Positions 1-64,000 of a DNA stretch of 64,000 nt are shown piece by piece. The stretch's first letter is position 1, and the number at the start of each line of letters is the position of its first letter. The position numbers were made by a program, and so were the translations under genes. This stretch comes from Verrucomicrobium sp. BvORR034. Lineage in GTDB: Bacteria; Verrucomicrobiota; Verrucomicrobiia; Verrucomicrobiales; Verrucomicrobiaceae. Location: contig NZ_BATQ01000016.1 of the NCBI RefSeq assembly GCF_000739635.1, positions 1 through 64,000 on the forward strand, in the 5' to 3' direction. Below the pieces are notes generated by a model. It was given only the letters and a program-made list of their open reading frames with translations, did no database searches and was not told where the DNA came from.

Positions 1-417
1 TATATGAATGCCAGCGGCGAGGCGGTGTCATCCGTCTGCCGCTTTTACAAGATTCAGCCGGAGGAGGTGCTCGCCGTCTATGACGACGTGGATCTGTCCC
101 TCGGCTCGATGCGTTTTCGGATGAACGGCCGACCGGCCGGTCACAACGGCGTCAGATCTCTGATTTCCCATCTCGGCACGGAGGAGTTTCCCCGGTTGAA
201 GGTGGGGATTGCCGGGGAGCAGGGCCGTCCTGCGGGTGACCGCATGGTGGACCATGTGCTGGGCCGCTTCAGTGAGGCTGAGCAGCCCCAGGTGCAGACC
301 GCCGTGAGCCGGGCCGTAGAGGCCGTGCGCTCCGCGCTCAACACCGGCCTGGAAAACGCGATGAATCTCTACAACCGCAAAGAATCAACCACGAACCAAA
401 CTACGCCAAAACCATGA
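1..417 (+). CDS. pth: Peptidyl-tRNA hydrolase, C-terminal part (5' end outside window)
   Basis: Peptidyl-tRNA hydrolase releases peptides from prematurely dropped peptidyl-tRNA in the cytoplasm. The window opens inside the gene: the first codon reads Tyr, followed by MNASGEAV, which matches the family's Y-M-N-x-S-G block. Further along are the DDVDLSLG segment and the substrate-binding loop GHNGVRS. The 138 visible residues are about the C-terminal three quarters of a usual 185-200 residue Pth. The stop codon overlaps the start of rpsF (ATGA), so the two are probably co-translated. The tail after about residue 125 is polar and rich in Thr, Asn and Pro. Family assignment is secure; the true start is not visible. 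Confidence 0.95.
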   Translation, partial: YMNASGEAVSSVCRFYKIQPEEVLAVYDDVDLSLGSMRFRMNGRPAGHNGVRSLISHLGTEEFPRLKVGIAGEQGRPAGDRMVDHVLGRFSEAEQPQVQTAVSRAVEAVRSALNTGLENAMNLYNRKESTTNQTTPKP

Positions 418-698
418 GCCGCAAATACGAAGCGATGATTGTCCTCGACATGAAGGGCAAAGAGGAAAACGTCGAGACCCTGGTCAGCCAGCTGGGCCGC
501 GAGTTCGAACAAAACGGTGCCAAGCTCGAGCAGGTGGACAACCTCGGGAAGAAGAAGTTCCCCTATGCCCCGCGTCACGTGGAGTCCGGCTACTACATCA
601 ACTTCCACTTTGAAGCTGCTCCTGAAGCCATCAACGGTCTTCAGACGAAGCTCAAGCTCAACGAGAACATCTATCAGCAGTACTTCCAGCGCCGCTAA
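414..698 (+). CDS. rpsF: 30S ribosomal protein S6
   Basis: This is a 94-residue S6 protein of the small ribosomal subunit, which sits on the platform and pairs with S18. The sequence opens MSRKYEAMIVLD, the usual first strand of the S6 ferredoxin-like fold, and contains the typical LGKKKFPYAPRHVESGYY segment. Its length is normal for the family, and there is no long acidic C-terminal tail. The start is fixed by the ATGA overlap with pth. In many bacteria rpsF is followed by ssb and rpsR; here ssb follows after 236 bp, and rpsR is not in the window. Confidence 0.96.
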   Translation: MSRKYEAMIVLDMKGKEENVETLVSQLGREFEQNGAKLEQVDNLGKKKFPYAPRHVESGYYINFHFEAAPEAINGLQTKLKLNENIYQQYFQRR

Positions 699-799
699 TT
701 GCGGTGATCTGGGCTGCGTGCTCCTCCGCCCCGTGGGTCCTCGGATCCAGGGCCGGGAAGTGAGGTGCTCGCTGCTGTCTGTTTTGCAGTTCCTCCAGC

Positions 800-820
800 G
801 GGCGGATTCATGATCCGCCC
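800..820 (+). terminator. Hairpin between rpsF and ssb
   Basis: A perfect 8-bp stem (GGGCGGAT at 800-807 and ATCCGCCC at 813-820) with a 5-nt loop lies about 100 bp after rpsF and 115 bp before ssb. No clear T run follows, so it may be a weak terminator, an attenuator or a processing site. Confidence 0.3.
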
Positions 821-934
821 CGCCCTCCAGCCAGTTTTCTGCTGTGCCCGGGCAGGTCGTGTCTTGGAGACACGGGTCGTAAACTCCAAAAACCTGTCGC
901 CAAACTAGGCGGCGCCCGCTAACTTCACCGCGCT

Positions 935-1534
935 ATGGCTTCGTACAACAAAGTGATGCTCATGGGGAATCTCACGCGAGATCCCGAAGTCCGGTACACC
1001 CCCAAAGGCAGCGCTGTGGCTGATTTGGCGATCGCGGTGAACCGTGTGTACACGGCCGAGAATGGCGAAAAGCGTGAGGAAGTGACCTACGTGGACGTGG
1101 TACTGTGGGCCCGATTGGCGGAGTTGGCCGGTCAGTACCTGCACAAAGGCCGTCCGGTCTTCATTGAAGGCCGTCTTCAGATGGACCAGTGGGAAGACAA
1201 GCAGACTGGCCAGAAGCGCAGCCGACTGCGCGTGGTGGGCGAGGTGATGCAGTTCCTCGACAGCAAGCGCGAAGGCGGCATGGACGACGCTGGCCAAGGC
1301 GGCGGCGCAAGCAGCAGTGGTCCTAGCGGCGGCGGTGGTGGCGGTGGCTACCAGCAGCGTCCCCCGCAGCAAGCCCGTGGTGGTGGCGGGTACGGCGGCG
1401 GTGGTGGTGGTGGCGGCGGCAGCTATGGTGCTCGCCCGCCGCAGGGCGGCAATCGTCCGGCTCCCGCAAACAGCGAAGACTTCGGCGACGGTCCGATCAC
1501 GGACGGCCTGGAAGACGACGACATCCCGTTTTGA
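935..1534 (+). CDS. ssb: Single-stranded DNA-binding protein
   Basis: This 199-residue SSB coats single-stranded DNA during replication, repair and recombination. Residues 1-110 form the OB fold, starting MASYNKVMLMGNLTRDPEVR and including FIEGRLQMDQW. Residues about 115-180 are a long Gly-rich disordered linker with runs of up to nine Gly and several Gln, Pro and Arg. The last residues, DDDIPF, are the acidic tip that recruits partner proteins. The start ATG fits the first OB strand. The gene stands alone and is followed by a strong terminator at 1567-1606. Confidence 0.97.
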   Translation: MASYNKVMLMGNLTRDPEVRYTPKGSAVADLAIAVNRVYTAENGEKREEVTYVDVVLWARLAELAGQYLHKGRPVFIEGRLQMDQWEDKQTGQKRSRLRVVGEVMQFLDSKREGGMDDAGQGGGASSSGPSGGGGGGGYQQRPPQQARGGGGYGGGGGGGGGSYGARPPQGGNRPAPANSEDFGDGPITDGLEDDDIPF

Positions 1535-1566
1535 TCGGCGCTCTCGCGATTCGCGATCTTGATTTC

Positions 1567-1606
1567 AAACAACGAAGGACCGGCTTAGGCCGGTCCTTCG
1601 TTGTTT
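1567..1606 (+). terminator. Strong intrinsic terminator after ssb
   Basis: An 18-bp perfect stem (1567-1584 paired with 1589-1606) closes a 4-nt TTAG loop. The left arm begins AAACAACGAAGG and the right arm ends TTCGTTGTTT, so the structure can end transcription on either strand. It lies 32 bp past the ssb stop codon. Confidence 0.85.
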
Positions 1607-1885
1607 GGGCGAGCATGCCCGTGGCGACTGACGGTTGGGACAACCGGACCACGCCGACGGGTGGCTGCGGGAGTAGTCCGGCTGTCCTCAGCCGGGGAGG
1701 GAGCGGAGGGATTGGCGTGGAGTGGGTGAGGGCGTGCTGAGGTGTTTGGGCGAGCGTTCCTTCGACGACTGACCGGTTGGGACAACCGGATTACACCGAC
1801 GGGTGGCTGCGGGAGTAGTCTGGCTGTCCTCAGCCGGGAATTGGGAGCGGAGGGGTTGGCGTGGAGTGGCGGAGGGCGTGCTGGG
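1602..1885. repeat. Tandem duplication of a ~141-bp unit carrying a three-hairpin dispersed element
   Basis: Two imperfect copies (1602-1742 and 1743-about 1885) both begin TGTTTGGGCGAGC and run through a shared hairpin-rich core to GCGTGCTG. Each contains the motif CGGTTGGGACAACCG, then a GTAGTC segment, then an 18-base hairpin (CCGGCTG paired with CAGCCGG around TCCT in the first copy). Related copies lie at 37481-37560, 58361-58407 and, truncated, 58491-58507. The first unit starts inside the right arm of the ssb terminator. The whole 1535-1910 gap holds no convincing gene. Confidence 0.75.
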
Positions 1886-1910
1886 GTGATTGAGCGCGCG
1901 CCCTTTGCTT

Positions 1911-2825
1911 TTAGCGCTCCTGCCTCACCGCCTTCGAATCCGGCTCGGCCCGGTCCCAAACCTCCACTTCCTCTTTCTTCAGCACCATGATGACCTCATG
2001 GCCATTGCGCAGCAATCCCTCAAACTCCCAGAGGAACCCGAAGTCTGCCTTCAGTCTCATGAACATTTCCAGCATGTCGAACTGGGTCCAGACGTGGAAG
2101 TGGATGTCGAGGTGGGGCAGGGCGTGAACTTCCTCGCGAGTGAGGAGTTCCTTGGTCATCGTGTTGGAGCCCACCCCTTTGATGGCGTTGTGGCGATGCA
2201 CGTCCAGATAGTGATCGTACAAGCTTTGCGCGGGGCCCTCCTGGTGGTCTTTCACCAGGTGCTCATAGGGGGTGATGGGCCGGTTGAAGTCGAAGCTGTA
2301 GCGTTTGTCAGGGAGGGTGATGAAGAGGTGGCCTCCCTGCTTCAACTTGCTCATGAAGACCTTCAGCGTGCTGATCACATCCTGGCAATGCTCCAGCATG
2401 TGGTTCGCGATGAGATGATCCAGGCTGTCATCGGGGATCAGTTCCAGCTTTTCGCCATCGCCCACATAGTCCACATGCACGAGTTCGTTGCCGTCGGCTG
2501 CCAGTTCCGGACAGCGGGCCAGATTGTCCTCTGCGCTCAGGTAGTCGTAGTACTTCGTCACCACACCGTCGGCGGTGGGGGTGGGGCGGTGCAGGGCGCC
2601 GATCTCCAGTCCTTTCCCCCGAAGGAAACGGATGCTCATGAAGGCGCGTCCTTCATCGATCATGGGGCCGACACCCTTGTTCTTGCCCAGACGTTTCCGC
2701 GCCGCATTCACCTCCTTTTTCAAGGTCCCCAGTTCCTTTCGCGCCGCCTCAAGTTTCTGCCGCGTGTCGTCGAGTTTCTGCTGCAGGGAGCTGGCGGTCT
2801 TGGCTTTGACGAACGGAAATTTCAT
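1911..2825 (-). CDS. Class I SAM-dependent methyltransferase with N-terminal coiled coil
   Basis: The product of about 304 residues has a short N-terminal helical segment (residues about 10-50, rich in Lys, Gln, Leu and Glu, probably coiled coil). A methyltransferase-like core follows: GLEIGALHRPT resembles the SAM-binding motif I, and LDHLIANHMLEHCQD resembles the motif before strand 4. The order and the ITLPDKR segment fit the Methyltransf_11-like proteins often found in glycan or O-antigen loci. The substrate cannot be told. I chose the start at 2825 because the residues upstream in the same frame are low-quality and Cys-rich. The gene is flanked by a repeat and by the opcA terminator, so it is probably transcribed alone. 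Confidence 0.7.
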   Translation of the reverse strand: MKFPFVKAKTASSLQQKLDDTRQKLEAARKELGTLKKEVNAARKRLGKNKGVGPMIDEGRAFMSIRFLRGKGLEIGALHRPTPTADGVVTKYYDYLSAEDNLARCPELAADGNELVHVDYVGDGEKLELIPDDSLDHLIANHMLEHCQDVISTLKVFMSKLKQGGHLFITLPDKRYSFDFNRPITPYEHLVKDHQEGPAQSLYDHYLDVHRHNAIKGVGSNTMTKELLTREEVHALPHLDIHFHVWTQFDMLEMFMRLKADFGFLWEFEGLLRNGHEVIMVLKKEEVEVWDRAEPDSKAVRQER

Positions 2826-3025
2826 AGAACTGCAACGGAGACTGCCGTGCCGTATGCAGCGCGCGCGGAGCACCTGCGGAGGGTGCTTAGACCGGGCATT
2901 TAGAGCACTGGAGTCCTTCGTCCAGAAAGCATTTTGCATGCACTTTGACAAGAGCATTCGACTCGCTGGTCAAAGTTGCCATAAGACATGATCCAGTGGA
3001 CTCAATTATGCTGTGTCGGGAAATG

Positions 3026-3061
3026 GCGGTAAAACAAAAGACCGCAGTCCGAAGACTGCGG
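3026..3061 (-). terminator. Intrinsic terminator after opcA (minus strand)
   Basis: Reading the minus strand, an 8-bp stem (CCGCAGTC and its complement, 3042-3061, loop of 4) is followed by a T-rich stretch (CTTTTGTTTT). It lies 46 bp past the stop codon of the opcA-like gene, where termination of the zwf-opcA transcript is expected. Confidence 0.75.
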
Positions 3062-3107
3062 CCCTGAGCACTGAAAACCAAATAGATGGAGCTGTGAGGG
3101 GCAGGGC

Positions 3108-4163
3108 CTAGCCCAGCATCTGACGAAGAACGGGCACCATCTGCACATACAGACTCTGGCCACCCAGGCGGCTGAGCTGGTCGGTGATGAGGGCTGGATC
3201 GTCCGGGAGATCGGCAGGCAGGCTCTCTTCGTTGACGTGCTCACCCAGTTCCACGCGCGTGCAGATGCGGTTGCCGCCGCAGGTGCGATTCACGGTGAAC
3301 TTGCCGCCAGCGGTGACCAACGTCATTTCCTGGAGCGGCTCGGTGCCGGTGCCTTCATGCACATTGACCGTGACCGTTTGGCCATCGGGAAGGACCAGTG
3401 CGAAGCGATCGCCTTCGCGTTTCAATTCGCATTTCATGCGGACTGCCATCCAGGCGACGAGCAACAGGCCGGCGATGCGCTGGCCTGGGGCGTGGGCCAC
3501 CTCGATGCTCTGGAGTTGCCGCAGCTCAGCAATGGCGGCGGCAGATTGGAAACAGGACGCCAGCGCGGTGCGGAAGAGGTGGGACCGCAGCCAGCTCAAA
3601 TCGTAGCTGCGGAAACGGGCTGTCTTCTGGCTCTGGGCCTCTTCCAGGGTGGAGAACGCCTTCGCCGGGTCGGTCCAGGTGGAGCTGTCCACAAAGAGCA
3701 GGTCAAAGACGCTGTAGAGGCGCTCGCTAAAGCTCTGGGTGAGATCGCCCTGCCACCAGCAGACCAACGGGAGGTCGGAGTCCAAGTGGGCGAAGACGAT
3801 GTTCCGGACTTCGTCCAGATTGCCGCCCTGGAGCAGGAAGGAAATCTGCTCACTGCAGACGGACTTGTGTCCTTCATGGAGCTGGCAGTGGGCGGTGATC
3901 CAGGCGCGTGGTGTAGTGGCGGCCTCAGCCGGTTGGGCCAGGATCAGCAGGCCACGGCAAGCGTGCTCCTGGGTGATCTCGGCCAGGAGGGCAGTGTTCT
4001 TCTCCAGGGAGGATGACTCCTCGCTGTAGATGGCAAAGTTCATCAGGGAGGCCTTGGTGCGCGCGTTGTCCGCGCCCCAAAGTTCCTTCAGCGCCTTGTC
4101 CACCCGGCCCAGGGGGACTTCCTGGCCCAGGATGGCTAGCGAATCTTCCGTAAGGGTGCTCAT
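3108..4163 (-). CDS. opcA: OpcA-like glucose-6-phosphate dehydrogenase assembly protein
   Basis: This 351-residue protein resembles OpcA, which in cyanobacteria and actinobacteria promotes assembly or activation of glucose-6-phosphate dehydrogenase. Family-typical parts are the N-terminal LWGADNARTKASLMNFAIYS segment, the central LPLVCWWQGDL, and the SSTWTDP motif. It lies 50 bp downstream of zwf on the same strand, the usual operon partner, and is followed by a terminator. There are no signal peptide or membrane segments, so it is cytoplasmic. Role and context agree; the molecular mechanism is not fully known for the family. Confidence 0.85.
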   Translation of the reverse strand: MSTLTEDSLAILGQEVPLGRVDKALKELWGADNARTKASLMNFAIYSEESSSLEKNTALLAEITQEHACRGLLILAQPAEAATTPRAWITAHCQLHEGHKSVCSEQISFLLQGGNLDEVRNIVFAHLDSDLPLVCWWQGDLTQSFSERLYSVFDLLFVDSSTWTDPAKAFSTLEEAQSQKTARFRSYDLSWLRSHLFRTALASCFQSAAAIAELRQLQSIEVAHAPGQRIAGLLLVAWMAVRMKCELKREGDRFALVLPDGQTVTVNVHEGTGTEPLQEMTLVTAGGKFTVNRTCGGNRICTRVELGEHVNEESLPADLPDDPALITDQLSRLGGQSLYVQMVPVLRQMLG

Positions 4164-4213
4164 GTGCTCAGTCAGCAGGGGTAGCTTAGCTTAGCAGACA
4201 GGGGAAGAGACGA

Positions 4214-5755
4214 CTAGAGGCGACGCCAGACACGGCCATCGCTCTGGAGGAGCTCGTCCGCTTCTTTCGGGCCCCAAGAGCCGGCAGGGTACTCGCACAT
4301 GGGCGGCTGTGGGCCGTCATTGTGCCAGGCATGTTCGATTTCGTCGATAAAGGCCCATGCGTTCTCCACTTCGTCGCGACGGGCGAAGAGGGTGGCGTCA
4401 CCGGCCATCGCGTCCAGGAGCAGACGTTCATACGCCTCCGGGCTGGCTTTGCCGAAGCTGGTGCTGTAGCGGAAGTCCATCTTCACCGGCTGCATGAGGA
4501 GCTGCACGCCAGGTAGCTTGGACATCATGCGCAGGGAGATGCCTTCATCCGGCTGGATGCGGAACACCAGCACGTTGCGGGTGCCACCCTGACCTTTGGT
4601 GGCGAAGGGGACCTGCGGCGGGTGGTTGAAGTGCACGGAGATCTCCGTGGCCTTCTTCGGGAGCTGCTTGCCCACGCGCATGTAGAAGGGCACGCCCTGC
4701 CAGCGCCAGGTGTCGATGAAGAGGCGCAGGGCCACGTAGGTTTCCGTGTTGGACTGCGGATTCACGCGGTCCTCCTGGCGGTAGCCCACTCGCTCCACAC
4801 CGTCCACGCTGCCCTTGGTGTACTGGGCGCGGATCACGTTCTTGGCAATCTCATCCGTGCCACGCCAGCGGCGCAGGGAGCGGATGACTTTTACTTTCTC
4901 ATCGCGGACGGCGTCGGCGCTCAGGCCCGTCGGCGGCTCCATGGCCACCAGGCTCAGGAGCTGGAAGAGGTGGTTTTGCACCATGTCACGCAGGGCACCG
5001 GCGGTGTCGTAGTAGCCACCGCGACCGCCTTCCATGCCGAGGTTCTCGGCGCAGGTGATCTCCACGTGGTCGATGAAGCGGCTGTTCCAGAGCGGTTCAA
5101 AGATGTGGTTGGCAAAGCGCATCACCATGATGTTCTGGGCGGTTTCCTTGCCCAGGTAGTGGTCGATGCGGTAGGTGTCGCTCTCGTGGAAGGTGGCGTT
5201 CACCACTTCGTTGAGGTGACGGGCCGTCTTGAGATCCTTGCCGAATGGTTTTTCACAGACCACACGAGCCCACTTGCCGCCCGCGCCTTCGTTCAGGCCG
5301 CTCTCGCGCAGCATGAGCATGATCTGGTCAAAAAACTCAGGGGCGGAGGCGAGGTAGAACAGACGGTTGGCGGGAGCACCGCGCTCTGCATCGAACTTCT
5401 CCAGGAGGACTTTGAGGGCCTTGTAGCCTTCCAGATCCTGGAACTCGCTCTTGTGGTAGTGGATGCTGCTGCCGAAGTTGGCCCACACCGTGTCGTCGTG
5501 ACCCTGGCGGGAGTGCTTCTTGTTGGCCGCTTCCAGCTCGGTGCGGAACTCTTCGTCGCTCTTGTCGCGCCGGGCAAAACCCACCACCTTGAACTGCGGG
5601 GGCAGGTCGCCACCCACGGCCAGATTGTAGAGGGCGGGAATCAGCTTGCGATGGGTCAGGTCCCCGGTGGCACCAAAGATCACCACGGTGCAGGGCTCGG
5701 CGCTGTGGCGTTGAATGAGCGTTTCCTGGAAGGGATTCTCGAAGTCTTCGGACAT
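4214..5755 (-). CDS. zwf: Glucose-6-phosphate 1-dehydrogenase
   Basis: This enzyme oxidises glucose-6-phosphate to 6-phosphogluconolactone with NADP+ (or NAD+), the entry step of the oxidative pentose phosphate pathway. The 513 residues contain the dinucleotide-binding GATGDLTHRKLIPALY near residue 30 and the active-site RIDHYLGKE. The C-terminal half is the usual substrate and tetramer domain. The start at 5755 (MSEDFENPF) is preferred because the 31 codons upstream look non-coding. It is first in a minus-strand zwf-opcA operon and is divergent from the AlkZ-like gene, with about 280 bp between them for promoters. Confidence 0.96.
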   Translation of the reverse strand: MSEDFENPFQETLIQRHSAEPCTVVIFGATGDLTHRKLIPALYNLAVGGDLPPQFKVVGFARRDKSDEEFRTELEAANKKHSRQGHDDTVWANFGSSIHYHKSEFQDLEGYKALKVLLEKFDAERGAPANRLFYLASAPEFFDQIMLMLRESGLNEGAGGKWARVVCEKPFGKDLKTARHLNEVVNATFHESDTYRIDHYLGKETAQNIMVMRFANHIFEPLWNSRFIDHVEITCAENLGMEGGRGGYYDTAGALRDMVQNHLFQLLSLVAMEPPTGLSADAVRDEKVKVIRSLRRWRGTDEIAKNVIRAQYTKGSVDGVERVGYRQEDRVNPQSNTETYVALRLFIDTWRWQGVPFYMRVGKQLPKKATEISVHFNHPPQVPFATKGQGGTRNVLVFRIQPDEGISLRMMSKLPGVQLLMQPVKMDFRYSTSFGKASPEAYERLLLDAMAGDATLFARRDEVENAWAFIDEIEHAWHNDGPQPPMCEYPAGSWGPKEADELLQSDGRVWRRL

Positions 5756-6038
5756 GTGCTGTGGCAGAGGGGAGAGGGAGATTGGAATCGCCTGAAGCCC
5801 GGAGGCCATCAGGGTGGGGAGACTACGCCGCGAAAAACCGCCGCGCAACCACGGAGCGAGCCCCCTGCAAGGCGGGGCAATGAAAGGTTTTCATGCGGGT
5901 GATGAGCGGGAACTGGCGGATCATGAACGGGTAACGACTGCTGAGTGACAGGGGATGCAGGGCGAAAGTGTCGGAAAAGTGTCTCTGGCACCCTGCTTGC
6001 AGATTCTTCATGGGTGGTGCAGGTATCGGGCCATTGCC

Positions 6039-7130
6039 ATGACACCTGCTGAAGCTGCCCGCATTCGATCCGGTTCCCAAGGTCTGGCACCCGGAGGTCC
6101 GTCCCTGAAATCCGCCGGGGAAGTGGTGGAGCATCTGGGCGGCGTGCAGGCGCAGGATTTCCTCCAGGCTCTGTGGGCGCTGGGCTCGCGCCTGCCGGAG
6201 GGCACCACGGAAACTCAGGTGGAGGAGGCCATCACAAGGCGGGAACTCGTCCGCACCTGGCCCATGCGCGGGACATTGCACTTCGTGCCTCCAGCGGATG
6301 TGCACTGGATGCTGGAACTGCTGACACCGCGGGTGATCGCGGGCACGGGCACCCGGCAGAAACAACTCGAGCTGGATGCCAAGGTTTTCGCCAAGGCGGA
6401 GAAGGTGCTCCTTAAGGCCCTGCAGGGTGGCGGCATGTTGAGCCGGGAGGACATGCAGGCGACGCTGGACAAGGCGGGCATCTCCACGGCGGGTCAGCGG
6501 GGCTACCACATCCTCTGGCGGTTGAGTTCCGAGCGCCTCCTCTGCGTGGGGCCGCGCACGGGCAAATCGCAGACCTTTGTGCTGCTGGATGAATGGGTGA
6601 CGACACCCCGCAAGCTGGACCGGGCGGCGTCGATCGCCCTGCTGGCGGAGCGTTATTTCCTGAGCCGCGGACCGGCCTCGGTGGGGGACTTTGCCAGCTG
6701 GTCGGGGCTCACCATGCCGGATGTCCGGGCCGGGCTGGAGGCGGTGAAGCCGAAGCTGGCGAAGGACACGCTGGAAGGCAGCGAGGTCTGGCATTCACCG
6801 GATGTCTGTCCGCCCGCCGAGAAGAAGCCGCAGGTCCGGCTGGTCGCCGGGTTTGATGAAATGATCCTCGGTTACAAGGACCGCAGCCCCTCCATCACCG
6901 ATCCGGCCCACGCTGCGAAGATCGTGCCCGGTGGCAACGGCATCTTCAATCCCGTCATGCTGGTGGACGGGCGCGTCACCGGCATCTGGAAACGAACGAT
7001 CAAGAAGAAGTCGGTGGAGGTGCAGTTGCAGCCCTTCAGCCCGCTGAGCCAGACGCAGCGCAAGGCATTTGCCAAAGAAGCGGACCGCTACGGTGCCTTC
7101 CTGGGCCTGGCGGCGAGTATCACGGAATAA
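6039..7130 (+). CDS. AlkZ-like winged-helix DNA-binding protein
   Basis: This 363-residue protein belongs to the winged-helix family that includes the DNA glycosylases AlkZ and YcaQ, which unhook crosslinks or alkylated bases. Visible family marks are HLGGVQAQDFLQALWALGSR, with a Q-A-Q triplet at the place of the catalytic QxQ or QxD motif, then RTWPMRGTLHFV, and a C-terminal GFDEMILGYKDRS segment. The last matches members often annotated only as winged helix DNA-binding domain protein. Start 6039 is preferred; upstream residues look non-coding. It lies 69 bp before the M64-like gene on the same strand, but a functional link is not evident. Confidence 0.8.
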   Translation: MTPAEAARIRSGSQGLAPGGPSLKSAGEVVEHLGGVQAQDFLQALWALGSRLPEGTTETQVEEAITRRELVRTWPMRGTLHFVPPADVHWMLELLTPRVIAGTGTRQKQLELDAKVFAKAEKVLLKALQGGGMLSREDMQATLDKAGISTAGQRGYHILWRLSSERLLCVGPRTGKSQTFVLLDEWVTTPRKLDRAASIALLAERYFLSRGPASVGDFASWSGLTMPDVRAGLEAVKPKLAKDTLEGSEVWHSPDVCPPAEKKPQVRLVAGFDEMILGYKDRSPSITDPAHAAKIVPGGNGIFNPVMLVDGRVTGIWKRTIKKKSVEVQLQPFSPLSQTQRKAFAKEADRYGAFLGLAASITE

Positions 7131-7199
7131 GGCCTGGGGCAGTTTTTTCCTCTTCGGGGCAACCGGGCAGGCGGGCGTTCGCGTTTCCCTGCTGCTGCC

Positions 7200-9701
7200 A
7201 TGGCTCTGCTCCCTTTGAACTGGAAAGAAGGTGAAGGCTACGACATCCACGTGCTGCGGGGTGGTCCGCCGTCACGCTCGCTCATGGATGCGATCGAGAT
7301 CCCGGCAGATGTGCCCAACACCACGGCATCGCTCACGTTTACCCCTTTGTTCGCCGGACCTCCGGGTGCCCAATCCATCGCGGTGGATTTGTTCACTGGC
7401 AGCGTGACGGCCTCTGTGCCCGCCGATCCCACGCGACCCAAGCTGAACAACTTTCTCGTGAACGTGCAGTTCCGGGACACGCTCGATCCCCAGGCGCGGG
7501 ACTTTCGCGCGGAGTACCGCGTGCATGTGCATGATGGTATTGAAAAGCTGTGGCTTACTCCCACCACGCTCACCGCTCACATGGGCGCGGATGAAATGCG
7601 GTTCACGGTGCTGGCCCTCTTTACCGACGGGGTGGTGGGGGACATCACCGATTGGGAATCCATCCAGTACATTAGCGACACGCCTTCGGTGATCGGGTTC
7701 AGCTCCCAGGGGGTGCTCAGTGCCAAGGCCACCAGTGGAGCCGCGTCCATCACGGCCCGCCTGCAGCTGAGCTCGCCTGCGGTGAACCTCACCTCGCCCC
7801 CTGTCCGGGCACTGGCCGCGCCCGCGTGGACCGATGTCGCCGGAGGGGCTCTCTTTCATTTCATCGCCGGACCCTGTGCGCCCAATGCGGCGGATCCCAG
7901 CAGCTCAGCGCGCGACAGCGTAAAGACGGTGGTGGAAAGCGCGACGAACATCCTGTTTGTCTCGGAAGGTTTCAGCGGACCGCTGCGGGGCGACTTCAAC
8001 AATCTGGTCGCCACCATGGTGGAGGATCTGAGGTCAAAGTCACACCTCGAACCCTATCCCCTGCTCAAGGGGGCGATCAACTACTGGTCCGTCTATCTGC
8101 CATCGGAGGAGAACGGGATCACTGAGCTGGGTGACCACGTCTATGAAGGCGCGTCCTTCACTGCATCGTTGGTGCCGCACATTGCCTTCGGTCCCAGCAC
8201 CGCGACCTCGTGGAGCCTTTCCCAGATGCTGCGGGAGGTGGGCTTTCCCATCCTCCCGGAGGTGGATACTCCGTTTCTGCCGTCTCACGTGAATCGTTGG
8301 CAGAAGTTCTTTGGCACCCATGTGACAGAGGACAAAACGCGGGCGGCTTATCCTGCGTGGATCAATCTCGCCTTGCGCACGATTATCAATGAGCGCTCCA
8401 CGGCGTTTGGCCTTGCGGTCTCAGACCGGCCCCGAGCCCATCCAGCCACCCGACTGGAGAACTCACTGCGGTTTGACTTCCGGCGGACCAGTGAGGTGAG
8501 CCTGCGGACCTTTGTGGAGGCGTTGCAATACGGAGGTCATCCGGTGGGGCAGACGTGGATGAGTGGTGCGGGGGATGACGGGTTGGTGTGCTTTGTCTGT
8601 CTCTCAGACCGGATCGGTGCTCAGGCCCGGTATGGCAACGGCTACGTCGCCGTAAGCACGGGGAGGAGACGATTCGCCAGGCTGGCGAAGGTGACTTCAG
8701 GAGGCTGGCAGGCGCAGGTCTCGCCGCCTATCAAACACTCGCGCACTTTGTTTGCCTCCGTGGTTTCCCATGAGCTCTCGCATGCACTGGGGCTGTGGGA
8801 TGAGTATGGCGATGGTCGGGGGACCCGGCTGATGGTGAAGCCCGCCGATCTGGATGATTTTCCCAATGTGGAGGCTGGCAACGACATCACAACTCTGCCC
8901 TCCACCGGAGTGGTGCAGTTCGACAAGTTGCAGCGGCTGAAGTGGAACTGGCTGCGACTCACCAAGGCGGGGGTGCTGACGGATCTGCCGCGCCGGTCGC
9001 TCAACGGCTATCACCTTGCCGTCGTTGCCGGACATGGTACCCAGTTCGCCTTGGGAGACGTGGTGCGCTTCCGGGAGTGGCCGGTGGCGAAGCGTCCTGC
9101 CGATGATCCCTTCACCGCCTTTCACCGCACCTCGGGCCTTCAGTTTCAGGTGGCGGCGCGTGATGCAGATTCCGTCTCCGTCGTGCCGCTGAATGCCGCT
9201 GGTCAGCCGGTGGATGTGGACAGTCCCCGGCCGGGGCAGATGGATCCGCGAAGCTGGACGGAGATTCTCCACGCGCTCTTTGCTCCCGATGTCGGCCATG
9301 CTGTCGTGGTGCCGTTGCAAGCCAGCGGTGCCGATGTCGGACTCGTTGCCCCGGTGATCCTGCAACATATCAGGACCAGCAACGGTCCGCTCAATGCCCC
9401 GGATCTGCAGCCTGCGGCGGTCTGCGTGGCGGCGCGGAGTTCTAACTCAGTTATGCCGCCGGGCAATCTGCCGCCGCTGACCCGCAGCCCGAGGACGAGG
9501 GCGGACATCCTGGGCGTGTATGAAGGCGGAAGCTATCACGACTGCGGCATCTACCGGCCCGCAGGACGTTGCAAGATGCGCAACACGGACACCACCATCC
9601 CGTTCTGCCATGTGTGTCGGTATGCGTTGGTTGACCGGGTGTCGCCACCGCATCATCCCGTGTTGGATGCGGGTTATGAGCGCGTGTATCCGCAGGGCTA
9701 A
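7200..9701 (+). CDS. M64-like zinc metallopeptidase with N-terminal Ig-like region
   Basis: The 833-residue protein has no signal peptide or membrane segment. Residues about 1-200 are beta-rich, with a bacterial-Ig-like stretch around residues 118-190 (LTPTTLTAHMGADEMRF). The region from about 235 is the M64-type peptidase: NILFVSEGF near residue 248, and the zinc site HELSHALGLWDEY with ligands and catalytic Glu at H524, E525 and H528. The C-terminal part has the M64-type Cys block YRPAGRCKMRN...FCHVCRY near residues 785-815. M64 peptidases include the Clostridium IgA protease. Its paralogue starts 0.8 kb downstream and has lost the zinc motif. A cytoplasmic or non-classically exported peptidase is inferred. 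Confidence 0.82.
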   Translation: MALLPLNWKEGEGYDIHVLRGGPPSRSLMDAIEIPADVPNTTASLTFTPLFAGPPGAQSIAVDLFTGSVTASVPADPTRPKLNNFLVNVQFRDTLDPQARDFRAEYRVHVHDGIEKLWLTPTTLTAHMGADEMRFTVLALFTDGVVGDITDWESIQYISDTPSVIGFSSQGVLSAKATSGAASITARLQLSSPAVNLTSPPVRALAAPAWTDVAGGALFHFIAGPCAPNAADPSSSARDSVKTVVESATNILFVSEGFSGPLRGDFNNLVATMVEDLRSKSHLEPYPLLKGAINYWSVYLPSEENGITELGDHVYEGASFTASLVPHIAFGPSTATSWSLSQMLREVGFPILPEVDTPFLPSHVNRWQKFFGTHVTEDKTRAAYPAWINLALRTIINERSTAFGLAVSDRPRAHPATRLENSLRFDFRRTSEVSLRTFVEALQYGGHPVGQTWMSGAGDDGLVCFVCLSDRIGAQARYGNGYVAVSTGRRRFARLAKVTSGGWQAQVSPPIKHSRTLFASVVSHELSHALGLWDEYGDGRGTRLMVKPADLDDFPNVEAGNDITTLPSTGVVQFDKLQRLKWNWLRLTKAGVLTDLPRRSLNGYHLAVVAGHGTQFALGDVVRFREWPVAKRPADDPFTAFHRTSGLQFQVAARDADSVSVVPLNAAGQPVDVDSPRPGQMDPRSWTEILHALFAPDVGHAVVVPLQASGADVGLVAPVILQHIRTSNGPLNAPDLQPAAVCVAARSSNSVMPPGNLPPLTRSPRTRADILGVYEGGSYHDCGIYRPAGRCKMRNTDTTIPFCHVCRYALVDRVSPPHHPVLDAGYERVYPQG

Positions 9702-9773
9702 GTTTGCGCGATGCATTCCCGCTGGCAGTGGTGCGGGTGAGGTGTATCTTGGGCCAACCACTTGAAGAGACTT

Positions 9774-10244
9774 ATGCTGACCTGCCTGCCCAAGTCCTTG
9801 TGCTCACGCGACTTCCGCATCCTTGGTGCCTCCGGTGCCGCTGCGGTGAACTTCAACACCTTCACGGAGCAGGGCAGCATCTCGTTGGGAGACTCCGAGT
9901 TCGCGATTCGCAAGCATGGGCCGATGAGCGGGCATTGGACGCTCGAATGCGACGGACGGGCGGTGGCAGATGCCCGGAAACCCCGGGCCATGTATCGCTC
10001 CTTCAATGTGGAGGTGGCGGGCCACCAGATCACCCTGAAGGCGCATTCCTCCTTCCAGCGCGCCTTTGACATCCTGGTGGGAAACCAACCGGCGGGGGTG
10101 ATCCGGCCCGCTCATGCTTTCACCCGGCGGGCTTTCGTGGAGTGCACTTCGCCGATCCCGGAACATGCGCAGCTTTTCCTCTTCTGGCTGGCCGCGCTGC
10201 TCTGGCGTCGAGATGAGGACACGGTCTATGTCGGCGGGTCCTGA
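9774..10244 (+). CDS. Small uncharacterised protein with a hydrophobic C-terminal segment
   Basis: This 156-residue protein is unrecognised. Its pattern is a beta-rich body with conserved-looking WTLECDGRAVADARKPRAM and VEVAGHQITLKAHS segments, then IRPAHAFTRRAFVEC, and near the end LFLFWLAALLWRRDED, a likely membrane or membrane-associating helix followed by basic and acidic residues. The layout recalls LURP-one or scramblase-like small beta proteins, but that is only an impression. It sits between the two M64-like paralogues, 72 bp after the first and 270 bp before the second. An upstream in-frame TTG at 9762 is an alternative start. Confidence 0.65.
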   Translation: MLTCLPKSLCSRDFRILGASGAAAVNFNTFTEQGSISLGDSEFAIRKHGPMSGHWTLECDGRAVADARKPRAMYRSFNVEVAGHQITLKAHSSFQRAFDILVGNQPAGVIRPAHAFTRRAFVECTSPIPEHAQLFLFWLAALLWRRDEDTVYVGGS

Positions 10245-10456
10245 GAACCTGCCTGGAAAAAAAATCCCGTGGTGCCGGTTTGGATCTTCATGGGGGTGCA
10301 AGTGAAAATTTGCGCCGGGGAATTATGAAACAACTTTCTTAGGTTGAGCCGCTTGCTTCAACTGAGGCTGGCATGCTTCTGCACGCGGCTTTTGCGCCAT
10401 CCAATAGTTTGCGTTCACAAACTGGCGGCTGCAGGAGTTCCTCCGTACGTTTGCGA

Positions 10457-10485
10457 TTGACGCCGGGGGCTGGGATGCGTCTAAT
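10457..10485 (+). promoter_or_regulatory. Predicted sigma-70-type promoter of the giant-protein operon
   Basis: TTGACG (10457-10462), a 17-bp spacer and TCTAAT (10480-10485) form a near-consensus sigma-70 promoter. Its expected start site is about 20-25 bp before the ATG at 10515. It lies in the largest gap of the cluster and would drive the five-gene run up to 25587. Confidence 0.5.
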
Positions 10486-10514
10486 AGGCAGCTCTGCATC
10501 CTTGATCTTTGCTT

Positions 10515-13112
10515 ATGGCCGATCCGCTCCCATGGAAGGAAGGAGGAGGGTATGATGTTCACGTCCTGAGGGGCGGGCCGGCATCTGAACCGTTGGATGT
10601 GCAGCTGGAGCTCAGCCAGGATCCGAATGCTTTGGCGCCAGTGTTTCTGCCGCATTTTCAGCAGTCGGCGGTGAATCACGGGGTGACCGTGGACCCCGGC
10701 AATGGCCAGGTCACTGCCGCCACGGGGGCCGCTGCGCCGTTCCAGAACTTCAACTTCCTCATGACGGCCCGCCAGGTCATCGGCGGGGTGGGCACCCTGG
10801 AAACCCAGATCCGGGTGCATGTGCACGGCAGTGTGAAGAAATTGTGGTTAACTCCTGAAACTTTGAATCCGCGGGTGGGATCTGATGAGATGCGGTTCAC
10901 CGTGCTGGCACAGTTTGACGATGACACCGTAGGTGACATCACGGACTGGCCCCAGTTGAGCTACACCAGCTCAGCTCCTGCCAAGGTGAAGATTCTGCCG
11001 GCGAGCGCGACGGTCAGGAAGGGCACTCTCTCTGCGGTGGCGGCCAACACGGATGCAGACATCACCGTCAGTCTGGTGCTGAGCGCCCTGTCCATCAACC
11101 TGCAGGTGACCGGCAAGGCCTTTGCGCTCCCGTCATGGGCAGATGCGGGCCAGGCGGCCAAGGTGGCGTTTGTGGACGGCGGCTCGGGGACCCGGCCCGA
11201 TGAAACGGACCCCGATGGCAGCAATCCGACCAGCGTCCGCATTGTGGTGGAGAAGCGGACGAACGTGCTGTTCATCTCTGACGGGTTTACCGACGCCCAG
11301 GAGAACGAGTTCCGGCAGATGGTCGTGGATGTGATTGTGAATAAAGAGCTGCGGTCCAGCGAGATTCTACAGCCCTTCAAACTGCTGGAAGGCGTCATCA
11401 ACTACTGGTCCGTCTTTGTGCCCTCGCGGGAGGAGGGCATCGGTGTGTTGGGGGATCAGGTGGTGCAAGGGGCGGCGCCCGCCCTGGTCGCGCTGGATGT
11501 TCCTCTGCCACGCACCCCGCCAACTTCTCTGTCCCGGCCTTTGACGCTGGAGGAGATGATCCATGCGGGAGGCCTGCCGGTCCCGGCTCAACCAGCGTTG
11601 ACCACACCTGCAGCGTGGTTCGCTGATCGCAATGTCATCTACGATCTTCAGTTCTCACCGTCGGATGTGGACCAGGGAGTTCTGGATGAATGGAATCTGC
11701 TCCAGCCGCGTACGCTGCTCAATGAGCGCAATACGGCGTTTGGGCTGGCGCATCAGGAGCGCACGCGGATCTCGGCAGCGCGGGAGCCTTCGGGGCGGCT
11801 GGTGATGGATGCTCGACGCACCACCGATGCCAGCCTGGAGACGTTCTTGAAGAACTTGAAGTTCGGTCTGAATGCCACCACGAACGTGCGCGCTTCCATT
11901 GGCGAAACCTGGGCGGATTTCAATACCAGCATCACGCCTGCGGAAGGCAGAGACTTTGGCCTGGTGTGTTTTATTTGCAGATCCAGTCGCCGCGGTGGCA
12001 GTTGGAAGTCGCTCTTTCAGATGCAGGGCACCACGCGCATGGCCTATTTTTCCGCCAGCACGGGAGGCGCTGAAAAGTCGGAGGTCAGTATCGCCACCAA
12101 CGGGCATGCGATCACACCTCCCACGGTGCCCTTGTTTTCCTCGCCCATGGTGGCGTCGGTGGTGGCCTATGGTTGTGCGAGGGCGCTGGGGCTGAATGAT
12201 GAGGCGGGGGACGGCCAGGGGGCGGCACCCGCGCCCTCAAGCTTGTCGCCCTTCGGGGAGAATCTGCAACCCGAGGTCGTGATCAGCAGTGTCATGGGTG
12301 GGGTTCGCACCATCAACGCTCCAAGAATCGCCTGGGTGTGGCCGCGAGTCACGAAGGGGGTGCGGGTGAAGGTGGACGTGAACTTCGCGGGTGTGGTGGT
12401 GTCGCCGCAGTTGTGTGACACGAATGGGATCCCAAACCCCTCCGGCACCTTCCTTCTCTTCGAGTACCTGGACAGCGCTCCTGATCCTTTCCCTCTGGGA
12501 GTTGAGGTGCGATTTCGAGCTCATGTGGAGAAGCTCGGTTCCTCCTTCCACTGGACCTCTCCGCGGAATGATCTGCCCCTGCTGATTCCGTTGAGGGTGC
12601 ACAAGCTGCTGCAAGACAAGGTGGTGATCTCGGACCCGAGTCCCGCAGGACTGCAGATCACTCCCACCACGCTGGTGAATGTGGGGGTGGGCTCGCTCCT
12701 CACCGTGAGCGCGACTGCTGGTGTGACGAATTCACTGATTGCCCCCTCCATTCTGAATCACATCGACACCAGCGATGGCCCGCTCAACGCAGCCCGGGGT
12801 CCAGTCCCGCCCCCCTCCGCCCATGTCTGCACGCCCAGCAATGACCCGCAGAAAGTGATGTCGCCCACCAATCTTCCGACTGGTTTCAAGAAGCCCAGGA
12901 AGCTGCCTTCCCGTGCCGACATCATCGGCATCTATGACGGCGGTGGGCACCTCGACTGCGGCGTCTACCGGCCCGCCGGACGCTGCCGCATGCGCCACCG
13001 GATCAATGCAAGCCTGCCCTTCTGCCAGGTCTGCCGGTATGTGATTGTGGACAAGGTGGACCCGGCATTGCAGGGCGCCCTCGACGTTCTCTACGCGGTT
13101 CAATACCCCTAG
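10515..13112 (+). CDS. Catalytically dead paralogue of the M64-like peptidase
   Basis: The 865-residue protein is collinear with the peptidase encoded at 7200-9701. It shares the opening PWKEGGGYDVHVLRGGP, the Ig-like stretch (LTPETLNPRVGSDEMRF), NVLFISDGFTD, NYWSVFVPSREEGIG, LLNERNTAFGLA, and the C-terminal block YRPAGRCRMRH...FCQVCRY. At the zinc site, however, HELSHALGLWDEY is replaced by YGCARALGLNDEA (residues 552-564), so both His ligands and the catalytic Glu are gone while the surrounding residues remain. It is probably a pseudo-enzyme with a binding or scaffold role. ATG at 10515 is preferred over TTG at 10509. The next gene starts 16 bp after its stop. Confidence 0.85.
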   Translation: MADPLPWKEGGGYDVHVLRGGPASEPLDVQLELSQDPNALAPVFLPHFQQSAVNHGVTVDPGNGQVTAATGAAAPFQNFNFLMTARQVIGGVGTLETQIRVHVHGSVKKLWLTPETLNPRVGSDEMRFTVLAQFDDDTVGDITDWPQLSYTSSAPAKVKILPASATVRKGTLSAVAANTDADITVSLVLSALSINLQVTGKAFALPSWADAGQAAKVAFVDGGSGTRPDETDPDGSNPTSVRIVVEKRTNVLFISDGFTDAQENEFRQMVVDVIVNKELRSSEILQPFKLLEGVINYWSVFVPSREEGIGVLGDQVVQGAAPALVALDVPLPRTPPTSLSRPLTLEEMIHAGGLPVPAQPALTTPAAWFADRNVIYDLQFSPSDVDQGVLDEWNLLQPRTLLNERNTAFGLAHQERTRISAAREPSGRLVMDARRTTDASLETFLKNLKFGLNATTNVRASIGETWADFNTSITPAEGRDFGLVCFICRSSRRGGSWKSLFQMQGTTRMAYFSASTGGAEKSEVSIATNGHAITPPTVPLFSSPMVASVVAYGCARALGLNDEAGDGQGAAPAPSSLSPFGENLQPEVVISSVMGGVRTINAPRIAWVWPRVTKGVRVKVDVNFAGVVVSPQLCDTNGIPNPSGTFLLFEYLDSAPDPFPLGVEVRFRAHVEKLGSSFHWTSPRNDLPLLIPLRVHKLLQDKVVISDPSPAGLQITPTTLVNVGVGSLLTVSATAGVTNSLIAPSILNHIDTSDGPLNAARGPVPPPSAHVCTPSNDPQKVMSPTNLPTGFKKPRKLPSRADIIGIYDGGGHLDCGVYRPAGRCRMRHRINASLPFCQVCRYVIVDKVDPALQGALDVLYAVQYP

Positions 13113-13128
13113 TTGCTGCATCGAACCC

Positions 13129-16100
13129 ATGGACCCGCCCTCCAGCACCCTGCATACCCTGGCCCGGCACCTGGTGCTGGCACTGCGGCCGTTGAAGGCG
13201 GGCGTGGCAGATCTGCCCTCCTTCCGGACCCTGCTCTATCGTCTGGCGTGGCAGGTTAACTCGCTGCCGCCGGAATACACTGCCCTGGCCACGCGGGTGG
13301 AGGCGGCATTGACCGCTTTGGAGGCTCTGGGGGATGATCCATCACCGGAAGCAGTGGTCGCCCTGCTGGGCAGGGTGAAGGCGCTCTATGACGCCATCGG
13401 TGCCCTGCAGACGGCTCCGGCCGGAGCGCCGCCCGCGGAGTTCCTGGCCGAGTTTGGGCGCAGCCTGTTCGACCTGTTGCTGGCGGACTACCTCAATGAA
13501 ACGCTCCCACAGGTGCATGGCGCTCTGGAGGCGCTGAACGTTCTCCAGCAGGAGTTCGTGGAGGAAACCTCCACGCGACCCGGTGTGCTGGTGACCCGCT
13601 TTGCGTGGGAGGAGATTCCCAAGATTCTTGCAGATCCCACTCTGGTGGCAGAGCGGGTGTATGGCTGGGGCACCGATGATGTGGACTTCCACCGGCTGGC
13701 GGGTCATCTGCTGGAGGTCTTTGTGTCACTTGGCTGGCCAGCCTATCTGGGACGGATCGACCCCGAGCTGGGGCGTGGGTTAAAGGAAACCCCAGAAGAC
13801 CGTTCGGTCTCCATTGACTGGGCTCTGAAGCTGCCGGTGCTGCTGGACAACATCGGCGGGGAGGAGGTGGAGGTCGGGCTGGCCTTGATCGAGCTGCCCG
13901 CGCAGGAGGGGCGACCCGCGGGGTTGATCCTGCAGCCTCTCGTGCCGTCTGCGGTGGGGAACACCTTCAATCTCACGGATGATCTGAGTCTGGAACTGCG
14001 GGCGGGCAGCAATGTGGCGGACACCTTTGGCGTCCTGCTCCGCCCCGGGGACATCTCTGTGAAGTTCCCGCTGCAACCGGGGGCCGCGTTGCCGAATGCG
14101 GGCTTCGGCGTGACGTTCAAGTACGCGCCGCAGACGCCCGCGCTGCTTCTCGGCACGCCGGGCAAAAGCCGTCTGCAACTAAAAGGGGCGGAGAGCAGCA
14201 TCCTGCTGGATTTTCGCAACGGACAGCTCGAGCTGCAGCTCGCTGCCGCTCCGCAGGATCTGAAGATAGCGCTCAATGCCGGAGATCTGGACGGCTTTTT
14301 GGGACAGCTGCTGGGAAGCGGGGAGCGGACCCTGCCCATCGTTCTCTCCGCAGGCTGGTCCAACCGCACGGGATTCAACTTCACAGGCGGGGCGGGGTTC
14401 GAGGTTTCGACATACCCTCACCTGAATGCCGGTCCTTTCCGGGTGGACCGGATCGACCTGGCCCTGAAGTCCACCTTCAGCACCGGACAGGCGCCGGACC
14501 TGAGAGTGGAAGCGGGGACGGTGCTTTCGGGCAAACTGGGTCCGGTGTCCTTCGTGGTGGAGGGGCTGGGAGTTTCGGTGGCGGTGGCATTTGAGGATGG
14601 CAATGCCGGTCCCTTCGACATTGAGTCGGGGTTCAAGTCGCCTACCGGGCTGGGCCTGCTGGTGGATGCGGGGCCGGTCTCGGGGGGCGGTTTCCTGTCC
14701 TTCGACAAGGATCGGGGCCGGTATTCCGGGGCCCTGGAGTTGGAAGTGTTTGGGACGACGCTGAAGGCGGTCGGGTTTGTGGAAACCAAACTGCCAGGAG
14801 GTGCCCCGGGGTTTTCGTTTGTCATTCTCATCTCCACCCAGTTCTCCCCGATCCAGCTCGGGCTGGGATTCACGCTCAATGGCGTGGGGGGGCTGGCGGC
14901 GCTGCATCGTGGTCTGGCGGTGGATGCCCTGCAATCCGGCTTGAGAAACGGCAGCCTCGGCTCGCTGTTGTTTCCTGATGACGTGATTGCCGAGGCTCCC
15001 CGCATCGTAAATGACCTGAGTGTCATCTTCCCACCTGCGCGGAACCGGCACGTCTTTGGCCCCATGGCATTGATCGGCTGGGGCACTCCAACCTTGCTGC
15101 GGGCAGAGCTGGGCATCCTGTTGGAGCTGCCAGCCCCGGTGCGCCTCACTTTGCTGGGTCTGATCACCGCCAAGCTGCCTACAGAGGAGGCCGCCATTGT
15201 GGAGCTGAACGTGGCCGTCTTGGGGCGGGTGGATTTTACCCGCAAGCTGCTGGCCATTGATGCCTCGCTTTACGATTCGAATGTGGCGGGCTTTCCCGTC
15301 TCAGGGGACATGGCCGTTCGTCTCGGCTGGGGAGATGATCCGACTTTCATCGTCTCTCTGGGAGGCGTGAACCCGCACTATCAACCGCCGCCCGGTTTCC
15401 CCACCCTGAAGCGGCTGACGATTGTGCTGGCAGACGGGGACAATCCACGCCTGACCTGCCAGGCTTATCTCACGCTGACTTCGAACACCTTGCAGTTCGG
15501 GGTCAATGCCGAGCTCTATGCGGCGGCCTTTGGCTTCAACGTCCGCGGGCAGGTCAGCTTTGACTGTCTCATCCAGTTTTCTCCTTTCTCTCTGCTGGCA
15601 GAGCTTTCTGCAGAGGTCGCGTTCCGGCGGGGATCGAGCGTGCTGGCCAGCGTGCATCTGGAGGCCTCCGTCTCGGGACCTTCCCCGTGGCATGTCTGGG
15701 GTGAGGCCTCGCTTTCGCTCTGGTTGTTTGACGTCAGCGTGAGCTTTGATGTGACCTTTGGTCGCGATCAGCCGCAAGAGCTTCCCCCGGCAGATCCCTG
15801 GCCGCTCCTGCAGGCGGCGTTGCAGGATCCGCGGAACTGGGCTCCGCAGCTGCCCGCGGGGGCCTTTCAAACCGTCTCCCTCAACACAGTCTCCAGCCCG
15901 GCGGCACCGGTGCTGGTGGATCCCGGCGGGGCGGCGGCAGTGCGGCAGACCGTAGTTCCCTTGAATCGGACAATCACCCGCTTTGGCCCGGTGCGTCCTT
16001 CCGGGCCGGACCACTACACGGTGCACACGGTGACGCTGAACAACCATCCGGCCCCCGGACTGGTGCCAGTGACCGATTTCTTCGCCGCGGCCCAGTTCGA

Positions 16101-16575
16101 GGAGCTGACGGAGACGGACCGGCTCTCCCGGGCGTCATTTGAGCGCATGGATGCCGGCCTGAGCGTGGCGGCAGAGGCGGTCACGCTGGGAGCAGCGGTC
16201 GGAGCCGGGCTGGAGTATGAGACGATCATTCTGGACGTGCCCTGGCAGCCCCGGCGGGTGCAGCGGTATGAATTGATCCTGAGCCATCAGCTGGCTTTTC
16301 TGCAACTGGGAGCGGCCTGGCTGGCACCGTTTCAGAACACGGGCCTGGTGAAATTTATCACCGGCAGGGTGGGGGCGGAGCCACTGGTGGCACTGGATGA
16401 GGATCTCTTTGTGATCAGCAGCACAGAGGATGGCGTGGCGCTGCCAGGCATCACCGGGCCGGTGGGCAGGGGGCTGGCCCAGGCCGCGCTGGCACGACAT
16501 CTGAAAGCCCATCCTCAGGACCGGGGGCGCGTGCAGGTGGTCCCGCAATTTGAAACTGTTTCCTCATTCCCATGA
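13129..16575 (+). CDS. Giant DUF6603-type protein
   Basis: This 1148-residue protein has a helical N-terminal third (residues about 1-190). A very long beta-rich region follows that matches my memory of the DUF6603 family, with blocks such as SGGGFLSFDKDRGRYSGALE, FSPIQLGLGFTLNGVGGLAA, FGPMALIGWGTPTLL, GDMAVRLGWGDDPTFIVSLG and GPSPWHVWGEASLSLWLFDV. No function is established for that family. There is no signal peptide or clear membrane helix. The start at 13129 is chosen because earlier codons overlap the preceding gene and look non-coding. Its stop overlaps the next start (ATGA at 16572-16575), indicating translational coupling. Confidence 0.8.
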   Translation: MDPPSSTLHTLARHLVLALRPLKAGVADLPSFRTLLYRLAWQVNSLPPEYTALATRVEAALTALEALGDDPSPEAVVALLGRVKALYDAIGALQTAPAGAPPAEFLAEFGRSLFDLLLADYLNETLPQVHGALEALNVLQQEFVEETSTRPGVLVTRFAWEEIPKILADPTLVAERVYGWGTDDVDFHRLAGHLLEVFVSLGWPAYLGRIDPELGRGLKETPEDRSVSIDWALKLPVLLDNIGGEEVEVGLALIELPAQEGRPAGLILQPLVPSAVGNTFNLTDDLSLELRAGSNVADTFGVLLRPGDISVKFPLQPGAALPNAGFGVTFKYAPQTPALLLGTPGKSRLQLKGAESSILLDFRNGQLELQLAAAPQDLKIALNAGDLDGFLGQLLGSGERTLPIVLSAGWSNRTGFNFTGGAGFEVSTYPHLNAGPFRVDRIDLALKSTFSTGQAPDLRVEAGTVLSGKLGPVSFVVEGLGVSVAVAFEDGNAGPFDIESGFKSPTGLGLLVDAGPVSGGGFLSFDKDRGRYSGALELEVFGTTLKAVGFVETKLPGGAPGFSFVILISTQFSPIQLGLGFTLNGVGGLAALHRGLAVDALQSGLRNGSLGSLLFPDDVIAEAPRIVNDLSVIFPPARNRHVFGPMALIGWGTPTLLRAELGILLELPAPVRLTLLGLITAKLPTEEAAIVELNVAVLGRVDFTRKLLAIDASLYDSNVAGFPVSGDMAVRLGWGDDPTFIVSLGGVNPHYQPPPGFPTLKRLTIVLADGDNPRLTCQAYLTLTSNTLQFGVNAELYAAAFGFNVRGQVSFDCLIQFSPFSLLAELSAEVAFRRGSSVLASVHLEASVSGPSPWHVWGEASLSLWLFDVSVSFDVTFGRDQPQELPPADPWPLLQAALQDPRNWAPQLPAGAFQTVSLNTVSSPAAPVLVDPGGAAAVRQTVVPLNRTITRFGPVRPSGPDHYTVHTVTLNNHPAPGLVPVTDFFAAAQFEELTETDRLSRASFERMDAGLSVAAEAVTLGAAVGAGLEYETIILDVPWQPRRVQRYELILSHQLAFLQLGAAWLAPFQNTGLVKFITGRVGAEPLVALDEDLFVISSTEDGVALPGITGPVGRGLAQAALARHLKAHPQDRGRVQVVPQFETVSSFP

Positions 16576-19376
16576 GCAGCCCTCCCGCCGCCTTTGCCTT
16601 TCTGCCGTGGCTCCGCCGCGGTATGGCCACCAGCATTGACCGTGTGGATGGCACGGGAGCGGCGGCGGCGTGGGCCACCTCCCGGGTGGTGGTGAACCTG
16701 AACAACCAGAGCCTGAGCGCCACGGTGCCGCTCCAGCTGGCTGGTCCCGGTGAGGTGACCGGACTGGACCCCAGAGCGGTGATCCGCGTCTGGCCGCGTC
16801 CCGGGGTGCAGGATGCAGAGCCCAATTTTTTCCCGCTGGTGGAGTTTGACCAAGCGGATCTGCCGTGGCGGTTCAGTCCGGCCAGGGCGACCGGGGGCGA
16901 CCGGCTCCGCCCCTGGATCAGCCTGATCGTCCTGCGGGATGATGAGATCGCCTCCTTGACCCCGGCCTCGGCGGAAGGCCAGCTCCCGGTGGTGACGGTG
17001 AAGGAGGCGGACTCCCTGCCGCTGCTGGAGCAGTCCTGGGCCTGGGCGCATGCCCAGGTCAGCGGAGCCCGGACAGTGACGGCGAACGAACTCGGAGCCC
17101 TGCTCAAATCGGCGCCGCAGCGAGTTATTTCAAGGATCCTGGTGCCGCGGCGGCTTGATCCCCGGGTGGCGTATACCGCCTTTCTCGTGCCGTCGTTTGA
17201 GCGTGGACGTCTGGCGGGCGTACGGGAGACCGTGCCCGACACGCTGGATGGCACCGCGCCTGCCTGGACGGCGGGGCAGACCGGCGTGCGTCTGCCCGTG
17301 TACTACCGGTGGCGGTTCCAGACGGGGGCAAGCGGGGACTTTGAGGCGCTGGTGCGCCAGCTGCAGGCCCGGGTGCTGCCGCCGACGGTCGGCATTCGGG
17401 CGATGGACGTGAGTGCTCCCGGTTTGGGGTTGCCCGCCGCGCATGATGGTCCCCTGGGACTGGAGGGGGCTCTGCGGGCACCCAGCGTGGTGCGTACCGT
17501 CTGGACTGGAGCAAATCGCGAGGCGTTCCAGACATCATTGACCCGTCTGTTGAACCGGCCGGAAGAGCTGCTTGCGACCACTGGCGGAAGCCGGGCGATT
17601 GCGCCACCGCTTTACGGCCGCTGGCACATCGCGCGCTCGACGCTGGTGCCGGTGGTGCCGGTGGTGCCTCCTGATCCCACACCCTGGTTTCAGGAGCTAA
17701 ACTTGGATCCCCGGCATCGCGTGGCGGCGGGGCTGGGCACGCTGACCATCCAGGACCAGCAACAGCAGCTCATGGCCTCCGCCTGGCAGCAGTTGGACAA
17801 GATCCGCGCCATCAATGACCAGCTCCGTTTTGCCCAGCTCGCGCGGGAGACCGCAGTCCGCATTCACGTGCGGCATGTCGCCACGGCGGGAGATGATGCA
17901 TTGCTGCAACTGACCGCCCCGGTGCATGCACGGGTGCGCCAGGGGGAGGGCACGGTGTACCGGGCAGTGACCGGCAGCCCGGTGGGGGTGGGTGTTTTGC
18001 AGGGGCAGTTTCGGCGGCTCTCACGTCCCTTTGGTCCGGTGTCGCGCAAGGTGTCCCGCGCTCCGAGGCGCGGCTCTGGAGAGGTGCTGGTGCGGATGAA
18101 TGTGGGCAAGCTGTCCGCGGCGTCGCCGCCTCCCTTGCCAGCGTCCATGGCCACGCCTAGTCGTATTGGGGACAATGTGCCCGACTGGGGAAACACGGAA
18201 TGGAACCGCCGGTTGCTGCGGGTGCGCCCGCTGCCGCAGCAGAATGCCTTTCGTACCGCCGCGATGGAGTTGTTCGGCGAGCTGGCAGCGCGCCCTGCGG
18301 AGGCACCGGAGGTTCGTGCCGTCAACCTTGCCCAGGCGCGCAGCGTGCTGGTGAGGGACCTCGATCCCCGGATCACCGTGGTGGAAGGGGTGCGCAAACG
18401 GCTGCGCCTGCATCCCGGGCTGAAATGGCAGCCCAAGGATCCGCTGGAGCCCATCATGGCGGCGCCGGAGTTTCCTCAACCCATGTCGCAGGCTCTGGCC
18501 GCCCTCTCACAGGACTGGCTGTTGCCGGGGCTGGACAAGGTGCTCCCCAACACGGTCTCCCTGCTGGAGACCAACCAGGCGTTCATCGAAGCCTTCATGG
18601 TGGGCTTGAACCACGAGTTTGCCCGGGAGTTGCTCTGGAATGAATACCCGACCGATCAACGTGGTTCATGCTTCCGTCAGTTCTGGAACGTGGCGGGGCG
18701 GATCGAGGCCTCCGGGGCGACACCCGATCCGGACACGCTGAAGGACATTCATCCCATCCACGGGTGGCCCAAGAACGGTCCGCTGGGTGGGAACAGCCCC
18801 CGCCCCGCGCGCGCGGCCTCTCCGCTTGTGCTTCTGGTGCGCGGGGATCTGCTGCGACGTTATCCCAATGCGGTGGTCTATGCCGTGAAAGCCCAGGCGG
18901 GCACGGACGGACGGCGCAATTTGGGAACTGAGGAGCGACATCCCATCTTCACCGGGCGGCTGGATCCAGATGTGTCGTTCTTTGGGTTCGAGTTGAAACT
19001 CGAAGAGGCGCGTGGCGACGACGGGGACCAGGGATGGTTCTTCGTCCTCCAGGAGCAGCCCTCGGAGCCGCGCTTCGGGCTGGATGTGGCCGGGACCTCC
19101 TTCGGTGGGCCAGTTGGCGCCTGGCGGGATCTGAGCTGGGGTCATCTGGCTGCGGATGAGACGGCCCTGGCCGGGATCGCCCACGTGAATCTCGATGCCC
19201 AGCTTCCGGACACGAGGTCCGTGGCACCGGTGTCGGGTGACCCTGCGGTGGTCTGGCATGGCAACGGAGGGCTGGGGGCGGCGGGCACCAAGGCCTCCGA
19301 TCTGGCCTTCATCACCCTGCAACGGCCCGTGCGGGTGGCCATTCACGGTTCTCAGATGCTTCCCCCTGACGCATGA
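16572..19376 (+). CDS. Giant uncharacterised protein, 934 aa
   Basis: I do not recognise a named domain. The protein opens AFAFLPWLRRGMATSIDRVD, continues with a Trp- and Pro-rich beta-type region (residues about 50-130), a helical middle, and a C-terminal part with LLLRTNHEFARELLWNEYPT-like content (actual segment NHEFARELLWNEYPTDQRGS near residue 680) and RGDLLRRYPNAVVYA. It has no signal peptide, membrane segment or evident catalytic motif. It is coupled to the DUF6603-type gene by an ATGA overlap and is followed after 31 bp by the next giant gene. Its size and coupling suggest a subunit of a large complex; this is inference. Confidence 0.8.
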   Translation: MSSPPAAFAFLPWLRRGMATSIDRVDGTGAAAAWATSRVVVNLNNQSLSATVPLQLAGPGEVTGLDPRAVIRVWPRPGVQDAEPNFFPLVEFDQADLPWRFSPARATGGDRLRPWISLIVLRDDEIASLTPASAEGQLPVVTVKEADSLPLLEQSWAWAHAQVSGARTVTANELGALLKSAPQRVISRILVPRRLDPRVAYTAFLVPSFERGRLAGVRETVPDTLDGTAPAWTAGQTGVRLPVYYRWRFQTGASGDFEALVRQLQARVLPPTVGIRAMDVSAPGLGLPAAHDGPLGLEGALRAPSVVRTVWTGANREAFQTSLTRLLNRPEELLATTGGSRAIAPPLYGRWHIARSTLVPVVPVVPPDPTPWFQELNLDPRHRVAAGLGTLTIQDQQQQLMASAWQQLDKIRAINDQLRFAQLARETAVRIHVRHVATAGDDALLQLTAPVHARVRQGEGTVYRAVTGSPVGVGVLQGQFRRLSRPFGPVSRKVSRAPRRGSGEVLVRMNVGKLSAASPPPLPASMATPSRIGDNVPDWGNTEWNRRLLRVRPLPQQNAFRTAAMELFGELAARPAEAPEVRAVNLAQARSVLVRDLDPRITVVEGVRKRLRLHPGLKWQPKDPLEPIMAAPEFPQPMSQALAALSQDWLLPGLDKVLPNTVSLLETNQAFIEAFMVGLNHEFARELLWNEYPTDQRGSCFRQFWNVAGRIEASGATPDPDTLKDIHPIHGWPKNGPLGGNSPRPARAASPLVLLVRGDLLRRYPNAVVYAVKAQAGTDGRRNLGTEERHPIFTGRLDPDVSFFGFELKLEEARGDDGDQGWFFVLQEQPSEPRFGLDVAGTSFGGPVGAWRDLSWGHLAADETALAGIAHVNLDAQLPDTRSVAPVSGDPAVVWHGNGGLGAAGTKASDLAFITLQRPVRVAIHGSQMLPPDA

Positions 19377-19407
19377 CCTTGTTTCCTAAAACTTCTTCCC
19401 TCATTGC

Positions 19408-22400
19408 ATGAGCGGTTCCCCATCGGCATCCCATTCCCTGGCTCAGGCGCGTCTCGCCCTGGCGGAGGCCCGTCGCCAGACCGCCAGAATGCGGAATGAA
19501 ATTGCGGCAGCGGGGGCGAAGCTGAAGGAACTGGAGCGCGCCCTGCCCGCCCAAGATCCACGGGTGGTGGATGCGCGACGCACCCATCAGGAGCGGCTGG
19601 ATCGGCTGCGAGCTGCGAAGGAACGGGAACGTGCGGCCCAGGCTGCCGCCGACCGCGGAGTGGCGGGCATGCTGACCGACAGCGTGGCGGCGGATGTGGC
19701 CCGGCTCTCTGCGGAGTATCCCGTGGTGCTGCTGCCGGTGAGACTGGAAACGCGCTTTGGCTTCGATGTGGCGGGAGCCCCGGTGCTGAGAGTGCGCATC
19801 TTCCCAGATGAGATCATGGCCGACACCCATGAGCCACCCCTCACCGCGAAAGAGCGCGAGGCGGGCCTGGCCTACTGGCGTGCTGGTTGGGATCAAGGAA
19901 ATGAGCAGGACGCCTGGCGGCTGCTCGTGGCGCAGTACCCGGCACCGCGCGCGGCGTGGATCGTGCGAGCGCTGACTCCGTCGAACGTGGCCTCGCGCCC
20001 CTCCGGGGAGCCGCAGTTTCCTCAGACCGAAGAGCGCCCGCAGAGCTGGACCCGGCCCGCTGAGGCCCGGGTGCTGCCGGACCGCTGGCTGGTCACCATC
20101 TTCCGCAGTCGTCGTGCCACCCATCGCGCCACCAGCCTGCCGGTGAAGGAGCCGCTGGCCCTCACCCTGAGTCCGGTGGTGGAGGAAGGGGACGCCTCCA
20201 TGGCCACCCTGACCGATGGACTGCAGATCGACGACGAGATCGCGTGGACGGTGGACTACGACCGCGCGGTGGAGGCGGGTATGGCCGTGACGATGCCGCT
20301 CAACGCCCAGGATCTCACCCGGGGCATTGAGAGGCTCATCGTGGTGGGCTTCAAGGCCTCCCTCACCCCGGAGGAGGCGGCGAAGCGGCTGGAAGAGCTG
20401 CTGGAGAATCACCACTACGCCCGGGGGCTGGCCTTTGTGCCGCAGGGAACGCCGACGAACAACTCCAGTGACGCCGCTTCCGGATATCCGGCAATGGATC
20501 CCGATGGCTCGTTGAGCTTCGAGACTGAGCGCGGCGCTCCTCTGATGGGGCCGGAGAGCAACGGCACGCTCTTTGCGCGGGCGCTGGGGGTGCAGGAGGA
20601 GACGGCTGCGCATCTGGCTGGCGCGGGTGATACGGAACAGCCGCGGGCCCGGGCCATGAATGAGGCGTTGTGGCCGGCAACATGGAATTATTTCCTTGAT
20701 CAACTCATGGATCCCGTCGTGGCGGATGAAGGCGTGCGGCGGGCCAAGGGGCACTTCGCAGCCCACGTGAGGGGGAGAGGCCCGCTTCCAGCCTTTCGTA
20801 CAGGAGCCACGCCATATGGGCTTTTGCCCGTGAGTTCCTTAAACCGTTGGGTGCCCGGTCAGGCGGACCCGGTGGTGGAAACGCACCTCGCTCCGCTGCT
20901 GCGAAACCTGCGCGGCATCTGGCAGGAGCAGGTGCCACGCGTGCCGCGTGTGGGGGCGACGGGAGATCCGGATGAAGATCTGCTGGCGGTGCTGGGCATG
21001 GAGGCCAGCACGCGGGAGGCGCGCCTGAGGCGGGTGCTGGGGCCGCAGTTCCAGCTGCAACTCTTCGCCACGCTCAACATCAATGCGGGGAACTGGCAGA
21101 CGCGGCTGGCCTCCCTGGCGCAGAGTGTGATGAGCCAGATCGGACATCCGGAGTGGAATCCCCGGCTGGCGCGGATGAGCTTCTCCGACAGCGCGCATCT
21201 GGTGGGCAGTCACTTTGTGGCACCCGCGCCGCTCTCGGAGACAGAGGGACTGCCGGGGTTCAACTACATCCAATGGATCCGTACGGCCTCGCTGGCGGAG
21301 CTCCGGCAGGAGCAGTTTCCACAGGGGGAGAGTCGCCCGCCAGCACTGCTTTATCATCTGCTGCGGCATGCGGCGCTCAGCCTGTACGCTGATGCAGGCA
21401 CCCAGATCGCGATCCAGCACAACCTGGCCACGCGGGAGGATCAGAGGGAGGCGGAGCTCCTTGATTTGGGCGGGAATGCGCCTGCGAGGAGGACGGTTTG
21501 GCAACGGCTGGATCTGAAGATTCCCAATGTGACGGGCGACCGGACCCTGGGCGACTTTCTTCTGAAGGACCGCCAGCTGGAGGCGACCAAGGACATTCGC
21601 GTCTTTCATGCCGCGCTGGAGCGGCTGGAGAAAGTGCCGACCGCAGAGCTGGACCGGCTTTTCACCGAAACCCTGGACACCTGCTCTCACCGGCTGGATG
21701 CGTGGATCACCTCGCTGGCCTCCAAACGGCTCGAGGAAATACGCGAACGCCATCCGCAGGGCAGCCATCTGGCTGCGTTTGGCTGGGTGGAGAACCTGCG
21801 GCCTGACGGGGCGCGGCCCGGGGTGGAGCCGGTGGATCTGGGCGGATTTATTCATGCGCCCTCTTCCGCGCATGCGGCCACGGCGGCGATCTTGCGCAAT
21901 GCGCACCTCACCCGTGCGGGCGACGACGCGGCCCGGTATGCGGTGGATCTTTCCTCATCACGCGCGCGTGAAGCCTCCACCCTGCTGGAGGCGGTGAGGC
22001 AGGGCCAGCCGCTGGGAGCGGTGCTGGGCTACCGCTTTGAACGGGGTCTGCATGAGGGGCATCGTCCCTTGCGGCTCGACAAGTACATTGACCCCTTCCG
22101 TCGGGTGTATCCCCTGGTGGCGGACAAGGGCGAAACCTCGGGGGAGCCCACTGAGGCTATCGCCGCCCGCAATGTGGTGGACGGCCTGCTGTTGAGGTCC
22201 GCCTGGCAGAAAGGGGAGATCCCCTGGGGGCTGCGCGGACTTCCATCCGGGGGCAATGACAGGGCCGCAGCGGAGGCGGAGCTGCGCAGGCTGGACGAGG
22301 CGGTGGATGCGGTGGCGGACCTGCTCACGGCGGAGTCGGTGTTCCAGATCGTTCGAGGAAACAGCGGAAGGGCGGGCGGGGTGCTGGACAGCCTGGCGCA

Positions 22401-23859
22401 GGGGCTGCGGCCTCCGGATCCAGAGGTGGCCGTGCAGCCCCGCACTGGCACGAGCCTGACGCACCGCGTGGCCGTGGTGCTGGGCGGGGAACCGGTCACT
22501 GCGGCGGACTGGGCGGCGGTAGCACTGACGCCACGTGCGGTGGTGGAGCCGTATCTGGACGCCTGGGCGGGGACGCTGCTGGGGCATCCTGCACAGGTGC
22601 AGTGCCGCGTGCAGTTCGTTGATGCATCGAACCAGTCCGCGGAGCGGGTGGTGACGCTGGAGGAGCTGGGGCTGCGGCCCCTGGATGTGCTGGCACTCGC
22701 GGGTGGTGCGACGCCGGGTGCGGGGGTGGACCGTCATGTGGCTGCCGTGCTCCCGGCCGGGAGCACGCAGGTGGAGATTTTCTATGCGGCGGCTCCCGAC
22801 TGGGATCTGGCGGTGGTGCAGACCTTCCCTGATCTTCTGGAAGTGGCAAAGGCCTTGAACGCCCTGCTCACGCAAGGTCGTCCGCTGGAACCCGAGGATC
22901 TCGTGCCTCCGGAGAATGCGCAGGCGGCGGATGCGGCGGACCGGCTGGAGGCAGAGGCCATCCAGCGGGCAGGTCAGGCCACGACCGCACTGGATCAGGC
23001 GGTGGCGCAGTTGCAGGCAGGCCCGGTTTCTGAAGCGGTTGCGGCGCGGGTTGGTTTCTTGTTCGGCGTGCCGGAGACCTCAGCGACGGGCGGGACCGAG
23101 GCCCTGCTGGCGGAGCTGCTGCGACGCCAGGAGGCGGCGACCACGGCCGCTACGCCGAGGGACAAGGTGCGGGCGGTCTTTGGCCGTGATTTCCTCTTCC
23201 TGCCGCGTTTCAAAGGCGTGAATGCTGCGGAGATGGATCTGGCACTGGCTCACGGCCCGGCGCTGGTGGGGCAGCCGCAGGTGGTGACGCGCTGGGTGCA
23301 GCAGGTGTCGCGGGTGCGGGCCCCGCTGGCCGCGTGGCGGCAGCTTTCACTTTTGACCACCGCGCTGGGACGTCCGGCCGGTTCGTGGAATGTAGCCCAG
23401 CTTCCTCATGCGCCCACGGGCAAGTGGGTGGGGCTGCCCTTTGCCAGCGAGGAGGAGCGACCCGAGTCCGGCCGCCTCTCCCTGGTGCTGAACCGGGCGG
23501 CGGCTCATGCGGCCACGGAGGCCTGGGTGGGGCTGATCCTGGATGAATGGAGCGAACTCATCCCCGCCCGCAAGGAGGACACCTCGATCACCTTCCACTA
23601 CGATGATCCCGGCGCGGAGGCTCCGCAGGCGGTGCTCATCGCCGTGCCGCCGGTGGAAACGCCGCAGTGGGATCTGGACACCCTGCATGACATCCTGCAC
23701 GACACGCTGGACCTGGCGAAGCTCCGCGCGGTGGACGGCGACCTGCTGCCACTGGGCCAGCTCCTGCCCGCCATCTATATGACCGCGAACACACGTCGGG
23801 AGGCGGTGACCCTGGATCTGGGGGCCATCCTCCAGCATGCCCCAGAGGCCGCCCTCTAA
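19408..23859 (+). CDS. Giant uncharacterised protein with N-terminal coiled coil, 1483 aa
   Basis: No named domain is recognised. Residues about 5-85 are strongly helical and charged, with heptad-like Leu and Ala spacing, so probably a coiled coil. The body holds segments that look family-specific, such as RLETRFGFDVAG near residue 112, VRGRGPLPAFRTGATPYGLL near residue 455, and GYRFERGLHEGHRPLRLDKY near residue 875. It ends in a region with FLFLPRFKG and DEWSELIPARKEDTSITFHY. There is no signal peptide, membrane helix or catalytic signature. The gene lies 31 bp after the 934-aa gene and 18 bp before the 569-aa gene, so it is in the same operon. Confidence 0.8.
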   Translation: MSGSPSASHSLAQARLALAEARRQTARMRNEIAAAGAKLKELERALPAQDPRVVDARRTHQERLDRLRAAKERERAAQAAADRGVAGMLTDSVAADVARLSAEYPVVLLPVRLETRFGFDVAGAPVLRVRIFPDEIMADTHEPPLTAKEREAGLAYWRAGWDQGNEQDAWRLLVAQYPAPRAAWIVRALTPSNVASRPSGEPQFPQTEERPQSWTRPAEARVLPDRWLVTIFRSRRATHRATSLPVKEPLALTLSPVVEEGDASMATLTDGLQIDDEIAWTVDYDRAVEAGMAVTMPLNAQDLTRGIERLIVVGFKASLTPEEAAKRLEELLENHHYARGLAFVPQGTPTNNSSDAASGYPAMDPDGSLSFETERGAPLMGPESNGTLFARALGVQEETAAHLAGAGDTEQPRARAMNEALWPATWNYFLDQLMDPVVADEGVRRAKGHFAAHVRGRGPLPAFRTGATPYGLLPVSSLNRWVPGQADPVVETHLAPLLRNLRGIWQEQVPRVPRVGATGDPDEDLLAVLGMEASTREARLRRVLGPQFQLQLFATLNINAGNWQTRLASLAQSVMSQIGHPEWNPRLARMSFSDSAHLVGSHFVAPAPLSETEGLPGFNYIQWIRTASLAELRQEQFPQGESRPPALLYHLLRHAALSLYADAGTQIAIQHNLATREDQREAELLDLGGNAPARRTVWQRLDLKIPNVTGDRTLGDFLLKDRQLEATKDIRVFHAALERLEKVPTAELDRLFTETLDTCSHRLDAWITSLASKRLEEIRERHPQGSHLAAFGWVENLRPDGARPGVEPVDLGGFIHAPSSAHAATAAILRNAHLTRAGDDAARYAVDLSSSRAREASTLLEAVRQGQPLGAVLGYRFERGLHEGHRPLRLDKYIDPFRRVYPLVADKGETSGEPTEAIAARNVVDGLLLRSAWQKGEIPWGLRGLPSGGNDRAAAEAELRRLDEAVDAVADLLTAESVFQIVRGNSGRAGGVLDSLAQGLRPPDPEVAVQPRTGTSLTHRVAVVLGGEPVTAADWAAVALTPRAVVEPYLDAWAGTLLGHPAQVQCRVQFVDASNQSAERVVTLEELGLRPLDVLALAGGATPGAGVDRHVAAVLPAGSTQVEIFYAAAPDWDLAVVQTFPDLLEVAKALNALLTQGRPLEPEDLVPPENAQAADAADRLEAEAIQRAGQATTALDQAVAQLQAGPVSEAVAARVGFLFGVPETSATGGTEALLAELLRRQEAATTAATPRDKVRAVFGRDFLFLPRFKGVNAAEMDLALAHGPALVGQPQVVTRWVQQVSRVRAPLAAWRQLSLLTTALGRPAGSWNVAQLPHAPTGKWVGLPFASEEERPESGRLSLVLNRAAAHAATEAWVGLILDEWSELIPARKEDTSITFHYDDPGAEAPQAVLIAVPPVETPQWDLDTLHDILHDTLDLAKLRAVDGDLLPLGQLLPAIYMTANTRREAVTLDLGAILQHAPEAAL

Positions 23860-23877
23860 GCCACCCTTTGTTTCCTC

Positions 23878-25587
23878 ATGCCCTCCATCACCTACTGGAA
23901 CCGCCTCGAAGTCCGGCCGCGCTCTGCCAACTTCGCCTCCGCGCTCTCCGCCCGGATCCGTGATCCTCTCTGGATGCTGACCCGGCAGTGGCAGTTTGGC
24001 GAGTTCAAGGGGGAGGACGCAGCGGCCCCTGCCTATGTGCAGGTGGCCACCACGCAGAGCCGGCTGACGGGTTGGGTGCAGGGGGATGGCACCGTGGTTC
24101 CCCTCCAGGACGGGGACTTGATAGAGCCGATGGTGCAGGCGGAGCCGTTGACGCCGGACTACGCCTCCCGGGTGGAGGTGGGGCAGCTCTTTGAGCAGCT
24201 CCTCACTGAGGCGGGCGTGCCGGAGTTGATCCTCGACTTCCGCCTCGCCTATCCCCTGGCGGCACCCGATGCGGCTGAAGTTTCCGGGAACCCTGATCAC
24301 GACACCCTGAGGTTCCGCCAGGTGATGGCGGGCCGGGCGCTGGATGGCATTTCCTTAAACCGGGCTGCGACGGATGTTGCCCCGGGCCTGCCCGCCGCGC
24401 CGGTGGTGGAGCAGGGCAAGCAGAATGCGGTGAGAGGGGCGCTGGACCGTCTGGCCGCGTGGGTGCAGGAGGTATGGGGGGCATTTGGCACCGCAGACGC
24501 CAGCATCTGGAATCCGGGGCGTCTGGAGTATGGGGTGACGGTGGTGGGAGGAGGACTCTCAGGGGAGAGCCTTGCCCTCCAGGCCCGCCCGGGCAGCGGT
24601 GGAGATCTGGGATGGCAGTCCCTGGAAGTGTCCGCCAGCGCGGCCCCGGCGGCCACTCCGCCATCCCCGGTGGAGACGCGCAGCATGAGCGTCATCCCGG
24701 GGCGGGTGCAGTTTCGCGGCATGCCCAACCACCGCTGGTGGGATTTTGAGAACGGGCAGATCGACTTTGGCGGCATCACCCCGGACAAGCGCGACCTCAC
24801 CAAGCTGCTGGTGATGGACTTCATGCTCGTTCAAGGAAACGACTGGTTTCTGATCCCGCTGGAGCAGGAGACCGGGACTCTCACACGGGTGGACTCGCTG
24901 GTCGTGCATGACGTCTTCGGCGGGGTCACGCGCATTGAGCAGGCGGACGCCGCCCCCGGTCCGGCGGGCCAGAGGTGGACGATGTTTTCCACCACCGCGC
25001 CGGCGGCGGCTCAGGGGCTGGCGGGCTTCTTTGTGCTGCCTCCCAATGTGGGGCCTGCGGTGCAGCAGGGGCTGGTGCTGGAGGAGGTGAGATTCCTCCG
25101 CGATGAAATGGCGAACATGGCGTGGGCGGTGGAGCATACGGCGGAGAATGGCCTGGGACGTGCGTGGCCAGGACATGAGCGGGATCTGGCCATCGGCAAC
25201 CCGGCTATTGAGCCCCCTGTGGAGACACCGCTGCGCTACCAGTTGCAGACGCGGGTGCCGCAAAACTGGCTGCCGTTGATCCCGGTGGCAATTGATCCTC
25301 AGGAAGGGGACATCGCGCTGGAACTGGGTGCCATGCTGACCCAGGGCGAGAACCCGCAACCCATCCGGCCCACGGGGCGCATCTTGCAGCCTTCGTCCAT
25401 CGGCAGTGAGGCCTATCGGATCCGGGAAGAAGAAGTGCCCCGGGAAGGGCTGCAAGTTTCCCGCGTCATGTGTCGCTGCCGTGGCAGCGATGGCTCCACG
25501 CATCTCTGGGTGGCACGGCGCAGGCAGATCGGCCGGGGTGAGGGCTCCAGCGGCCTGCGGTATGATCTGGCGGTGCAGGAGGAGTGA
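23878..25587 (+). CDS. Uncharacterised 569-aa protein, last gene of the giant-protein operon
   Basis: The protein opens with a striking block, SITYWNRLEVRPRSANFASA followed by IRDPLWMLTRQWQFGEFKGE, which I associate with proteins of unknown function found in several phyla. The middle holds NHRWWDFENGQIDFGGI and VMDFMLVQGNDWFLIPLE; the C-terminus is QTRVPQNWLPLIPV and an RVMCRCRGSDGSTHLW segment. There is no signal peptide or membrane helix. It starts 18 bp after the 1483-aa gene with the same leader type (TTTCCTC directly before ATG) and closes the operon. Its role is unknown. Confidence 0.8.
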   Translation: MPSITYWNRLEVRPRSANFASALSARIRDPLWMLTRQWQFGEFKGEDAAAPAYVQVATTQSRLTGWVQGDGTVVPLQDGDLIEPMVQAEPLTPDYASRVEVGQLFEQLLTEAGVPELILDFRLAYPLAAPDAAEVSGNPDHDTLRFRQVMAGRALDGISLNRAATDVAPGLPAAPVVEQGKQNAVRGALDRLAAWVQEVWGAFGTADASIWNPGRLEYGVTVVGGGLSGESLALQARPGSGGDLGWQSLEVSASAAPAATPPSPVETRSMSVIPGRVQFRGMPNHRWWDFENGQIDFGGITPDKRDLTKLLVMDFMLVQGNDWFLIPLEQETGTLTRVDSLVVHDVFGGVTRIEQADAAPGPAGQRWTMFSTTAPAAAQGLAGFFVLPPNVGPAVQQGLVLEEVRFLRDEMANMAWAVEHTAENGLGRAWPGHERDLAIGNPAIEPPVETPLRYQLQTRVPQNWLPLIPVAIDPQEGDIALELGAMLTQGENPQPIRPTGRILQPSSIGSEAYRIREEEVPREGLQVSRVMCRCRGSDGSTHLWVARRRQIGRGEGSSGLRYDLAVQEE

Positions 25588-25613
25588 GGTTTCAGGAGGT
25601 AACGAGAACCTCC

Positions 25614-26441
25614 CTACACCACCTCGACTTCCATCCCCAGGCTCTCAATCTCCCGGCGCGCCGTGGTGGGCAGTCCGTGATCGGTGATCAGAAGTTGTGC
25701 CGCATTGAGCGGAGCCACCCGGACCATCCCTGAGGTCGACCACTTGCTGGAGTCTCCCAGCAGGGTGACGCGCCGGGCGGAGCGGATCATGGCGCGCTTG
25801 ATCTGAGCGATATCGAGGTTCGTGTCCGTCACCCCGTGCTGCAGGTCCATCGCCTGCACACCCAGGAAGAGGTGGTCCACGAGCAGCTCCTTGAGCATCT
25901 CTTCTGTCCTCGAACCCAGCGTGCTTCCTGAATCCCTGCCCACCGTGCCTCCCAGGAGGATGACATTGGCGGCGGTGTGGGCTGTGGCGGCGAGCGCGAC
26001 GTTGAGTGCGTTCGTGACAATGGTGAGCCCCTCCAGCTGAGCGAGGTGGGGGATCATCTCGATGGCGGTGGTGCCAGCGTCCAGGATGAGGGACTGTCCG
26101 GCGTGGATGCGCTTCGCTGCGGCGGCGGCAATGCGGCGCTTCACCTCAATGTGCAGGCCCATGCGGTGGTCCAGATCCGGCAGGGCCGTGACGGTGCGGG
26201 TCATCACCACGGGGAGCGCGCCGCCGCGGTCGCGCACCAGTTTGCCTTCGCGTTCCAGGTGATCCAGATCCGTCCGGATCGTCACCTCGGACACGCCGAA
26301 TCGTTTGGCCAGCTCAGTGACGCGCACTGCGCCCTCTTCGCGCACCAGGGCCGTGATCTGCCCGCGGCGTTGCGCCGTCATCAGCGTGGTGTCTGGCGGG
26401 GGAGTGGAGGCTTTCGCGGTATTTTTGGAAGGGGAGCCCAT
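25614..26441 (-). CDS. DeoR-family transcriptional regulator of the fructose genes
   Basis: This 275-residue regulator has the DeoR N-terminal winged helix-turn-helix (residues about 20-75: RRGQITALVREEGAVRVTEL, then RFGVSEVTIRTDLDHLEREG). The C-terminal sugar-phosphate sensor domain includes ILDAGTTAIEMIPHL and LLGGTVGRDSGSTLG, which are typical. Start 26441 gives the usual family length; the 34 codons upstream cover the operator region. It is divergent from fruA, and the shared gap holds phased TTTCG boxes typical of DeoR-type operators. It probably represses the fru genes and is released by fructose-1-phosphate or a related ester (inference from family). Confidence 0.9.
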   Translation of the reverse strand: MGSPSKNTAKASTPPPDTTLMTAQRRGQITALVREEGAVRVTELAKRFGVSEVTIRTDLDHLEREGKLVRDRGGALPVVMTRTVTALPDLDHRMGLHIEVKRRIAAAAAKRIHAGQSLILDAGTTAIEMIPHLAQLEGLTIVTNALNVALAATAHTAANVILLGGTVGRDSGSTLGSRTEEMLKELLVDHLFLGVQAMDLQHGVTDTNLDIAQIKRAMIRSARRVTLLGDSSKWSTSGMVRVAPLNAAQLLITDHGLPTTARREIESLGMEVEVV

Positions 26442-26525
26442 CACAAGTATTCGAAGGTGTTTACAAGAATCCGCAAGGAAAATCCCCGGGAAGAAGCCGA
26501 ATTGCGCAAATTTAGGCTCGACATT

Positions 26526-26563
26526 TTTCGAAAACTTTCGCAAACTTTCGTTAATTCACGAAA
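26526..26563 (+). promoter_or_regulatory. Phased TTTCG operator for the DeoR-type regulator
   Basis: Three TTTCG boxes start at 26526, 26536 and 26546, exactly 10 bp apart, and an inverted box CGAAA lies at 26559-26563. The array sits directly before the fruA ATG (26571) and between the divergent regulator and fruA. Direct repeats of TTTC-type boxes on one face of the helix are usual for DeoR-family operators. Confidence 0.7.
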
Positions 26564-26570
26564 ATAGCCG

Positions 26571-28322
26571 ATGAAAATTGCCGCACTCACTTCCTGTCCC
26601 ACCGGTGTCGCCCATACCTTCATGGCGGCAGAGGCATTGAAAAAGGCCGCTGCCATCATGGGGCATACCATCCGGGTGGAGACCCAGGGGGCGCAAGGCA
26701 CCCGGGACGCTCTGACGGAAGCGGAGATCGCGGAGGCCGATGTGGTGATTCTCGCCGCTGACGTCCGGGCGGATGTGGGGCGCTTCGCGGGCAAGCCCAC
26801 CTTGGAGACCTCCACAAGCGAGGCCATTCGTCATACTCGCGAGGTGATCGAACGAAGTATGGCCATTGTGCCTGCTCGGCAGGAGGTCGCTGCATCGGTG
26901 GACTCTGCTGCTCCGGCCGTCGTGGCCCCGGTGGTGACTGGCGGCAAGAAGCTCGTCGGCATCACCTCCTGCCCCACGGGGATCGCCCACACCTTTATGG
27001 CCGCCGAGGCGTTGCAGAAGGCCGCCAAGGCCCTGGGACATGAGATCAAGGTGGAGACGCAAGGCTCCGTGGGGGCGAAGAACCAACTGACCCCTGAGGA
27101 CATCGCCGCGGCGGATGCGGTGGTCATTGCCGCCGATGCCAAGGTGGACACGTCCCGCTTTGCCGGGAAGCCGCTCTTCATGACGGGCACCAAGCATGCG
27201 ATGCACAAGGGCAAGGAGGTCATCGAGACCGCGCTGAAACAACCCGTCAGTACCGGAGGCGATCTGGTGAGCGCGATGGAGCAGGCGAAGGCGGAGCGGT
27301 CCAAGTCCCGCACGGGCCCCTACAAGCACCTGATGACGGGAGTTTCCTATATGCTGCCCATCGTGATTGCGGGTGGTCTGGCCATCGCGCTTGCGTTTGC
27401 TTTCGGTGGCATTTACGCGGGCGATCAAAAGGGCACGCTGGCCGCGGCGTTGAGCCAGATCGGCGGGGGTGCGGCCTTCAGCCTCTTCGTCGCGGTGCTC
27501 TCCGGCTTCATTGCCTACTCGATCGCGGACCGGCCTGGCATTGCGCCTGGCATGGTGGGTGGATTGCTGGCGCAGAATCTCGGAGCGGGTTTCCTGGGCG
27601 GCATCGTTTCCGGTTTCCTGGCGGGCTATCTCACGCGCTTCCTGGCGGAGAAGATCAAGCTGCCCAACACGCTGGAGGGGCTGAAGCCGGTGCTCATCCT
27701 GCCGTTTCTCTCGACCATCATTGTGGGCCTGCTCATGATCTTTGTGATCGCGCCGCCAGTGCAGGGGGCGCTGAATGCGATGACGGAATGGCTCAACAGC
27801 ATGCGCGGGACGAATGCGGCGCTGCTGGGCATCATCCTCGGTGCCATGATGGCGTTCGACATGGGCGGGCCGATCAACAAGGCGGCGTACACGTTCTCCG
27901 TCGGGCTGCTGGCCAGCAAGGTGTACACGCCGATGGCGGCGACGATGGCGGCCGGGATGACGCCGCCGCTGGGCCTGGCACTGGCGTGTTTCCTCTTTAA
28001 AAACCGCTTCGATGCGGAGGAGCGCACGGCAGGTACACCCGCCCTGGTGCTGGGCTTTTCCTTCATCACGGAGGGAGCCATCCCCTTCGCGGCCAAGGAT
28101 CCCCTTCGTGTCATTCCGGCGCTGGTGCTGGGCTCGGCAGTGGCAGGGGCCATCTCCATGGCCAGCAATGTGCAGCTCCTGGTGCCGCACGGCGGGATCT
28201 TCGCTGCGATGATCCCCGGTGCGGTGACCAATCTGGTGCCTTACCTCATCGCCATCGTGGCCGGCACTGCCGTCACCACCACCGCCCTGTTCTTCCTCAA
28301 ACGCCCTGTTGTGTCCGCATGA
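26571..28322 (+). CDS. fruA: PTS fructose-specific EIIB'BC component
   Basis: This membrane permease takes up fructose and phosphorylates it to fructose-1-phosphate. It has 583 residues with two EIIB domains in tandem. The first begins [20 protein letters not shown] (Cys9) and the second has the same motif with Cys134. The EIIC membrane domain from about residue 245 has about eight to ten hydrophobic segments and the GGPINKAAY motif. Both Cys are intact, although in E. coli FruA only one of the EIIB domains is essential. The stop overlaps the next start (ATGA), so it is coupled to the EIIA-HPr-EI fusion. Confidence 0.95.
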
Positions 28323-30850
28323 GTTCCCGTTCTTTCCCGAAACCACCGGCCGGAACCGCCGTCTTCACCGAACCTACGCACGCCATGATCACCCTCGCGC
28401 CGCAAAACATCCGCCTGCAGGCCAGTGCCCGAACCAAAGAGGAGGCCATCCGGGCCGCCGGCCAGGTGCTGGTGGACTGCGGGGCCATCGCCCCGGGCTA
28501 TGTGGACAGCATGATGGGCCGAGAGCGCCAGGCGAACACCTACCTGAGCCACGGCATCGCCATCCCGCACGGCATGCCGCAGGACCGGGAGCTGATCCAT
28601 CGCACGGCCATCTCTGTGGTGCAGGTGCCGGACGGCGTGACCTGGAACGACGGCCAGACGGTGCGGCTGATCGTGGGCATCGCGGCGAAGTCGGATGAGC
28701 ATCTGGGCATCCTGGCGGCGCTGACGGATGTGCTGGACGATGCCGGGGCCGCCGACCGTCTTGCCCATACCTCGAACCCACAGGACATTATCGCCGCTCT
28801 CTCCAGAAGACAGGAGACGGGCGGGGCGGGCGCGGATCTCGCTGGAGCGAAAGAGGTGGAGGTCATCATGGCCTGCAGTGCGGGATTGCATGCCCGGCCG
28901 GCCACGTTCTTCGTGGAAGTGGCGTCGAAGTTCTCCTCAGACATCGCGGTGAAGTTCGGGGAAAAAACGGCCAACGGCAAGGCCATGGCCTCGCTGCTGA
29001 AGCTGGGTGTGCCCGGCGGGGCGAGCGTGCGCATTCAGGCAGCTGGGGCCGATGCCGACGCGGCGCTCAAGGCGCTGGCGGAAGCGGTGGCTGCGGGCCT
29101 GGGCGATGAAGAGGAGGAAGATCTGGTCCCCGCAGCGGGAGCGATGGCGGCCTGGACGGCCCATTCCTATGGCCGGGCGATCACCGGGGTCTCGGCCTCG
29201 CCAGGACTGGCGATTGGGCGGCTCCACATCTTCCAGCCCACCCGGTTGTTCTTCAGCGACTCGGCGCAGAATCTGGAGCTGGAAAAACGCTCACTGATCG
29301 GGGCTCTCGACGCGGCCCGCATTCAGCTCGACGAGATCCACGACGCCGTGATGGCCCGATGTGGCAAGTCCAAGGCGGCCATCTTCAAGGCGCATCAGGC
29401 ATTGCTGGATGATGAGGACCTCCTTCATGAGGTGCAGGTGCGCATCGACTCCGGGCGCAGTGCCGCATGGTCCTGGCAGCACAGCATTGAGAACCGCGTG
29501 GTGGAGATGCGCCAGATCGCGGACGAGCGGATCGCAGCCCGCGCGGTGGACCTGCACGATGTGGGGCAGCGCGTGCTGCGCCTGCTGGCGGGTGCGGATC
29601 ACGATACGTCTCTGCCGGAAGGGGAACCGGTGATCTTGGTGGCAGATGATCTCACGCCTTCAGACACAGCCAAGCTCGATCCCAACCGTGTGCTCGGCCT
29701 GTGTACTGCCTCCGGTGGGCCGACCTCCCACACAGCCATCATTGCCCGCTCGCTGGATATTCCGGCGGTGGTCGGCGCAGGGCAGGCCGTGCTGGAGCAG
29801 ACCAACGGCATTCTCTGTATCCTGGACGGCGCGACGGGGCAGTTGTACATCGAACCCAGCGCCCAGGACATCGAGTCCGCCCGCCAGTATCAGCAGGATC
29901 TGCACTCCCGTCGTGAAGACGAAGCAGCGGCCCGCTATCAGCCCGCGATGCTGACGGATGGTCATCGTGTGGAGGTGGTGGCGAACATCGGCAAGGTGGC
30001 CGAGGCCGCGGCGGCGGTGGAGGCGGGAGCGGAAGGTGTGGGCCTGCTGCGCACGGAGTTCTTCTTCCTGGACCGCGATGCGCCGCCCTCTGAAGAGGAG
30101 CAGTATGAGGCCTATCGCACGATGATCGAGGCACTCAACGGACTGCCGCTCATCATTCGCACGCTGGACATTGGTGGTGACAAAGTGTTGCCCTATCTGC
30201 CACTGGCGGAGGAGGAGAATCCCTTCCTGGGAGTGCGGGGCATCCGGCTCTGTCTGCGCAAGCCGGAGATCTTCATCCCGCAACTGCGTGCCATCTATCG
30301 GGCGTCAGTGCATGGGCCGGTGAAGATCATGTTCCCGATGATTGCCACGCTGGAAGACCTGCGCGCGGCGCGGGAGATGGCAGAACAGGTGCGCCAGGAA
30401 CTGGGCGTCGCGCCGGTGGAGATCGGCATCATGATCGAGGTGCCCTCGGCAGTGATGATGGCGCATGAACTGGCGCGCGAGACAGACTTCTTTTCCATCG
30501 GCACCAACGACCTCACGCAGTATGTCCTGGCCATGGACCGCATGCACCCCGCGCTGGCGAAGCAGGTGGACGGCCTGCACCCGGCGGTGCTGCGCATGGT
30601 GGACCTCACGGTGAAAGCTGCGCAGAAGTGCGGCAAGTGGGTGGGCGTGTGCGGCGGCGTGGCAGGGGATCCGCTGGGTGCGGCCATCCTCACTGGACTG
30701 GGCGTGGCGGAGCTGAGCATGGCCGTGCCGAGTGTGGCTGCGGTGAAGGCACGGCTGAGGGAGCTCTCCCTGCCTGCGGCCCAGAAACTGGCGCGGCGCG
30801 CTCTGGCCTGTGCCAGTGCCACAGAGGTGCGGGCCCTGGCCGTGGGTTGA
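28319..30850 (+). CDS. fruB: Fused EIIA(Fru)-HPr-EI multiphosphoryl transfer protein
   Basis: The 843-residue fusion carries every soluble PTS step from PEP to FruA. EIIA-Fru occupies residues about 25-170, with active His84 in AIPHG. HPr occupies about 180-265, with His191 in [10 protein letters not shown]. Enzyme I occupies about 280-835, with His near 471 in [13 protein letters not shown], the PEP site [10 protein letters not shown] and the C-terminal [14 protein letters not shown]. The layout matches the FruB/MTP proteins of Pseudomonas and Rhodobacter. The ATG at 28319 overlaps fruA; an internal ATG at 28385 is also plausible because the first 22 residues look unstructured. It makes the system independent of a separate ptsHI. 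Confidence 0.95.
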
Positions 30851-30881
30851 GGACTGGCAGCAAATAAAGACACTCTATTTC

Positions 30882-31811
30882 ATGAACCCAGCGGACATCA
30901 TCACTATCACCCTCAATCCGGCCATCGACCGGACCATCACCATCCCGCAGTTCACTGCCGGGGAGGTGAACCGGGTGGAGCATGTGCGGGACAATCCCGG
31001 GGGCAAAGGAGTCAACGTGGCCTCCTCCCTGGCAGACCTCGGCCACCGGGTGGTGGCCACAGGGTTGCTCGGGCGGGAGAACAGCGGCCCTTTTGAGGAG
31101 CTCTTTACACAGAAGAACATCGAGGACGCCTTCATTCGTCTGCCGGGTTCCACGCGGGTGGGCATCAAGATCCTGGACCCGGTGAAGCGACAGACCACAG
31201 ACATCAACTTCCCCGGCCTGGCACCGACGCGGGAGGATGTGGCAGCCCTGCGTGAGCGCATCGAGACCCTGACAGCCCCTTGGTACGTGCTGGCAGGAAG
31301 CCTGCCTGCGGGACTCGATGCCAAAGAGTATTTCCGGCTGGTGCAGACGATCCACGGGCGGGGCGGTCGCGTCATGCTGGACACCAGCGGTGCTCCGCTG
31401 CTGGAGGCCCTTGTCGCCTGTCCCGATGCGATCAAACCCAATGCGGACGAACTGGGGGCCATGCTGGGCCGGTCTCTGGACTCGCATGATGAGGTGGTGG
31501 CCGCGGCCCGGGAGCTGGTGCAACAAGGCGTGAGTCTGGTGGTTGTTTCCATGGGCGCGAAGGGGGCGGTGTTTGTCACCGCTGACTCGGTCGTCACCGC
31601 CTGTCCGCCGCACATGGAAGTGCGCAGCACCGTGGGCGCTGGTGACGCGATGGTGGCGGGCACGGTCTCCGGCTTGTTGCGTGGACTGCCGCTGCCAGAG
31701 GTGGCTCGCCTGGCCACGGCCAGCTCCATGGATGTCCTGTCGCGGCCTGAACCGGGCCTGCCCTCTGAAGTGAATTTCGATGCGCTGCTCGCCAGCGTGA
31801 CCATTACCTGA
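30882..31811 (+). CDS. fruK: 1-phosphofructokinase
   Basis: This enzyme phosphorylates fructose-1-phosphate to fructose-1,6-bisphosphate with ATP. The 309 residues belong to the PfkB/ribokinase fold. Visible marks are the N-terminal ITLNPAIDRTI, the substrate motif NPGGKGVNVASSLADLG, and the C-terminal anion-hole and catalytic-base motif STVGAGDAMVAGTVSG. Start 30882 is chosen by family alignment; 24 upstream in-frame codons overlap fruB's end. It is the third gene of the fru operon. Confidence 0.95.
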   Translation: MNPADIITITLNPAIDRTITIPQFTAGEVNRVEHVRDNPGGKGVNVASSLADLGHRVVATGLLGRENSGPFEELFTQKNIEDAFIRLPGSTRVGIKILDPVKRQTTDINFPGLAPTREDVAALRERIETLTAPWYVLAGSLPAGLDAKEYFRLVQTIHGRGGRVMLDTSGAPLLEALVACPDAIKPNADELGAMLGRSLDSHDEVVAAARELVQQGVSLVVVSMGAKGAVFVTADSVVTACPPHMEVRSTVGAGDAMVAGTVSGLLRGLPLPEVARLATASSMDVLSRPEPGLPSEVNFDALLASVTIT

Positions 31812-31997
31812 TCCCAACTGCGTCCTCCGCATCCTCAAGACGGAGGCCTTACCACACTCTCATCGTCCCAAGCAAAGCAAACACGGCGGCCTGCCGTGGC
31901 GGGAGATCTCGCGCCTGTGCCCTACGCCAACCTGCTTTCCCCCCGACTCGACTCACTCAACTCAAACTAAACCGCAACTGCCTCTACCGAACTGAAT

Positions 31998-33296
31998 ATG
32001 AAACACACCTCCCTGTCACTTCTGGTTGCAGCGTTCGCTGCCCTGCCTGCGCCCGCGCTCCTGGCGGGAACTCCGGCCGATGCCGTCACTCCCGCTGCGC
32101 CCTCATCCACCCGCTGGGTGGATGGCGACTCCTTCACCGGAGACTGGGGCGGTCTGCGCACCGATCTCGCGGCCTGGGGCCTCACGGTGGATGCGTATTA
32201 CGTCAACAACTTCGCGGGCAATGTCTCCGGAGGTTTTGACCAGGGCTCAGAGTATGCGGACAACGCGTATCTGGGACTGCTCTTCGACCTGGAAAAGATC
32301 TGGGGCTGGGACGGAGCGACCTTTCTCGTCAGCGGCATCAATCGCTCAGGTGACAGCATCACGGCGAACTACGTGGGCAGCCAGTATGACTCCATGCAGG
32401 TGGTCGGAGGGCAGACGATCTTCCTCTATCAGGTGCTCTTTGAGCAGAAGTGGGCGGATGACCGCGCTTCCCTCAAGATCGGCCGCTTCAGTGCCTCGGA
32501 CGACTTCAACACGTCCTCGCTCTACGGCTACTACATGAGCAATGCGTTCGACGGGAACCTGCGTGCGGTGTTGTTCAACACGCAATTCTCCGCCTATCCC
32601 TTCGCCACCTGGGGGGCGCGGGTGCGGTTCGACCCTACGCCGGAATCGAACCTCCAGTTCGGCATCTTTCAGGCGCAGGACGATGTGTTTGACCGTGACC
32701 TGCATGGCCTGGACTTCGGCGTGGAATCCGGTGACGGCGTGTGGATGATCACGCAGCTAGGCTGGACGCCAACCTTTGGCGGCGATGAGAAGACGGGGCT
32801 GCCCGGGCACTACTGGTTTGGTGCCTACTACTCGCCGTGGGAAGGGTACACACAGTTCCGCACCGGGGACAAGGTGGGGGACTCGTACGGCTTCTATGTG
32901 CATGGGGACCAGATGGTGTATCGGGAGGCGGCGGGTAGCGATCAGGGGCTGGTGCTCTGGAGCGCGGTGACGCATGACCCGAACGAGGACATCGCCATTG
33001 TGCCGTTTCAGGTGAACGTGGGCGCGGTATATCGCGGGCTCATCCCTGGGCGTGATCGCGACGCGACCATCCTGGGTTTTGCCTACGGCAAGTTCAGCGA
33101 TGATTACGCAGATGTGGTGGAGGCCCGCGGGGACGGCCGGCCCAAGCATGAGATCGTGCTGGAGGCGGCGTATCGGTATGAGCTCACCAAGTTTGCTTAT
33201 GTACAGCCGGGGGTGCAGTACGTCATCCGACCCGGCGGAACCGGGCAAATCGGTGACGCACTCGTACTGGGTCTGCAAATGGGCATTAAATTTTAA
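31998..33296 (+). CDS. OprB-like carbohydrate-selective outer membrane porin
   Basis: The 432-residue protein has a signal peptide (residues 1-23, ending near LLAG) and a beta-barrel sequence pattern. It shows the OprB opening GDWGGLRTDLAAWGLTVDAY and the C-terminal AYRYELTKFAYVQPGVQYVI, ending LQMGIKF with a terminal Phe, as in outer membrane barrels. OprB porins pass sugars across the outer membrane. It lies 186 bp after fruK, and its stop overlaps the glpX start (TAATG). This context suggests it supplies fructose or a similar sugar to FruA; sugar specificity is inferred. Confidence 0.9.
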   Translation: MKHTSLSLLVAAFAALPAPALLAGTPADAVTPAAPSSTRWVDGDSFTGDWGGLRTDLAAWGLTVDAYYVNNFAGNVSGGFDQGSEYADNAYLGLLFDLEKIWGWDGATFLVSGINRSGDSITANYVGSQYDSMQVVGGQTIFLYQVLFEQKWADDRASLKIGRFSASDDFNTSSLYGYYMSNAFDGNLRAVLFNTQFSAYPFATWGARVRFDPTPESNLQFGIFQAQDDVFDRDLHGLDFGVESGDGVWMITQLGWTPTFGGDEKTGLPGHYWFGAYYSPWEGYTQFRTGDKVGDSYGFYVHGDQMVYREAAGSDQGLVLWSAVTHDPNEDIAIVPFQVNVGAVYRGLIPGRDRDATILGFAYGKFSDDYADVVEARGDGRPKHEIVLEAAYRYELTKFAYVQPGVQYVIRPGGTGQIGDALVLGLQMGIKF

Positions 33297-34408
33297 TGCA
33301 CAAAGGTCGCATGGCGATACAACTAGGCAAAATGATGACTGAACTGACGTCCAACCGCGATATCGAGCGCCTGATCCAGCTCGACTTCCTCCGTGCCACG
33401 GAAGTGGCCGCCCTCAACGTGATGAAATGGGTGGGGAAGGGGAACAAGGAGGCTGCCGATGAAGCGGCTTGCGACGCCATTCGCGGGATGTTCGACCTCA
33501 TGAACATCCGCGGTGAGGTGGTGATCGGTGAGGGCATCAAGGACGAGGCTCCGGGCATCTTCAAAGGGGAGAAGGTGGGCACCTGGCTGGCAGGCACGCC
33601 CAAGTTCCACGTGGCGCTGGACCCCGTGGACGGCACCACGAACTGCAGCAAAGGCATGCCCAACTCCATCTCCTGTATCGCGGCGGTGAAGGTGGACGAC
33701 GGCGAAGAGGCCCACCTGCTGGACATCCCGGCGTTTTACATGCGGAAGCTGGCCTATCCCCAGGTGGTGCGGCGTGCGTGGATGGCCGATCCCTCCCTGC
33801 CCATCAGTGTGGACGCTCCCATCAAGGAAGTGCTTCCGGTGGTGGCGAAGCTGCTTGGCAAGTCCGTGCGTGACGTCACGGTGATGGTGCTGGACCGCCC
33901 GCGAAACCAGGATCTGGTGGATGACATCCGGAGCATGGGTGCCTCCCTGCGCATGATCGCGGACGGCGACATCACAGCCTGTCTGGCCCCGGCTCTACAA
34001 GGCTCGGGCATTGACCTGTACTGCGGCATCGGCGGTGCGCCAGAGGGCGTGCTGGCAGCTGCAGCATTGCGCTGCCTCGGTGGCGGCATGCAGGGCAAGA
34101 TCTGGCCTGCCAATGATCGTGAGAAGCAGTCTTTGATCGATGCGGGCTGGGGCCACCGGCTGGACGAGGTGTTCCGCTCCCGCGACCTGGCCTTTGCCGA
34201 TGAGATCATCTTCTGCGCCACCGGCATCAGTGACAGTCCCCTGCTCCGCGGCGTGCGCGTGCAGGGCCACACCGCCACGACGCACAGCGTGCTCATGCGG
34301 GCGAAGAACCACACCGTGCGGTTCATTGAAACCCACCACGACCTGGAGGCGAAGACCATCCACCTGCGCTCCTCGAAGCAGGAGGTGTTCCTCAACCAGC
34401 CGGGTTGA
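33296..34408 (+). CDS. glpX: Class II fructose-1,6-bisphosphatase (GlpX)
   Basis: GlpX hydrolyses fructose-1,6-bisphosphate to fructose-6-phosphate in gluconeogenesis. The 370 residues show the family blocks VGKGNKEAADEAACDAIRGM, IGEGIKDEAP, the metal and substrate motif ALDPVDGTTNCSKGMPNS, and the GIGGAPEGVLAAAALRCLGG loop. The ATG overlaps the porin stop (TAATG); an ATG at 33311 preceded by AAAGG is an alternative. Placing a bisphosphatase after fruK fits the need to turn fructose-1,6-bisphosphate back into hexose phosphate and the pentose pathway (zwf is in the same window) during growth on fructose. Confidence 0.95.
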   Translation: MHKGRMAIQLGKMMTELTSNRDIERLIQLDFLRATEVAALNVMKWVGKGNKEAADEAACDAIRGMFDLMNIRGEVVIGEGIKDEAPGIFKGEKVGTWLAGTPKFHVALDPVDGTTNCSKGMPNSISCIAAVKVDDGEEAHLLDIPAFYMRKLAYPQVVRRAWMADPSLPISVDAPIKEVLPVVAKLLGKSVRDVTVMVLDRPRNQDLVDDIRSMGASLRMIADGDITACLAPALQGSGIDLYCGIGGAPEGVLAAAALRCLGGGMQGKIWPANDREKQSLIDAGWGHRLDEVFRSRDLAFADEIIFCATGISDSPLLRGVRVQGHTATTHSVLMRAKNHTVRFIETHHDLEAKTIHLRSSKQEVFLNQPG

Positions 34409-34474
34409 CGGGCAGGGCGGCTGAGAAGCGGTGGGTGCATTTCCTGAACCCGGAGGGGGGCTTTGTGTCCCCTC

Positions 34475-34635
34475 AAGGAGCGGCGGTTTGTGCTTGCACA
34501 ACCGCCGAGGGTGAGCGGAGTGGTTGACCGCCGAATGCATCACCGCTTGATGCGGTCTTGCCGCTCCTTTTTGCTTGGAAGCTCTTCTGCACGGGCAACC
34601 ACCGGCGGTTGTGCAAGCACAAACCGCCGCTCCTT
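34475..34635. repeat. 161-bp element with perfect 33-bp terminal inverted repeats
   Basis: The left arm 34475-34507 and right arm 34603-34635 are exact reverse complements over 33 bp, around a 95-bp centre. Each arm is itself a hairpin (CGGCGGTT...AACCGCCG around GTGCTTGCAC). The centre contains another hairpin (GCATCA...TGATGC) and a pair GAGCGG...CCGCTC. The whole could fold as a cloverleaf. It has no gene and resembles a small non-autonomous mobile or REP-derived element. No target-site duplication is obvious. Confidence 0.7.
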
Positions 34636-35215
34636 GGGTCCCGTGCCGTTACGACCTTGAACCGGCGACTGAAGCGTATGCGCTGGCGCTTGAGCTGGGG
34701 GACGGATCAAGGGTGCAGTCACGGTTTGTAGAACTCACTTCGGAGTTCCGGCCTCCTGCCCGCGTACCCAGGGTGGCGGCTCGTGCCTCGCCTGACCCTG
34801 GGCTATTTTGTATGACGCCTTTGGCGTCGGGGTGCTCGTATGGGATGATGGTGAGGCCTGGATCTGACGCGCATGCTCCTTGCGGGAGCGACCGGCTCAA
34901 GGCATCTCATGGTGACCCCTCTAGGATCGAGGTGTGTCAATCAAGGGTGGCATGACGGTGATCTGGTGCGAGACAGCTTGCATCGTGGTCCCTGAAGTGC
35001 TCTTGAATGTGCTGGCGTGAGGCAGGATGCTTCCTTGAACCCGGAGGGTTCGCCACGAGTAGCCATGGGTGAAGCGAGCGGAGCGAGTGCAACCCATGGA
35101 AAACGACCAACCACCTGCTACCGCGGAGCGGCAGGCCAACCCGTTACGGTGAAAGGCGATGTGTGGCGACGGATGACCGCCGAAGCGGCTGTCGGCCACA
35201 TCTCCGCACCTCGCC
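34636..35215. other. Non-coding gap with small palindromes
   Basis: Between the inverted-repeat element and the next gene I find no convincing coding region. It contains short palindromic patches such as GACGCCTTTGGCGTC near 34816, and a segment starting GAACCCGGAGGGTTC near 35037 that echoes a sequence near 34446. It looks like accumulated repeat debris. Confidence 0.5.
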
Positions 35216-36388
35216 TCACTTCAGCGCCCGGTGCACATGCTCCAGGGCGAGGACGGTGTAGGCGGTCACCAGCACGGGATCGCTCTCCATCCAGCGGCCA
35301 GAGGTGCTGTTCTTCCACGAACCATCCGCGCCTTGCAGCTTGATGAGATGGCTGGCCAGGCCGGTGCGCCAGTCCACAGGGCCGGACTTGGTCTTTATCT
35401 GGTCCAGCCCCGCCGTGGCCAGGGCCTTGGCCATGGTGTGGTAGTAGTAGAACAACCCCTCCGCACCCATGCCGGGGTTCTCCTCCACCGAGTAGTTTTC
35501 CCCCAGCCACTGTAGCGCCCCCTGCACGCGGGGGTCATCCGGCGTGAGGCCGGCGTAGATGAAGCTGAGCATGCCCGCGTAGCTGATGCTGCCGTAGTAG
35601 CGCATGGCGACCGGGCCGCCCTTGGCATCCTTGCCTCCGCGGGGTTCGCCGGGTTCGCCGGGTTCGTAGGTGAAGGCGCCGAGGTTCTTCTTGTCATCGC
35701 CCGCCCATTTCTGGTCGTTGGATTTCGGACGGTTCTGGCAGCGCTCGATGAACTTGACCGCGGCGCCCCAGTTCAGGTCATCCTGCTTGTCCACGGGCTT
35801 GCCGGTGTCCTCCAGGAGCTTCTTGGAGAGGTAGAGCGCCTCCAGGGCGAACTGGGTGTTGGAAAGGTCCGCGTGGGCCGGTGAGCCAGGCTTGGAGGGG
35901 CCGTAGCCGAAGCCGCCGTCGAACGCGTTGTCCGCACTGCCCTTGGCGTCGTAGTCGTTCTGCTGTCCGGCCACGAACTTGCGGGCCTTGCGGATGATTT
36001 CCTCGTCCTCAGGCCGGTTGCGCAGGACCAGCGCCATCAGGGAGATGGAGGTGTTGTAGTTGGCGCGGCCCTTTGCGTAGATGCCGCCATCGGGTTGCAC
36101 GTTCTTGAGCAGGAAGGCATAGCCTTTATCGACCTCAGGGCCTGCGGAGGGCTTCCCGACCTGGGAGGGATCCTGCACGATGCCCGCCAGCACTAGCGCG
36201 CTCAGGGCGGGCTCCTGCGGCGTGGTCCAGTAGCCGCCCTCGGTGTTCTGCTGGGACTTGAGGAAAGCCACCCCGCGGGTGATGGCGGCCTGCACCTCAT
36301 CGCGCAGCTTCTGGGGGCTCTGGCCCTGGGCGGACAACGTGGCGGCACACAGGGTGAGAAGGATGAGGGTGCGGCGTGAGGTCTTCAT
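35216..36388 (-). CDS. Secreted terpene-cyclase-like (alpha-alpha barrel) repeat protein
   Basis: The 390-residue protein has a signal peptide (residues 1-20, TLILLTLCAATLSAQ). Its repeats are typical of the prenyltransferase and squalene-hopene cyclase alpha-toroid fold: FLKSQQNTEGGYW, LLKNVQPDGGIYA, FDGGFGYGPS, LGAFTYEP and LIKLQGADGSWKNS. There is no DxDD or DxDTA catalytic motif, so it is probably not a terpene cyclase. Members of this type are common and uncharacterised in planctomycetes and verrucomicrobia. A periplasmic or secreted location is inferred. It stands alone, with repeat-rich gaps on both sides. Start 36388 is set by the signal peptide. Confidence 0.8.
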   Translation of the reverse strand: MKTSRRTLILLTLCAATLSAQGQSPQKLRDEVQAAITRGVAFLKSQQNTEGGYWTTPQEPALSALVLAGIVQDPSQVGKPSAGPEVDKGYAFLLKNVQPDGGIYAKGRANYNTSISLMALVLRNRPEDEEIIRKARKFVAGQQNDYDAKGSADNAFDGGFGYGPSKPGSPAHADLSNTQFALEALYLSKKLLEDTGKPVDKQDDLNWGAAVKFIERCQNRPKSNDQKWAGDDKKNLGAFTYEPGEPGEPRGGKDAKGGPVAMRYYGSISYAGMLSFIYAGLTPDDPRVQGALQWLGENYSVEENPGMGAEGLFYYYHTMAKALATAGLDQIKTKSGPVDWRTGLASHLIKLQGADGSWKNSTSGRWMESDPVLVTAYTVLALEHVHRALK

Positions 36389-36523
36389 GGCGGGTGAAAA
36401 GACGCTGAACACTGAGAGTGGTACTCTAGGCGTTTGATTGCCGGGGCAAGGAACGGGTAGCGTAACACGGGTGAGCGTGGGCTGGGAAGAGGCTGTTTTG
36501 GGTGAGCTCAACGTGGGCCGACT

Positions 36524-36618
36524 CGTCGATTTCGTGCATTTCGTTCTTTTCGTACTTCGTACGGAGAATTTCAGCGCGTGGGATGGCCTGTCGATTTCGT
36601 GCATTTCGTACTTCGTAC
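36524..36618. repeat. Modular ACGAA repeat, two copies on the minus strand
   Basis: Two copies (36524-36562 and 36591-36618), read on the minus strand, are built of 9-nt words beginning ACGAA. The first has the order GT, AAAGA, AATGC, AATCG after ACGA-type starts; the second lacks the AAAGA word. The first copy is identical over 37 bp to the complement of the copy at 37369-37405. Confidence 0.75.
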
Positions 36619-36763
36619 AATGATTTGCGGAGGCGGCGGGGCGACCAGCTTGCCCCGGCCTGAGCAAGCTCTGCAGGCTGGCCAGTGAAGAGGTTGGGAT
36701 GTTTTGTTGTGATGTGATATGGAGAAAAAATCCATAGGGGAAAAACGCACGCGTTCCCCCTGA

Positions 36764-36793
36764 CTCTCTCTCTCTCTCTCTCTCGCTCTCTCT
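36764..36793. repeat. CT microsatellite
   Basis: CT is repeated about ten times (36764-36784), followed after one G by four more CT units (36786-36793). Such tracts are rare in GC-rich bacterial genomes. It lies in a non-coding stretch directly before a strong hairpin. Confidence 0.85.
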
Positions 36794-36812
36794 TAGAGAG
36801 ACGAGTTGGAGA

Positions 36813-36850
36813 GAAGCTGTCCAGTTGAGTTGTTTCAACTGGACAGCTTC
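36813..36850. repeat. Perfect 16-bp-stem hairpin
   Basis: GAAGCTGTCCAGTTGA (36813-36828) and its exact complement (36835-36850) enclose a 6-nt loop. It has no T run, so it is not a typical terminator, and no gene lies within 400 bp on either side. Function unknown. The surrounding 36389-37750 stretch holds no convincing gene; apart from the repeats listed it has three CCAACGTTG-type palindromes near 37060-37230. Confidence 0.7.
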
Positions 36851-37368
36851 TGGTGGAGGCCAGTGTAAGTCGATTCCCATCAGGGGGACAGCGGGGGCGA
36901 TCTTGGGGAGCGCACGCATCCCTGCGTGCTGTTTGCGGCATCTTGCCGCGAACGTCAGGCCGCACATGACATCGCATCCGCCTGAGGTGGAGGTGTTGAT
37001 GGCGGTGGGGAGAAAGCGGATCTGTCGGCCTGCCAACCTGATCATCCTCTGCGGAGGTACCCAACGTTGACTCGCTTAGGGCTCGTCCAACGTTGGGCTG
37101 AGATCCCCGCTGGGGATCAGCTTCGGACTGAGGCGGGCACTTTCCAGGTGGCCGCCAAGGAATCGACGCCTTCCACGCGCTCCGTTGAAGTTCTTCCTCG
37201 AAGAGGATGGGGCTACAAGCCCAACGTTGACGAGCTTCCAGTGAGTCTACGGTGGGTATGGGTGTTGGAAGTTTCTACTCCGTAGGAGTTGTGGCGGTCT
37301 GAGGCCTTTCGCGCCCAAGGGGTTCTCCACGACGGCGGGGCACGGAGGCAGCGGAGGAACTTCTCCGA

Positions 37369-37405
37369 ACGAAGTACGAAAAGAACGAAATGCACGAAAT
37401 CGACG
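37369..37405. repeat. Modular ACGAA repeat, plus-strand copy
   Basis: A 37-bp unit composed of the words ACGAAGT, ACGAAAAGA, ACGAAATGC and ACGAAATCG. It is an exact inverted copy of 36524-36560, 0.85 kb upstream. Confidence 0.75.
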
Positions 37406-37480
37406 AAGCGGTGCGACACGAATCGCGAGGCACCCCCGGCGAAGAAGACTGGTGACTTGGACGCGTGCTTCTGCGGCGAC

Positions 37481-37560
37481 TGAGCCGGTTGGGACAACCG
37501 GACTACGCATGAAGCGACGTCGCGGGAGTAGTCCGACGGTCCCCGTCGGGTTGGGAGCGG
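37481..37560. repeat. Three-hairpin dispersed element, copy C
   Basis: The element holds CCGGTTG-GGA-CAACCGG, a long-range pair GGACTAC...GTAGTCC, and CCGACGG-TCC-CCGTCGG, followed by GGGAGCGGAGG. Copies at 1630-1708 and 1771-1850 have the third stem as CCGGCTG/CAGCCGG, so the base changes keep pairing. Confidence 0.75.
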
Positions 37561-37637
37561 AGGAGTTGACGGGAGAAGTCGAGAACCTGCCGACCGCCCA
37601 GCTCTTCGCGTCAGAAACGGCAGCAGATCTCCACTGA

Positions 37638-37673
37638 ACGAAGTACGAAATGCACGAAAAGAACGAAATCGAC
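37638..37673. repeat. Modular ACGAA repeat, word order permuted
   Basis: The same 9-nt words as the copy at 37369, but with ACGAAATGC and ACGAAAAGA swapped in order. Confidence 0.75.
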
Positions 37674-37750
37674 CCGCTACGAACGGGACGAACTACGCGT
37701 TCGCGTCACATTGACCCCCATCGACAAACCTGATCCGGAAAAATTTCCAT

Positions 37751-37778
37751 TGGACAAATTCCCCTCCGTGGCTACTTT
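37751..37778 (+). promoter_or_regulatory. Promoter shared with the Verru_Chthon cassette
   Basis: TGGACA (37751-37756), 16 bp, then TACTTT (37773-37778). The same arrangement occurs at 47898-47925 with identical spacing. Reading these as -35 and -10 boxes is inference. Confidence 0.5.
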
Positions 37779-37783
37779 CAATC

Positions 37784-37873
37784 CACACTAAACCAGTGTG
37801 AATGCATCCGGCCTCGGAGCATTTGGCCGATCCGCACGAAGGAAGGTTCACGTTTCAAACTTCCTGCCCGATC
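37784..37873 (+). promoter_or_regulatory. Conserved leader with inverted repeat upstream of the autotransporter-repeat gene
   Basis: CACACT-AAACC-AGTGTG (37784-37800) is a perfect inverted repeat just past the putative -10 box. Downstream are TTTGGCCGATCC (37822-37833), GGAAGG (37841-37846) and CCCGATC (37867-37873). The same four blocks, in the same order and nearly the same spacing, precede the Verru_Chthon cassette (47931-48024). The first block could be an operator or an RNA hairpin; the rest lie in the presumed 5' leader, which is about 340 nt long here. Confidence 0.6.
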
Positions 37874-38127
37874 CCACCTGGGAAGCCTGTCAGGTCTCCA
37901 CCGTCTCGTGACGGCCCCGTTCCCATGTCCGTGCTCCTGCTTGATCCATACAGACCCCGCCACATCCGACCACCGGTACCGCGGGGCAGAGACTGCTGCT
38001 GACGGTCTGCGCCAAACCACCGTCCTATCTCATCAACCACCTTTTGAACGCCTGCCCCACTGAGGGGTGGTGCGGATGAGCCTGCATGCCTCTGTGCCAG
38101 GACCAACCTGCTTCTGCGAGTAAATCA

Positions 38128-41100
38128 ATGTTCTTTCCCATATCCTCTGTCTTTCCGTCACGACGCACACGAGCCGGTGCCGGAGCTCCCTTGATCATGC
38201 CCCTGCTGCTCGCGCTGTTGCTGGCGGGGACCTCCCGTTCCTTTGCGGCCCCCTTGTATTGGGATCTCAATGGAGATGTCGCAGGCAGCGGCTCCGCGAC
38301 ACCCACTGGCGTGTGGGACCTGACCACGCAGAACTGGAATGCCACCGCTACAGGCGATCTCACGTTGCCCAGCGTGTGGGCCAACACCGGCACCGACACC
38401 GCCGTCTTTGCCGCAGGCACAGATGCGACTGGCAGCTATGAAGTCACCGTGAACGGAGCGCTGCTCCTCTCTGGCATCACCCTCGAGGAAGGCGGCACCC
38501 TCACGCTGGCGCAGGGCACGGATGGAGCCTTGGGCTTTGGCGCAGTGCAGGCGCAGATCAATGTCGCGACGGGAGCCACGCTGATCTCCAACGTCGCCCT
38601 CTCTGGCACGGCCGGCCTCGCCAAGTCTGGCGCAGGCACGCTGTATCTGAACAACGCCTCTGCTCCCTCCGGTCCGTATCTGGTCAGCTCCGGCACGCTG
38701 GCGATTGGCGACGGCCTGTCCATCAGCGGGACCACGCTGAATCTGGGCGGTGTGGCAGGGCTCTCCTCCACCGTGACCCTGGGCACGGGCACCGTCTATC
38801 ACCTGGCTGGCGCGATCAACTTCCTGAATGCCAATACGCCCCTCGCGGCGCTCATCCAGGGCGGGACCATCACGCTCAATGGCACGCGCAACTTCTCTGC
38901 GCAGAACATCTCCGCGCTGATCGATCTGGAGATTCGCTCGGTCATCGCGGACGGCACGGCTTCCTCCGGGGTTAACAAGACTTCTGCAGGGACGATCCTC
39001 CTCTCTGGCAGCAACACTTACACCGGTGTCACCAACGTGACGGTCGGGACACTGCAGATTTCAGGCGGGGGTTCCATCACCTCCAGTTCTGCCGTGACGG
39101 TGGCGGCTGGCACCACGCTCACCTTTGGTTCCAACACCGACACGGTGGCCGTGAACCGAGTGGGAGACGCGGCCATCATCACACTCACGGCCGGAGGCAA
39201 CAACGATGTGACCAATCTTAACTTCAACGGCTCCGACTTCACCACTCAGACGGTGCAAGTGGAGACCGTCGGTGGATTGGTGATTGCAGGGCAGGCTCGT
39301 TCCTTTGTCTCCCTCAAAGCAGGTGCTGGGGATGAGTACGAGCTGAGACTGGGCTCGCTCACCCGGAGCGGGAGCGCCCTGGGGCTGATCCGCGCAGACG
39401 GCCTGGGCCAGAGTGCGGGAACGGCGGGTGCCGTGAGAGTTTATGTCAGCGAACCGCTCGCCCTTTTTGGCACTGCGGGCGCTATTCTGCCCTGGCTGGT
39501 GGGGGATGTCTCCACCACGGGCACGGGCACCGGATTCCTCACCTATGACTCCACGAACGGCCTGCGTCTGCTGAACTCCAGCGAGTACACGGTGGTCGCG
39601 GCCAACTCCCTGACGGCCGGGGTCAATGCCGTGAAATCCGGCGGCGCCGTGACCCTCTCCAGCTCGGTGCGCGTGAACTCATGGACGAACAGCAACACGG
39701 GAGCGGTCACTCTGGGCGCGGCAGTGACCCTGGGCATTGATAGCGGCGGGCTGCTCTTCACGGCCAACGGAACCTTCACTGCGGGCGTGGTGGATCTGGC
39801 ATCCTACACGCAAGGCATCGTCCATGTGGCGAGTGACAGCAACATCACCGCCACGATCAACAGCGTGCTGGCCGGAGATTCCGGTGTGCTCTACAACGGC
39901 ACCGGCAGCGGCACCAAGATCCTCGCGTTGGGTGGAAACAACACTTTCACCGGTGGATTGACAGTGATGAACGGCACCGTGGAACTGCGCAGTGCGGGAG
40001 GGCTCAACACCACCGGGGTGAACTCGCTCAACATGCTGGGCGGCACATTGCGACTCAATGGCAACAGTGTGACAGTCTCATCGTTGGATGGAGTCGGGAC
40101 GGTGATCAACAACTCCGCCACTCTCAACACCCCCAGCACACTCACCGTCAATGGCGGCGGCACTTTCACGGGCAGCCTCAACAATGGATCGACTGAAGCG
40201 CTTGCGCTGACGAAGAAGGGAAGTGCTGCCCTTGTGCTGGGCGGTGCCAATACCTACACCGGAGAAACCATAGTGGAGGAGGGGATTCTCCACGTGAACC
40301 AGCAGGGAAACGCACCGGGCACCAATGGTTCACTCGCGAACACCAGTGGCATCACAGTGAAGCAGGGCGGCACTTTCAGGATCAACAACGGCAATGCCAC
40401 CAACAACAGTGGCAACCGGGTGAATGACGCGGCAACTCTCACCCTCGCAGGAGGCACGTTCTTTTACGGCATCGGCGGCAACAATGCCATTGCCTACAGT
40501 GAGACGATTGGAGCACTCCACTTGCAGGCGGGATCGAATACGATCACCACCCAGGCGTCGGACGGTACCTCAACCTTCACCTTCGCCAGCTTCGGCACAC
40601 GAGCTGCTGGTGCCACCGTGAACTTCACTGGTGGCAGCCTCGGCACCGCGCAGAACAAACTGGTCTTCACCAGCGGAGTCGCAGACGGCTTCCTGGGTGG
40701 CTGGGCCACGAACGGCAACGAGTTTGTGAAGTACGTCACCGGCACCGGCATCATCGCCATGAGCGGCTCGGACTATCTCACCACCGCCGCCACGGGCTGG
40801 ACCTCCGCCGTCCACGCCAAGCCCTCGGCCGACCAGACGCTCAGCACCTCCTATGACGTTGCCTCATTGAACCTTGCCGCAGGCATTGATGTGAACCTGG
40901 GGACCAATACCCTGGCCACAGTCAGCGGCGGTTTGATCAAGTCCGGCGGCACAGTGGATGGCACCGGTACCAGCGTCAGCAACATCACGGGCACGGGCAA
41001 ATTGACCGCAGGAAATACAACGGCGGCGGCCGAACTGTTCGTCCGGGTCACCGGGGCCAACCTCATTGTGAGTGCGGTGGTGGGTGACAATGCGGCAGGC

Positions 41101-42990
41101 GGTGCTGTCTCGTTGGTGAAGGCCGGGGCGGGAACGCTCGATCTGAAATCGGCCAATTCCTACACAGGCAGCACCTACTTCAATGAAGGCACGATCCTGA
41201 TCAGCCATGCGGATGCCTTGGGGGTTGGCGGCTCGCTGGTCTTCAACGGCGGCAAACTCAAGTATGCGGATGCGGCGAAGACGTTCGATGCCTCAACAAG
41301 AAGCACCTTGTTCCTGGGCGATGCGATCTTCGATACGCAGACATTCACAGTCACTTTTGCGAATGCGATCGGGGGAGGCGGGAGCGGTCGCTTTATCAAG
41401 ATGGGCTCGGGTGTTCTGAACTTGTCCTCCACCACCAATGCCCTGAACTACGGAGGCACCACACGTGTCACTGAAGGCACGCTGCGCTTCACCGGCACGG
41501 GGGCGGTGCATGGGGTGAATGGATTGATCCTTGGGGGGACGACGGTGAAGGCGGTGCTGGATGTGGGGGCGGGTAATCTCCTGAATCTGAATGGCAACAT
41601 CGCCGCATTCGCCGATGGAAAAGATACCGCGGCTCTGATTCAAAACGGAACCATGGCCCTTAACGGCAGCCGGACCGTGGACGTGGCCCTCAGCGCCGCG
41701 ACGGAGGCCACCAACATCCTGGAAGTCACCTCCACCATCACCAATGGCACCGTGAGCGGCTCCCGCCTGACCAAGACAGGCGCTGGCACCTTGAAGCTCC
41801 TGTCCGACAACGGCTACACAGGCCGCACGGAGATCTGGGATGGGAAGCTGGTGGTGACGGACCTCGAAGCTCTGGGCATCACGACAGGGGACGAGAATGC
41901 TCTCGTACTGGGGAACGCCGCAACGACCGGTGCCTTCAGCTATGAGGGGACGGAAAATGTGTCCTCGAACCGCAAGCTTCTGCTGAACGGCGAAACCGGG
42001 GGCGGAGTATTGCTGGCGGAGAAGACAGGCGCGCTGGACTGGTCCGGGCAGGTGACCATCTCCCAAACCGGAACCAAAACCCTGACCTTGGGAGGGGCGG
42101 CGGCGGCCTCGGTACAGAATCAGGTCAGTGGAGTGATTTCCGACAACCTCGCCGTGCAGGCCACGGTGAATGTGGTCAAGACCGGTACGGCCACCTGGCG
42201 GCTCACCGGGCAGAACACTTATCGCGGCACCACCACCGTGCAGCAGGGCGTGCTCCAGGTCGGTTCCGGTGGCGATGGCAGCAGCCTGAGCCAGGCGCTC
42301 ACCGCAGGCACCACCGGCACTGGGCGCACCACTGTCACGACCGGGGGCGTGGTCAGTGGCACCGGGGTCATCAAGACCGGGCTTACCCTGCAGGGTGGGG
42401 AAGTGCGGCCCGGCGATTCCGTGCTCGCAGGTGCGGACACCTCCTTCGATGCTGGCGGCAAGCTGGGCACGCTCTGGGTGAATGGCGATGTGTTGTTTGA
42501 GAGCGGCACGCTTACCTTCCAGGTGCAGGCGGCCACGGTGCATGTGGCAGCCTTGACCGACTCCGCATCGGAAGGCTACGCCGCAGCCTTGTCCGGGCTG
42601 GGTGCCGACTACGCGGCTGACCTTTCGGCCGCGGTCAACCAGTCCGGATTTCAACACGATCACTTGGAAATAACCGGCTCCTTCACCGCCACCACCAGCG
42701 GGACCAAGTCCATTGTCATCGTCCCCACGGAGGGCGCTACGTTTGCCGCAGGGGACGTGTTCAACCTCGTGGACTGGAACGGGCTTGCCGCGTTTTCATC
42801 GGCCACGCCCACCTTTGTGCTGCCGCAGCTCTCAGACAGCTCCCTCATGTGGGACGCCAGCCTGTTCTCCAGCCAGGGCATTGTGTTTGTCACGCTCGCT
42901 CCCGAGCCCTCGCGTGGGGTGCTGCTGGTCGCCACCTTGTCCATGCTGGTGTTGCGCCGTCGTCGTCCCCGGCAGGCTCAATCTGTGTGA
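38128..42990 (+). CDS. Autotransporter-associated beta-strand repeat protein with PEP-CTERM-type tail
   Basis: This 1620-residue exported protein begins with a signal region (about residues 20-45: APLIMPLLLALLLAGTSRSF ending AAP). The body is a long series of passenger-type repeats, each with a pattern such as LTKTGAGTLKLLSDNGYTG, VKTGTATWRLTGQNTYRGTT and LVKAGAGTLDLKSANSYTGS, as in the autotransporter-associated beta-strand repeat family. There is no C-terminal autotransporter barrel. Instead the end is PEPSRGVLLVATLSMLVLRR plus more Arg, a PEP-CTERM sorting signal (PEP, hydrophobic helix, basic cluster), so surface sorting by an exosortase encoded elsewhere is inferred. The start could also be 38086; 38128 gives a better signal peptide. 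The next gene is a sulfatase. Confidence 0.88.
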   Translation: MFFPISSVFPSRRTRAGAGAPLIMPLLLALLLAGTSRSFAAPLYWDLNGDVAGSGSATPTGVWDLTTQNWNATATGDLTLPSVWANTGTDTAVFAAGTDATGSYEVTVNGALLLSGITLEEGGTLTLAQGTDGALGFGAVQAQINVATGATLISNVALSGTAGLAKSGAGTLYLNNASAPSGPYLVSSGTLAIGDGLSISGTTLNLGGVAGLSSTVTLGTGTVYHLAGAINFLNANTPLAALIQGGTITLNGTRNFSAQNISALIDLEIRSVIADGTASSGVNKTSAGTILLSGSNTYTGVTNVTVGTLQISGGGSITSSSAVTVAAGTTLTFGSNTDTVAVNRVGDAAIITLTAGGNNDVTNLNFNGSDFTTQTVQVETVGGLVIAGQARSFVSLKAGAGDEYELRLGSLTRSGSALGLIRADGLGQSAGTAGAVRVYVSEPLALFGTAGAILPWLVGDVSTTGTGTGFLTYDSTNGLRLLNSSEYTVVAANSLTAGVNAVKSGGAVTLSSSVRVNSWTNSNTGAVTLGAAVTLGIDSGGLLFTANGTFTAGVVDLASYTQGIVHVASDSNITATINSVLAGDSGVLYNGTGSGTKILALGGNNTFTGGLTVMNGTVELRSAGGLNTTGVNSLNMLGGTLRLNGNSVTVSSLDGVGTVINNSATLNTPSTLTVNGGGTFTGSLNNGSTEALALTKKGSAALVLGGANTYTGETIVEEGILHVNQQGNAPGTNGSLANTSGITVKQGGTFRINNGNATNNSGNRVNDAATLTLAGGTFFYGIGGNNAIAYSETIGALHLQAGSNTITTQASDGTSTFTFASFGTRAAGATVNFTGGSLGTAQNKLVFTSGVADGFLGGWATNGNEFVKYVTGTGIIAMSGSDYLTTAATGWTSAVHAKPSADQTLSTSYDVASLNLAAGIDVNLGTNTLATVSGGLIKSGGTVDGTGTSVSNITGTGKLTAGNTTAAAELFVRVTGANLIVSAVVGDNAAGGAVSLVKAGAGTLDLKSANSYTGSTYFNEGTILISHADALGVGGSLVFNGGKLKYADAAKTFDASTRSTLFLGDAIFDTQTFTVTFANAIGGGGSGRFIKMGSGVLNLSSTTNALNYGGTTRVTEGTLRFTGTGAVHGVNGLILGGTTVKAVLDVGAGNLLNLNGNIAAFADGKDTAALIQNGTMALNGSRTVDVALSAATEATNILEVTSTITNGTVSGSRLTKTGAGTLKLLSDNGYTGRTEIWDGKLVVTDLEALGITTGDENALVLGNAATTGAFSYEGTENVSSNRKLLLNGETGGGVLLAEKTGALDWSGQVTISQTGTKTLTLGGAAAASVQNQVSGVISDNLAVQATVNVVKTGTATWRLTGQNTYRGTTTVQQGVLQVGSGGDGSSLSQALTAGTTGTGRTTVTTGGVVSGTGVIKTGLTLQGGEVRPGDSVLAGADTSFDAGGKLGTLWVNGDVLFESGTLTFQVQAATVHVAALTDSASEGYAAALSGLGADYAADLSAAVNQSGFQHDHLEITGSFTATTSGTKSIVIVPTEGATFAAGDVFNLVDWNGLAAFSSATPTFVLPQLSDSSLMWDASLFSSQGIVFVTLAPEPSRGVLLVATLSMLVLRRRRPRQAQSV

Positions 42991-43056
42991 AGAAGCGCAC
43001 TTCTTCATCGTTTCCCCGCACGCCTTCATCTTTCTCCCACCCCCTAGATACGCTAC

Positions 43057-44466
43057 ATGATCCATCGCATCGCTTCCCTGTTGTTGCTGGCCATTGCCGC
43101 CAGCGAGGTCTCTGCCGCCGAGGCTCCCCGCCCGAATATTGTCTTCATCCTGGCCGATGATCTGGGCTCCCATGATGTGGGCTGGCGCGGCAGTGAGATC
43201 AAGACCCCGCACCTGGATGAGTTGGCCCGTGGCGGTGCCACGCTGGACCAGTTCTATGTGCAGCCCGTGTGCTCTCCCACCCGCGCCGCTTTGCTGACGG
43301 GCCGCTACCCTTTCCGCTACGGATTCCAGACCGGCGTGGTGCGTCCCTGGGCGGAGTACGGTCTGCCGTTGGAGGAGCGAACCCTGCCTCAAGCGCTGAA
43401 AGAAGCAGGCTATGAAACCGCCATCACCGGCAAGTGGCACCTCGGCCACTTCCAGCCCGCTTATCTGCCCACCAAGAGGGGCTTTGATCACCAGTACGGC
43501 CACTACAACGGCGCTCTGGACTACTTCACCCACATTCGCGATGGCGGGTTCGACTGGCACCGCGATGACAAGGAAAATCACGACGAAGGCTATTCCACCG
43601 AGCTCGTTGGCAAGGAGGCCGCCCGCCGTGTGCGCGAACGCGACAAGTCCCGCCCGCTCTTCCTCTATGTGCCCTTCAACGGCGTGCACGCTCCGCATCA
43701 GGTGCCAGCCGGGTACGAGGCACCTTACACGCAGTTCGAGGGCAAACGCAAAACCTATGCGGGCATGATCACCGCGCTGGACGCGGCAGTGGGCAAGATC
43801 GTGCAGGCCGTACGGGATGAGAAGCTCGTGGAAAACACGCTCTTCATCTTCTCCAGCGACAACGGCGGGCCGAATCCCAAGAAACTCACCAGCAACGGGC
43901 CGCTGCGCGCGGGCAAGGGCACGGTATATGAGGGCGGTGTGCGCGTCTGCGCCTTCGCCACCTGGCCAGGCAGGATCAAACCCGGCACCTCGGTGCAGGC
44001 TCCCATCCACATTGCCGACTGGTTCCCGACGCTGCTCGGCCTTGCGGGCGCACCTTTGAAACAACCTCTGCCGCTGGATGGCAAGGATGTCTGGGCCACC
44101 GTCACGGAAGGCGCGGCGTCACCACATGACGCCATCCTCGTCAACACCACGCCCAACGGCGGCGCCATCCGCTCCGGCGACTGGAAGCTCGTCATTGGCG
44201 GTGCGAATCGCGATGACGAAGACGGTCCGGGCGACGCTGCCAAGGGCAAAGGCAAGAAGGGTCGCGAACAACCCGCCAAAGGCGTGGAGCTCTTCAACCT
44301 CGCCAGTGACGTGGGTGAGAAGAACAACGTTGCCGAGGCCAATCCGGAGAAGGTTCAGGAACTGCGCGCCCGCTATGACAAGCTCGCCGCAGAAGCCGTC
44401 GCGCCCAAGAGCGGCCCGGCTCCCAAGGGCTTCAAGAACCCGCGGGTCTGGGGACAGGCGGACTGA
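43057..44466 (+). CDS. Secreted sulfatase (arylsulfatase family)
   Basis: The 469-residue enzyme has a signal peptide (residues 1-20, cleaved near SAA). The alkaline-phosphatase-type sulfatase fold follows, with NIVFILADDLG (metal ligands), the formylglycine motif CSPTR at Cys72, GKWHLG, and FSSDNGG. It hydrolyses sulfate esters, probably of polysaccharides. Cys72 needs a formylglycine-generating enzyme encoded elsewhere. An unusual Lys- and Gly-rich insert (AAKGKGKKGREQPAKG) lies near residue 395. It starts 66 bp after the PEP-CTERM repeat protein and may share its transcript. A small hairpin (42988-43007) overlaps the preceding stop codon. Confidence 0.93.
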   Translation: MIHRIASLLLLAIAASEVSAAEAPRPNIVFILADDLGSHDVGWRGSEIKTPHLDELARGGATLDQFYVQPVCSPTRAALLTGRYPFRYGFQTGVVRPWAEYGLPLEERTLPQALKEAGYETAITGKWHLGHFQPAYLPTKRGFDHQYGHYNGALDYFTHIRDGGFDWHRDDKENHDEGYSTELVGKEAARRVRERDKSRPLFLYVPFNGVHAPHQVPAGYEAPYTQFEGKRKTYAGMITALDAAVGKIVQAVRDEKLVENTLFIFSSDNGGPNPKKLTSNGPLRAGKGTVYEGGVRVCAFATWPGRIKPGTSVQAPIHIADWFPTLLGLAGAPLKQPLPLDGKDVWATVTEGAASPHDAILVNTTPNGGAIRSGDWKLVIGGANRDDEDGPGDAAKGKGKKGREQPAKGVELFNLASDVGEKNNVAEANPEKVQELRARYDKLAAEAVAPKSGPAPKGFKNPRVWGQAD

Positions 44467-44499
44467 GCTGACATTGTTAGAGCCCTCCCCAAGGTTTCT

Positions 44500-44538
44500 G
44501 ACGCTCCAGGTGGCAACATCTGGAGCGTCTTCGTTTTC
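44500..44538 (+). terminator. Terminator after the first sulfatase
   Basis: GACGCTCCAG (44500-44509) pairs with CTGGAGCGTC (44520-44529), followed by TTCGTTTTCC. It lies 34 bp after the sulfatase stop and would end the autotransporter-repeat/sulfatase transcript. Confidence 0.75.
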
Positions 44539-44610
44539 CTGTCATAGGTCAGACAATCTCCTTACAATTTGCGGGTTCCCGAGCTCGGGCGGGAGGAGTA
44601 CGATGGTGGC

Positions 44611-45258
44611 ATGAATGGCTTGTTTCCGATCTTGCTCTGCCTTTTTGCCATCGCTTTCGCACCGGTTCGAGCACATGCCGAAAGTCCCGCAGAGAAGATG
44701 CTGGATGAGACCACTCAGTTCATCTTCTTCAGTGTGCTGGAAGGCGCCTATGAAACGGGCCTGTCTGGGGAGGATGTGGCCCAGATCTTGATGAAGAAGG
44801 AAGGTCAGACGTACTTTCACTTCATCTATGCATGCCCGGTCTGCAATGCCACCATCTGGGCGCTGCAGGCTTATCAGGCACGGCCTGATCGCTTTTATGG
44901 CGTGAAGTTGGCCACCTCCACGTTTGGGCCAGGGCTGGAAGAGCAGTCAAAAGAGATGCTGCATGACGAGGACCCAGTGCAACGGCTGCAGGCCATCAAT
45001 GAACTGGTGAACCGATGGATGGCGACACGGATGAAGAAGCTGCGCCTGACCGATGAGGAGCGATCCAGCCTGCTGGTGAAACTGGAGGAGAAACGCAAGG
45101 AGGGCATGAAGGCCCTGGAGTCCTTCCAGCGCAAAGAGCACGGGCCGGACTTTGGCGTTGCCGAGGCTGCTCCCGCCTATGTGGGACTGGAGGAATGCGC
45201 CGTCTGCAACGCCGCCGTGGGGAAGCCGATGAAGCTGCCGAAGCAAGGGGCGAGGTAG
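44611..45258 (+). CDS. Secreted uncharacterised protein with two CxxC motifs
   Basis: The 215-residue protein has a signal peptide (residues 1-24, LFPILLCLFAIAFAPVRAHA). The mature part is mostly helical and has two CxxC sites: ACPVCNATIWALQAY near residue 75 and ECAVCNAAVGKP near residue 198. The shared C-x-V-C-N-A pattern suggests an internal pair that together binds a metal or forms a redox site. The middle (residues about 105-185) is charged and helical. I know no named family. It has its own gap with a terminator upstream; start 44611 is set by the signal peptide. Confidence 0.7.
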   Translation: MNGLFPILLCLFAIAFAPVRAHAESPAEKMLDETTQFIFFSVLEGAYETGLSGEDVAQILMKKEGQTYFHFIYACPVCNATIWALQAYQARPDRFYGVKLATSTFGPGLEEQSKEMLHDEDPVQRLQAINELVNRWMATRMKKLRLTDEERSSLLVKLEEKRKEGMKALESFQRKEHGPDFGVAEAAPAYVGLEECAVCNAAVGKPMKLPKQGAR

Positions 45259-45335
45259 GTTATTGGAATGTGCGGGACCACTGTCATGAGGGAAGCGCGT
45301 CACCACCTCCAGCAATAACTCTCTGGGCACCCGGG

Positions 45336-45518
45336 TTGAGGGCTGAAAGCCCGGAGTCATGCCAGCCTTGGGCATCGCCCAAGGTCATTGGGGAATTGAG
45401 ATGCTCAGGGCTGTAGGCCCGGTTCATTCAGGGATGTTTGTGGTGGGGAGGTTTGATGGGGCCGGGCCTTCAGCCCTCAATGAGTCTTTGATCTGCAAAC
45501 CTTGGGCGATGCCCAAGG
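45336..45518. repeat. Composite palindromic repeat
   Basis: An outer imperfect inverted repeat (45336-45354 and 45462-45480, one mismatch in 19, TTGAGGGCTGAA...) interleaves with two hairpins in opposite order: CCTTGGGC-ATC-GCCCAAGG at 45366-45384 and CCTTGGGC-GAT-GCCCAAGG at 45500-45518. A third, imperfect GGGCTG...GGCCC unit lies near 45408-45422. The stretch fills the gap between the CxxC protein and the methyltransferase and holds no gene. Confidence 0.7.
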
Positions 45519-45563
45519 CTGCAATGAGGCCGGACCTTCGGTCCTTTTGAATCTGTGCCCCCC

Positions 45564-46664
45564 CTACCTCCGTGCCTCCAGCACCAGGTTGAACGGCGTT
45601 TTCACCGCGCAGCGGAACTTCGTGAACCCCGCCTTGCGGAACACCTCCGCCAGTCGCGCTTCACCCGCCTGCGCTCCCAGCACCATGTGCCCACCCTCGG
45701 ACACGGCATGGGGACAGCACAGCATCGTGGAGCCCGTGTAGTAGAGTCTTGCGACAGGGGAGATGTTGTCCTCCGTGCGGTCATTGGCAAAGGGCTCCAC
45801 CAGCAGCACGGTGCCACCAGGAGACAACACCTTGGCGGCATACTGCGCGGCGGCCACGGGGTCGCCCATGTCGTGCAGGCAGTCAAAGAAGCAGATCAGG
45901 CCGAACTTCTGGTCGGGGTAGTCCGTGGCTCGTGCTACCTCGAACTCCGTGTTGCCTTCCAGACCATCCTCCACGGCCAGACCGCGAGCTTCCTCAATCG
46001 AAGGCTGGTGCACATCGTACCCGTAGAAGCGTGACTTGGGAAAAGCCCGGGCCATCAGCAGGGTGGAGTGGCCGTGACCGCAGCCGACGTCGGCCACATC
46101 CATGCCTGCCTCCAGCTTTTCCACCACGCCCTCCAGCGCGGGCAGCCATTGGGACACCAGACTGCCCTTGTACGCGTTGCGGTAAAAGGCGGCGACCCCG
46201 CAATAGAGGCGGTCGTGATGCTCTCCCCAGCTTACTCCTTTGCCGCTGCGGAAGGCATGGGCGGCCTTGTCTTCATCGAACCACATGGAGGCCTGCACGC
46301 TCCACGCGTGCGGCATGAAGACGGGGCTGTCCTCATCGGCCAGCACCATCGCCTGCTCGGGGCTCAGCTCGTAGGTGCTGCTCACCGCGTGATATTGCAC
46401 ATAGCCTCCAGCCACCTGGCCGTTCAGCCACTCGCGCACATATCGTTCCGCGCAGTCGGCCCGGTCCGCCAGCTCTTGCGAGGTCAGAGGGCCCGCCCCT
46501 GCCATCGCCTTGTAGAGTCCCAGCTTGTGCCCCAGGCTGACGAGGATGCCTCCCGAGCTGGCTGAGAGATCGCCAATGGCGCGCATGACAAAAGATTCGA
46601 GTTTGGTTTGGTCGATCACTGGTGTACTCATGGGCTTGGTTTGCAGTTGTTGTTGTGTTTGCAT
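45564..46664 (-). CDS. SAM-dependent methyltransferase with N-terminal winged helix
   Basis: The product (366 residues from this start) has an N-terminal winged-helix region: LGHKLGLYKAMAGAGPLTSQ followed by ELADRADCAERYVREWLNGQ. A class I methyltransferase domain follows, with motif I DVADVGCGHGHSTLLMA near residue 185, then GYDVHQPSIEEA and CFFDCLHDMGDP. This arrangement is that of the Rv2258c-like family. The substrate is unknown. It is divergent from a GlxA-type AraC regulator, which may control it. An ATG at 46631 (MSTPVIDQTK) is an equally possible start; no Shine-Dalgarno sequence decides it. Confidence 0.85.
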   Translation of the reverse strand: MQTQQQLQTKPMSTPVIDQTKLESFVMRAIGDLSASSGGILVSLGHKLGLYKAMAGAGPLTSQELADRADCAERYVREWLNGQVAGGYVQYHAVSSTYELSPEQAMVLADEDSPVFMPHAWSVQASMWFDEDKAAHAFRSGKGVSWGEHHDRLYCGVAAFYRNAYKGSLVSQWLPALEGVVEKLEAGMDVADVGCGHGHSTLLMARAFPKSRFYGYDVHQPSIEEARGLAVEDGLEGNTEFEVARATDYPDQKFGLICFFDCLHDMGDPVAAAQYAAKVLSPGGTVLLVEPFANDRTEDNISPVARLYYTGSTMLCCPHAVSEGGHMVLGAQAGEARLAEVFRKAGFTKFRCAVKTPFNLVLEARR

Positions 46665-46809
46665 GAATGCGTTTCTGTCTTCGCATGAAGCCTCGCCCAC
46701 CCGCCATGGCGTCACCAGAGTCGGAAGCACCCAGAAGCGGTTCGTTTATGCCACTTTTGGGGCGTAAGGCGCAGCGGCCCGCCCGGTCATCCTCAAAGAA
46801 GACACCCTC

Positions 46810-47835
46810 ATGACGCGACGAGTTGAACAGGTGGAAGCCGATCCCCGGCACGTCAGTCTCGTGGCCCTGCCAGACGCGGTCATCTCCACCTTGACGGGCA
46901 TCTTCGATGTCTTGAACGCCTTCTCGTTCATGGATCTGCCGGTCCCCAAGAACCCTTTCAAAGTGGAGATCGTGGGGGAGTCAGCCGGCCCGTTGCAACT
47001 CGCCAGTGGGGTGCCGGTCAGTGTGCAGCGCGAGATTGCGGACATCCCCACCACCGACATCGTCATCGTGCCCTCCTTCCTGCTTCCGGCAGAGGGTTGG
47101 ACCACGGGGCGCTACCCTGCCCTGGTGGATTGGTTGAAGCGCATGCACCAGGGTGGGGCCGTGCTCTGCTCCGCCTGTTCCGGGGTCTTTCTGCTGGCCG
47201 AGACGGACCTCTATTTTGGCAGAGACGCGACGGTGCACTATGGCTACGTCCAGGCGTTCGAGCGCACGCATCCCACCGTCCGCATTCACCCTGAGCGGGT
47301 GCTCACCGTGTCCGGAGATCGGGATGAACTCATCTGCTCCGGTGCGTCCATGAGCTGGCATGACATGGCACTCTACCTCATTGCCCGCTTCGTCGGGGCC
47401 ACCGCCGCCCACGAGATCGCGCGCACCTTCGCCCTCCAGTGGCATCAGGATGGGCTCACTCCCTACATGGTCTTCGACGGTCGGCGAGACCACGGCGATG
47501 CGGAGATCGAAAGCGCCCAGAAATGGCTGGTGAAGAACTTCACCCTCGCCCAGCCAGTGGAGGAGATGATCAAACGCTCCCGCCTGGCGGAGCGCACCTT
47601 CAAGCGCCGCTTCACCCAGGCCACCGGGCTGGCCCCGCTGGCCTATGTGCAGCGCCTGCGGATGGAGGAGGCCAAACGACGGCTGGAGCGCACGGACACC
47701 CCGGTCGATGAAATCAGCTGGCAGGCCGGGTATGAGGACGCCGCTTTCTTCCGACGGCTCTTCAAGCGCACCACCGGCCTCGCCCCCGGAGCGTACCGCA
47801 AACGCTTCCGGATTCCCGATTTCGCCCGGTCCTGA
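46810..47835 (+). CDS. GlxA-type AraC-family transcriptional regulator
   Basis: The 341-residue regulator has an N-terminal DJ-1/PfpI-like domain (residues about 15-190). Cys in VLCSACSGVFLLAE sits at the nucleophile elbow. The C-terminal AraC helix-turn-helix pair (residues about 235-335) includes KRRFTQATGLAPLAYVQRLR and DEISWQAGYEDAAFFRRLFK. Such regulators sense unknown small molecules and usually activate a neighbour. The divergently transcribed methyltransferase, 145 bp away, is the obvious candidate target. The downstream neighbour is the Verru_Chthon cassette with its own promoter. Confidence 0.9.
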   Translation: MTRRVEQVEADPRHVSLVALPDAVISTLTGIFDVLNAFSFMDLPVPKNPFKVEIVGESAGPLQLASGVPVSVQREIADIPTTDIVIVPSFLLPAEGWTTGRYPALVDWLKRMHQGGAVLCSACSGVFLLAETDLYFGRDATVHYGYVQAFERTHPTVRIHPERVLTVSGDRDELICSGASMSWHDMALYLIARFVGATAAHEIARTFALQWHQDGLTPYMVFDGRRDHGDAEIESAQKWLVKNFTLAQPVEEMIKRSRLAERTFKRRFTQATGLAPLAYVQRLRMEEAKRRLERTDTPVDEISWQAGYEDAAFFRRLFKRTTGLAPGAYRKRFRIPDFARS

Positions 47836-47897
47836 AGTTTGGTGTTTACATCCTCAATTCCTACCAACTCAGTAGGATAAATACCCCATATTTTTAG

Positions 47898-47925
47898 TGG
47901 ACAACTCCGGCCGCGTGAGTACCTT
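47898..47925 (+). promoter_or_regulatory. Promoter of the Verru_Chthon cassette
   Basis: TGGACA (47898-47903), 16 bp, then TACCTT (47920-47925), the same layout as at 37751-37778. Confidence 0.5.
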
Positions 47926-47930
47926 CAATT

Positions 47931-48024
47931 CACACTAACTGAGTGTACATTGATGTCGCGGACATCTTTGTCGTTTGGCCCATCCAGACAACGGAAGGCA
48001 CTTCAACATCCCGACTACCCGATC
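47931..48024 (+). promoter_or_regulatory. Conserved leader with inverted repeat upstream of the Verru_Chthon cassette
   Basis: CACACT-AACTG-AGTGT (47931-47946), then TTTGGCCCATCC (47974-47985), GGAAGG (47993-47998) and CCCGATC (48018-48024) repeat the blocks found at 37784-37873. The presumed leader to the first ATG is about 135 nt. Confidence 0.6.
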
Positions 48025-48065
48025 TCAAAATCGAGAAGGAAGTCGAGCCGACCTGAAACCCTGTA

Positions 48066-48785
48066 ATGTTCTCCAAACTTCCCCCTCGTACCGACACCTC
48101 TTCTACCCGCAGCCGGAAATCGCTGCGTTGCCGCCTTGCCGGGGGCTACACCATGGTGGAGATGCTGGCCGTGATCTCCGTGGTGGCCGTTTTGTCCGGC
48201 ATTTCCATCCCCGCGATGCACTCGCCCACCGCCGCTGCGTCCCTCAGCACCAGCGCGCGTGAGTTCTCGAACCTGATCAGCCTGGCCCGCAGCGAGGCGA
48301 TCGCCCGCCACACCGTCATCCGTTTCGCCGTCGCCACCGAGGTGACGGACGGCAGCAACACCCAGCTGCGCAAGGCCAGCCTCTGGGAGTGGAATGACGA
48401 GTCCCAGAAGTACGTCCAGCTCACCGCCTGGCAGAAGCTGCCGGAAGGTGTGGCACTGGAACCGGCTCTGCCGGAGTACATCCGCTCCTCCTCCTACGCC
48501 CAGGCCGATGGGGCCTCAGTTCGAGGTGATTACGTCACCGCCCAGGTGGGCGGCGCCAGCTTCGCCAGCCCGGATGGCGAGACCAAGATGCACTACGTCG
48601 AGTTCCTGCCCTCCGGCACCGCCCGGATCCCCGGCAGCTCTGGTCGCAATGCCCTCTTTGTCCTCGCCCCTGCCTCGGTGAACCCCGATGGCTCTTATCT
48701 CTACCACCAGGGCCGGGAGGCCGCGAACTGGGCCCAGGTCAACGTGGATACGTTGACCGGCCGTGTCCGACTCTATCGCCCATGA
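48066..48785 (+). CDS. Verru_Chthon cassette protein D (pilin-like)
   Basis: This 239-residue protein has a class III (prepilin) signal. After a basic leader, the cleavage and methylation region reads GGYTMVEMLAVISVVAVLSG near residue 28, followed by a globular beta-rich domain. Size and position match the Verru_Chthon cassette D family and resemble FimT or GspH minor pilins. It would be processed by a prepilin peptidase and sit in the inner membrane or a pseudopilus. It is first in a four-gene operon under the conserved promoter and leader. The stop overlaps the next start (ATGA). The cassette's function has not been established to my knowledge. Confidence 0.85.
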   Translation: MFSKLPPRTDTSSTRSRKSLRCRLAGGYTMVEMLAVISVVAVLSGISIPAMHSPTAAASLSTSAREFSNLISLARSEAIARHTVIRFAVATEVTDGSNTQLRKASLWEWNDESQKYVQLTAWQKLPEGVALEPALPEYIRSSSYAQADGASVRGDYVTAQVGGASFASPDGETKMHYVEFLPSGTARIPGSSGRNALFVLAPASVNPDGSYLYHQGREAANWAQVNVDTLTGRVRLYRP

Positions 48786-49327
48786 ATGTGAAGTCAGTCC
48801 CTTCTACGACGGCCCGCCGCGGATTCACTCTGACCGAGATTGTCCTCTGCGTAGCCATCATCTCCACCGTGCTCGTCTCGGTGGTGGGCATCCTGCCAGT
48901 GGGCCTGGATGTATCCCGCAAGGCGGTGAACCACACCGTGGTGGCGACGGTGCTGGAAGATCTCTACAACCGCTTGCAGGGCCAGCGCCTGCAGGCGGGA
49001 GCCGCCACCTTCAGCCCGGCTTACTTTGATGATCTGGGCGTGTATCTGCCTTCGCCAGAAGACGGCGCAGATCTGGCAACCATTGAGCGCTACCGCACCC
49101 GACGCACTTACCGTGCCGAGGTGGTGATTACGGACTGGAACCCAGCCCCGGCCAACACCAGCAAGCTGCACGCTGTGCGTGTGAAACTTTCCTGGCCCCT
49201 GGACGGCAACGGCAATCCAGTGGGGCCCGACAATCCCAAAGCGGATGTGACCTTCGGTGTCACCTCCCTGGCTGGACAAGACTGGCAGGTCATCGACCCC
49301 CAGTTCCAGCCGAAGATCGAGCACTAA
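48782..49327 (+). CDS. Verru_Chthon cassette protein B (pilin-like)
   Basis: The 181-residue protein has a prepilin N-terminus, RRGFTLTEIVLCVAIISTVL, with the consensus G-F-T-L-x-E (Glu at mature position 5). A short globular domain follows. It matches cassette protein B and resembles PilV or GspI. It is coupled to the preceding gene by an ATGA overlap and lies 12 bp before the next. Confidence 0.88.
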   Translation: MNVKSVPSTTARRGFTLTEIVLCVAIISTVLVSVVGILPVGLDVSRKAVNHTVVATVLEDLYNRLQGQRLQAGAATFSPAYFDDLGVYLPSPEDGADLATIERYRTRRTYRAEVVITDWNPAPANTSKLHAVRVKLSWPLDGNGNPVGPDNPKADVTFGVTSLAGQDWQVIDPQFQPKIEH

Positions 49328-49339
49328 GCCCCACCTGCC

Positions 49340-50416
49340 ATGTCTCCACATCACCATCCTGGCGGCGTCCAGGCAGGGCGGATTGCGCCCAGATTTTCCC
49401 CCTCGACCGGACGCGCCTTCTCCGGCTTCTCGCTCATTGAGCTGCTGCTCTCTGTCTCACTCCTGGCCATCCTCCTCATCGTGCTGACGTCCTTCACGGA
49501 CGCTGCCCACCGCGCCTGGCGGGAAGGCCAGAGCCGCACGGAGACTTTCCAGAGCGCCCGCACCACCCTGGAACTCATGAGCCGGGAAATCACGCCCGCC
49601 GTGGTGGATACCCGCACCCAGTTCGTCATCTCCCAGGGTTCCCAGTTGACCACACGGGGAGCGCTGAATGTGGCGCCCAATTCACCTGCGGTCCTCTGGA
49701 TGGCACCACTGGGTGCGAATGGAGACATGCGCTGCGTCGGTTATTACCTCTACCGCGATGAGGCGCGCAAGTTCCACCGGCTCAAGCGCATCTTCATCTC
49801 GCCCACGCTGCCCCCTGTCGGCAACGCCACCGTGGGGGCTCCGTCACCTTATTTCCCGAAATCCGTCAACCTCGCCAATCCTCGCGATCCCTCCCTGCGC
49901 ACCAGCCCGATCAATGCGGACTGGTTCCTCCAGAACTGGGATGCCAAGGCCTTTGATGAGGAGGATCCCACCAATCAGGACGTGGTGGTCTCCACTGCTG
50001 CGGACGGCGTGGTGGCCTTCTGGATCCAGCCGCTGGATCTGCTTGGCAATCCCATCCCCACGGTCAAGGATGATCCGAATCACCCGGGGTCCGAACTCCT
50101 CTACAACTCTGCCGCCTATTTCCAGGTGGCCACCACGACCAAGTTCGACAACGGGAAGAGCTTCAGCTACCTGAGCCAGACTGAGCAGACCATGAAGGGC
50201 AACCGCGTGCCCGCTTCCGTGGACATCACGGTCGTCACTCTGGACAGCGCCACGCTCGACCGCGGCCTCACCTTGCCTGTCCAGACCAATGTTTACGAAA
50301 CCCGCGTGCTCAATGTGGAGAAATCGGTCAACCGGTTTGAGGAAGACCTCCGGGCCCTCAACATCTACAACGCACGCACCTTCACCACCCGCGCCAAGCT
50401 CATCAATGGAAACTAA
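49340..50416 (+). CDS. Verru_Chthon cassette protein C (pilin-like)
   Basis: The 358-residue protein carries a 30-residue leader and the prepilin motif GFSLIELLLSVSLLAILLIV. A larger globular domain follows, with TLELMSREITPAVVDTRTQF just after the helix, as in PilW and GspJ proteins. It matches cassette protein C. Its last 11 bases overlap the next gene's start. Confidence 0.88.
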   Translation: MSPHHHPGGVQAGRIAPRFSPSTGRAFSGFSLIELLLSVSLLAILLIVLTSFTDAAHRAWREGQSRTETFQSARTTLELMSREITPAVVDTRTQFVISQGSQLTTRGALNVAPNSPAVLWMAPLGANGDMRCVGYYLYRDEARKFHRLKRIFISPTLPPVGNATVGAPSPYFPKSVNLANPRDPSLRTSPINADWFLQNWDAKAFDEEDPTNQDVVVSTAADGVVAFWIQPLDLLGNPIPTVKDDPNHPGSELLYNSAAYFQVATTTKFDNGKSFSYLSQTEQTMKGNRVPASVDITVVTLDSATLDRGLTLPVQTNVYETRVLNVEKSVNRFEEDLRALNIYNARTFTTRAKLINGN

Positions 50417-53400
50417 AAAACCAGCACGTCAGAAGGCCCGTCGCCGTGAATCCGGCGCCGCGCTGATCATGACCCTGTTCATCGTCGGAGTGCTTACCAT
50501 CCTGGTGGTGGGCTTCCTTTCCACCATGCAGACCGAGCGCCAGGCCGCCGGTGCTTATGAGAGCTCCCAGCGCACCAAGCTGGTGGCCCAGGGGGCCGTG
50601 AGCCATGCCATCGAGCTTCTAAGAAACAACATCCCCGACCCCGCGCGTCTCAGTGAGGGGCCGGCGCAGGCCCCTGCAGAGAACTGGGTGACGAATCCTG
50701 GCCGCCTGACCCTTATCCGGCCCGGCCAGCCGGTGCGGTACGTTCCCCTTCACACCGGGGAGGTGACCGTGCAGCCACCCACCGGGGTGCTGCGTGATGC
50801 GGAGTCTGTGAACCTCAACAAGCCTCTGCCAGGAAGCACCACGCCTGCCATCGTGCCCGCCGCCACTGGTAGCACGACGCCGCCTGAGATGCGGGTGAAG
50901 TGGGTCAACTTGTTGCGTGATCCTTCCGCTGCTGCCGGCCCGGAGAACCGCTTGAGCGCACGTTATGCCTTCTGGCTGGATGATGAAACCGCGCGCCTCA
51001 ACTTCAACACGGCCATCGGCAAGCCCGCGCCCGGCACCGACAACCGCTTTACCAAGCAGCTGGAAGGCGGGTTCATGCCGCCCATCTTCCTGCGGGGCGG
51101 CGATGACACCACCTCGGGTGATGGCAAGCGCACGTGGGGCCTCGGCAAACCGCAGTCGGTGAACCTGGACGTGCTGTTCAGCGATCCGACCAAGCTGATG
51201 CACGACAAGCTGCTGGCGCAGACGTTCCTGAACGGTTTTGCCCGCTTCCCGGAGGCCATCATGGACTACGCGGATGTGGCCGACCCCAAGGCCTGGTACG
51301 AGGAAAACAAGTTCAACCTCACCTTCTACAACCGCAGCCCTGAGTTCAACGCCTTTGGCCGGTCCCGGCTTTTCACCAGCTACATCCCCCTCTCCCTGGA
51401 GGCCGGTCCCAGCTATCAGCTTCCCTTCATCTATGACCCCAGCTCCACCAACGGTGCGATCACTCCCAAAGGGGTGGAAGGCACCCTGGAGGAGGGGACT
51501 CTCGCCTCTGGCCAGTTGAAGGACGATCAGATCCTGAACCTGAACTCCCTCATGGGTTTCTTCGGAGTGAACGGGGCGGACATTGCCGGACCTGAAGGCT
51601 ACCTGGCGGACAAGGCGAACATGGTGAACCGCAACCAGATCCGGATGCTCATGGACTACTTCGGCAGGAAGTGGCCGGGCTATGATCGTAGTTTCCTCGA
51701 TAAGTACGGCTACCTGGGCTCCTACCAGATCGCGCTCAACATCCTGCAGCAGGCCCGCATGGCCACCACGCAGCTGGATGGTGGTGTGGCGGATTTCAGC
51801 ACGGCCTATGCTGCCCGCTCCACGAGCGTGAACTTCTTCCCCAACTCCGGAGAGCTGGCCGGCGCGGCGCCGGAGCGCTTCTACTGGCGCGTCAAAGATC
51901 CGGACACGAACAAAGTCGTGCTCATGCTGCCGCAGACCCCCGGCCCGCACATCACGGAGCTGCGTCTCTTTGTGCAGGCCACGAACCCCGATCCCGCGCC
52001 GAAGAACAACGCGCCTACGACCGAGAGCTCCCGCTACATCAAGTACTGGTACGAGGTGGAGTACTACATGCAGCCCTTTGGCCCCATCGTGGATCTGAAG
52101 GAGTTCCCCACCCGCATGGATTACTTTGAAATCACGGCCAAGGGCGGCGGGAAGAACCCCAGCCAGCAGTTCGGTGCCACCACCGCAGAAGATCCTCGCA
52201 ATGACCGCCAGTGGCATAACAAGTTCATGAACCTGCTCGCCACCTATCCAGCGGCGAACACGCTGATCGGGCCCAAGGGGGCCAAGCTCGAAGGCACTGC
52301 GGTGCCCAACCGCGTGGTGGTGAAGAGCCCCGAGTTTGCCATCGGCAAGTTCCAGCGTGTGGACAATGACAACCCGCCCACCAACAAGAGCGATGCTCCC
52401 GCACGCAAGGATGACAAGATCACGGACCTGACCCCGGCCCAGCTGACCAACATCTGGGATCCCGTCATCTTCGACAGCTCCGTGAACGCGGGCACGGCCA
52501 AGGTCTCCATCCGCTGGCGTCCCGGTCAGGGCACCTTGGGCAATGAGAACCGTCCGCGCCAGATGATCCCGCTGGGACTGACCCCAGATGACACTTTGAA
52601 GGTGGATCTCACCGTCGATCTCAAAGACGTGGGCACGCCCAAGGTGGTGTCCTGGCAGATCGCGGATCCGAACCTGAGCTCCGATGCCGCGCAGTGGGTC
52701 ATGACCGGCCCGGGCAAGGAGAACAAGATCGGCACGCCCGGCAAGATCAATGCGGGAGAGCCAGCCGAGGACTCCAGTGAGAAGAGCAAGTTCCGCTCCA
52801 TCCAGCGGGCACCTGATGGGGCCAAGATCTCCGGCTACAACTATGACCGTCCGGATGAGTACGTCACCACCAGCCGTGTTTCCTCGCCCGGCTACTGGTC
52901 CCTGCTGCACACCGGCATGCAGTCCAAGACTCCATGGAGGACATTGAGCCTGGACAAGGCGGATCCGAGTGAGGGGCCTCCCGACTGGTTGCTGCTAGAT
53001 CTCTTCGGCGCCACTTATCCTATGGCGCATGACCAGTGGAAGATCGACAAGAAGCTGCCGGACAGCTTCTCCACCGCCTCCTACATGGGCAGCACGGCGG
53101 GCCAGGTGAATCTCAACTCCCGCATCTATCCGCGGAACGATCACTTCAACATCCCTGATCGGCATCTCCCGCTGGAGGCGGTATTCAAGTACCTGCGCTC
53201 TGACTCAGATGTCACCAGCCTGGTGGACAACATCACCAGCTACCAGACGGACAGCCAGGTCTTTGACTACGTGGGCGAGCTTGCAGAAGTCCCCGGGTAT
53301 GACGGTGGCAACACCTCCGCGTGGGCCAGGGAGTCCCTCCTGCGGAACATGGCCGGCGTGCTCACCACCCGCTCGAACACCTTCGGCATGTGGGGCGTGG

Positions 53401-53861
53401 CCCAGGTGCTTCAGAAGAGTTCGAGGAACATTCAGCATGATGTCTATGAGGCGGGCGACCGCGTGGTCGGTGAGAAGCGCTTCTACGCGCTGATCGAGCG
53501 CTACGTCTGGACCGGGCGTGATGGCGTGCCGGGCAACGGACACCTCAGCAATGTGGGCACCTGGGACCGGACCGCGCAGCAGACCGCCCGCCTGAGCACG
53601 GCCGATGGCATGACGGACACGCTCTTCCAGCTGCCTGGCTCACCGCCGCTCAAGCGCTCCGGAGATGGCGACCGCCTCGACCTGGATGCAGCGGGGCGCT
53701 ACCCCAAGTTCGACGGTCCGGAGCCGGTGGGCATGGATGTTTATACCGCCTCCGCCCTGGGATCGGTGGAGTACACCTCCAGCTCGCTGGAAGACGCCTA
53801 CAACCCCCCGCAGGCGGCCATCAAGTACCGCGTGGTTTATTTCAAATACCTCGATGAATAG
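50406..53861 (+). CDS. Verru_Chthon cassette protein A (large PilX/GspK-like protein)
   Basis: The 1151-residue protein begins with a basic leader and a hydrophobic helix, ESGAALIMTLFIVGVLTILV, in the style of PilX and GspK, which lack the usual Glu5 methylation pattern. A very large extracytoplasmic part follows, including ARYAFWLDDETARLNFNTA near residue 183, NLNSLMGFFG and LNSRIYPRNDHFNIPDRHLP. Size and context match cassette protein A. At more than three times the length of GspK, it is probably the functional end piece of the complex. Start 50406 is inside the end of gene C; codons upstream in frame look non-coding. Confidence 0.88.
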   Translation: METKKPARQKARRRESGAALIMTLFIVGVLTILVVGFLSTMQTERQAAGAYESSQRTKLVAQGAVSHAIELLRNNIPDPARLSEGPAQAPAENWVTNPGRLTLIRPGQPVRYVPLHTGEVTVQPPTGVLRDAESVNLNKPLPGSTTPAIVPAATGSTTPPEMRVKWVNLLRDPSAAAGPENRLSARYAFWLDDETARLNFNTAIGKPAPGTDNRFTKQLEGGFMPPIFLRGGDDTTSGDGKRTWGLGKPQSVNLDVLFSDPTKLMHDKLLAQTFLNGFARFPEAIMDYADVADPKAWYEENKFNLTFYNRSPEFNAFGRSRLFTSYIPLSLEAGPSYQLPFIYDPSSTNGAITPKGVEGTLEEGTLASGQLKDDQILNLNSLMGFFGVNGADIAGPEGYLADKANMVNRNQIRMLMDYFGRKWPGYDRSFLDKYGYLGSYQIALNILQQARMATTQLDGGVADFSTAYAARSTSVNFFPNSGELAGAAPERFYWRVKDPDTNKVVLMLPQTPGPHITELRLFVQATNPDPAPKNNAPTTESSRYIKYWYEVEYYMQPFGPIVDLKEFPTRMDYFEITAKGGGKNPSQQFGATTAEDPRNDRQWHNKFMNLLATYPAANTLIGPKGAKLEGTAVPNRVVVKSPEFAIGKFQRVDNDNPPTNKSDAPARKDDKITDLTPAQLTNIWDPVIFDSSVNAGTAKVSIRWRPGQGTLGNENRPRQMIPLGLTPDDTLKVDLTVDLKDVGTPKVVSWQIADPNLSSDAAQWVMTGPGKENKIGTPGKINAGEPAEDSSEKSKFRSIQRAPDGAKISGYNYDRPDEYVTTSRVSSPGYWSLLHTGMQSKTPWRTLSLDKADPSEGPPDWLLLDLFGATYPMAHDQWKIDKKLPDSFSTASYMGSTAGQVNLNSRIYPRNDHFNIPDRHLPLEAVFKYLRSDSDVTSLVDNITSYQTDSQVFDYVGELAEVPGYDGGNTSAWARESLLRNMAGVLTTRSNTFGMWGVAQVLQKSSRNIQHDVYEAGDRVVGEKRFYALIERYVWTGRDGVPGNGHLSNVGTWDRTAQQTARLSTADGMTDTLFQLPGSPPLKRSGDGDRLDLDAAGRYPKFDGPEPVGMDVYTASALGSVEYTSSSLEDAYNPPQAAIKYRVVYFKYLDE

Positions 53862-53904
53862 GCCCCGGCTGAGGGCTTCCCGTGCAACACCCTGCTAACA
53901 AGCT

Positions 53905-55368
53905 ATGAAAACTCGCACCTTCCTGCTGGCGCTCGCCGCTCTCGGCACGCCTGGCATCTCGCCGTGGATCGCTCCCGCTGCCACCGCCGCGGATGCCAAG
54001 AAGCCGAACGTCCTCGTCATTGTGGCCGATGACCTCGGTTACGGTGAGCTGGGCATTCAGGGCAATGCCCAGATCCCCACGCCCAACATCGACAGCATCG
54101 GCAAGAACGGAGCCCGCTTCACCAGCGGCTACGTGAGCGGCCCGTACTGCAGCCCCACCCGCGCCGGACTCCTGACCGGCAAGTATCAGCAGCGCTTCGG
54201 ACACGAGTTCAATCCCGGCCCCGCCCAGAACACGGGTGAGGACGTGGGACTTTCGTTGCAGGAGAAAACCCTGGGGGACCGCTTCAAGGCCGCCGGCTAC
54301 AGCACCGGCTGGTTTGGCAAGTCCCACCTGGGCAACAAGCCGGACTTCCATCCGCTCAAGCGCGGGTTCGATGAATTTTACGGCTTCCTCGGCGGCGCAC
54401 ATGATTACCTCGATCCCAAGGCAGACACCCAGAACCCCATCCTCCGCGGCACCGAGCCGGTGACGACGGCGGAGTACACGACTGAGGCCTTCGCCCGCGA
54501 GGCGGTGGGCTTCATCGAGAAACACAAAGCAGATCCCTGGCTGGTGTACCTGCCCTTCAATGCGGTGCACAACCCGCTCCAGGCTCCGGAGAAGTACCTC
54601 GCCCGCTTCAACGACGTGCAGGACCCCAAGCGCAAGGCCTTCTCCGCCCTGCTGTCTGCCCTGGATGACGCTGTCGGCAGCGTGCTCGGCAAGGTGCGTG
54701 AACTCGGAGTCGAGGAAAATACGCTCGTCTTCTTCATCAGCGACAACGGCGGTCCGACCCGCCAGACGACCTCCAGCAACGGTCCGTTGCGCGGCTTCAA
54801 GGCCCAGACCTGGGAGGGTGGCGTGCGCGTGCCCTGGTTGGTCCAGTGGAAGGGCAAGATCCCGGCTGGCCAGACGCTCGACCAACCGGTCATCCAGCTC
54901 GACATCCTGCCCACCGCCCTCGCGGCCGTGGGGGCTCCCGCCTCCGCAGACTGGAAGCTGGACGGCGTGAATCTTCTGCCGCTCCTCACCGGCGCCAGCA
55001 AAGACGCCCCGCATGACGCGCTTTACTGGCGCTTCGGCCAGCAGATCGCCATCCGCAAGGGTGACTGGAAGCTGGTAAAAGCCCCCGACGATGGCACCCC
55101 GCTGCCCGCCCAGGGCGGCAAGGCCTCTACCGAGGGTGCAGCTCTCTACAACCTCGCCAAGGACATCGGTGAAAGCACCGACCTCGCCTCCCAGGAACCG
55201 GAGAAGGTGAAGGAACTGGCTGCTGCTTGGGACGCTTGGAATGCCCAGCTCGTGGAGCCCAAATGGCGCCCGGCAGGCGGTGGCAAAGGCCGACAGCAGG
55301 GTCAGGGCCAGGGTGGTGGCGCTCGTCGGAAGGCGGCCGCAGCCGCGGCAGCCCCAGCCGCTCAGTAG
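53905..55368 (+). CDS. Secreted sulfatase (second copy)
   Basis: The 487-residue enzyme has a signal peptide (residues 1-29, cleaved near TAADA). Its sulfatase domain has NVLVIVADDLGYGELG, the formylglycine motif CSPTR at Cys82, GKSHLG (most relatives have GKWHLG) and FISDNGG. A low-complexity C-terminus rich in Gly, Gln, Arg and Ala (last 30 residues) is odd and may be an extension for retention. It is 43 bp after cassette gene A, so probably in the same transcript, and is followed by a terminator. The other sulfatase in the window has a parallel place after the PEP-CTERM protein. Confidence 0.93.
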   Translation: MKTRTFLLALAALGTPGISPWIAPAATAADAKKPNVLVIVADDLGYGELGIQGNAQIPTPNIDSIGKNGARFTSGYVSGPYCSPTRAGLLTGKYQQRFGHEFNPGPAQNTGEDVGLSLQEKTLGDRFKAAGYSTGWFGKSHLGNKPDFHPLKRGFDEFYGFLGGAHDYLDPKADTQNPILRGTEPVTTAEYTTEAFAREAVGFIEKHKADPWLVYLPFNAVHNPLQAPEKYLARFNDVQDPKRKAFSALLSALDDAVGSVLGKVRELGVEENTLVFFISDNGGPTRQTTSSNGPLRGFKAQTWEGGVRVPWLVQWKGKIPAGQTLDQPVIQLDILPTALAAVGAPASADWKLDGVNLLPLLTGASKDAPHDALYWRFGQQIAIRKGDWKLVKAPDDGTPLPAQGGKASTEGAALYNLAKDIGESTDLASQEPEKVKELAAAWDAWNAQLVEPKWRPAGGGKGRQQGQGQGGGARRKAAAAAAAPAAQ

Positions 55369-55407
55369 GCGGATTGCCAGGAGGGCCTCCCCCGGCCAAC
55401 TTCATTC

Positions 55408-55439
55408 AGCCAGCTTCCCCGCGGGGAGCTGGCTTTTTC
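55408..55439 (+). terminator. Terminator of the cassette/sulfatase operon
   Basis: AGCCAGCTTCCCC (55408-55420) pairs, with one bulge, with GGGGAGCTGGCT (55423-55434), followed by TTTTTC. Confidence 0.8.
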
Positions 55440-55600
55440 ATTGCTCGGGCTCCCAAGCGGCGCTGGGAGTCTCCCAGACGAAAAACCCGACGGAAGTGGT
55501 GTCATAACCGGCTGAGACACAAGGGTTTGGCGAACGTATTTTGGGCAAAGCATCAGTCTTGCTGGCCTTTTCCAGCATGGCGTGCTAGTCTCGCCGCCCC

Positions 55601-56566
55601 ATGCGTCGCCGCCAGTTTCTCACCCTCTCCGCCCTCGGGCTTGCCGGACTCCCCGGCTGCCGGAAAAAGGCGGACCCTTCGGTGGTGAGATTCGGCCATT
55701 TTCCCAACGTCACTCACGTACAGGGGCTGGTGGCGCACCACCTCTCCCGCACTGGGAAGGGCTGGTACGAGGAGCGCATCGGGCCCAAGGTGCAGTGGTT
55801 CACCTACAATGCCGGACCGTCCGCCACGGAGGCTATTTTTGCCGGGGCCCTGGATGTCACCTACATCGGCCCCAGCCCGGCGCTGAATGCCTATTCGAAG
55901 TCCGGCGGCAAGGAGATCCGCGTGCTTGGTGGCGGGGCAGACGGGGGCAATGCCCTGGTGGTTCGCCCGGCGGCAGGCATCAAAACGGCGGCCGATTTCC
56001 GGGGCAAGAAGATCGCCAGCCCCCAGTTGGGGAACACGCAGGACGTCCAACTCCGGGCCTGGCTGCACGAGCAGGGGCTCAAAGTCACCCTCACGGGTGG
56101 AGACGCGCACATCCTGCCCACCCAGAATGCTGATCAGCTCGCCCTCTTCCAGAACGGCGGCATCGACGCGGCCTGGACGGTGGAACCTTGGGTCACCCGG
56201 CTCGAGGATGAGGCGGGCGGCCAGATTTTTCTTCAAGATACTGATACCAACGTCACCCTTCTGGCTGCCAGCGCCGAGCTGGTGCAGGACCGGCCAGAGG
56301 TGGCGAAAAAGATTGCGACCGCACACGCGGAGCTCACAGACTGGATCCTGGCCAACCCTGCGGAGGCCAAGGCTTATATCAAAGCGGAGCTCACTGAACT
56401 GACCCGGACCGCGCCCAAAGACTCGATGCTCGAGAAGGCGCTGGCCCGTACGCGTGTGACCAAGGAGGTGTCCCGGGAGTCCCTGGACCGGATGGTCACC
56501 AGTGCCAATAAAGTGGGCTTTTTAAAGGGCATACCCGATCTCGATGCCCTTTTCCCGAAGCTTTGA
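55601..56566 (+). CDS. ABC transporter substrate-binding lipoprotein (SsuA/taurine/nitrate type)
   Basis: The 321-residue binding protein starts MRRRQFLTLSALGLAGLPGC, a signal with a lipobox (LPGC, lipid Cys20) and an RRxF stretch that could also use the Tat route. The mature part follows the SsuA/NMT1 pattern: FGHFPNVTHVQGLVAHHLSR, TEAIFAGALDVTYIGPSPAL, then FRGKKIASPQLGNTQDVQLR and WTVEPWVTRLEDE. It probably captures a sulfonate, taurine or similar anion in the periplasm. It is first of three genes; the ATPase begins 9 bp after its stop. Sulfonate specificity is suggested only by similarity. Confidence 0.88.
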   Translation: MRRRQFLTLSALGLAGLPGCRKKADPSVVRFGHFPNVTHVQGLVAHHLSRTGKGWYEERIGPKVQWFTYNAGPSATEAIFAGALDVTYIGPSPALNAYSKSGGKEIRVLGGGADGGNALVVRPAAGIKTAADFRGKKIASPQLGNTQDVQLRAWLHEQGLKVTLTGGDAHILPTQNADQLALFQNGGIDAAWTVEPWVTRLEDEAGGQIFLQDTDTNVTLLAASAELVQDRPEVAKKIATAHAELTDWILANPAEAKAYIKAELTELTRTAPKDSMLEKALARTRVTKEVSRESLDRMVTSANKVGFLKGIPDLDALFPKL

Positions 56567-56575
56567 TGATTCCAG

Positions 56576-57382
56576 ATGAGTGTAACCGATGAACTTCAGA
56601 ACATCGCGCCAGCCAAACTCATTGTTGAGGGCGTGTCGAAAACCTTCTCCTCCAGGAGCGGGAAAGTACAGGCGCTGGACAACGTGAGCCTCGAAGTGGG
56701 GGAGGGCGAGTTCGTCTGCCTGGTGGGCCCCAGTGGCTGCGGGAAGAGCACCCTCTTGAACTTGATTGCCGGGCTGGAGAAGCCCGACAGCGGCCGGCTC
56801 TTGGCCAATGGCAACCCGGTGAACGGTCCAGGCAGGGATCGAATGGTGATGTTTCAGGAGCACGCCCTGTTCCCCTGGCTGGATGTGACGGGGAACGTGA
56901 TGTTCAGCCTGCGGCTCAAGCCGGGCCTGACCGAAAAGGAGCGCCAGGATGTGGCAGCTTATTACCTGAAGCTGGTGGGGCTGGAGCGCTTTGCCCACTC
57001 GAACATTCATGAACTCTCCGGCGGGATGAAGCAGCGCGTCGCCCTGGCCCGCGCCCTGGCTCCGAATCCCCGCGTGCTGCTGATGGATGAGCCCTTCGCC
57101 GCATTGGATGCCATGACGCGCGAGCAGCTCTACACGGACATCCAGCGCATCTGGGCGGCCCGGAAAAAGACCATCATCTTCGTCACCCACAACGTGCGCG
57201 AAGCGGTCTGTCTGGGAGACCGCGTCGTCCTCTTCAGTCGCAACCCCGGTCGCATTCGCGAGCAGTTCAAGGTCGAGCTGCCCCGGCCCCGGGACATCAA
57301 CAGCGTGGAGCTCGCCGCGCATTCCACGGAAATCACGCGTGCGCTCAAGAGCCACCACGTCGCTCAGGAGGTTGCAGAATGA
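56576..57382 (+). CDS. ABC transporter ATP-binding protein (SsuB type)
   Basis: The 268-residue ATPase has Walker A GPSGCGKST, the Q loop at MVMFQEHALFPW, the signature LSGGMKQRVALARAL, Walker B VLLMDEPFAALD and the switch His in FVTHNVREAV. The sequence is of the nitrate, sulfonate and taurine group. Its stop overlaps the start of the permease gene (ATGA at 57379). Confidence 0.93.
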   Translation: MSVTDELQNIAPAKLIVEGVSKTFSSRSGKVQALDNVSLEVGEGEFVCLVGPSGCGKSTLLNLIAGLEKPDSGRLLANGNPVNGPGRDRMVMFQEHALFPWLDVTGNVMFSLRLKPGLTEKERQDVAAYYLKLVGLERFAHSNIHELSGGMKQRVALARALAPNPRVLLMDEPFAALDAMTREQLYTDIQRIWAARKKTIIFVTHNVREAVCLGDRVVLFSRNPGRIREQFKVELPRPRDINSVELAAHSTEITRALKSHHVAQEVAE

Positions 57383-58146
57383 AGCGGGTTTTGATCATCG
57401 TCGCCTTTTTCGCAGGGCTGGTGGGCATCTGGCAGGCAGTCTGCGCTGCTGGGATCTGGTCCCCGGTGTTGCTTCCTGAACCCCTTACTGTGGGGCGTTA
57501 CCTCTGGGCGGCCATTCTGGATGGCTCCCTGGCGGAGAGTGCCTGGGTCACCAGCAAGCGTCTTCTCATTGGTTACGCCATCGGTTGCCTCCTCGGTCTG
57601 CCCATGGGGCTGCTCACGGCCCGCAGCCGCTGGCTCAGTGATACCGTCGGCGTCCTGGCGCTCGGGCTGCAGACGCTGCCCAGCGTTTGCTGGGTGCCGC
57701 TCGCGCTCCTCTGGTTTGGCCAGAGTGAGGCCGCCATGCTCTTCGTCGTGGTCATGGGGACCCTCTGGTCCGTCTTGATCGCGGTGGACAATGGCGTGCG
57801 CAATCTGCCTCCTATCTATGTTCGTGCGGCGCGCACGATGGGTTCCCAGGGCTTTCATACGTTGCGGTCAGTGATCCTTCCGGCCTCGTTGCCCTACGTG
57901 GTGAGCGGCATGAAGCAGGGCTGGGCCTTCGCCTGGCGCTCCCTCATGGCCGCGGAGATCTACGTGACTATTTTGACGGGCTACGGCCTTGGCCACCTGC
58001 TGCACTTTGGTCGCGAATTGAACTCCATGGACCAGGTCATCGGCGTCATGCTCGTGATCGTGCTCATCGGGTTGCTGGCGGACAAGGTGTTGTTCTCCCC
58101 ATGGGAGCGTTTCCTGCATCATCGCTGGGGTACTGCGAAGGCGTAG
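57379..58146 (+). CDS. ABC transporter permease (SsuC type)
   Basis: The 255-residue inner-membrane protein has about six hydrophobic segments. The EAA-type loop is near residue 140-180 (AARTMGSQGFHTLRSVILPA, then GMKQGWAFAWRSLMAAEI), which docks with the ATPase. It is the last gene of the importer, coupled by ATGA to the ATPase gene. Confidence 0.93.
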   Translation: MKRVLIIVAFFAGLVGIWQAVCAAGIWSPVLLPEPLTVGRYLWAAILDGSLAESAWVTSKRLLIGYAIGCLLGLPMGLLTARSRWLSDTVGVLALGLQTLPSVCWVPLALLWFGQSEAAMLFVVVMGTLWSVLIAVDNGVRNLPPIYVRAARTMGSQGFHTLRSVILPASLPYVVSGMKQGWAFAWRSLMAAEIYVTILTGYGLGHLLHFGRELNSMDQVIGVMLVIVLIGLLADKVLFSPWERFLHHRWGTAKA

Positions 58147-58330
58147 GGCGCATATATGTGGAGACCTCTCTGTCATCCCTTCAGGATGCCGGGCGGCGCT
58201 TTGTTTCCAGGAGTAGCTCGTGAACTCGCCCAACTCCTGGCTGACTTTGGGGATGCCTTTGACATGAGGATAAGCGCCCGCTGCAGAAGAAGCTCGTGGT
58301 TGCATTTGTGAGCATGCGAAAGGAGAGCGG

Positions 58331-58507
58331 AGCGGGAAGGGGATCAAGGGACGCTTGGTGCGTGAGCCGGTTGGGACAACCGGACTACGCCCGTAGCGAC
58401 CTCGGATGGTCAGAGCTCAAGTCTTGAGTCTTTTGTCTTCTAGTCTTGTGTCTCCTGCGCAGCGGGCAGGGGATCAAGGGACGCTTGGTGCGTGAGCCGG
58501 TTGGGAC
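58331..58507. repeat. 47-bp direct repeat carrying the dispersed-element start
   Basis: Copies at 58331-58377 and 58461-58507 differ at one base and lie exactly 130 bp apart. Both run GGGGATCAAGGGACGCTTGG onward to CCGGTTGGGAC, the first hairpin arm of the three-hairpin family. The first copy continues into CAACCGGACTAC; the second is cut off after the arm and runs into CCCCCCA. The 58147-58682 gap has no gene; it also holds AGTCTTG-type low-complexity sequence at about 58420-58455. Confidence 0.7.
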
Positions 58508-58600
58508 CCCCCACCTCCTGTACGCACGAACAAGTCTCAAAACTGGATGGCGCAGCAGAGCCGCTTGGCGAGGGGACGAGACCTATACACTCACCCTCAT

Positions 58601-58633
58601 CTTTGAACTTTGAAGTTTGTTTTTTGAAGTTTC
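58601..58633. repeat. AAACTTCAA-type repeat (minus orientation)
   Basis: Read on the minus strand this is AAACTTCAAA...AAACAAACTTCAAAG. A related sequence in the opposite orientation makes up the first codons of the PSD1-type gene (60858-60891). Confidence 0.5.
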
Positions 58634-58682
58634 CCTCTCCGCCTCCCGTATAACTGGTCAGACCACCCGACCACGTCCTTCT

Positions 58683-59393
58683 ATGAGCCTTTCCATCCTC
58701 GCCCGGCCCCAGTCCCTTGTTGAAACGGTCAGCCAGCAACTGGCGCAGGAACTGTTGCGGGAGGGCGCGTCAGAGTGGCTCCCGGCGGAACGCCAGCTCG
58801 CTGAGCAGCTCGGGGTGAGCCGCAGTGTGGTGCGGGAGGCGACGAAGCGGCTGGAACTGCAGGGGCTGGTGGAGGTGCGCCACGGCATCGGCATCCGCCG
58901 GGCGGATCGATTGCACCAACCCCTCAACAGCTCCATCACCTTCCGCGTGCCGGATGAGCCGGAGCGATTGCGACAGTCCCTGGAAGCCCGGCTCGCCATC
59001 GAGCCTGAGGTGGCGCGACTGGCCGCGCACCGGGCCACCAAGGCTCAACTGGAAGAATTGCGCGAGGCGCACCAGGCGTTGCGTCCGGGCCTGTCTCTGC
59101 CGGAGGCGGTGGAGGCGGATGTGAACTTTCATCGCACCCTGGCCCGGGCAAGTGCCAATGAGGTCTTCTGCCTCGTGCTGGAGACGCTGTCCGATCTGGG
59201 GCGGGCCTCACGCGAAGCCACCATCACCCAGGCAGGTGTGCAGCGGGCGATCCGCCACCATCAGAGTGTGCTGGAAGCGGTGCTGAACCACGACGGCCCG
59301 GCGGCGGCACGGGCCATGCGGCATCATATCGAAAAGGCCCTGGAGGACCTCCAGAGCCATCAGGAAGACCAACGCAACCGTGTGGAGCGATGA
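58683..59393 (+). CDS. GntR/FadR-family transcriptional regulator
   Basis: The 236-residue regulator has a GntR winged helix (residues about 10-78, with LPAERQLAEQLGVSRSVVRE and GLVEVRHGIGI). A FadR-type all-helical C-terminal domain follows (residues about 95-225, with LEARLAIEPEVARLAAHRA and DVNFHRTLARASANEVF). FadR-type domains bind acids through a metal site. It is coupled by ATGA to the DUF1501 gene and so is probably a regulator of the downstream pair. Start 58683 fits the family; upstream codons cover a repeat. Confidence 0.93.
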   Translation: MSLSILARPQSLVETVSQQLAQELLREGASEWLPAERQLAEQLGVSRSVVREATKRLELQGLVEVRHGIGIRRADRLHQPLNSSITFRVPDEPERLRQSLEARLAIEPEVARLAAHRATKAQLEELREAHQALRPGLSLPEAVEADVNFHRTLARASANEVFCLVLETLSDLGRASREATITQAGVQRAIRHHQSVLEAVLNHDGPAAARAMRHHIEKALEDLQSHQEDQRNRVER

Positions 59394-60844
59394 AATCACC
59401 CGATGCATTCAACCGGACCGGTTCCCGGCGGGAGTTCCTCTGGAAAGGGGGCGGTGGTCTTGGGGGCGTAGCCCTGGCCTCGCTGCTTCAGAAGGCAGGG
59501 ACGCTGGAGGCTGCGAACCTGCCCTCCCCGCTGGCTCTTCGTCCCTCCCCTGAGGCTGCTCCAGCCCAGCGGGTCATCCAGATCTTCTGCCCTGGAGGCA
59601 TGAGCCACGTGGACTCCTGGGACTACAAGCCGGAGCTGGCCCGCCTGCATGGCCGCCCCTTTGATCTGGCCGATGGGAAGAACTTCTTCTCCGGAAAGGC
59701 GGGCAACTATGCCAAGAGCTTCTGGGAGTTCCGCCAGCATGGGGAGTGCGGCCGGTGGATGTCTTCATTGTTTCCGCGACTCTCCCAGTGTGTGGATGAC
59801 ATGGCCTTCATCCACTCCATGCAGAGCAAGACAGCCCTGCATGGCCCGGCCATGTTCATGATGAACTCCGGTTTCATCCTGCCGGGCTTTCCCGCCATGG
59901 GAGCCTGGGTGACCTACGGCCTGGGCAGCGAAAACGAGAATCTGCCCGCCTTTGTCGTGCTGCCAGATCCCCGCGGCCTGCCGCCGGGAGGCGTGATCAA
60001 CTGGGGAGCAGGCTTCCTGCCCGCGGTCCATCAGGGCACGGTGCTGGAGACGGCGGCCGGCAAAGACCCGATTGCCGATCTATTTCCTGCAACCCAGGCC
60101 GCCCCTGTGGCCGGGGAAGGGCGCGATTTTCTCCAGTCCCTGAACCAAAGCCATCTGGCGCGGCGGGCGGGCAATTCAGAGCTGGAGGCTCGCATTGCCG
60201 CCTACGAGCTGGCAGCCAGGTTGCAGTTGAGTGCGCCTGAGGTGACAGAGTTGCGAGGCGAGACCGAAGCCACCCGCCGGCTGTATCAACTGGAAGATCC
60301 GGACGCGGGCCCCTTTGGCAGGCAGTGCCTGCTGGCCCGTCGTCTTGTAGAACGCGGGGTGCGGTTCGTCCAGATCTATTGCGGTGCGGAGAACACCACG
60401 GCCAAGAAGATCCGTCCCAACTGGGACTCGCACGAAGACATCGTGCGGGACCACGGCTACTGGGGCGCGGTTCTGGACTCTGGAGCTAGTGCCTTGCTGA
60501 TGGACCTGAAGTCTCGCGGCCTGCTGGAGAGCACCCTGGTCATCTGCACCACGGAGTTTGGCCGCCAGCCTTTTGCTCAAGGAAACAACCGTGGCCGGGA
60601 CCACAATCCGGGCGCCTTTACCGCCTGGCTCGCTGGAGGCGGTGTCAAAGGCGGCGTCAGCCATGGTGCAAGTGATGCCATGGGCTGGAAGGCGGAGGTA
60701 TCTCCCGCCTATTCCTACGACCTTCATGCCACGGCGCTGCATCTGCTGGGCATCCCGCATGAGAAACTGAGCTACTACCACAACGGCATCTCCCGCCGCC
60801 TCACAGATGTGCACGGGGAGGTGATGGAGCAGATCATTGCGTAA
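59390..60844 (+). CDS. DUF1501 family protein, probable Tat substrate
   Basis: The 484-residue protein has a twin-arginine-type N-terminus (GSRREFLWKGGGGLGGVALA). The DUF1501 domain follows, with IQIFCPGGMSHVDSWDYKPE, FRQHGECGRWMSSLFPRLSQ, LVICTTEFGRQPF and GRDHNPGAFTAW. DUF1501 is distantly related to alkaline-phosphatase-like and sulfatase folds. These proteins pair with PSD1-type partners in planctomycetes and verrucomicrobia, and their activity is not firmly known. Here the partner follows directly; regulator and DUF1501 overlap by four bases. Confidence 0.93.
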   Translation: MKSPDAFNRTGSRREFLWKGGGGLGGVALASLLQKAGTLEAANLPSPLALRPSPEAAPAQRVIQIFCPGGMSHVDSWDYKPELARLHGRPFDLADGKNFFSGKAGNYAKSFWEFRQHGECGRWMSSLFPRLSQCVDDMAFIHSMQSKTALHGPAMFMMNSGFILPGFPAMGAWVTYGLGSENENLPAFVVLPDPRGLPPGGVINWGAGFLPAVHQGTVLETAAGKDPIADLFPATQAAPVAGEGRDFLQSLNQSHLARRAGNSELEARIAAYELAARLQLSAPEVTELRGETEATRRLYQLEDPDAGPFGRQCLLARRLVERGVRFVQIYCGAENTTAKKIRPNWDSHEDIVRDHGYWGAVLDSGASALLMDLKSRGLLESTLVICTTEFGRQPFAQGNNRGRDHNPGAFTAWLAGGGVKGGVSHGASDAMGWKAEVSPAYSYDLHATALHLLGIPHEKLSYYHNGISRRLTDVHGEVMEQIIA

Positions 60845-60857
60845 CTGGGAACGGCGG

Positions 60858-62982
60858 ATGAAACTTCAAATCTCAAAAACCAAACTTCAAGTGGCGGGGC
60901 TGTTTCTCACGGCCGCGACAGGCCAGTTGAAGGCGGAGGCTCCGGTGGACTTCGCAAAAGAGGTGGCCCCCATCCTCACGGCTCACTGCACGGAGTGCCA
61001 TGGGCCCAATGTGCAGAAGGACAAGGTCTCCCTCCAGCGGCGCACCCATGCGCTGGGGGTGGAGGGCTGGCGTAAGGTCATCGAACCCGGCCGGCCGGAT
61101 CGCAGCCGGTTGCTGGCCATGGTGAGCGGCCCGGAGGCGGAGATGCCGAAGAACGGACCCCGCCTTTCAGAGGTGGAGGTGGCGACCCTGCGACGCTGGA
61201 TTGCCGAAGGGGCTCTCTGGCCGGAGGAGCACTTCTTGAAGGAAAAAGTGCAGGACGGGCGCGACTGGTGGTCGTTGCAGCCTGTAAAGGCGGTGGCGGT
61301 GCCTCGCAGCAGAGACGCGCATCCCGTGGATGCCTTCCTCCGCGTGCGATTGCATGAGCAGGGGCTGGACTATTCTCCGCCAGTTGACCGGCGCACTTTG
61401 ATCCGTCGCCTGAGCTTTGACTTGCTGGGACTGCCGCCTTCCCCGGAAGACGTGGTCATGTTCGAATCAGACGCCAGTCCGCAGGCCTACGAGAAGCTGG
61501 TGGATCGCTACCTGGCCTCACCCCGATATGGGGAGCGCTGGGCGCGACACTGGCTGGACATTGCGCACTATGCTGATACCCACGGCTTCGAGCGGGATCA
61601 GAAGCGGGAGCATGCGTGGCCTTACCGGGACTATGTGATCCAGGCGCTCAACCGTGATCTACCCTACGACCAGTTCGTCAAGCAGCAGATCGCCGGGGAT
61701 GTGTTGGCTCCTGAAGACCGGGACGCGGTGATCGCCACCGGGTTCCTTGCTGCCGGTCCCTGGGACAAGGTCGGCCATGACGAGACACCCAGCCCGGTGC
61801 TCAAGCGGGCGGCCCGCGCTGATGACCTGGACGACATGGTCACGCAGGTGATTACCTCCACCATGGGGCTCACGATCAACTGCGCCCGCTGTCACAATCA
61901 CAAGCTCGACCCCATTCCCCAGTCGGACTACTACCGGCTCTGGTCCGTTTTTTTCCGGGACGCAGCGGGGTGAGCGGCCGCTGCCTGCGGGCGGCAAGCT
62001 CTACGGTCCGGTGGCCAAGACCGCGGCACCGGTGCAGGTTCTGGTGCGAGGAAACACAGAGTCCCCTGCGGAAATGGTCACGCCGGGCGGGCTGTCCTGC
62101 TCCGGTCATGCGGTGCCAGACTTCGGCAACGATGCGACCCCGGAGGGCGAGCGCCGTCGCCTGCTGGCGGAGTGGATCGTGCACCCAGGCAATCCGCTCA
62201 CCGCCCGGGTGCTGGTGAACCGGCTCTGGCATCACCACTTTGGCAGAGGTCTGGTGGACACCCCGAGCGATTTCGGCCGGGGCGGGGGCAAACCCTCCCA
62301 TCCCGAGTTGCTGGACTGGCTCGCCGGGGAGTTTCAACGCTGCGGCTGGAGCCTCAAGCACATGCACCGCCTGCTGGTCATCAGCAGGGCCTACCAGCAG
62401 GAGAGCGGCACGGTGCAAGGGGCCTCAGTCGATGCCTCGAACCGCCTGCTCTGGCGCATGAATCCGCGCCGGCTGGATGCCGAATCCCTGCGAGACGCGG
62501 TGCTGACGGCCTCTGGCTGCCTGAATTCCGACATGGGCGGACCGGGCTACCAGGACTTCACCTATCAGGAGGCCTACGCCCCCATCTACCGTCATGTCAC
62601 TGCCGACCGCCCTGGGTTGTGGCGGCGCAGCATCTACCGGTTCATCGTGAGAACCACGCCCCAGCGGTTCCTCTCCACCATGGACTGCCCGGATCCTGCC
62701 AACCTCACCCCGGCACGGCTCACCACCACCACCGCCCTGCAGGCCCTTTCCCTGCTGAACAACGAGTTCATGCTGCAACAGGCAGGGCATCTGGCCCATC
62801 GCATCGAGCGGAGGGCTGGCATGTCTTCTGAAAACCGGGGCCGGATGGCCTTTGAGCTCGTCCTGCAACGGCCGCCGAATGGCGCGGAGCTGGCGCTGGC
62901 CCTCCCTGTAGTGGAAAAAGACGGTCTGCCTCAACTGTGTCGCCTGCTCCTGAACGCGAACGAGTTTGTCCTCGTGGATTGA
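60858..62982 (+). pseudogene. PSD1-type protein (cytochrome-like, DUF1549, DUF1553) with +1 frameshift
   Basis: The two halves read as one PSD1-type protein of about 707 residues if one T is removed from the run of seven T at 61948-61954. The first half has a signal peptide and a haem-like motif HCTECH near residue 44. Its DUF1549 domain includes WARHWLDIAHYADTHGFERD and NCARCHNHKLDPIPQSDYYR. The second half, in another frame from just before GERPLPAGGKLYG to 62982, carries DUF1553 with ARVLVNRLWHHHFGRGLVDT and TTTALQALSLLNNEFM. As written, the first frame ends at 61973. It may be a true mutation, slippage-dependent expression or a sequence error. It follows DUF1501 as its usual partner. Confidence 0.8.
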
Positions 62983-63035
62983 CGCCTCGGGCAGAACCTG
63001 AAAAAAGGGGGGTGACAGATACTTAAGATCCCCTT

Positions 63036-64000
63036 ATGATGCCCGCGATGTCGTCTGTCCCCCAAACTTCAGCCGCATCCGCGCCCAACGTCGTGTTGGG
63101 TGGAGCCGCGCTCGCGGTGGGTGCATTGATCGCTGGTGTCGCCATAGGCCGCCGTTCCCGGTGGGGCCTCGTGGTGGGGCTCGGCGTCGCTGCAGTCGCC
63201 GGGTACCAGTTGCTCAAGCAACGGCGGGAGCAGGCACTGGATCTTGAACTGGAACTGGAGCCTCCCGCGCCAGCCCCGGTGGCGCACTCGCCTGTGCCAG
63301 CACCTGTGGTTGCGTTCGCCCCAGCGCCATTGCTGGCTGAGCCTGAACCTTTTGCCCTCCCTTCGGAGGCAAAGGTCGCGCAGGAACCTGCGGTTGATCT
63401 GGCCCCGGCCGGAACCTCCCTTGCCCCTCTCATCTGGGAAGGTGGCGACAGCGGTTCTCGCTCCAGTGATGACTTGGGCGAGACCGTCTGGTTCGGTCTG
63501 CAAGATGTCGCCCTGGCGGCGGCATCCGTGCCAGAAGTGACCTCCTTCGCTCCATCGCCTGCGAGCATGGGAGAGGTCGCCCTGGAAGCTGATCTGGCCC
63601 CGGTGATAGCCTCCTTTCTCTCGGATTTCCCGCCTGCGCCCCAGCTCGAGATGCCAGCACCGCCGCCGCTGACTGCGGATGTGGCGGCATTGATCCAGGC
63701 GCTGAATCCCCCGCCGCTTACTTCCAGCCAGTTTGTAGCTGAGGCATCGGCCATGGGGGCCAGTGTATTCGCCGGAGTTTCACCTGCTTCTCAGTCGGCC
63801 ATGTCTTTTGAAGATGAGGACGACAGCACCACGAGTGATCACGAATCCTTCTTGCTGGAAGACGACCAGAATGGAGGCGCTCCTGCTGGCAAAGGGGTGC
63901 CGCTGGCGGCTGCGGCCCTGGTATTGCTGAGCCTGCTCGGCTTGGGCCTGGGATTCGGCCAGATGAAGGCCGCCACGGCCCCCACGAATCCGGTGGCAGT
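63036..64000 (+). CDS. Proline- and alanine-rich membrane protein (3' end outside window)
   Basis: The frame is open from the ATG at 63036 to the window edge (321 codons visible). Residues about 20-40 (VVLGGAALAVGALIAGVAIG) and about 44-60 (WGLVVGLGVAAVAGYQLL) are two N-terminal membrane helices. They are followed by a long Pro/Ala/Glu-rich linker, an acidic patch (FEDEDDSTTSDHE, near 260) and another hydrophobic segment (PLAAAALVLLSLLGLGLGFG, near 290). No family is recognised. ATG codons at 63039 and 63048 are alternatives. Continuous coding bias makes it a real gene. Confidence 0.7.
   Translation, partial: MMPAMSSVPQTSAASAPNVVLGGAALAVGALIAGVAIGRRSRWGLVVGLGVAAVAGYQLLKQRREQALDLELELEPPAPAPVAHSPVPAPVVAFAPAPLLAEPEPFALPSEAKVAQEPAVDLAPAGTSLAPLIWEGGDSGSRSSDDLGETVWFGLQDVALAAASVPEVTSFAPSPASMGEVALEADLAPVIASFLSDFPPAPQLEMPAPPPLTADVAALIQALNPPPLTSSQFVAEASAMGASVFAGVSPASQSAMSFEDEDDSTTSDHESFLLEDDQNGGAPAGKGVPLAAAALVLLSLLGLGLGFGQMKAATAPTNPVA

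Follow-up and report, generated by a model that had tools for sequence, protein, structure and literature searches.

A multiplied GspH-I-J-K-like gene cassette in Verrucomicrobium sp. BvORR034: candidate cargo-dedicated pseudopilus tips

A four-gene cassette of Verrucomicrobium sp. BvORR034 encodes proteins that, judged by profile comparison, are equivalents of the minor pseudopilins GspH, GspI, GspJ and GspK of type II secretion systems (T2SS), with a giant protein in the GspK position. Complete copies of the cassette occur 23 times in the genome of 8.58 Mb, many of them beside genes for PATR-repeat and/or PEP-CTERM proteins. In our best model, which we hold at a probability of roughly 0.6, these cassettes would supply alternative, cargo-dedicated pseudopilus tips to a shared engine. 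The copy analysed here lies in a window of 64,000 nucleotides, the whole stretch of DNA under study (positions 1 to 64,000 of contig NZ_BATQ01000016.1, contig C185 in our numbering).

The four cassette proteins and their T2SS counterparts

The window cassette and the gene upstream of it have the following features.

46810-47835, + strand: AraC/GlxA-like regulator upstream of the cassette, named from sequence reading
48066-48785, + strand: D, GspH-like minor pseudopilin, 239 aa
48782-49327, + strand: B, GspI/PilV-like minor pseudopilin, 181 aa
49340-50416, + strand: C, GspJ-like minor pseudopilin, 358 aa
50406-53861, + strand: A, giant GspK-like protein, 1151 aa
50454-50639, + strand: GspK-type leader end and N-terminal helix of A (residues 17-78), without Glu5; matches NF037980 GspK at residues 16-78 (hhalign P = 96, 67 columns)
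50976-51014, + strand: GspK motif inside A, LDDETARLNFNTA (residues 191-203), which 27 of 28 A proteins have at this alignment position

D, B, C and A are arranged head to tail, with a 4-bp overlap of D and B, a 12-bp gap between B and C and an 11-bp overlap of C and A, for which the mechanical ORF start at 50289 was replaced by the ATG at 50406. Reading of the sequence confirmed prepilin leaders with Glu5 in D (...RLAGG/YTMVE, a slash marking the end of the leader), B (...TTARRG/FTLTE) and C (...AFSG/FSLIE), and in A a basic leader that ends in G17 and is followed by a long hydrophobic helix without Glu5 (...RRRESG/AALIMTLFIVGVL), as an earlier sequence-only reading of this DNA had noted. The predicted prepilin cleavage sites follow G14 of B, G17 of A, G27 of D and G29 of C. 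The closest relatives of A come from Verrucomicrobium sp. BvORR106 (95% identity), the nearest named relative among those found, and from a Chthoniobacteraceae metagenome-assembled genome (MAG; 57%). The order of the AraC/GlxA-like gene relative to the cassette is kept at the corresponding BvORR106 locus (L091), and this gene is a possible regulator of the cassette.

Against reference profiles of GspG, H, I, J and K taken from T2SS loci of the same phylum, profile-profile comparison gave GspH as the best match of D (P = 99.0 over 156 columns), GspI as that of B (P = 95.1), GspJ as that of C (P = 97.6) and GspK as that of A (P = 94.0). Each of the four proteins is thus best matched by its own T2SS counterpart, which bears out the earlier proposal of a GspH-I-J-K set and identifies D, B, C and A as the probable equivalents of GspH, GspI, GspJ and GspK. 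When the first 30 residues were cut off, the pairs D-H, B-I, C-J and A-K were still the best ones, at weak probabilities of 33, 1.6, 6 and 15, and the homology rests mainly on the N-terminal helix. A member-wise scan with NCBIfam models matched 22 of 23 D members to GspH; D of the window alone scores 25.4 bits against GspH and 23.2 bits against Pfam GspH (cut-off 21), and A of the window scores 33.4 bits against GspK. The cassette proteins lie below the curated equivalog cut-offs for GspH, I, J and K, as do the T2SS H, I, J and K proteins of the same genome. Searching PDB sequences with D retrieved pilin N-termini, and searches with A, B and C returned nothing useful; single-chain AlphaFold models of A (pLDDT 30, 4 sequences) and C (pLDDT 35, 3 sequences) were unusable.

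At 3.4 times the length of the GspKs of the same genome (340 and 315 aa), A agrees with the earlier estimate of more than three times. Inside the protein, a second GspK motif, DDETARLNFNTA, is retained, which marks A as a giant GspK. The consensus of this motif, DE-x-x-(K/R)-(I/L/V)-N-(I/L/V/F)-N-T-A, matches intact GspKs of the phylum (e.g. DEASKLNLNTA), and its mean best score is 5.3 bits in A proteins versus -4.5 in shuffled copies. A resembles a GspK enlarged within its insertions by several hundred residues, a reading that we infer for the middle of the protein; the inserted domain of GspK is thought to cap the pseudopilus (PMC7248040). The Pfam model PF03934 (T2SSK) was rejected as a T2SS marker: it is unspecific, matching helix-hairpin proteins as well, and it misses the second GspK, so it served only for gathering GspK sequences.

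The same proteins could be viewed as type IV pilus (T4P) tips of the FimT-PilV-PilW-PilX type that prime surface pili, with A as a large tip adhesin, comparable to PilY1 on a PilX-like base, and the PATR/PEP-CTERM neighbours as separate, co-regulated surface proteins. H/I/J/K and FimU/PilV/PilW/PilX are homologous sets in which PilV is the counterpart of GspI (PMC7248040), T4P-like loci are present in the genome, and B members match PilV (11/23) more often than gspI (5/23), with a further 6/23 matching XpsI. However, C members match gspJ in 18 of 25 cases, and A members match GspK in 25 of 28, never PilX and, outside the Verru_Chthon families, no other family at all; the internal GspK motif recurs in 27 of the 28, and PilX lacks the GspK insertion (PMC7248040). 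In the window cassette the K position is taken not by a small, PilX-like protein lacking GspK features but by A, with 1151 aa and a match to GspK only. We therefore consider a pilus tip unlikely.

Copy number, engines and processing

The 23 complete cassettes, collected by a TIGR02600 search and by reading of the surrounding DNA, confirm that the four-gene set is far beyond chance. Three extra A genes accompany them, a tandem pair (L060) and one solitary A (L071). The tandem pair, at L060:4379-13451, consists of two full-length genes and adjoins both a complete cassette and a PATR gene. Ten cassettes have the order A-B-C-D, eight, including that of the window, D-B-C-A, three B-C-D-A and one B-C-A-D, and one is rearranged; C comes straight after B in 22 of the 23. 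The sequence-only reading had relied on D-B-C-A following H-I-J-K, which holds for the window and seven other cassettes, but with only 8 of 23 so ordered and gene order varying, order alone is weak evidence.

Across cassettes, the pairwise identities of the four proteins correlate (Spearman 0.63-0.82, reached by 0 of 2000 permutations), indicating that the four diverge in step and that the cassette evolves as a unit. A had been expected to be a variable end piece, yet by mean identity it is the least diverged of the four (0.298, compared with 0.292, 0.259 and 0.250 for the others); only in length, from 899 to 1659 aa, does it vary most.

In related operons (L138, L142 and L162), several D-like genes stand ahead of B-C-A, and one of them may encode a dedicated major pseudopilin. 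Widespread in the phylum are A-like genes of about 1000-1400 aa that stand alone, with no B, C or D recognisable (L128, L129, L132, L134, L136, L139 and others).

Contig C185 contains no matches to a T2SS-type ATPase or secretin, in keeping with the earlier remark that no engine lies near the cassette. Elsewhere in the genome, NCBIfam models recognised GspE, K, D, F, G, H, I and J at one T2SS locus (C24), and there are a second T2SS locus (C116) and several pilus-type loci. At C81:33349-34133, a GspE-type ATPase seems to be split over two reading frames, by a pseudogene or a sequencing error.

One prepilin peptidase match was found in the window's genome. In the phylum, an A-like N-terminus occurs in 110 of 194 genomes, usually in a gene of 700-1500 aa, and a prepilin peptidase in 187 of 194. 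All 110 A-positive genomes have the peptidase and all seven peptidase-negative genomes lack A, so that cassette genomes without a peptidase, which would have spoken against the earlier proposal, number 0 of 110. In our model, the cassette proteins would be processed by the peptidase of their genome.

Cassette neighbours and candidate cargo

In the window's genome, 18 of 53 cassette neighbours are PATR-repeat and/or PEP-CTERM genes, compared with 7 of the 142 control genes, which come from these loci too (Fisher p = 6e-7). A similar excess was found in related genera (15/49 versus 6/157, p = 1e-6), and no enrichment was seen for a broader collection of divergent A-like genes from other parts of the phylum (3/79 versus 13/306). 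Counting PATR alone, about 12 of the 41 strongest genes are cassette-adjacent against 0.28 expected, a figure that presumes 7000 genes; under harsher assumptions p stays below 1e-8. PATR/PEP-CTERM genes directly adjoin 17 cassette loci of this genome other than the window, and four cassettes (L056, L058, L061 and L064) have no evident cargo neighbour. None of the scanned PATR proteins has an autotransporter barrel, and so they need another way out. PEP-CTERM proteins were discovered in Verrucomicrobium spinosum (PMC1569441). An exosortase could sort them with no pseudopilus involved.

At the window cassette a PATR/PEP-CTERM gene is not directly adjacent, and a sulfatase occupies the slot. Two candidate cargo genes lie in the window.

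53905-55368, + strand: sulfatase carrying a signal peptide, 43 bp beyond the end of A; PF00884, 201 bits
38086-42990, + strand: PATR-repeat giant (PF12951, 108 bits) of 1634 aa that ends in a PEP-CTERM-like tail; a scan detected no autotransporter barrel; second candidate, not adjacent to the cassette

The sulfatase gene is found in the same place at the BvORR106 locus, and in the nearest paralogous cassettes (L071, L092 and L093) A is immediately followed by a PATR protein, in the slot that the sulfatase takes in the window. This position makes the secreted sulfatase the more likely candidate cargo of the window cassette, rather than a PATR/PEP-CTERM protein. The PATR gene at 38086-42990 was demoted since it is not beside the cassette in BvORR106. 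A second PATR giant lies just past the window end (L088:1314-8390, about 65315-72391 of the contig), which places the window cassette between two PATR genes, neither of them adjacent.

Two further arrangements were seen in other genomes. At L193:7461-13847 (- strand) of a related genome, a PATR-repeat and PEP-CTERM protein and A share one stop-free frame of 2129 aa, a single case that may be a natural fusion, read-through or an assembly error. In distant relatives, a fifth gene lies directly downstream of A (L241:1237-2010, L242:9587-10366, L243:9020-9790, L244:717-1391 and L245:8531-9241); its products are predicted to be exported, measure 224-259 aa and have no Pfam match, and four of the five have a C-terminal V-D-E-(L/I)-(N/D)-P-type motif in common.

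The neighbour association could also have arisen if the cassettes were a redundant paralogous family of tips without cargo specificity, carried along in co-duplicated surface-gene islands. PATR genes, like the cassettes, make up a large paralogous family, the tandem extra A genes surround a PATR gene (L059/L060), and several cassettes have no cargo-like neighbour. Yet the association is seen again in several genera, under different gene orders and on one flank of the cassette or the other, and the neighbours vary widely in size and repeat content, a pattern unlike that of simple co-duplication; this makes redundancy improbable. A role in polysaccharide export or gliding, as thought for cyanobacterial Hps pseudopilins, with PEP-CTERM proteins as matrix partners, is hardly credible even though C members match HpsC (15/25) and HpsB (5/25) and PEP-CTERM proteins track exopolysaccharide production (PMC1569441), given that the surroundings of the window cassette showed no glycosyltransferase cluster and that N-terminal cross-matches are common among pilin families.

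In the dedicated-tip model that we favour, D, B, C and A, as GspH, GspI, GspJ and GspK equivalents, would be cleaved and would assemble a tip in the inner membrane with the giant A on top. A T2SS (or T4P-like) engine, together with a major pseudopilin, both encoded elsewhere, would push this tip through a secretin. In Pseudomonas aeruginosa, the four minor pseudopilins form a quaternary tip with the GspK subunit on top, and this tip is described as critical for substrate recognition and binding (PMC6211770). Each of the roughly two dozen tips would most likely be dedicated to one cargo. In many cases this would be the PATR-repeat and/or PEP-CTERM protein encoded next door, which in the cases scanned lacks an outer-membrane barrel; the giant A would recognise the cargo, for the window perhaps the sulfatase. 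As to the alternative tip complex with an engine elsewhere that the sequence-only reading had suggested, the H-I-J-K homology and the engine-free surroundings speak for it, and assembly and the use of a shared engine are what we infer. More tentatively, and with the odds somewhat against so broad a picture, Verrucomicrobiaceae might combine one or two T2SS engines with some two dozen interchangeable tips, each with a giant GspK that recognises a neighbouring PATR-repeat/PEP-CTERM protein or enzyme, and specificity would be set by the tip, not the engine.

The way in which a T2SS selects its cargo has long been an open question. With tips multiplied two-dozen-fold, and many of them beside a probable cargo, cassette swaps would make tip-cargo specificity directly testable. 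The model also offers a proposed function for four families named as 'cassette proteins' and a possible outer-membrane route for barrel-less PATR-repeat proteins.

Comparison with known systems

Among the nearest named families are the Verru_Chthon families of NCBIfam, all four of which are matched by adjacent genes in the one window cassette: D by TIGR02596 (53.8 bits, curated cut-off 70), B by TIGR02598 (44.6 bits, cut-off 51.4), C by TIGR02599 (65.3 bits over the N-terminal 75 positions, cut-off 256.5) and A by TIGR02600 (131.3 bits, cut-off 332.3). Since every score is below its cut-off, the window cassette is a divergent relative and no formal member, whereas many paralogues in the same genome score far above; A of the window falls in a separate clade with C81, BvORR106 and the Chthoniobacteraceae MAG. 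The families were already named, and the association with PATR/PEP-CTERM genes is new here. A literature search of incomplete coverage returned nothing on Verru_Chthon, TIGR02600, PATR with Verrucomicrobia or PEP-CTERM with pseudopilin, and no work linking the cassette to PEP-CTERM or assigning it to H-I-J-K.

GlyGly-CTERM/rhombosortase is a precedent for C-terminally anchored exported proteins in T2SS species (PMC3237569), but the sorting tail differs and a pairing of cassette and cargo is not described there. The T4P core minor pilins FimT/FimU-PilV-PilW-PilX belong to the same evolutionary set, and B often matches PilV; the cassette differs in that A is GspK-like rather than PilX-like and pilus genes are absent nearby. 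Cyanobacterial Hps pseudopilins (NF038303, NF038304) are likewise a pilin-like set tied to secretion that C members match, and to our knowledge they are not multiplied and have no giant GspK-like protein. With the T2SS set H-I-J-K (XcpU-V-W-X) the cassettes share prepilin leaders and a K protein that lacks Glu5; the profiles match one to one, a GspK motif is kept inside A, and eight cassettes have the H-I-J-K order. The cassettes differ from it in that none of the genes G, E, F, L, M and D lies at their side, in numbering 23 sets per genome versus one set per engine, and in often adjoining PATR/PEP-CTERM genes.
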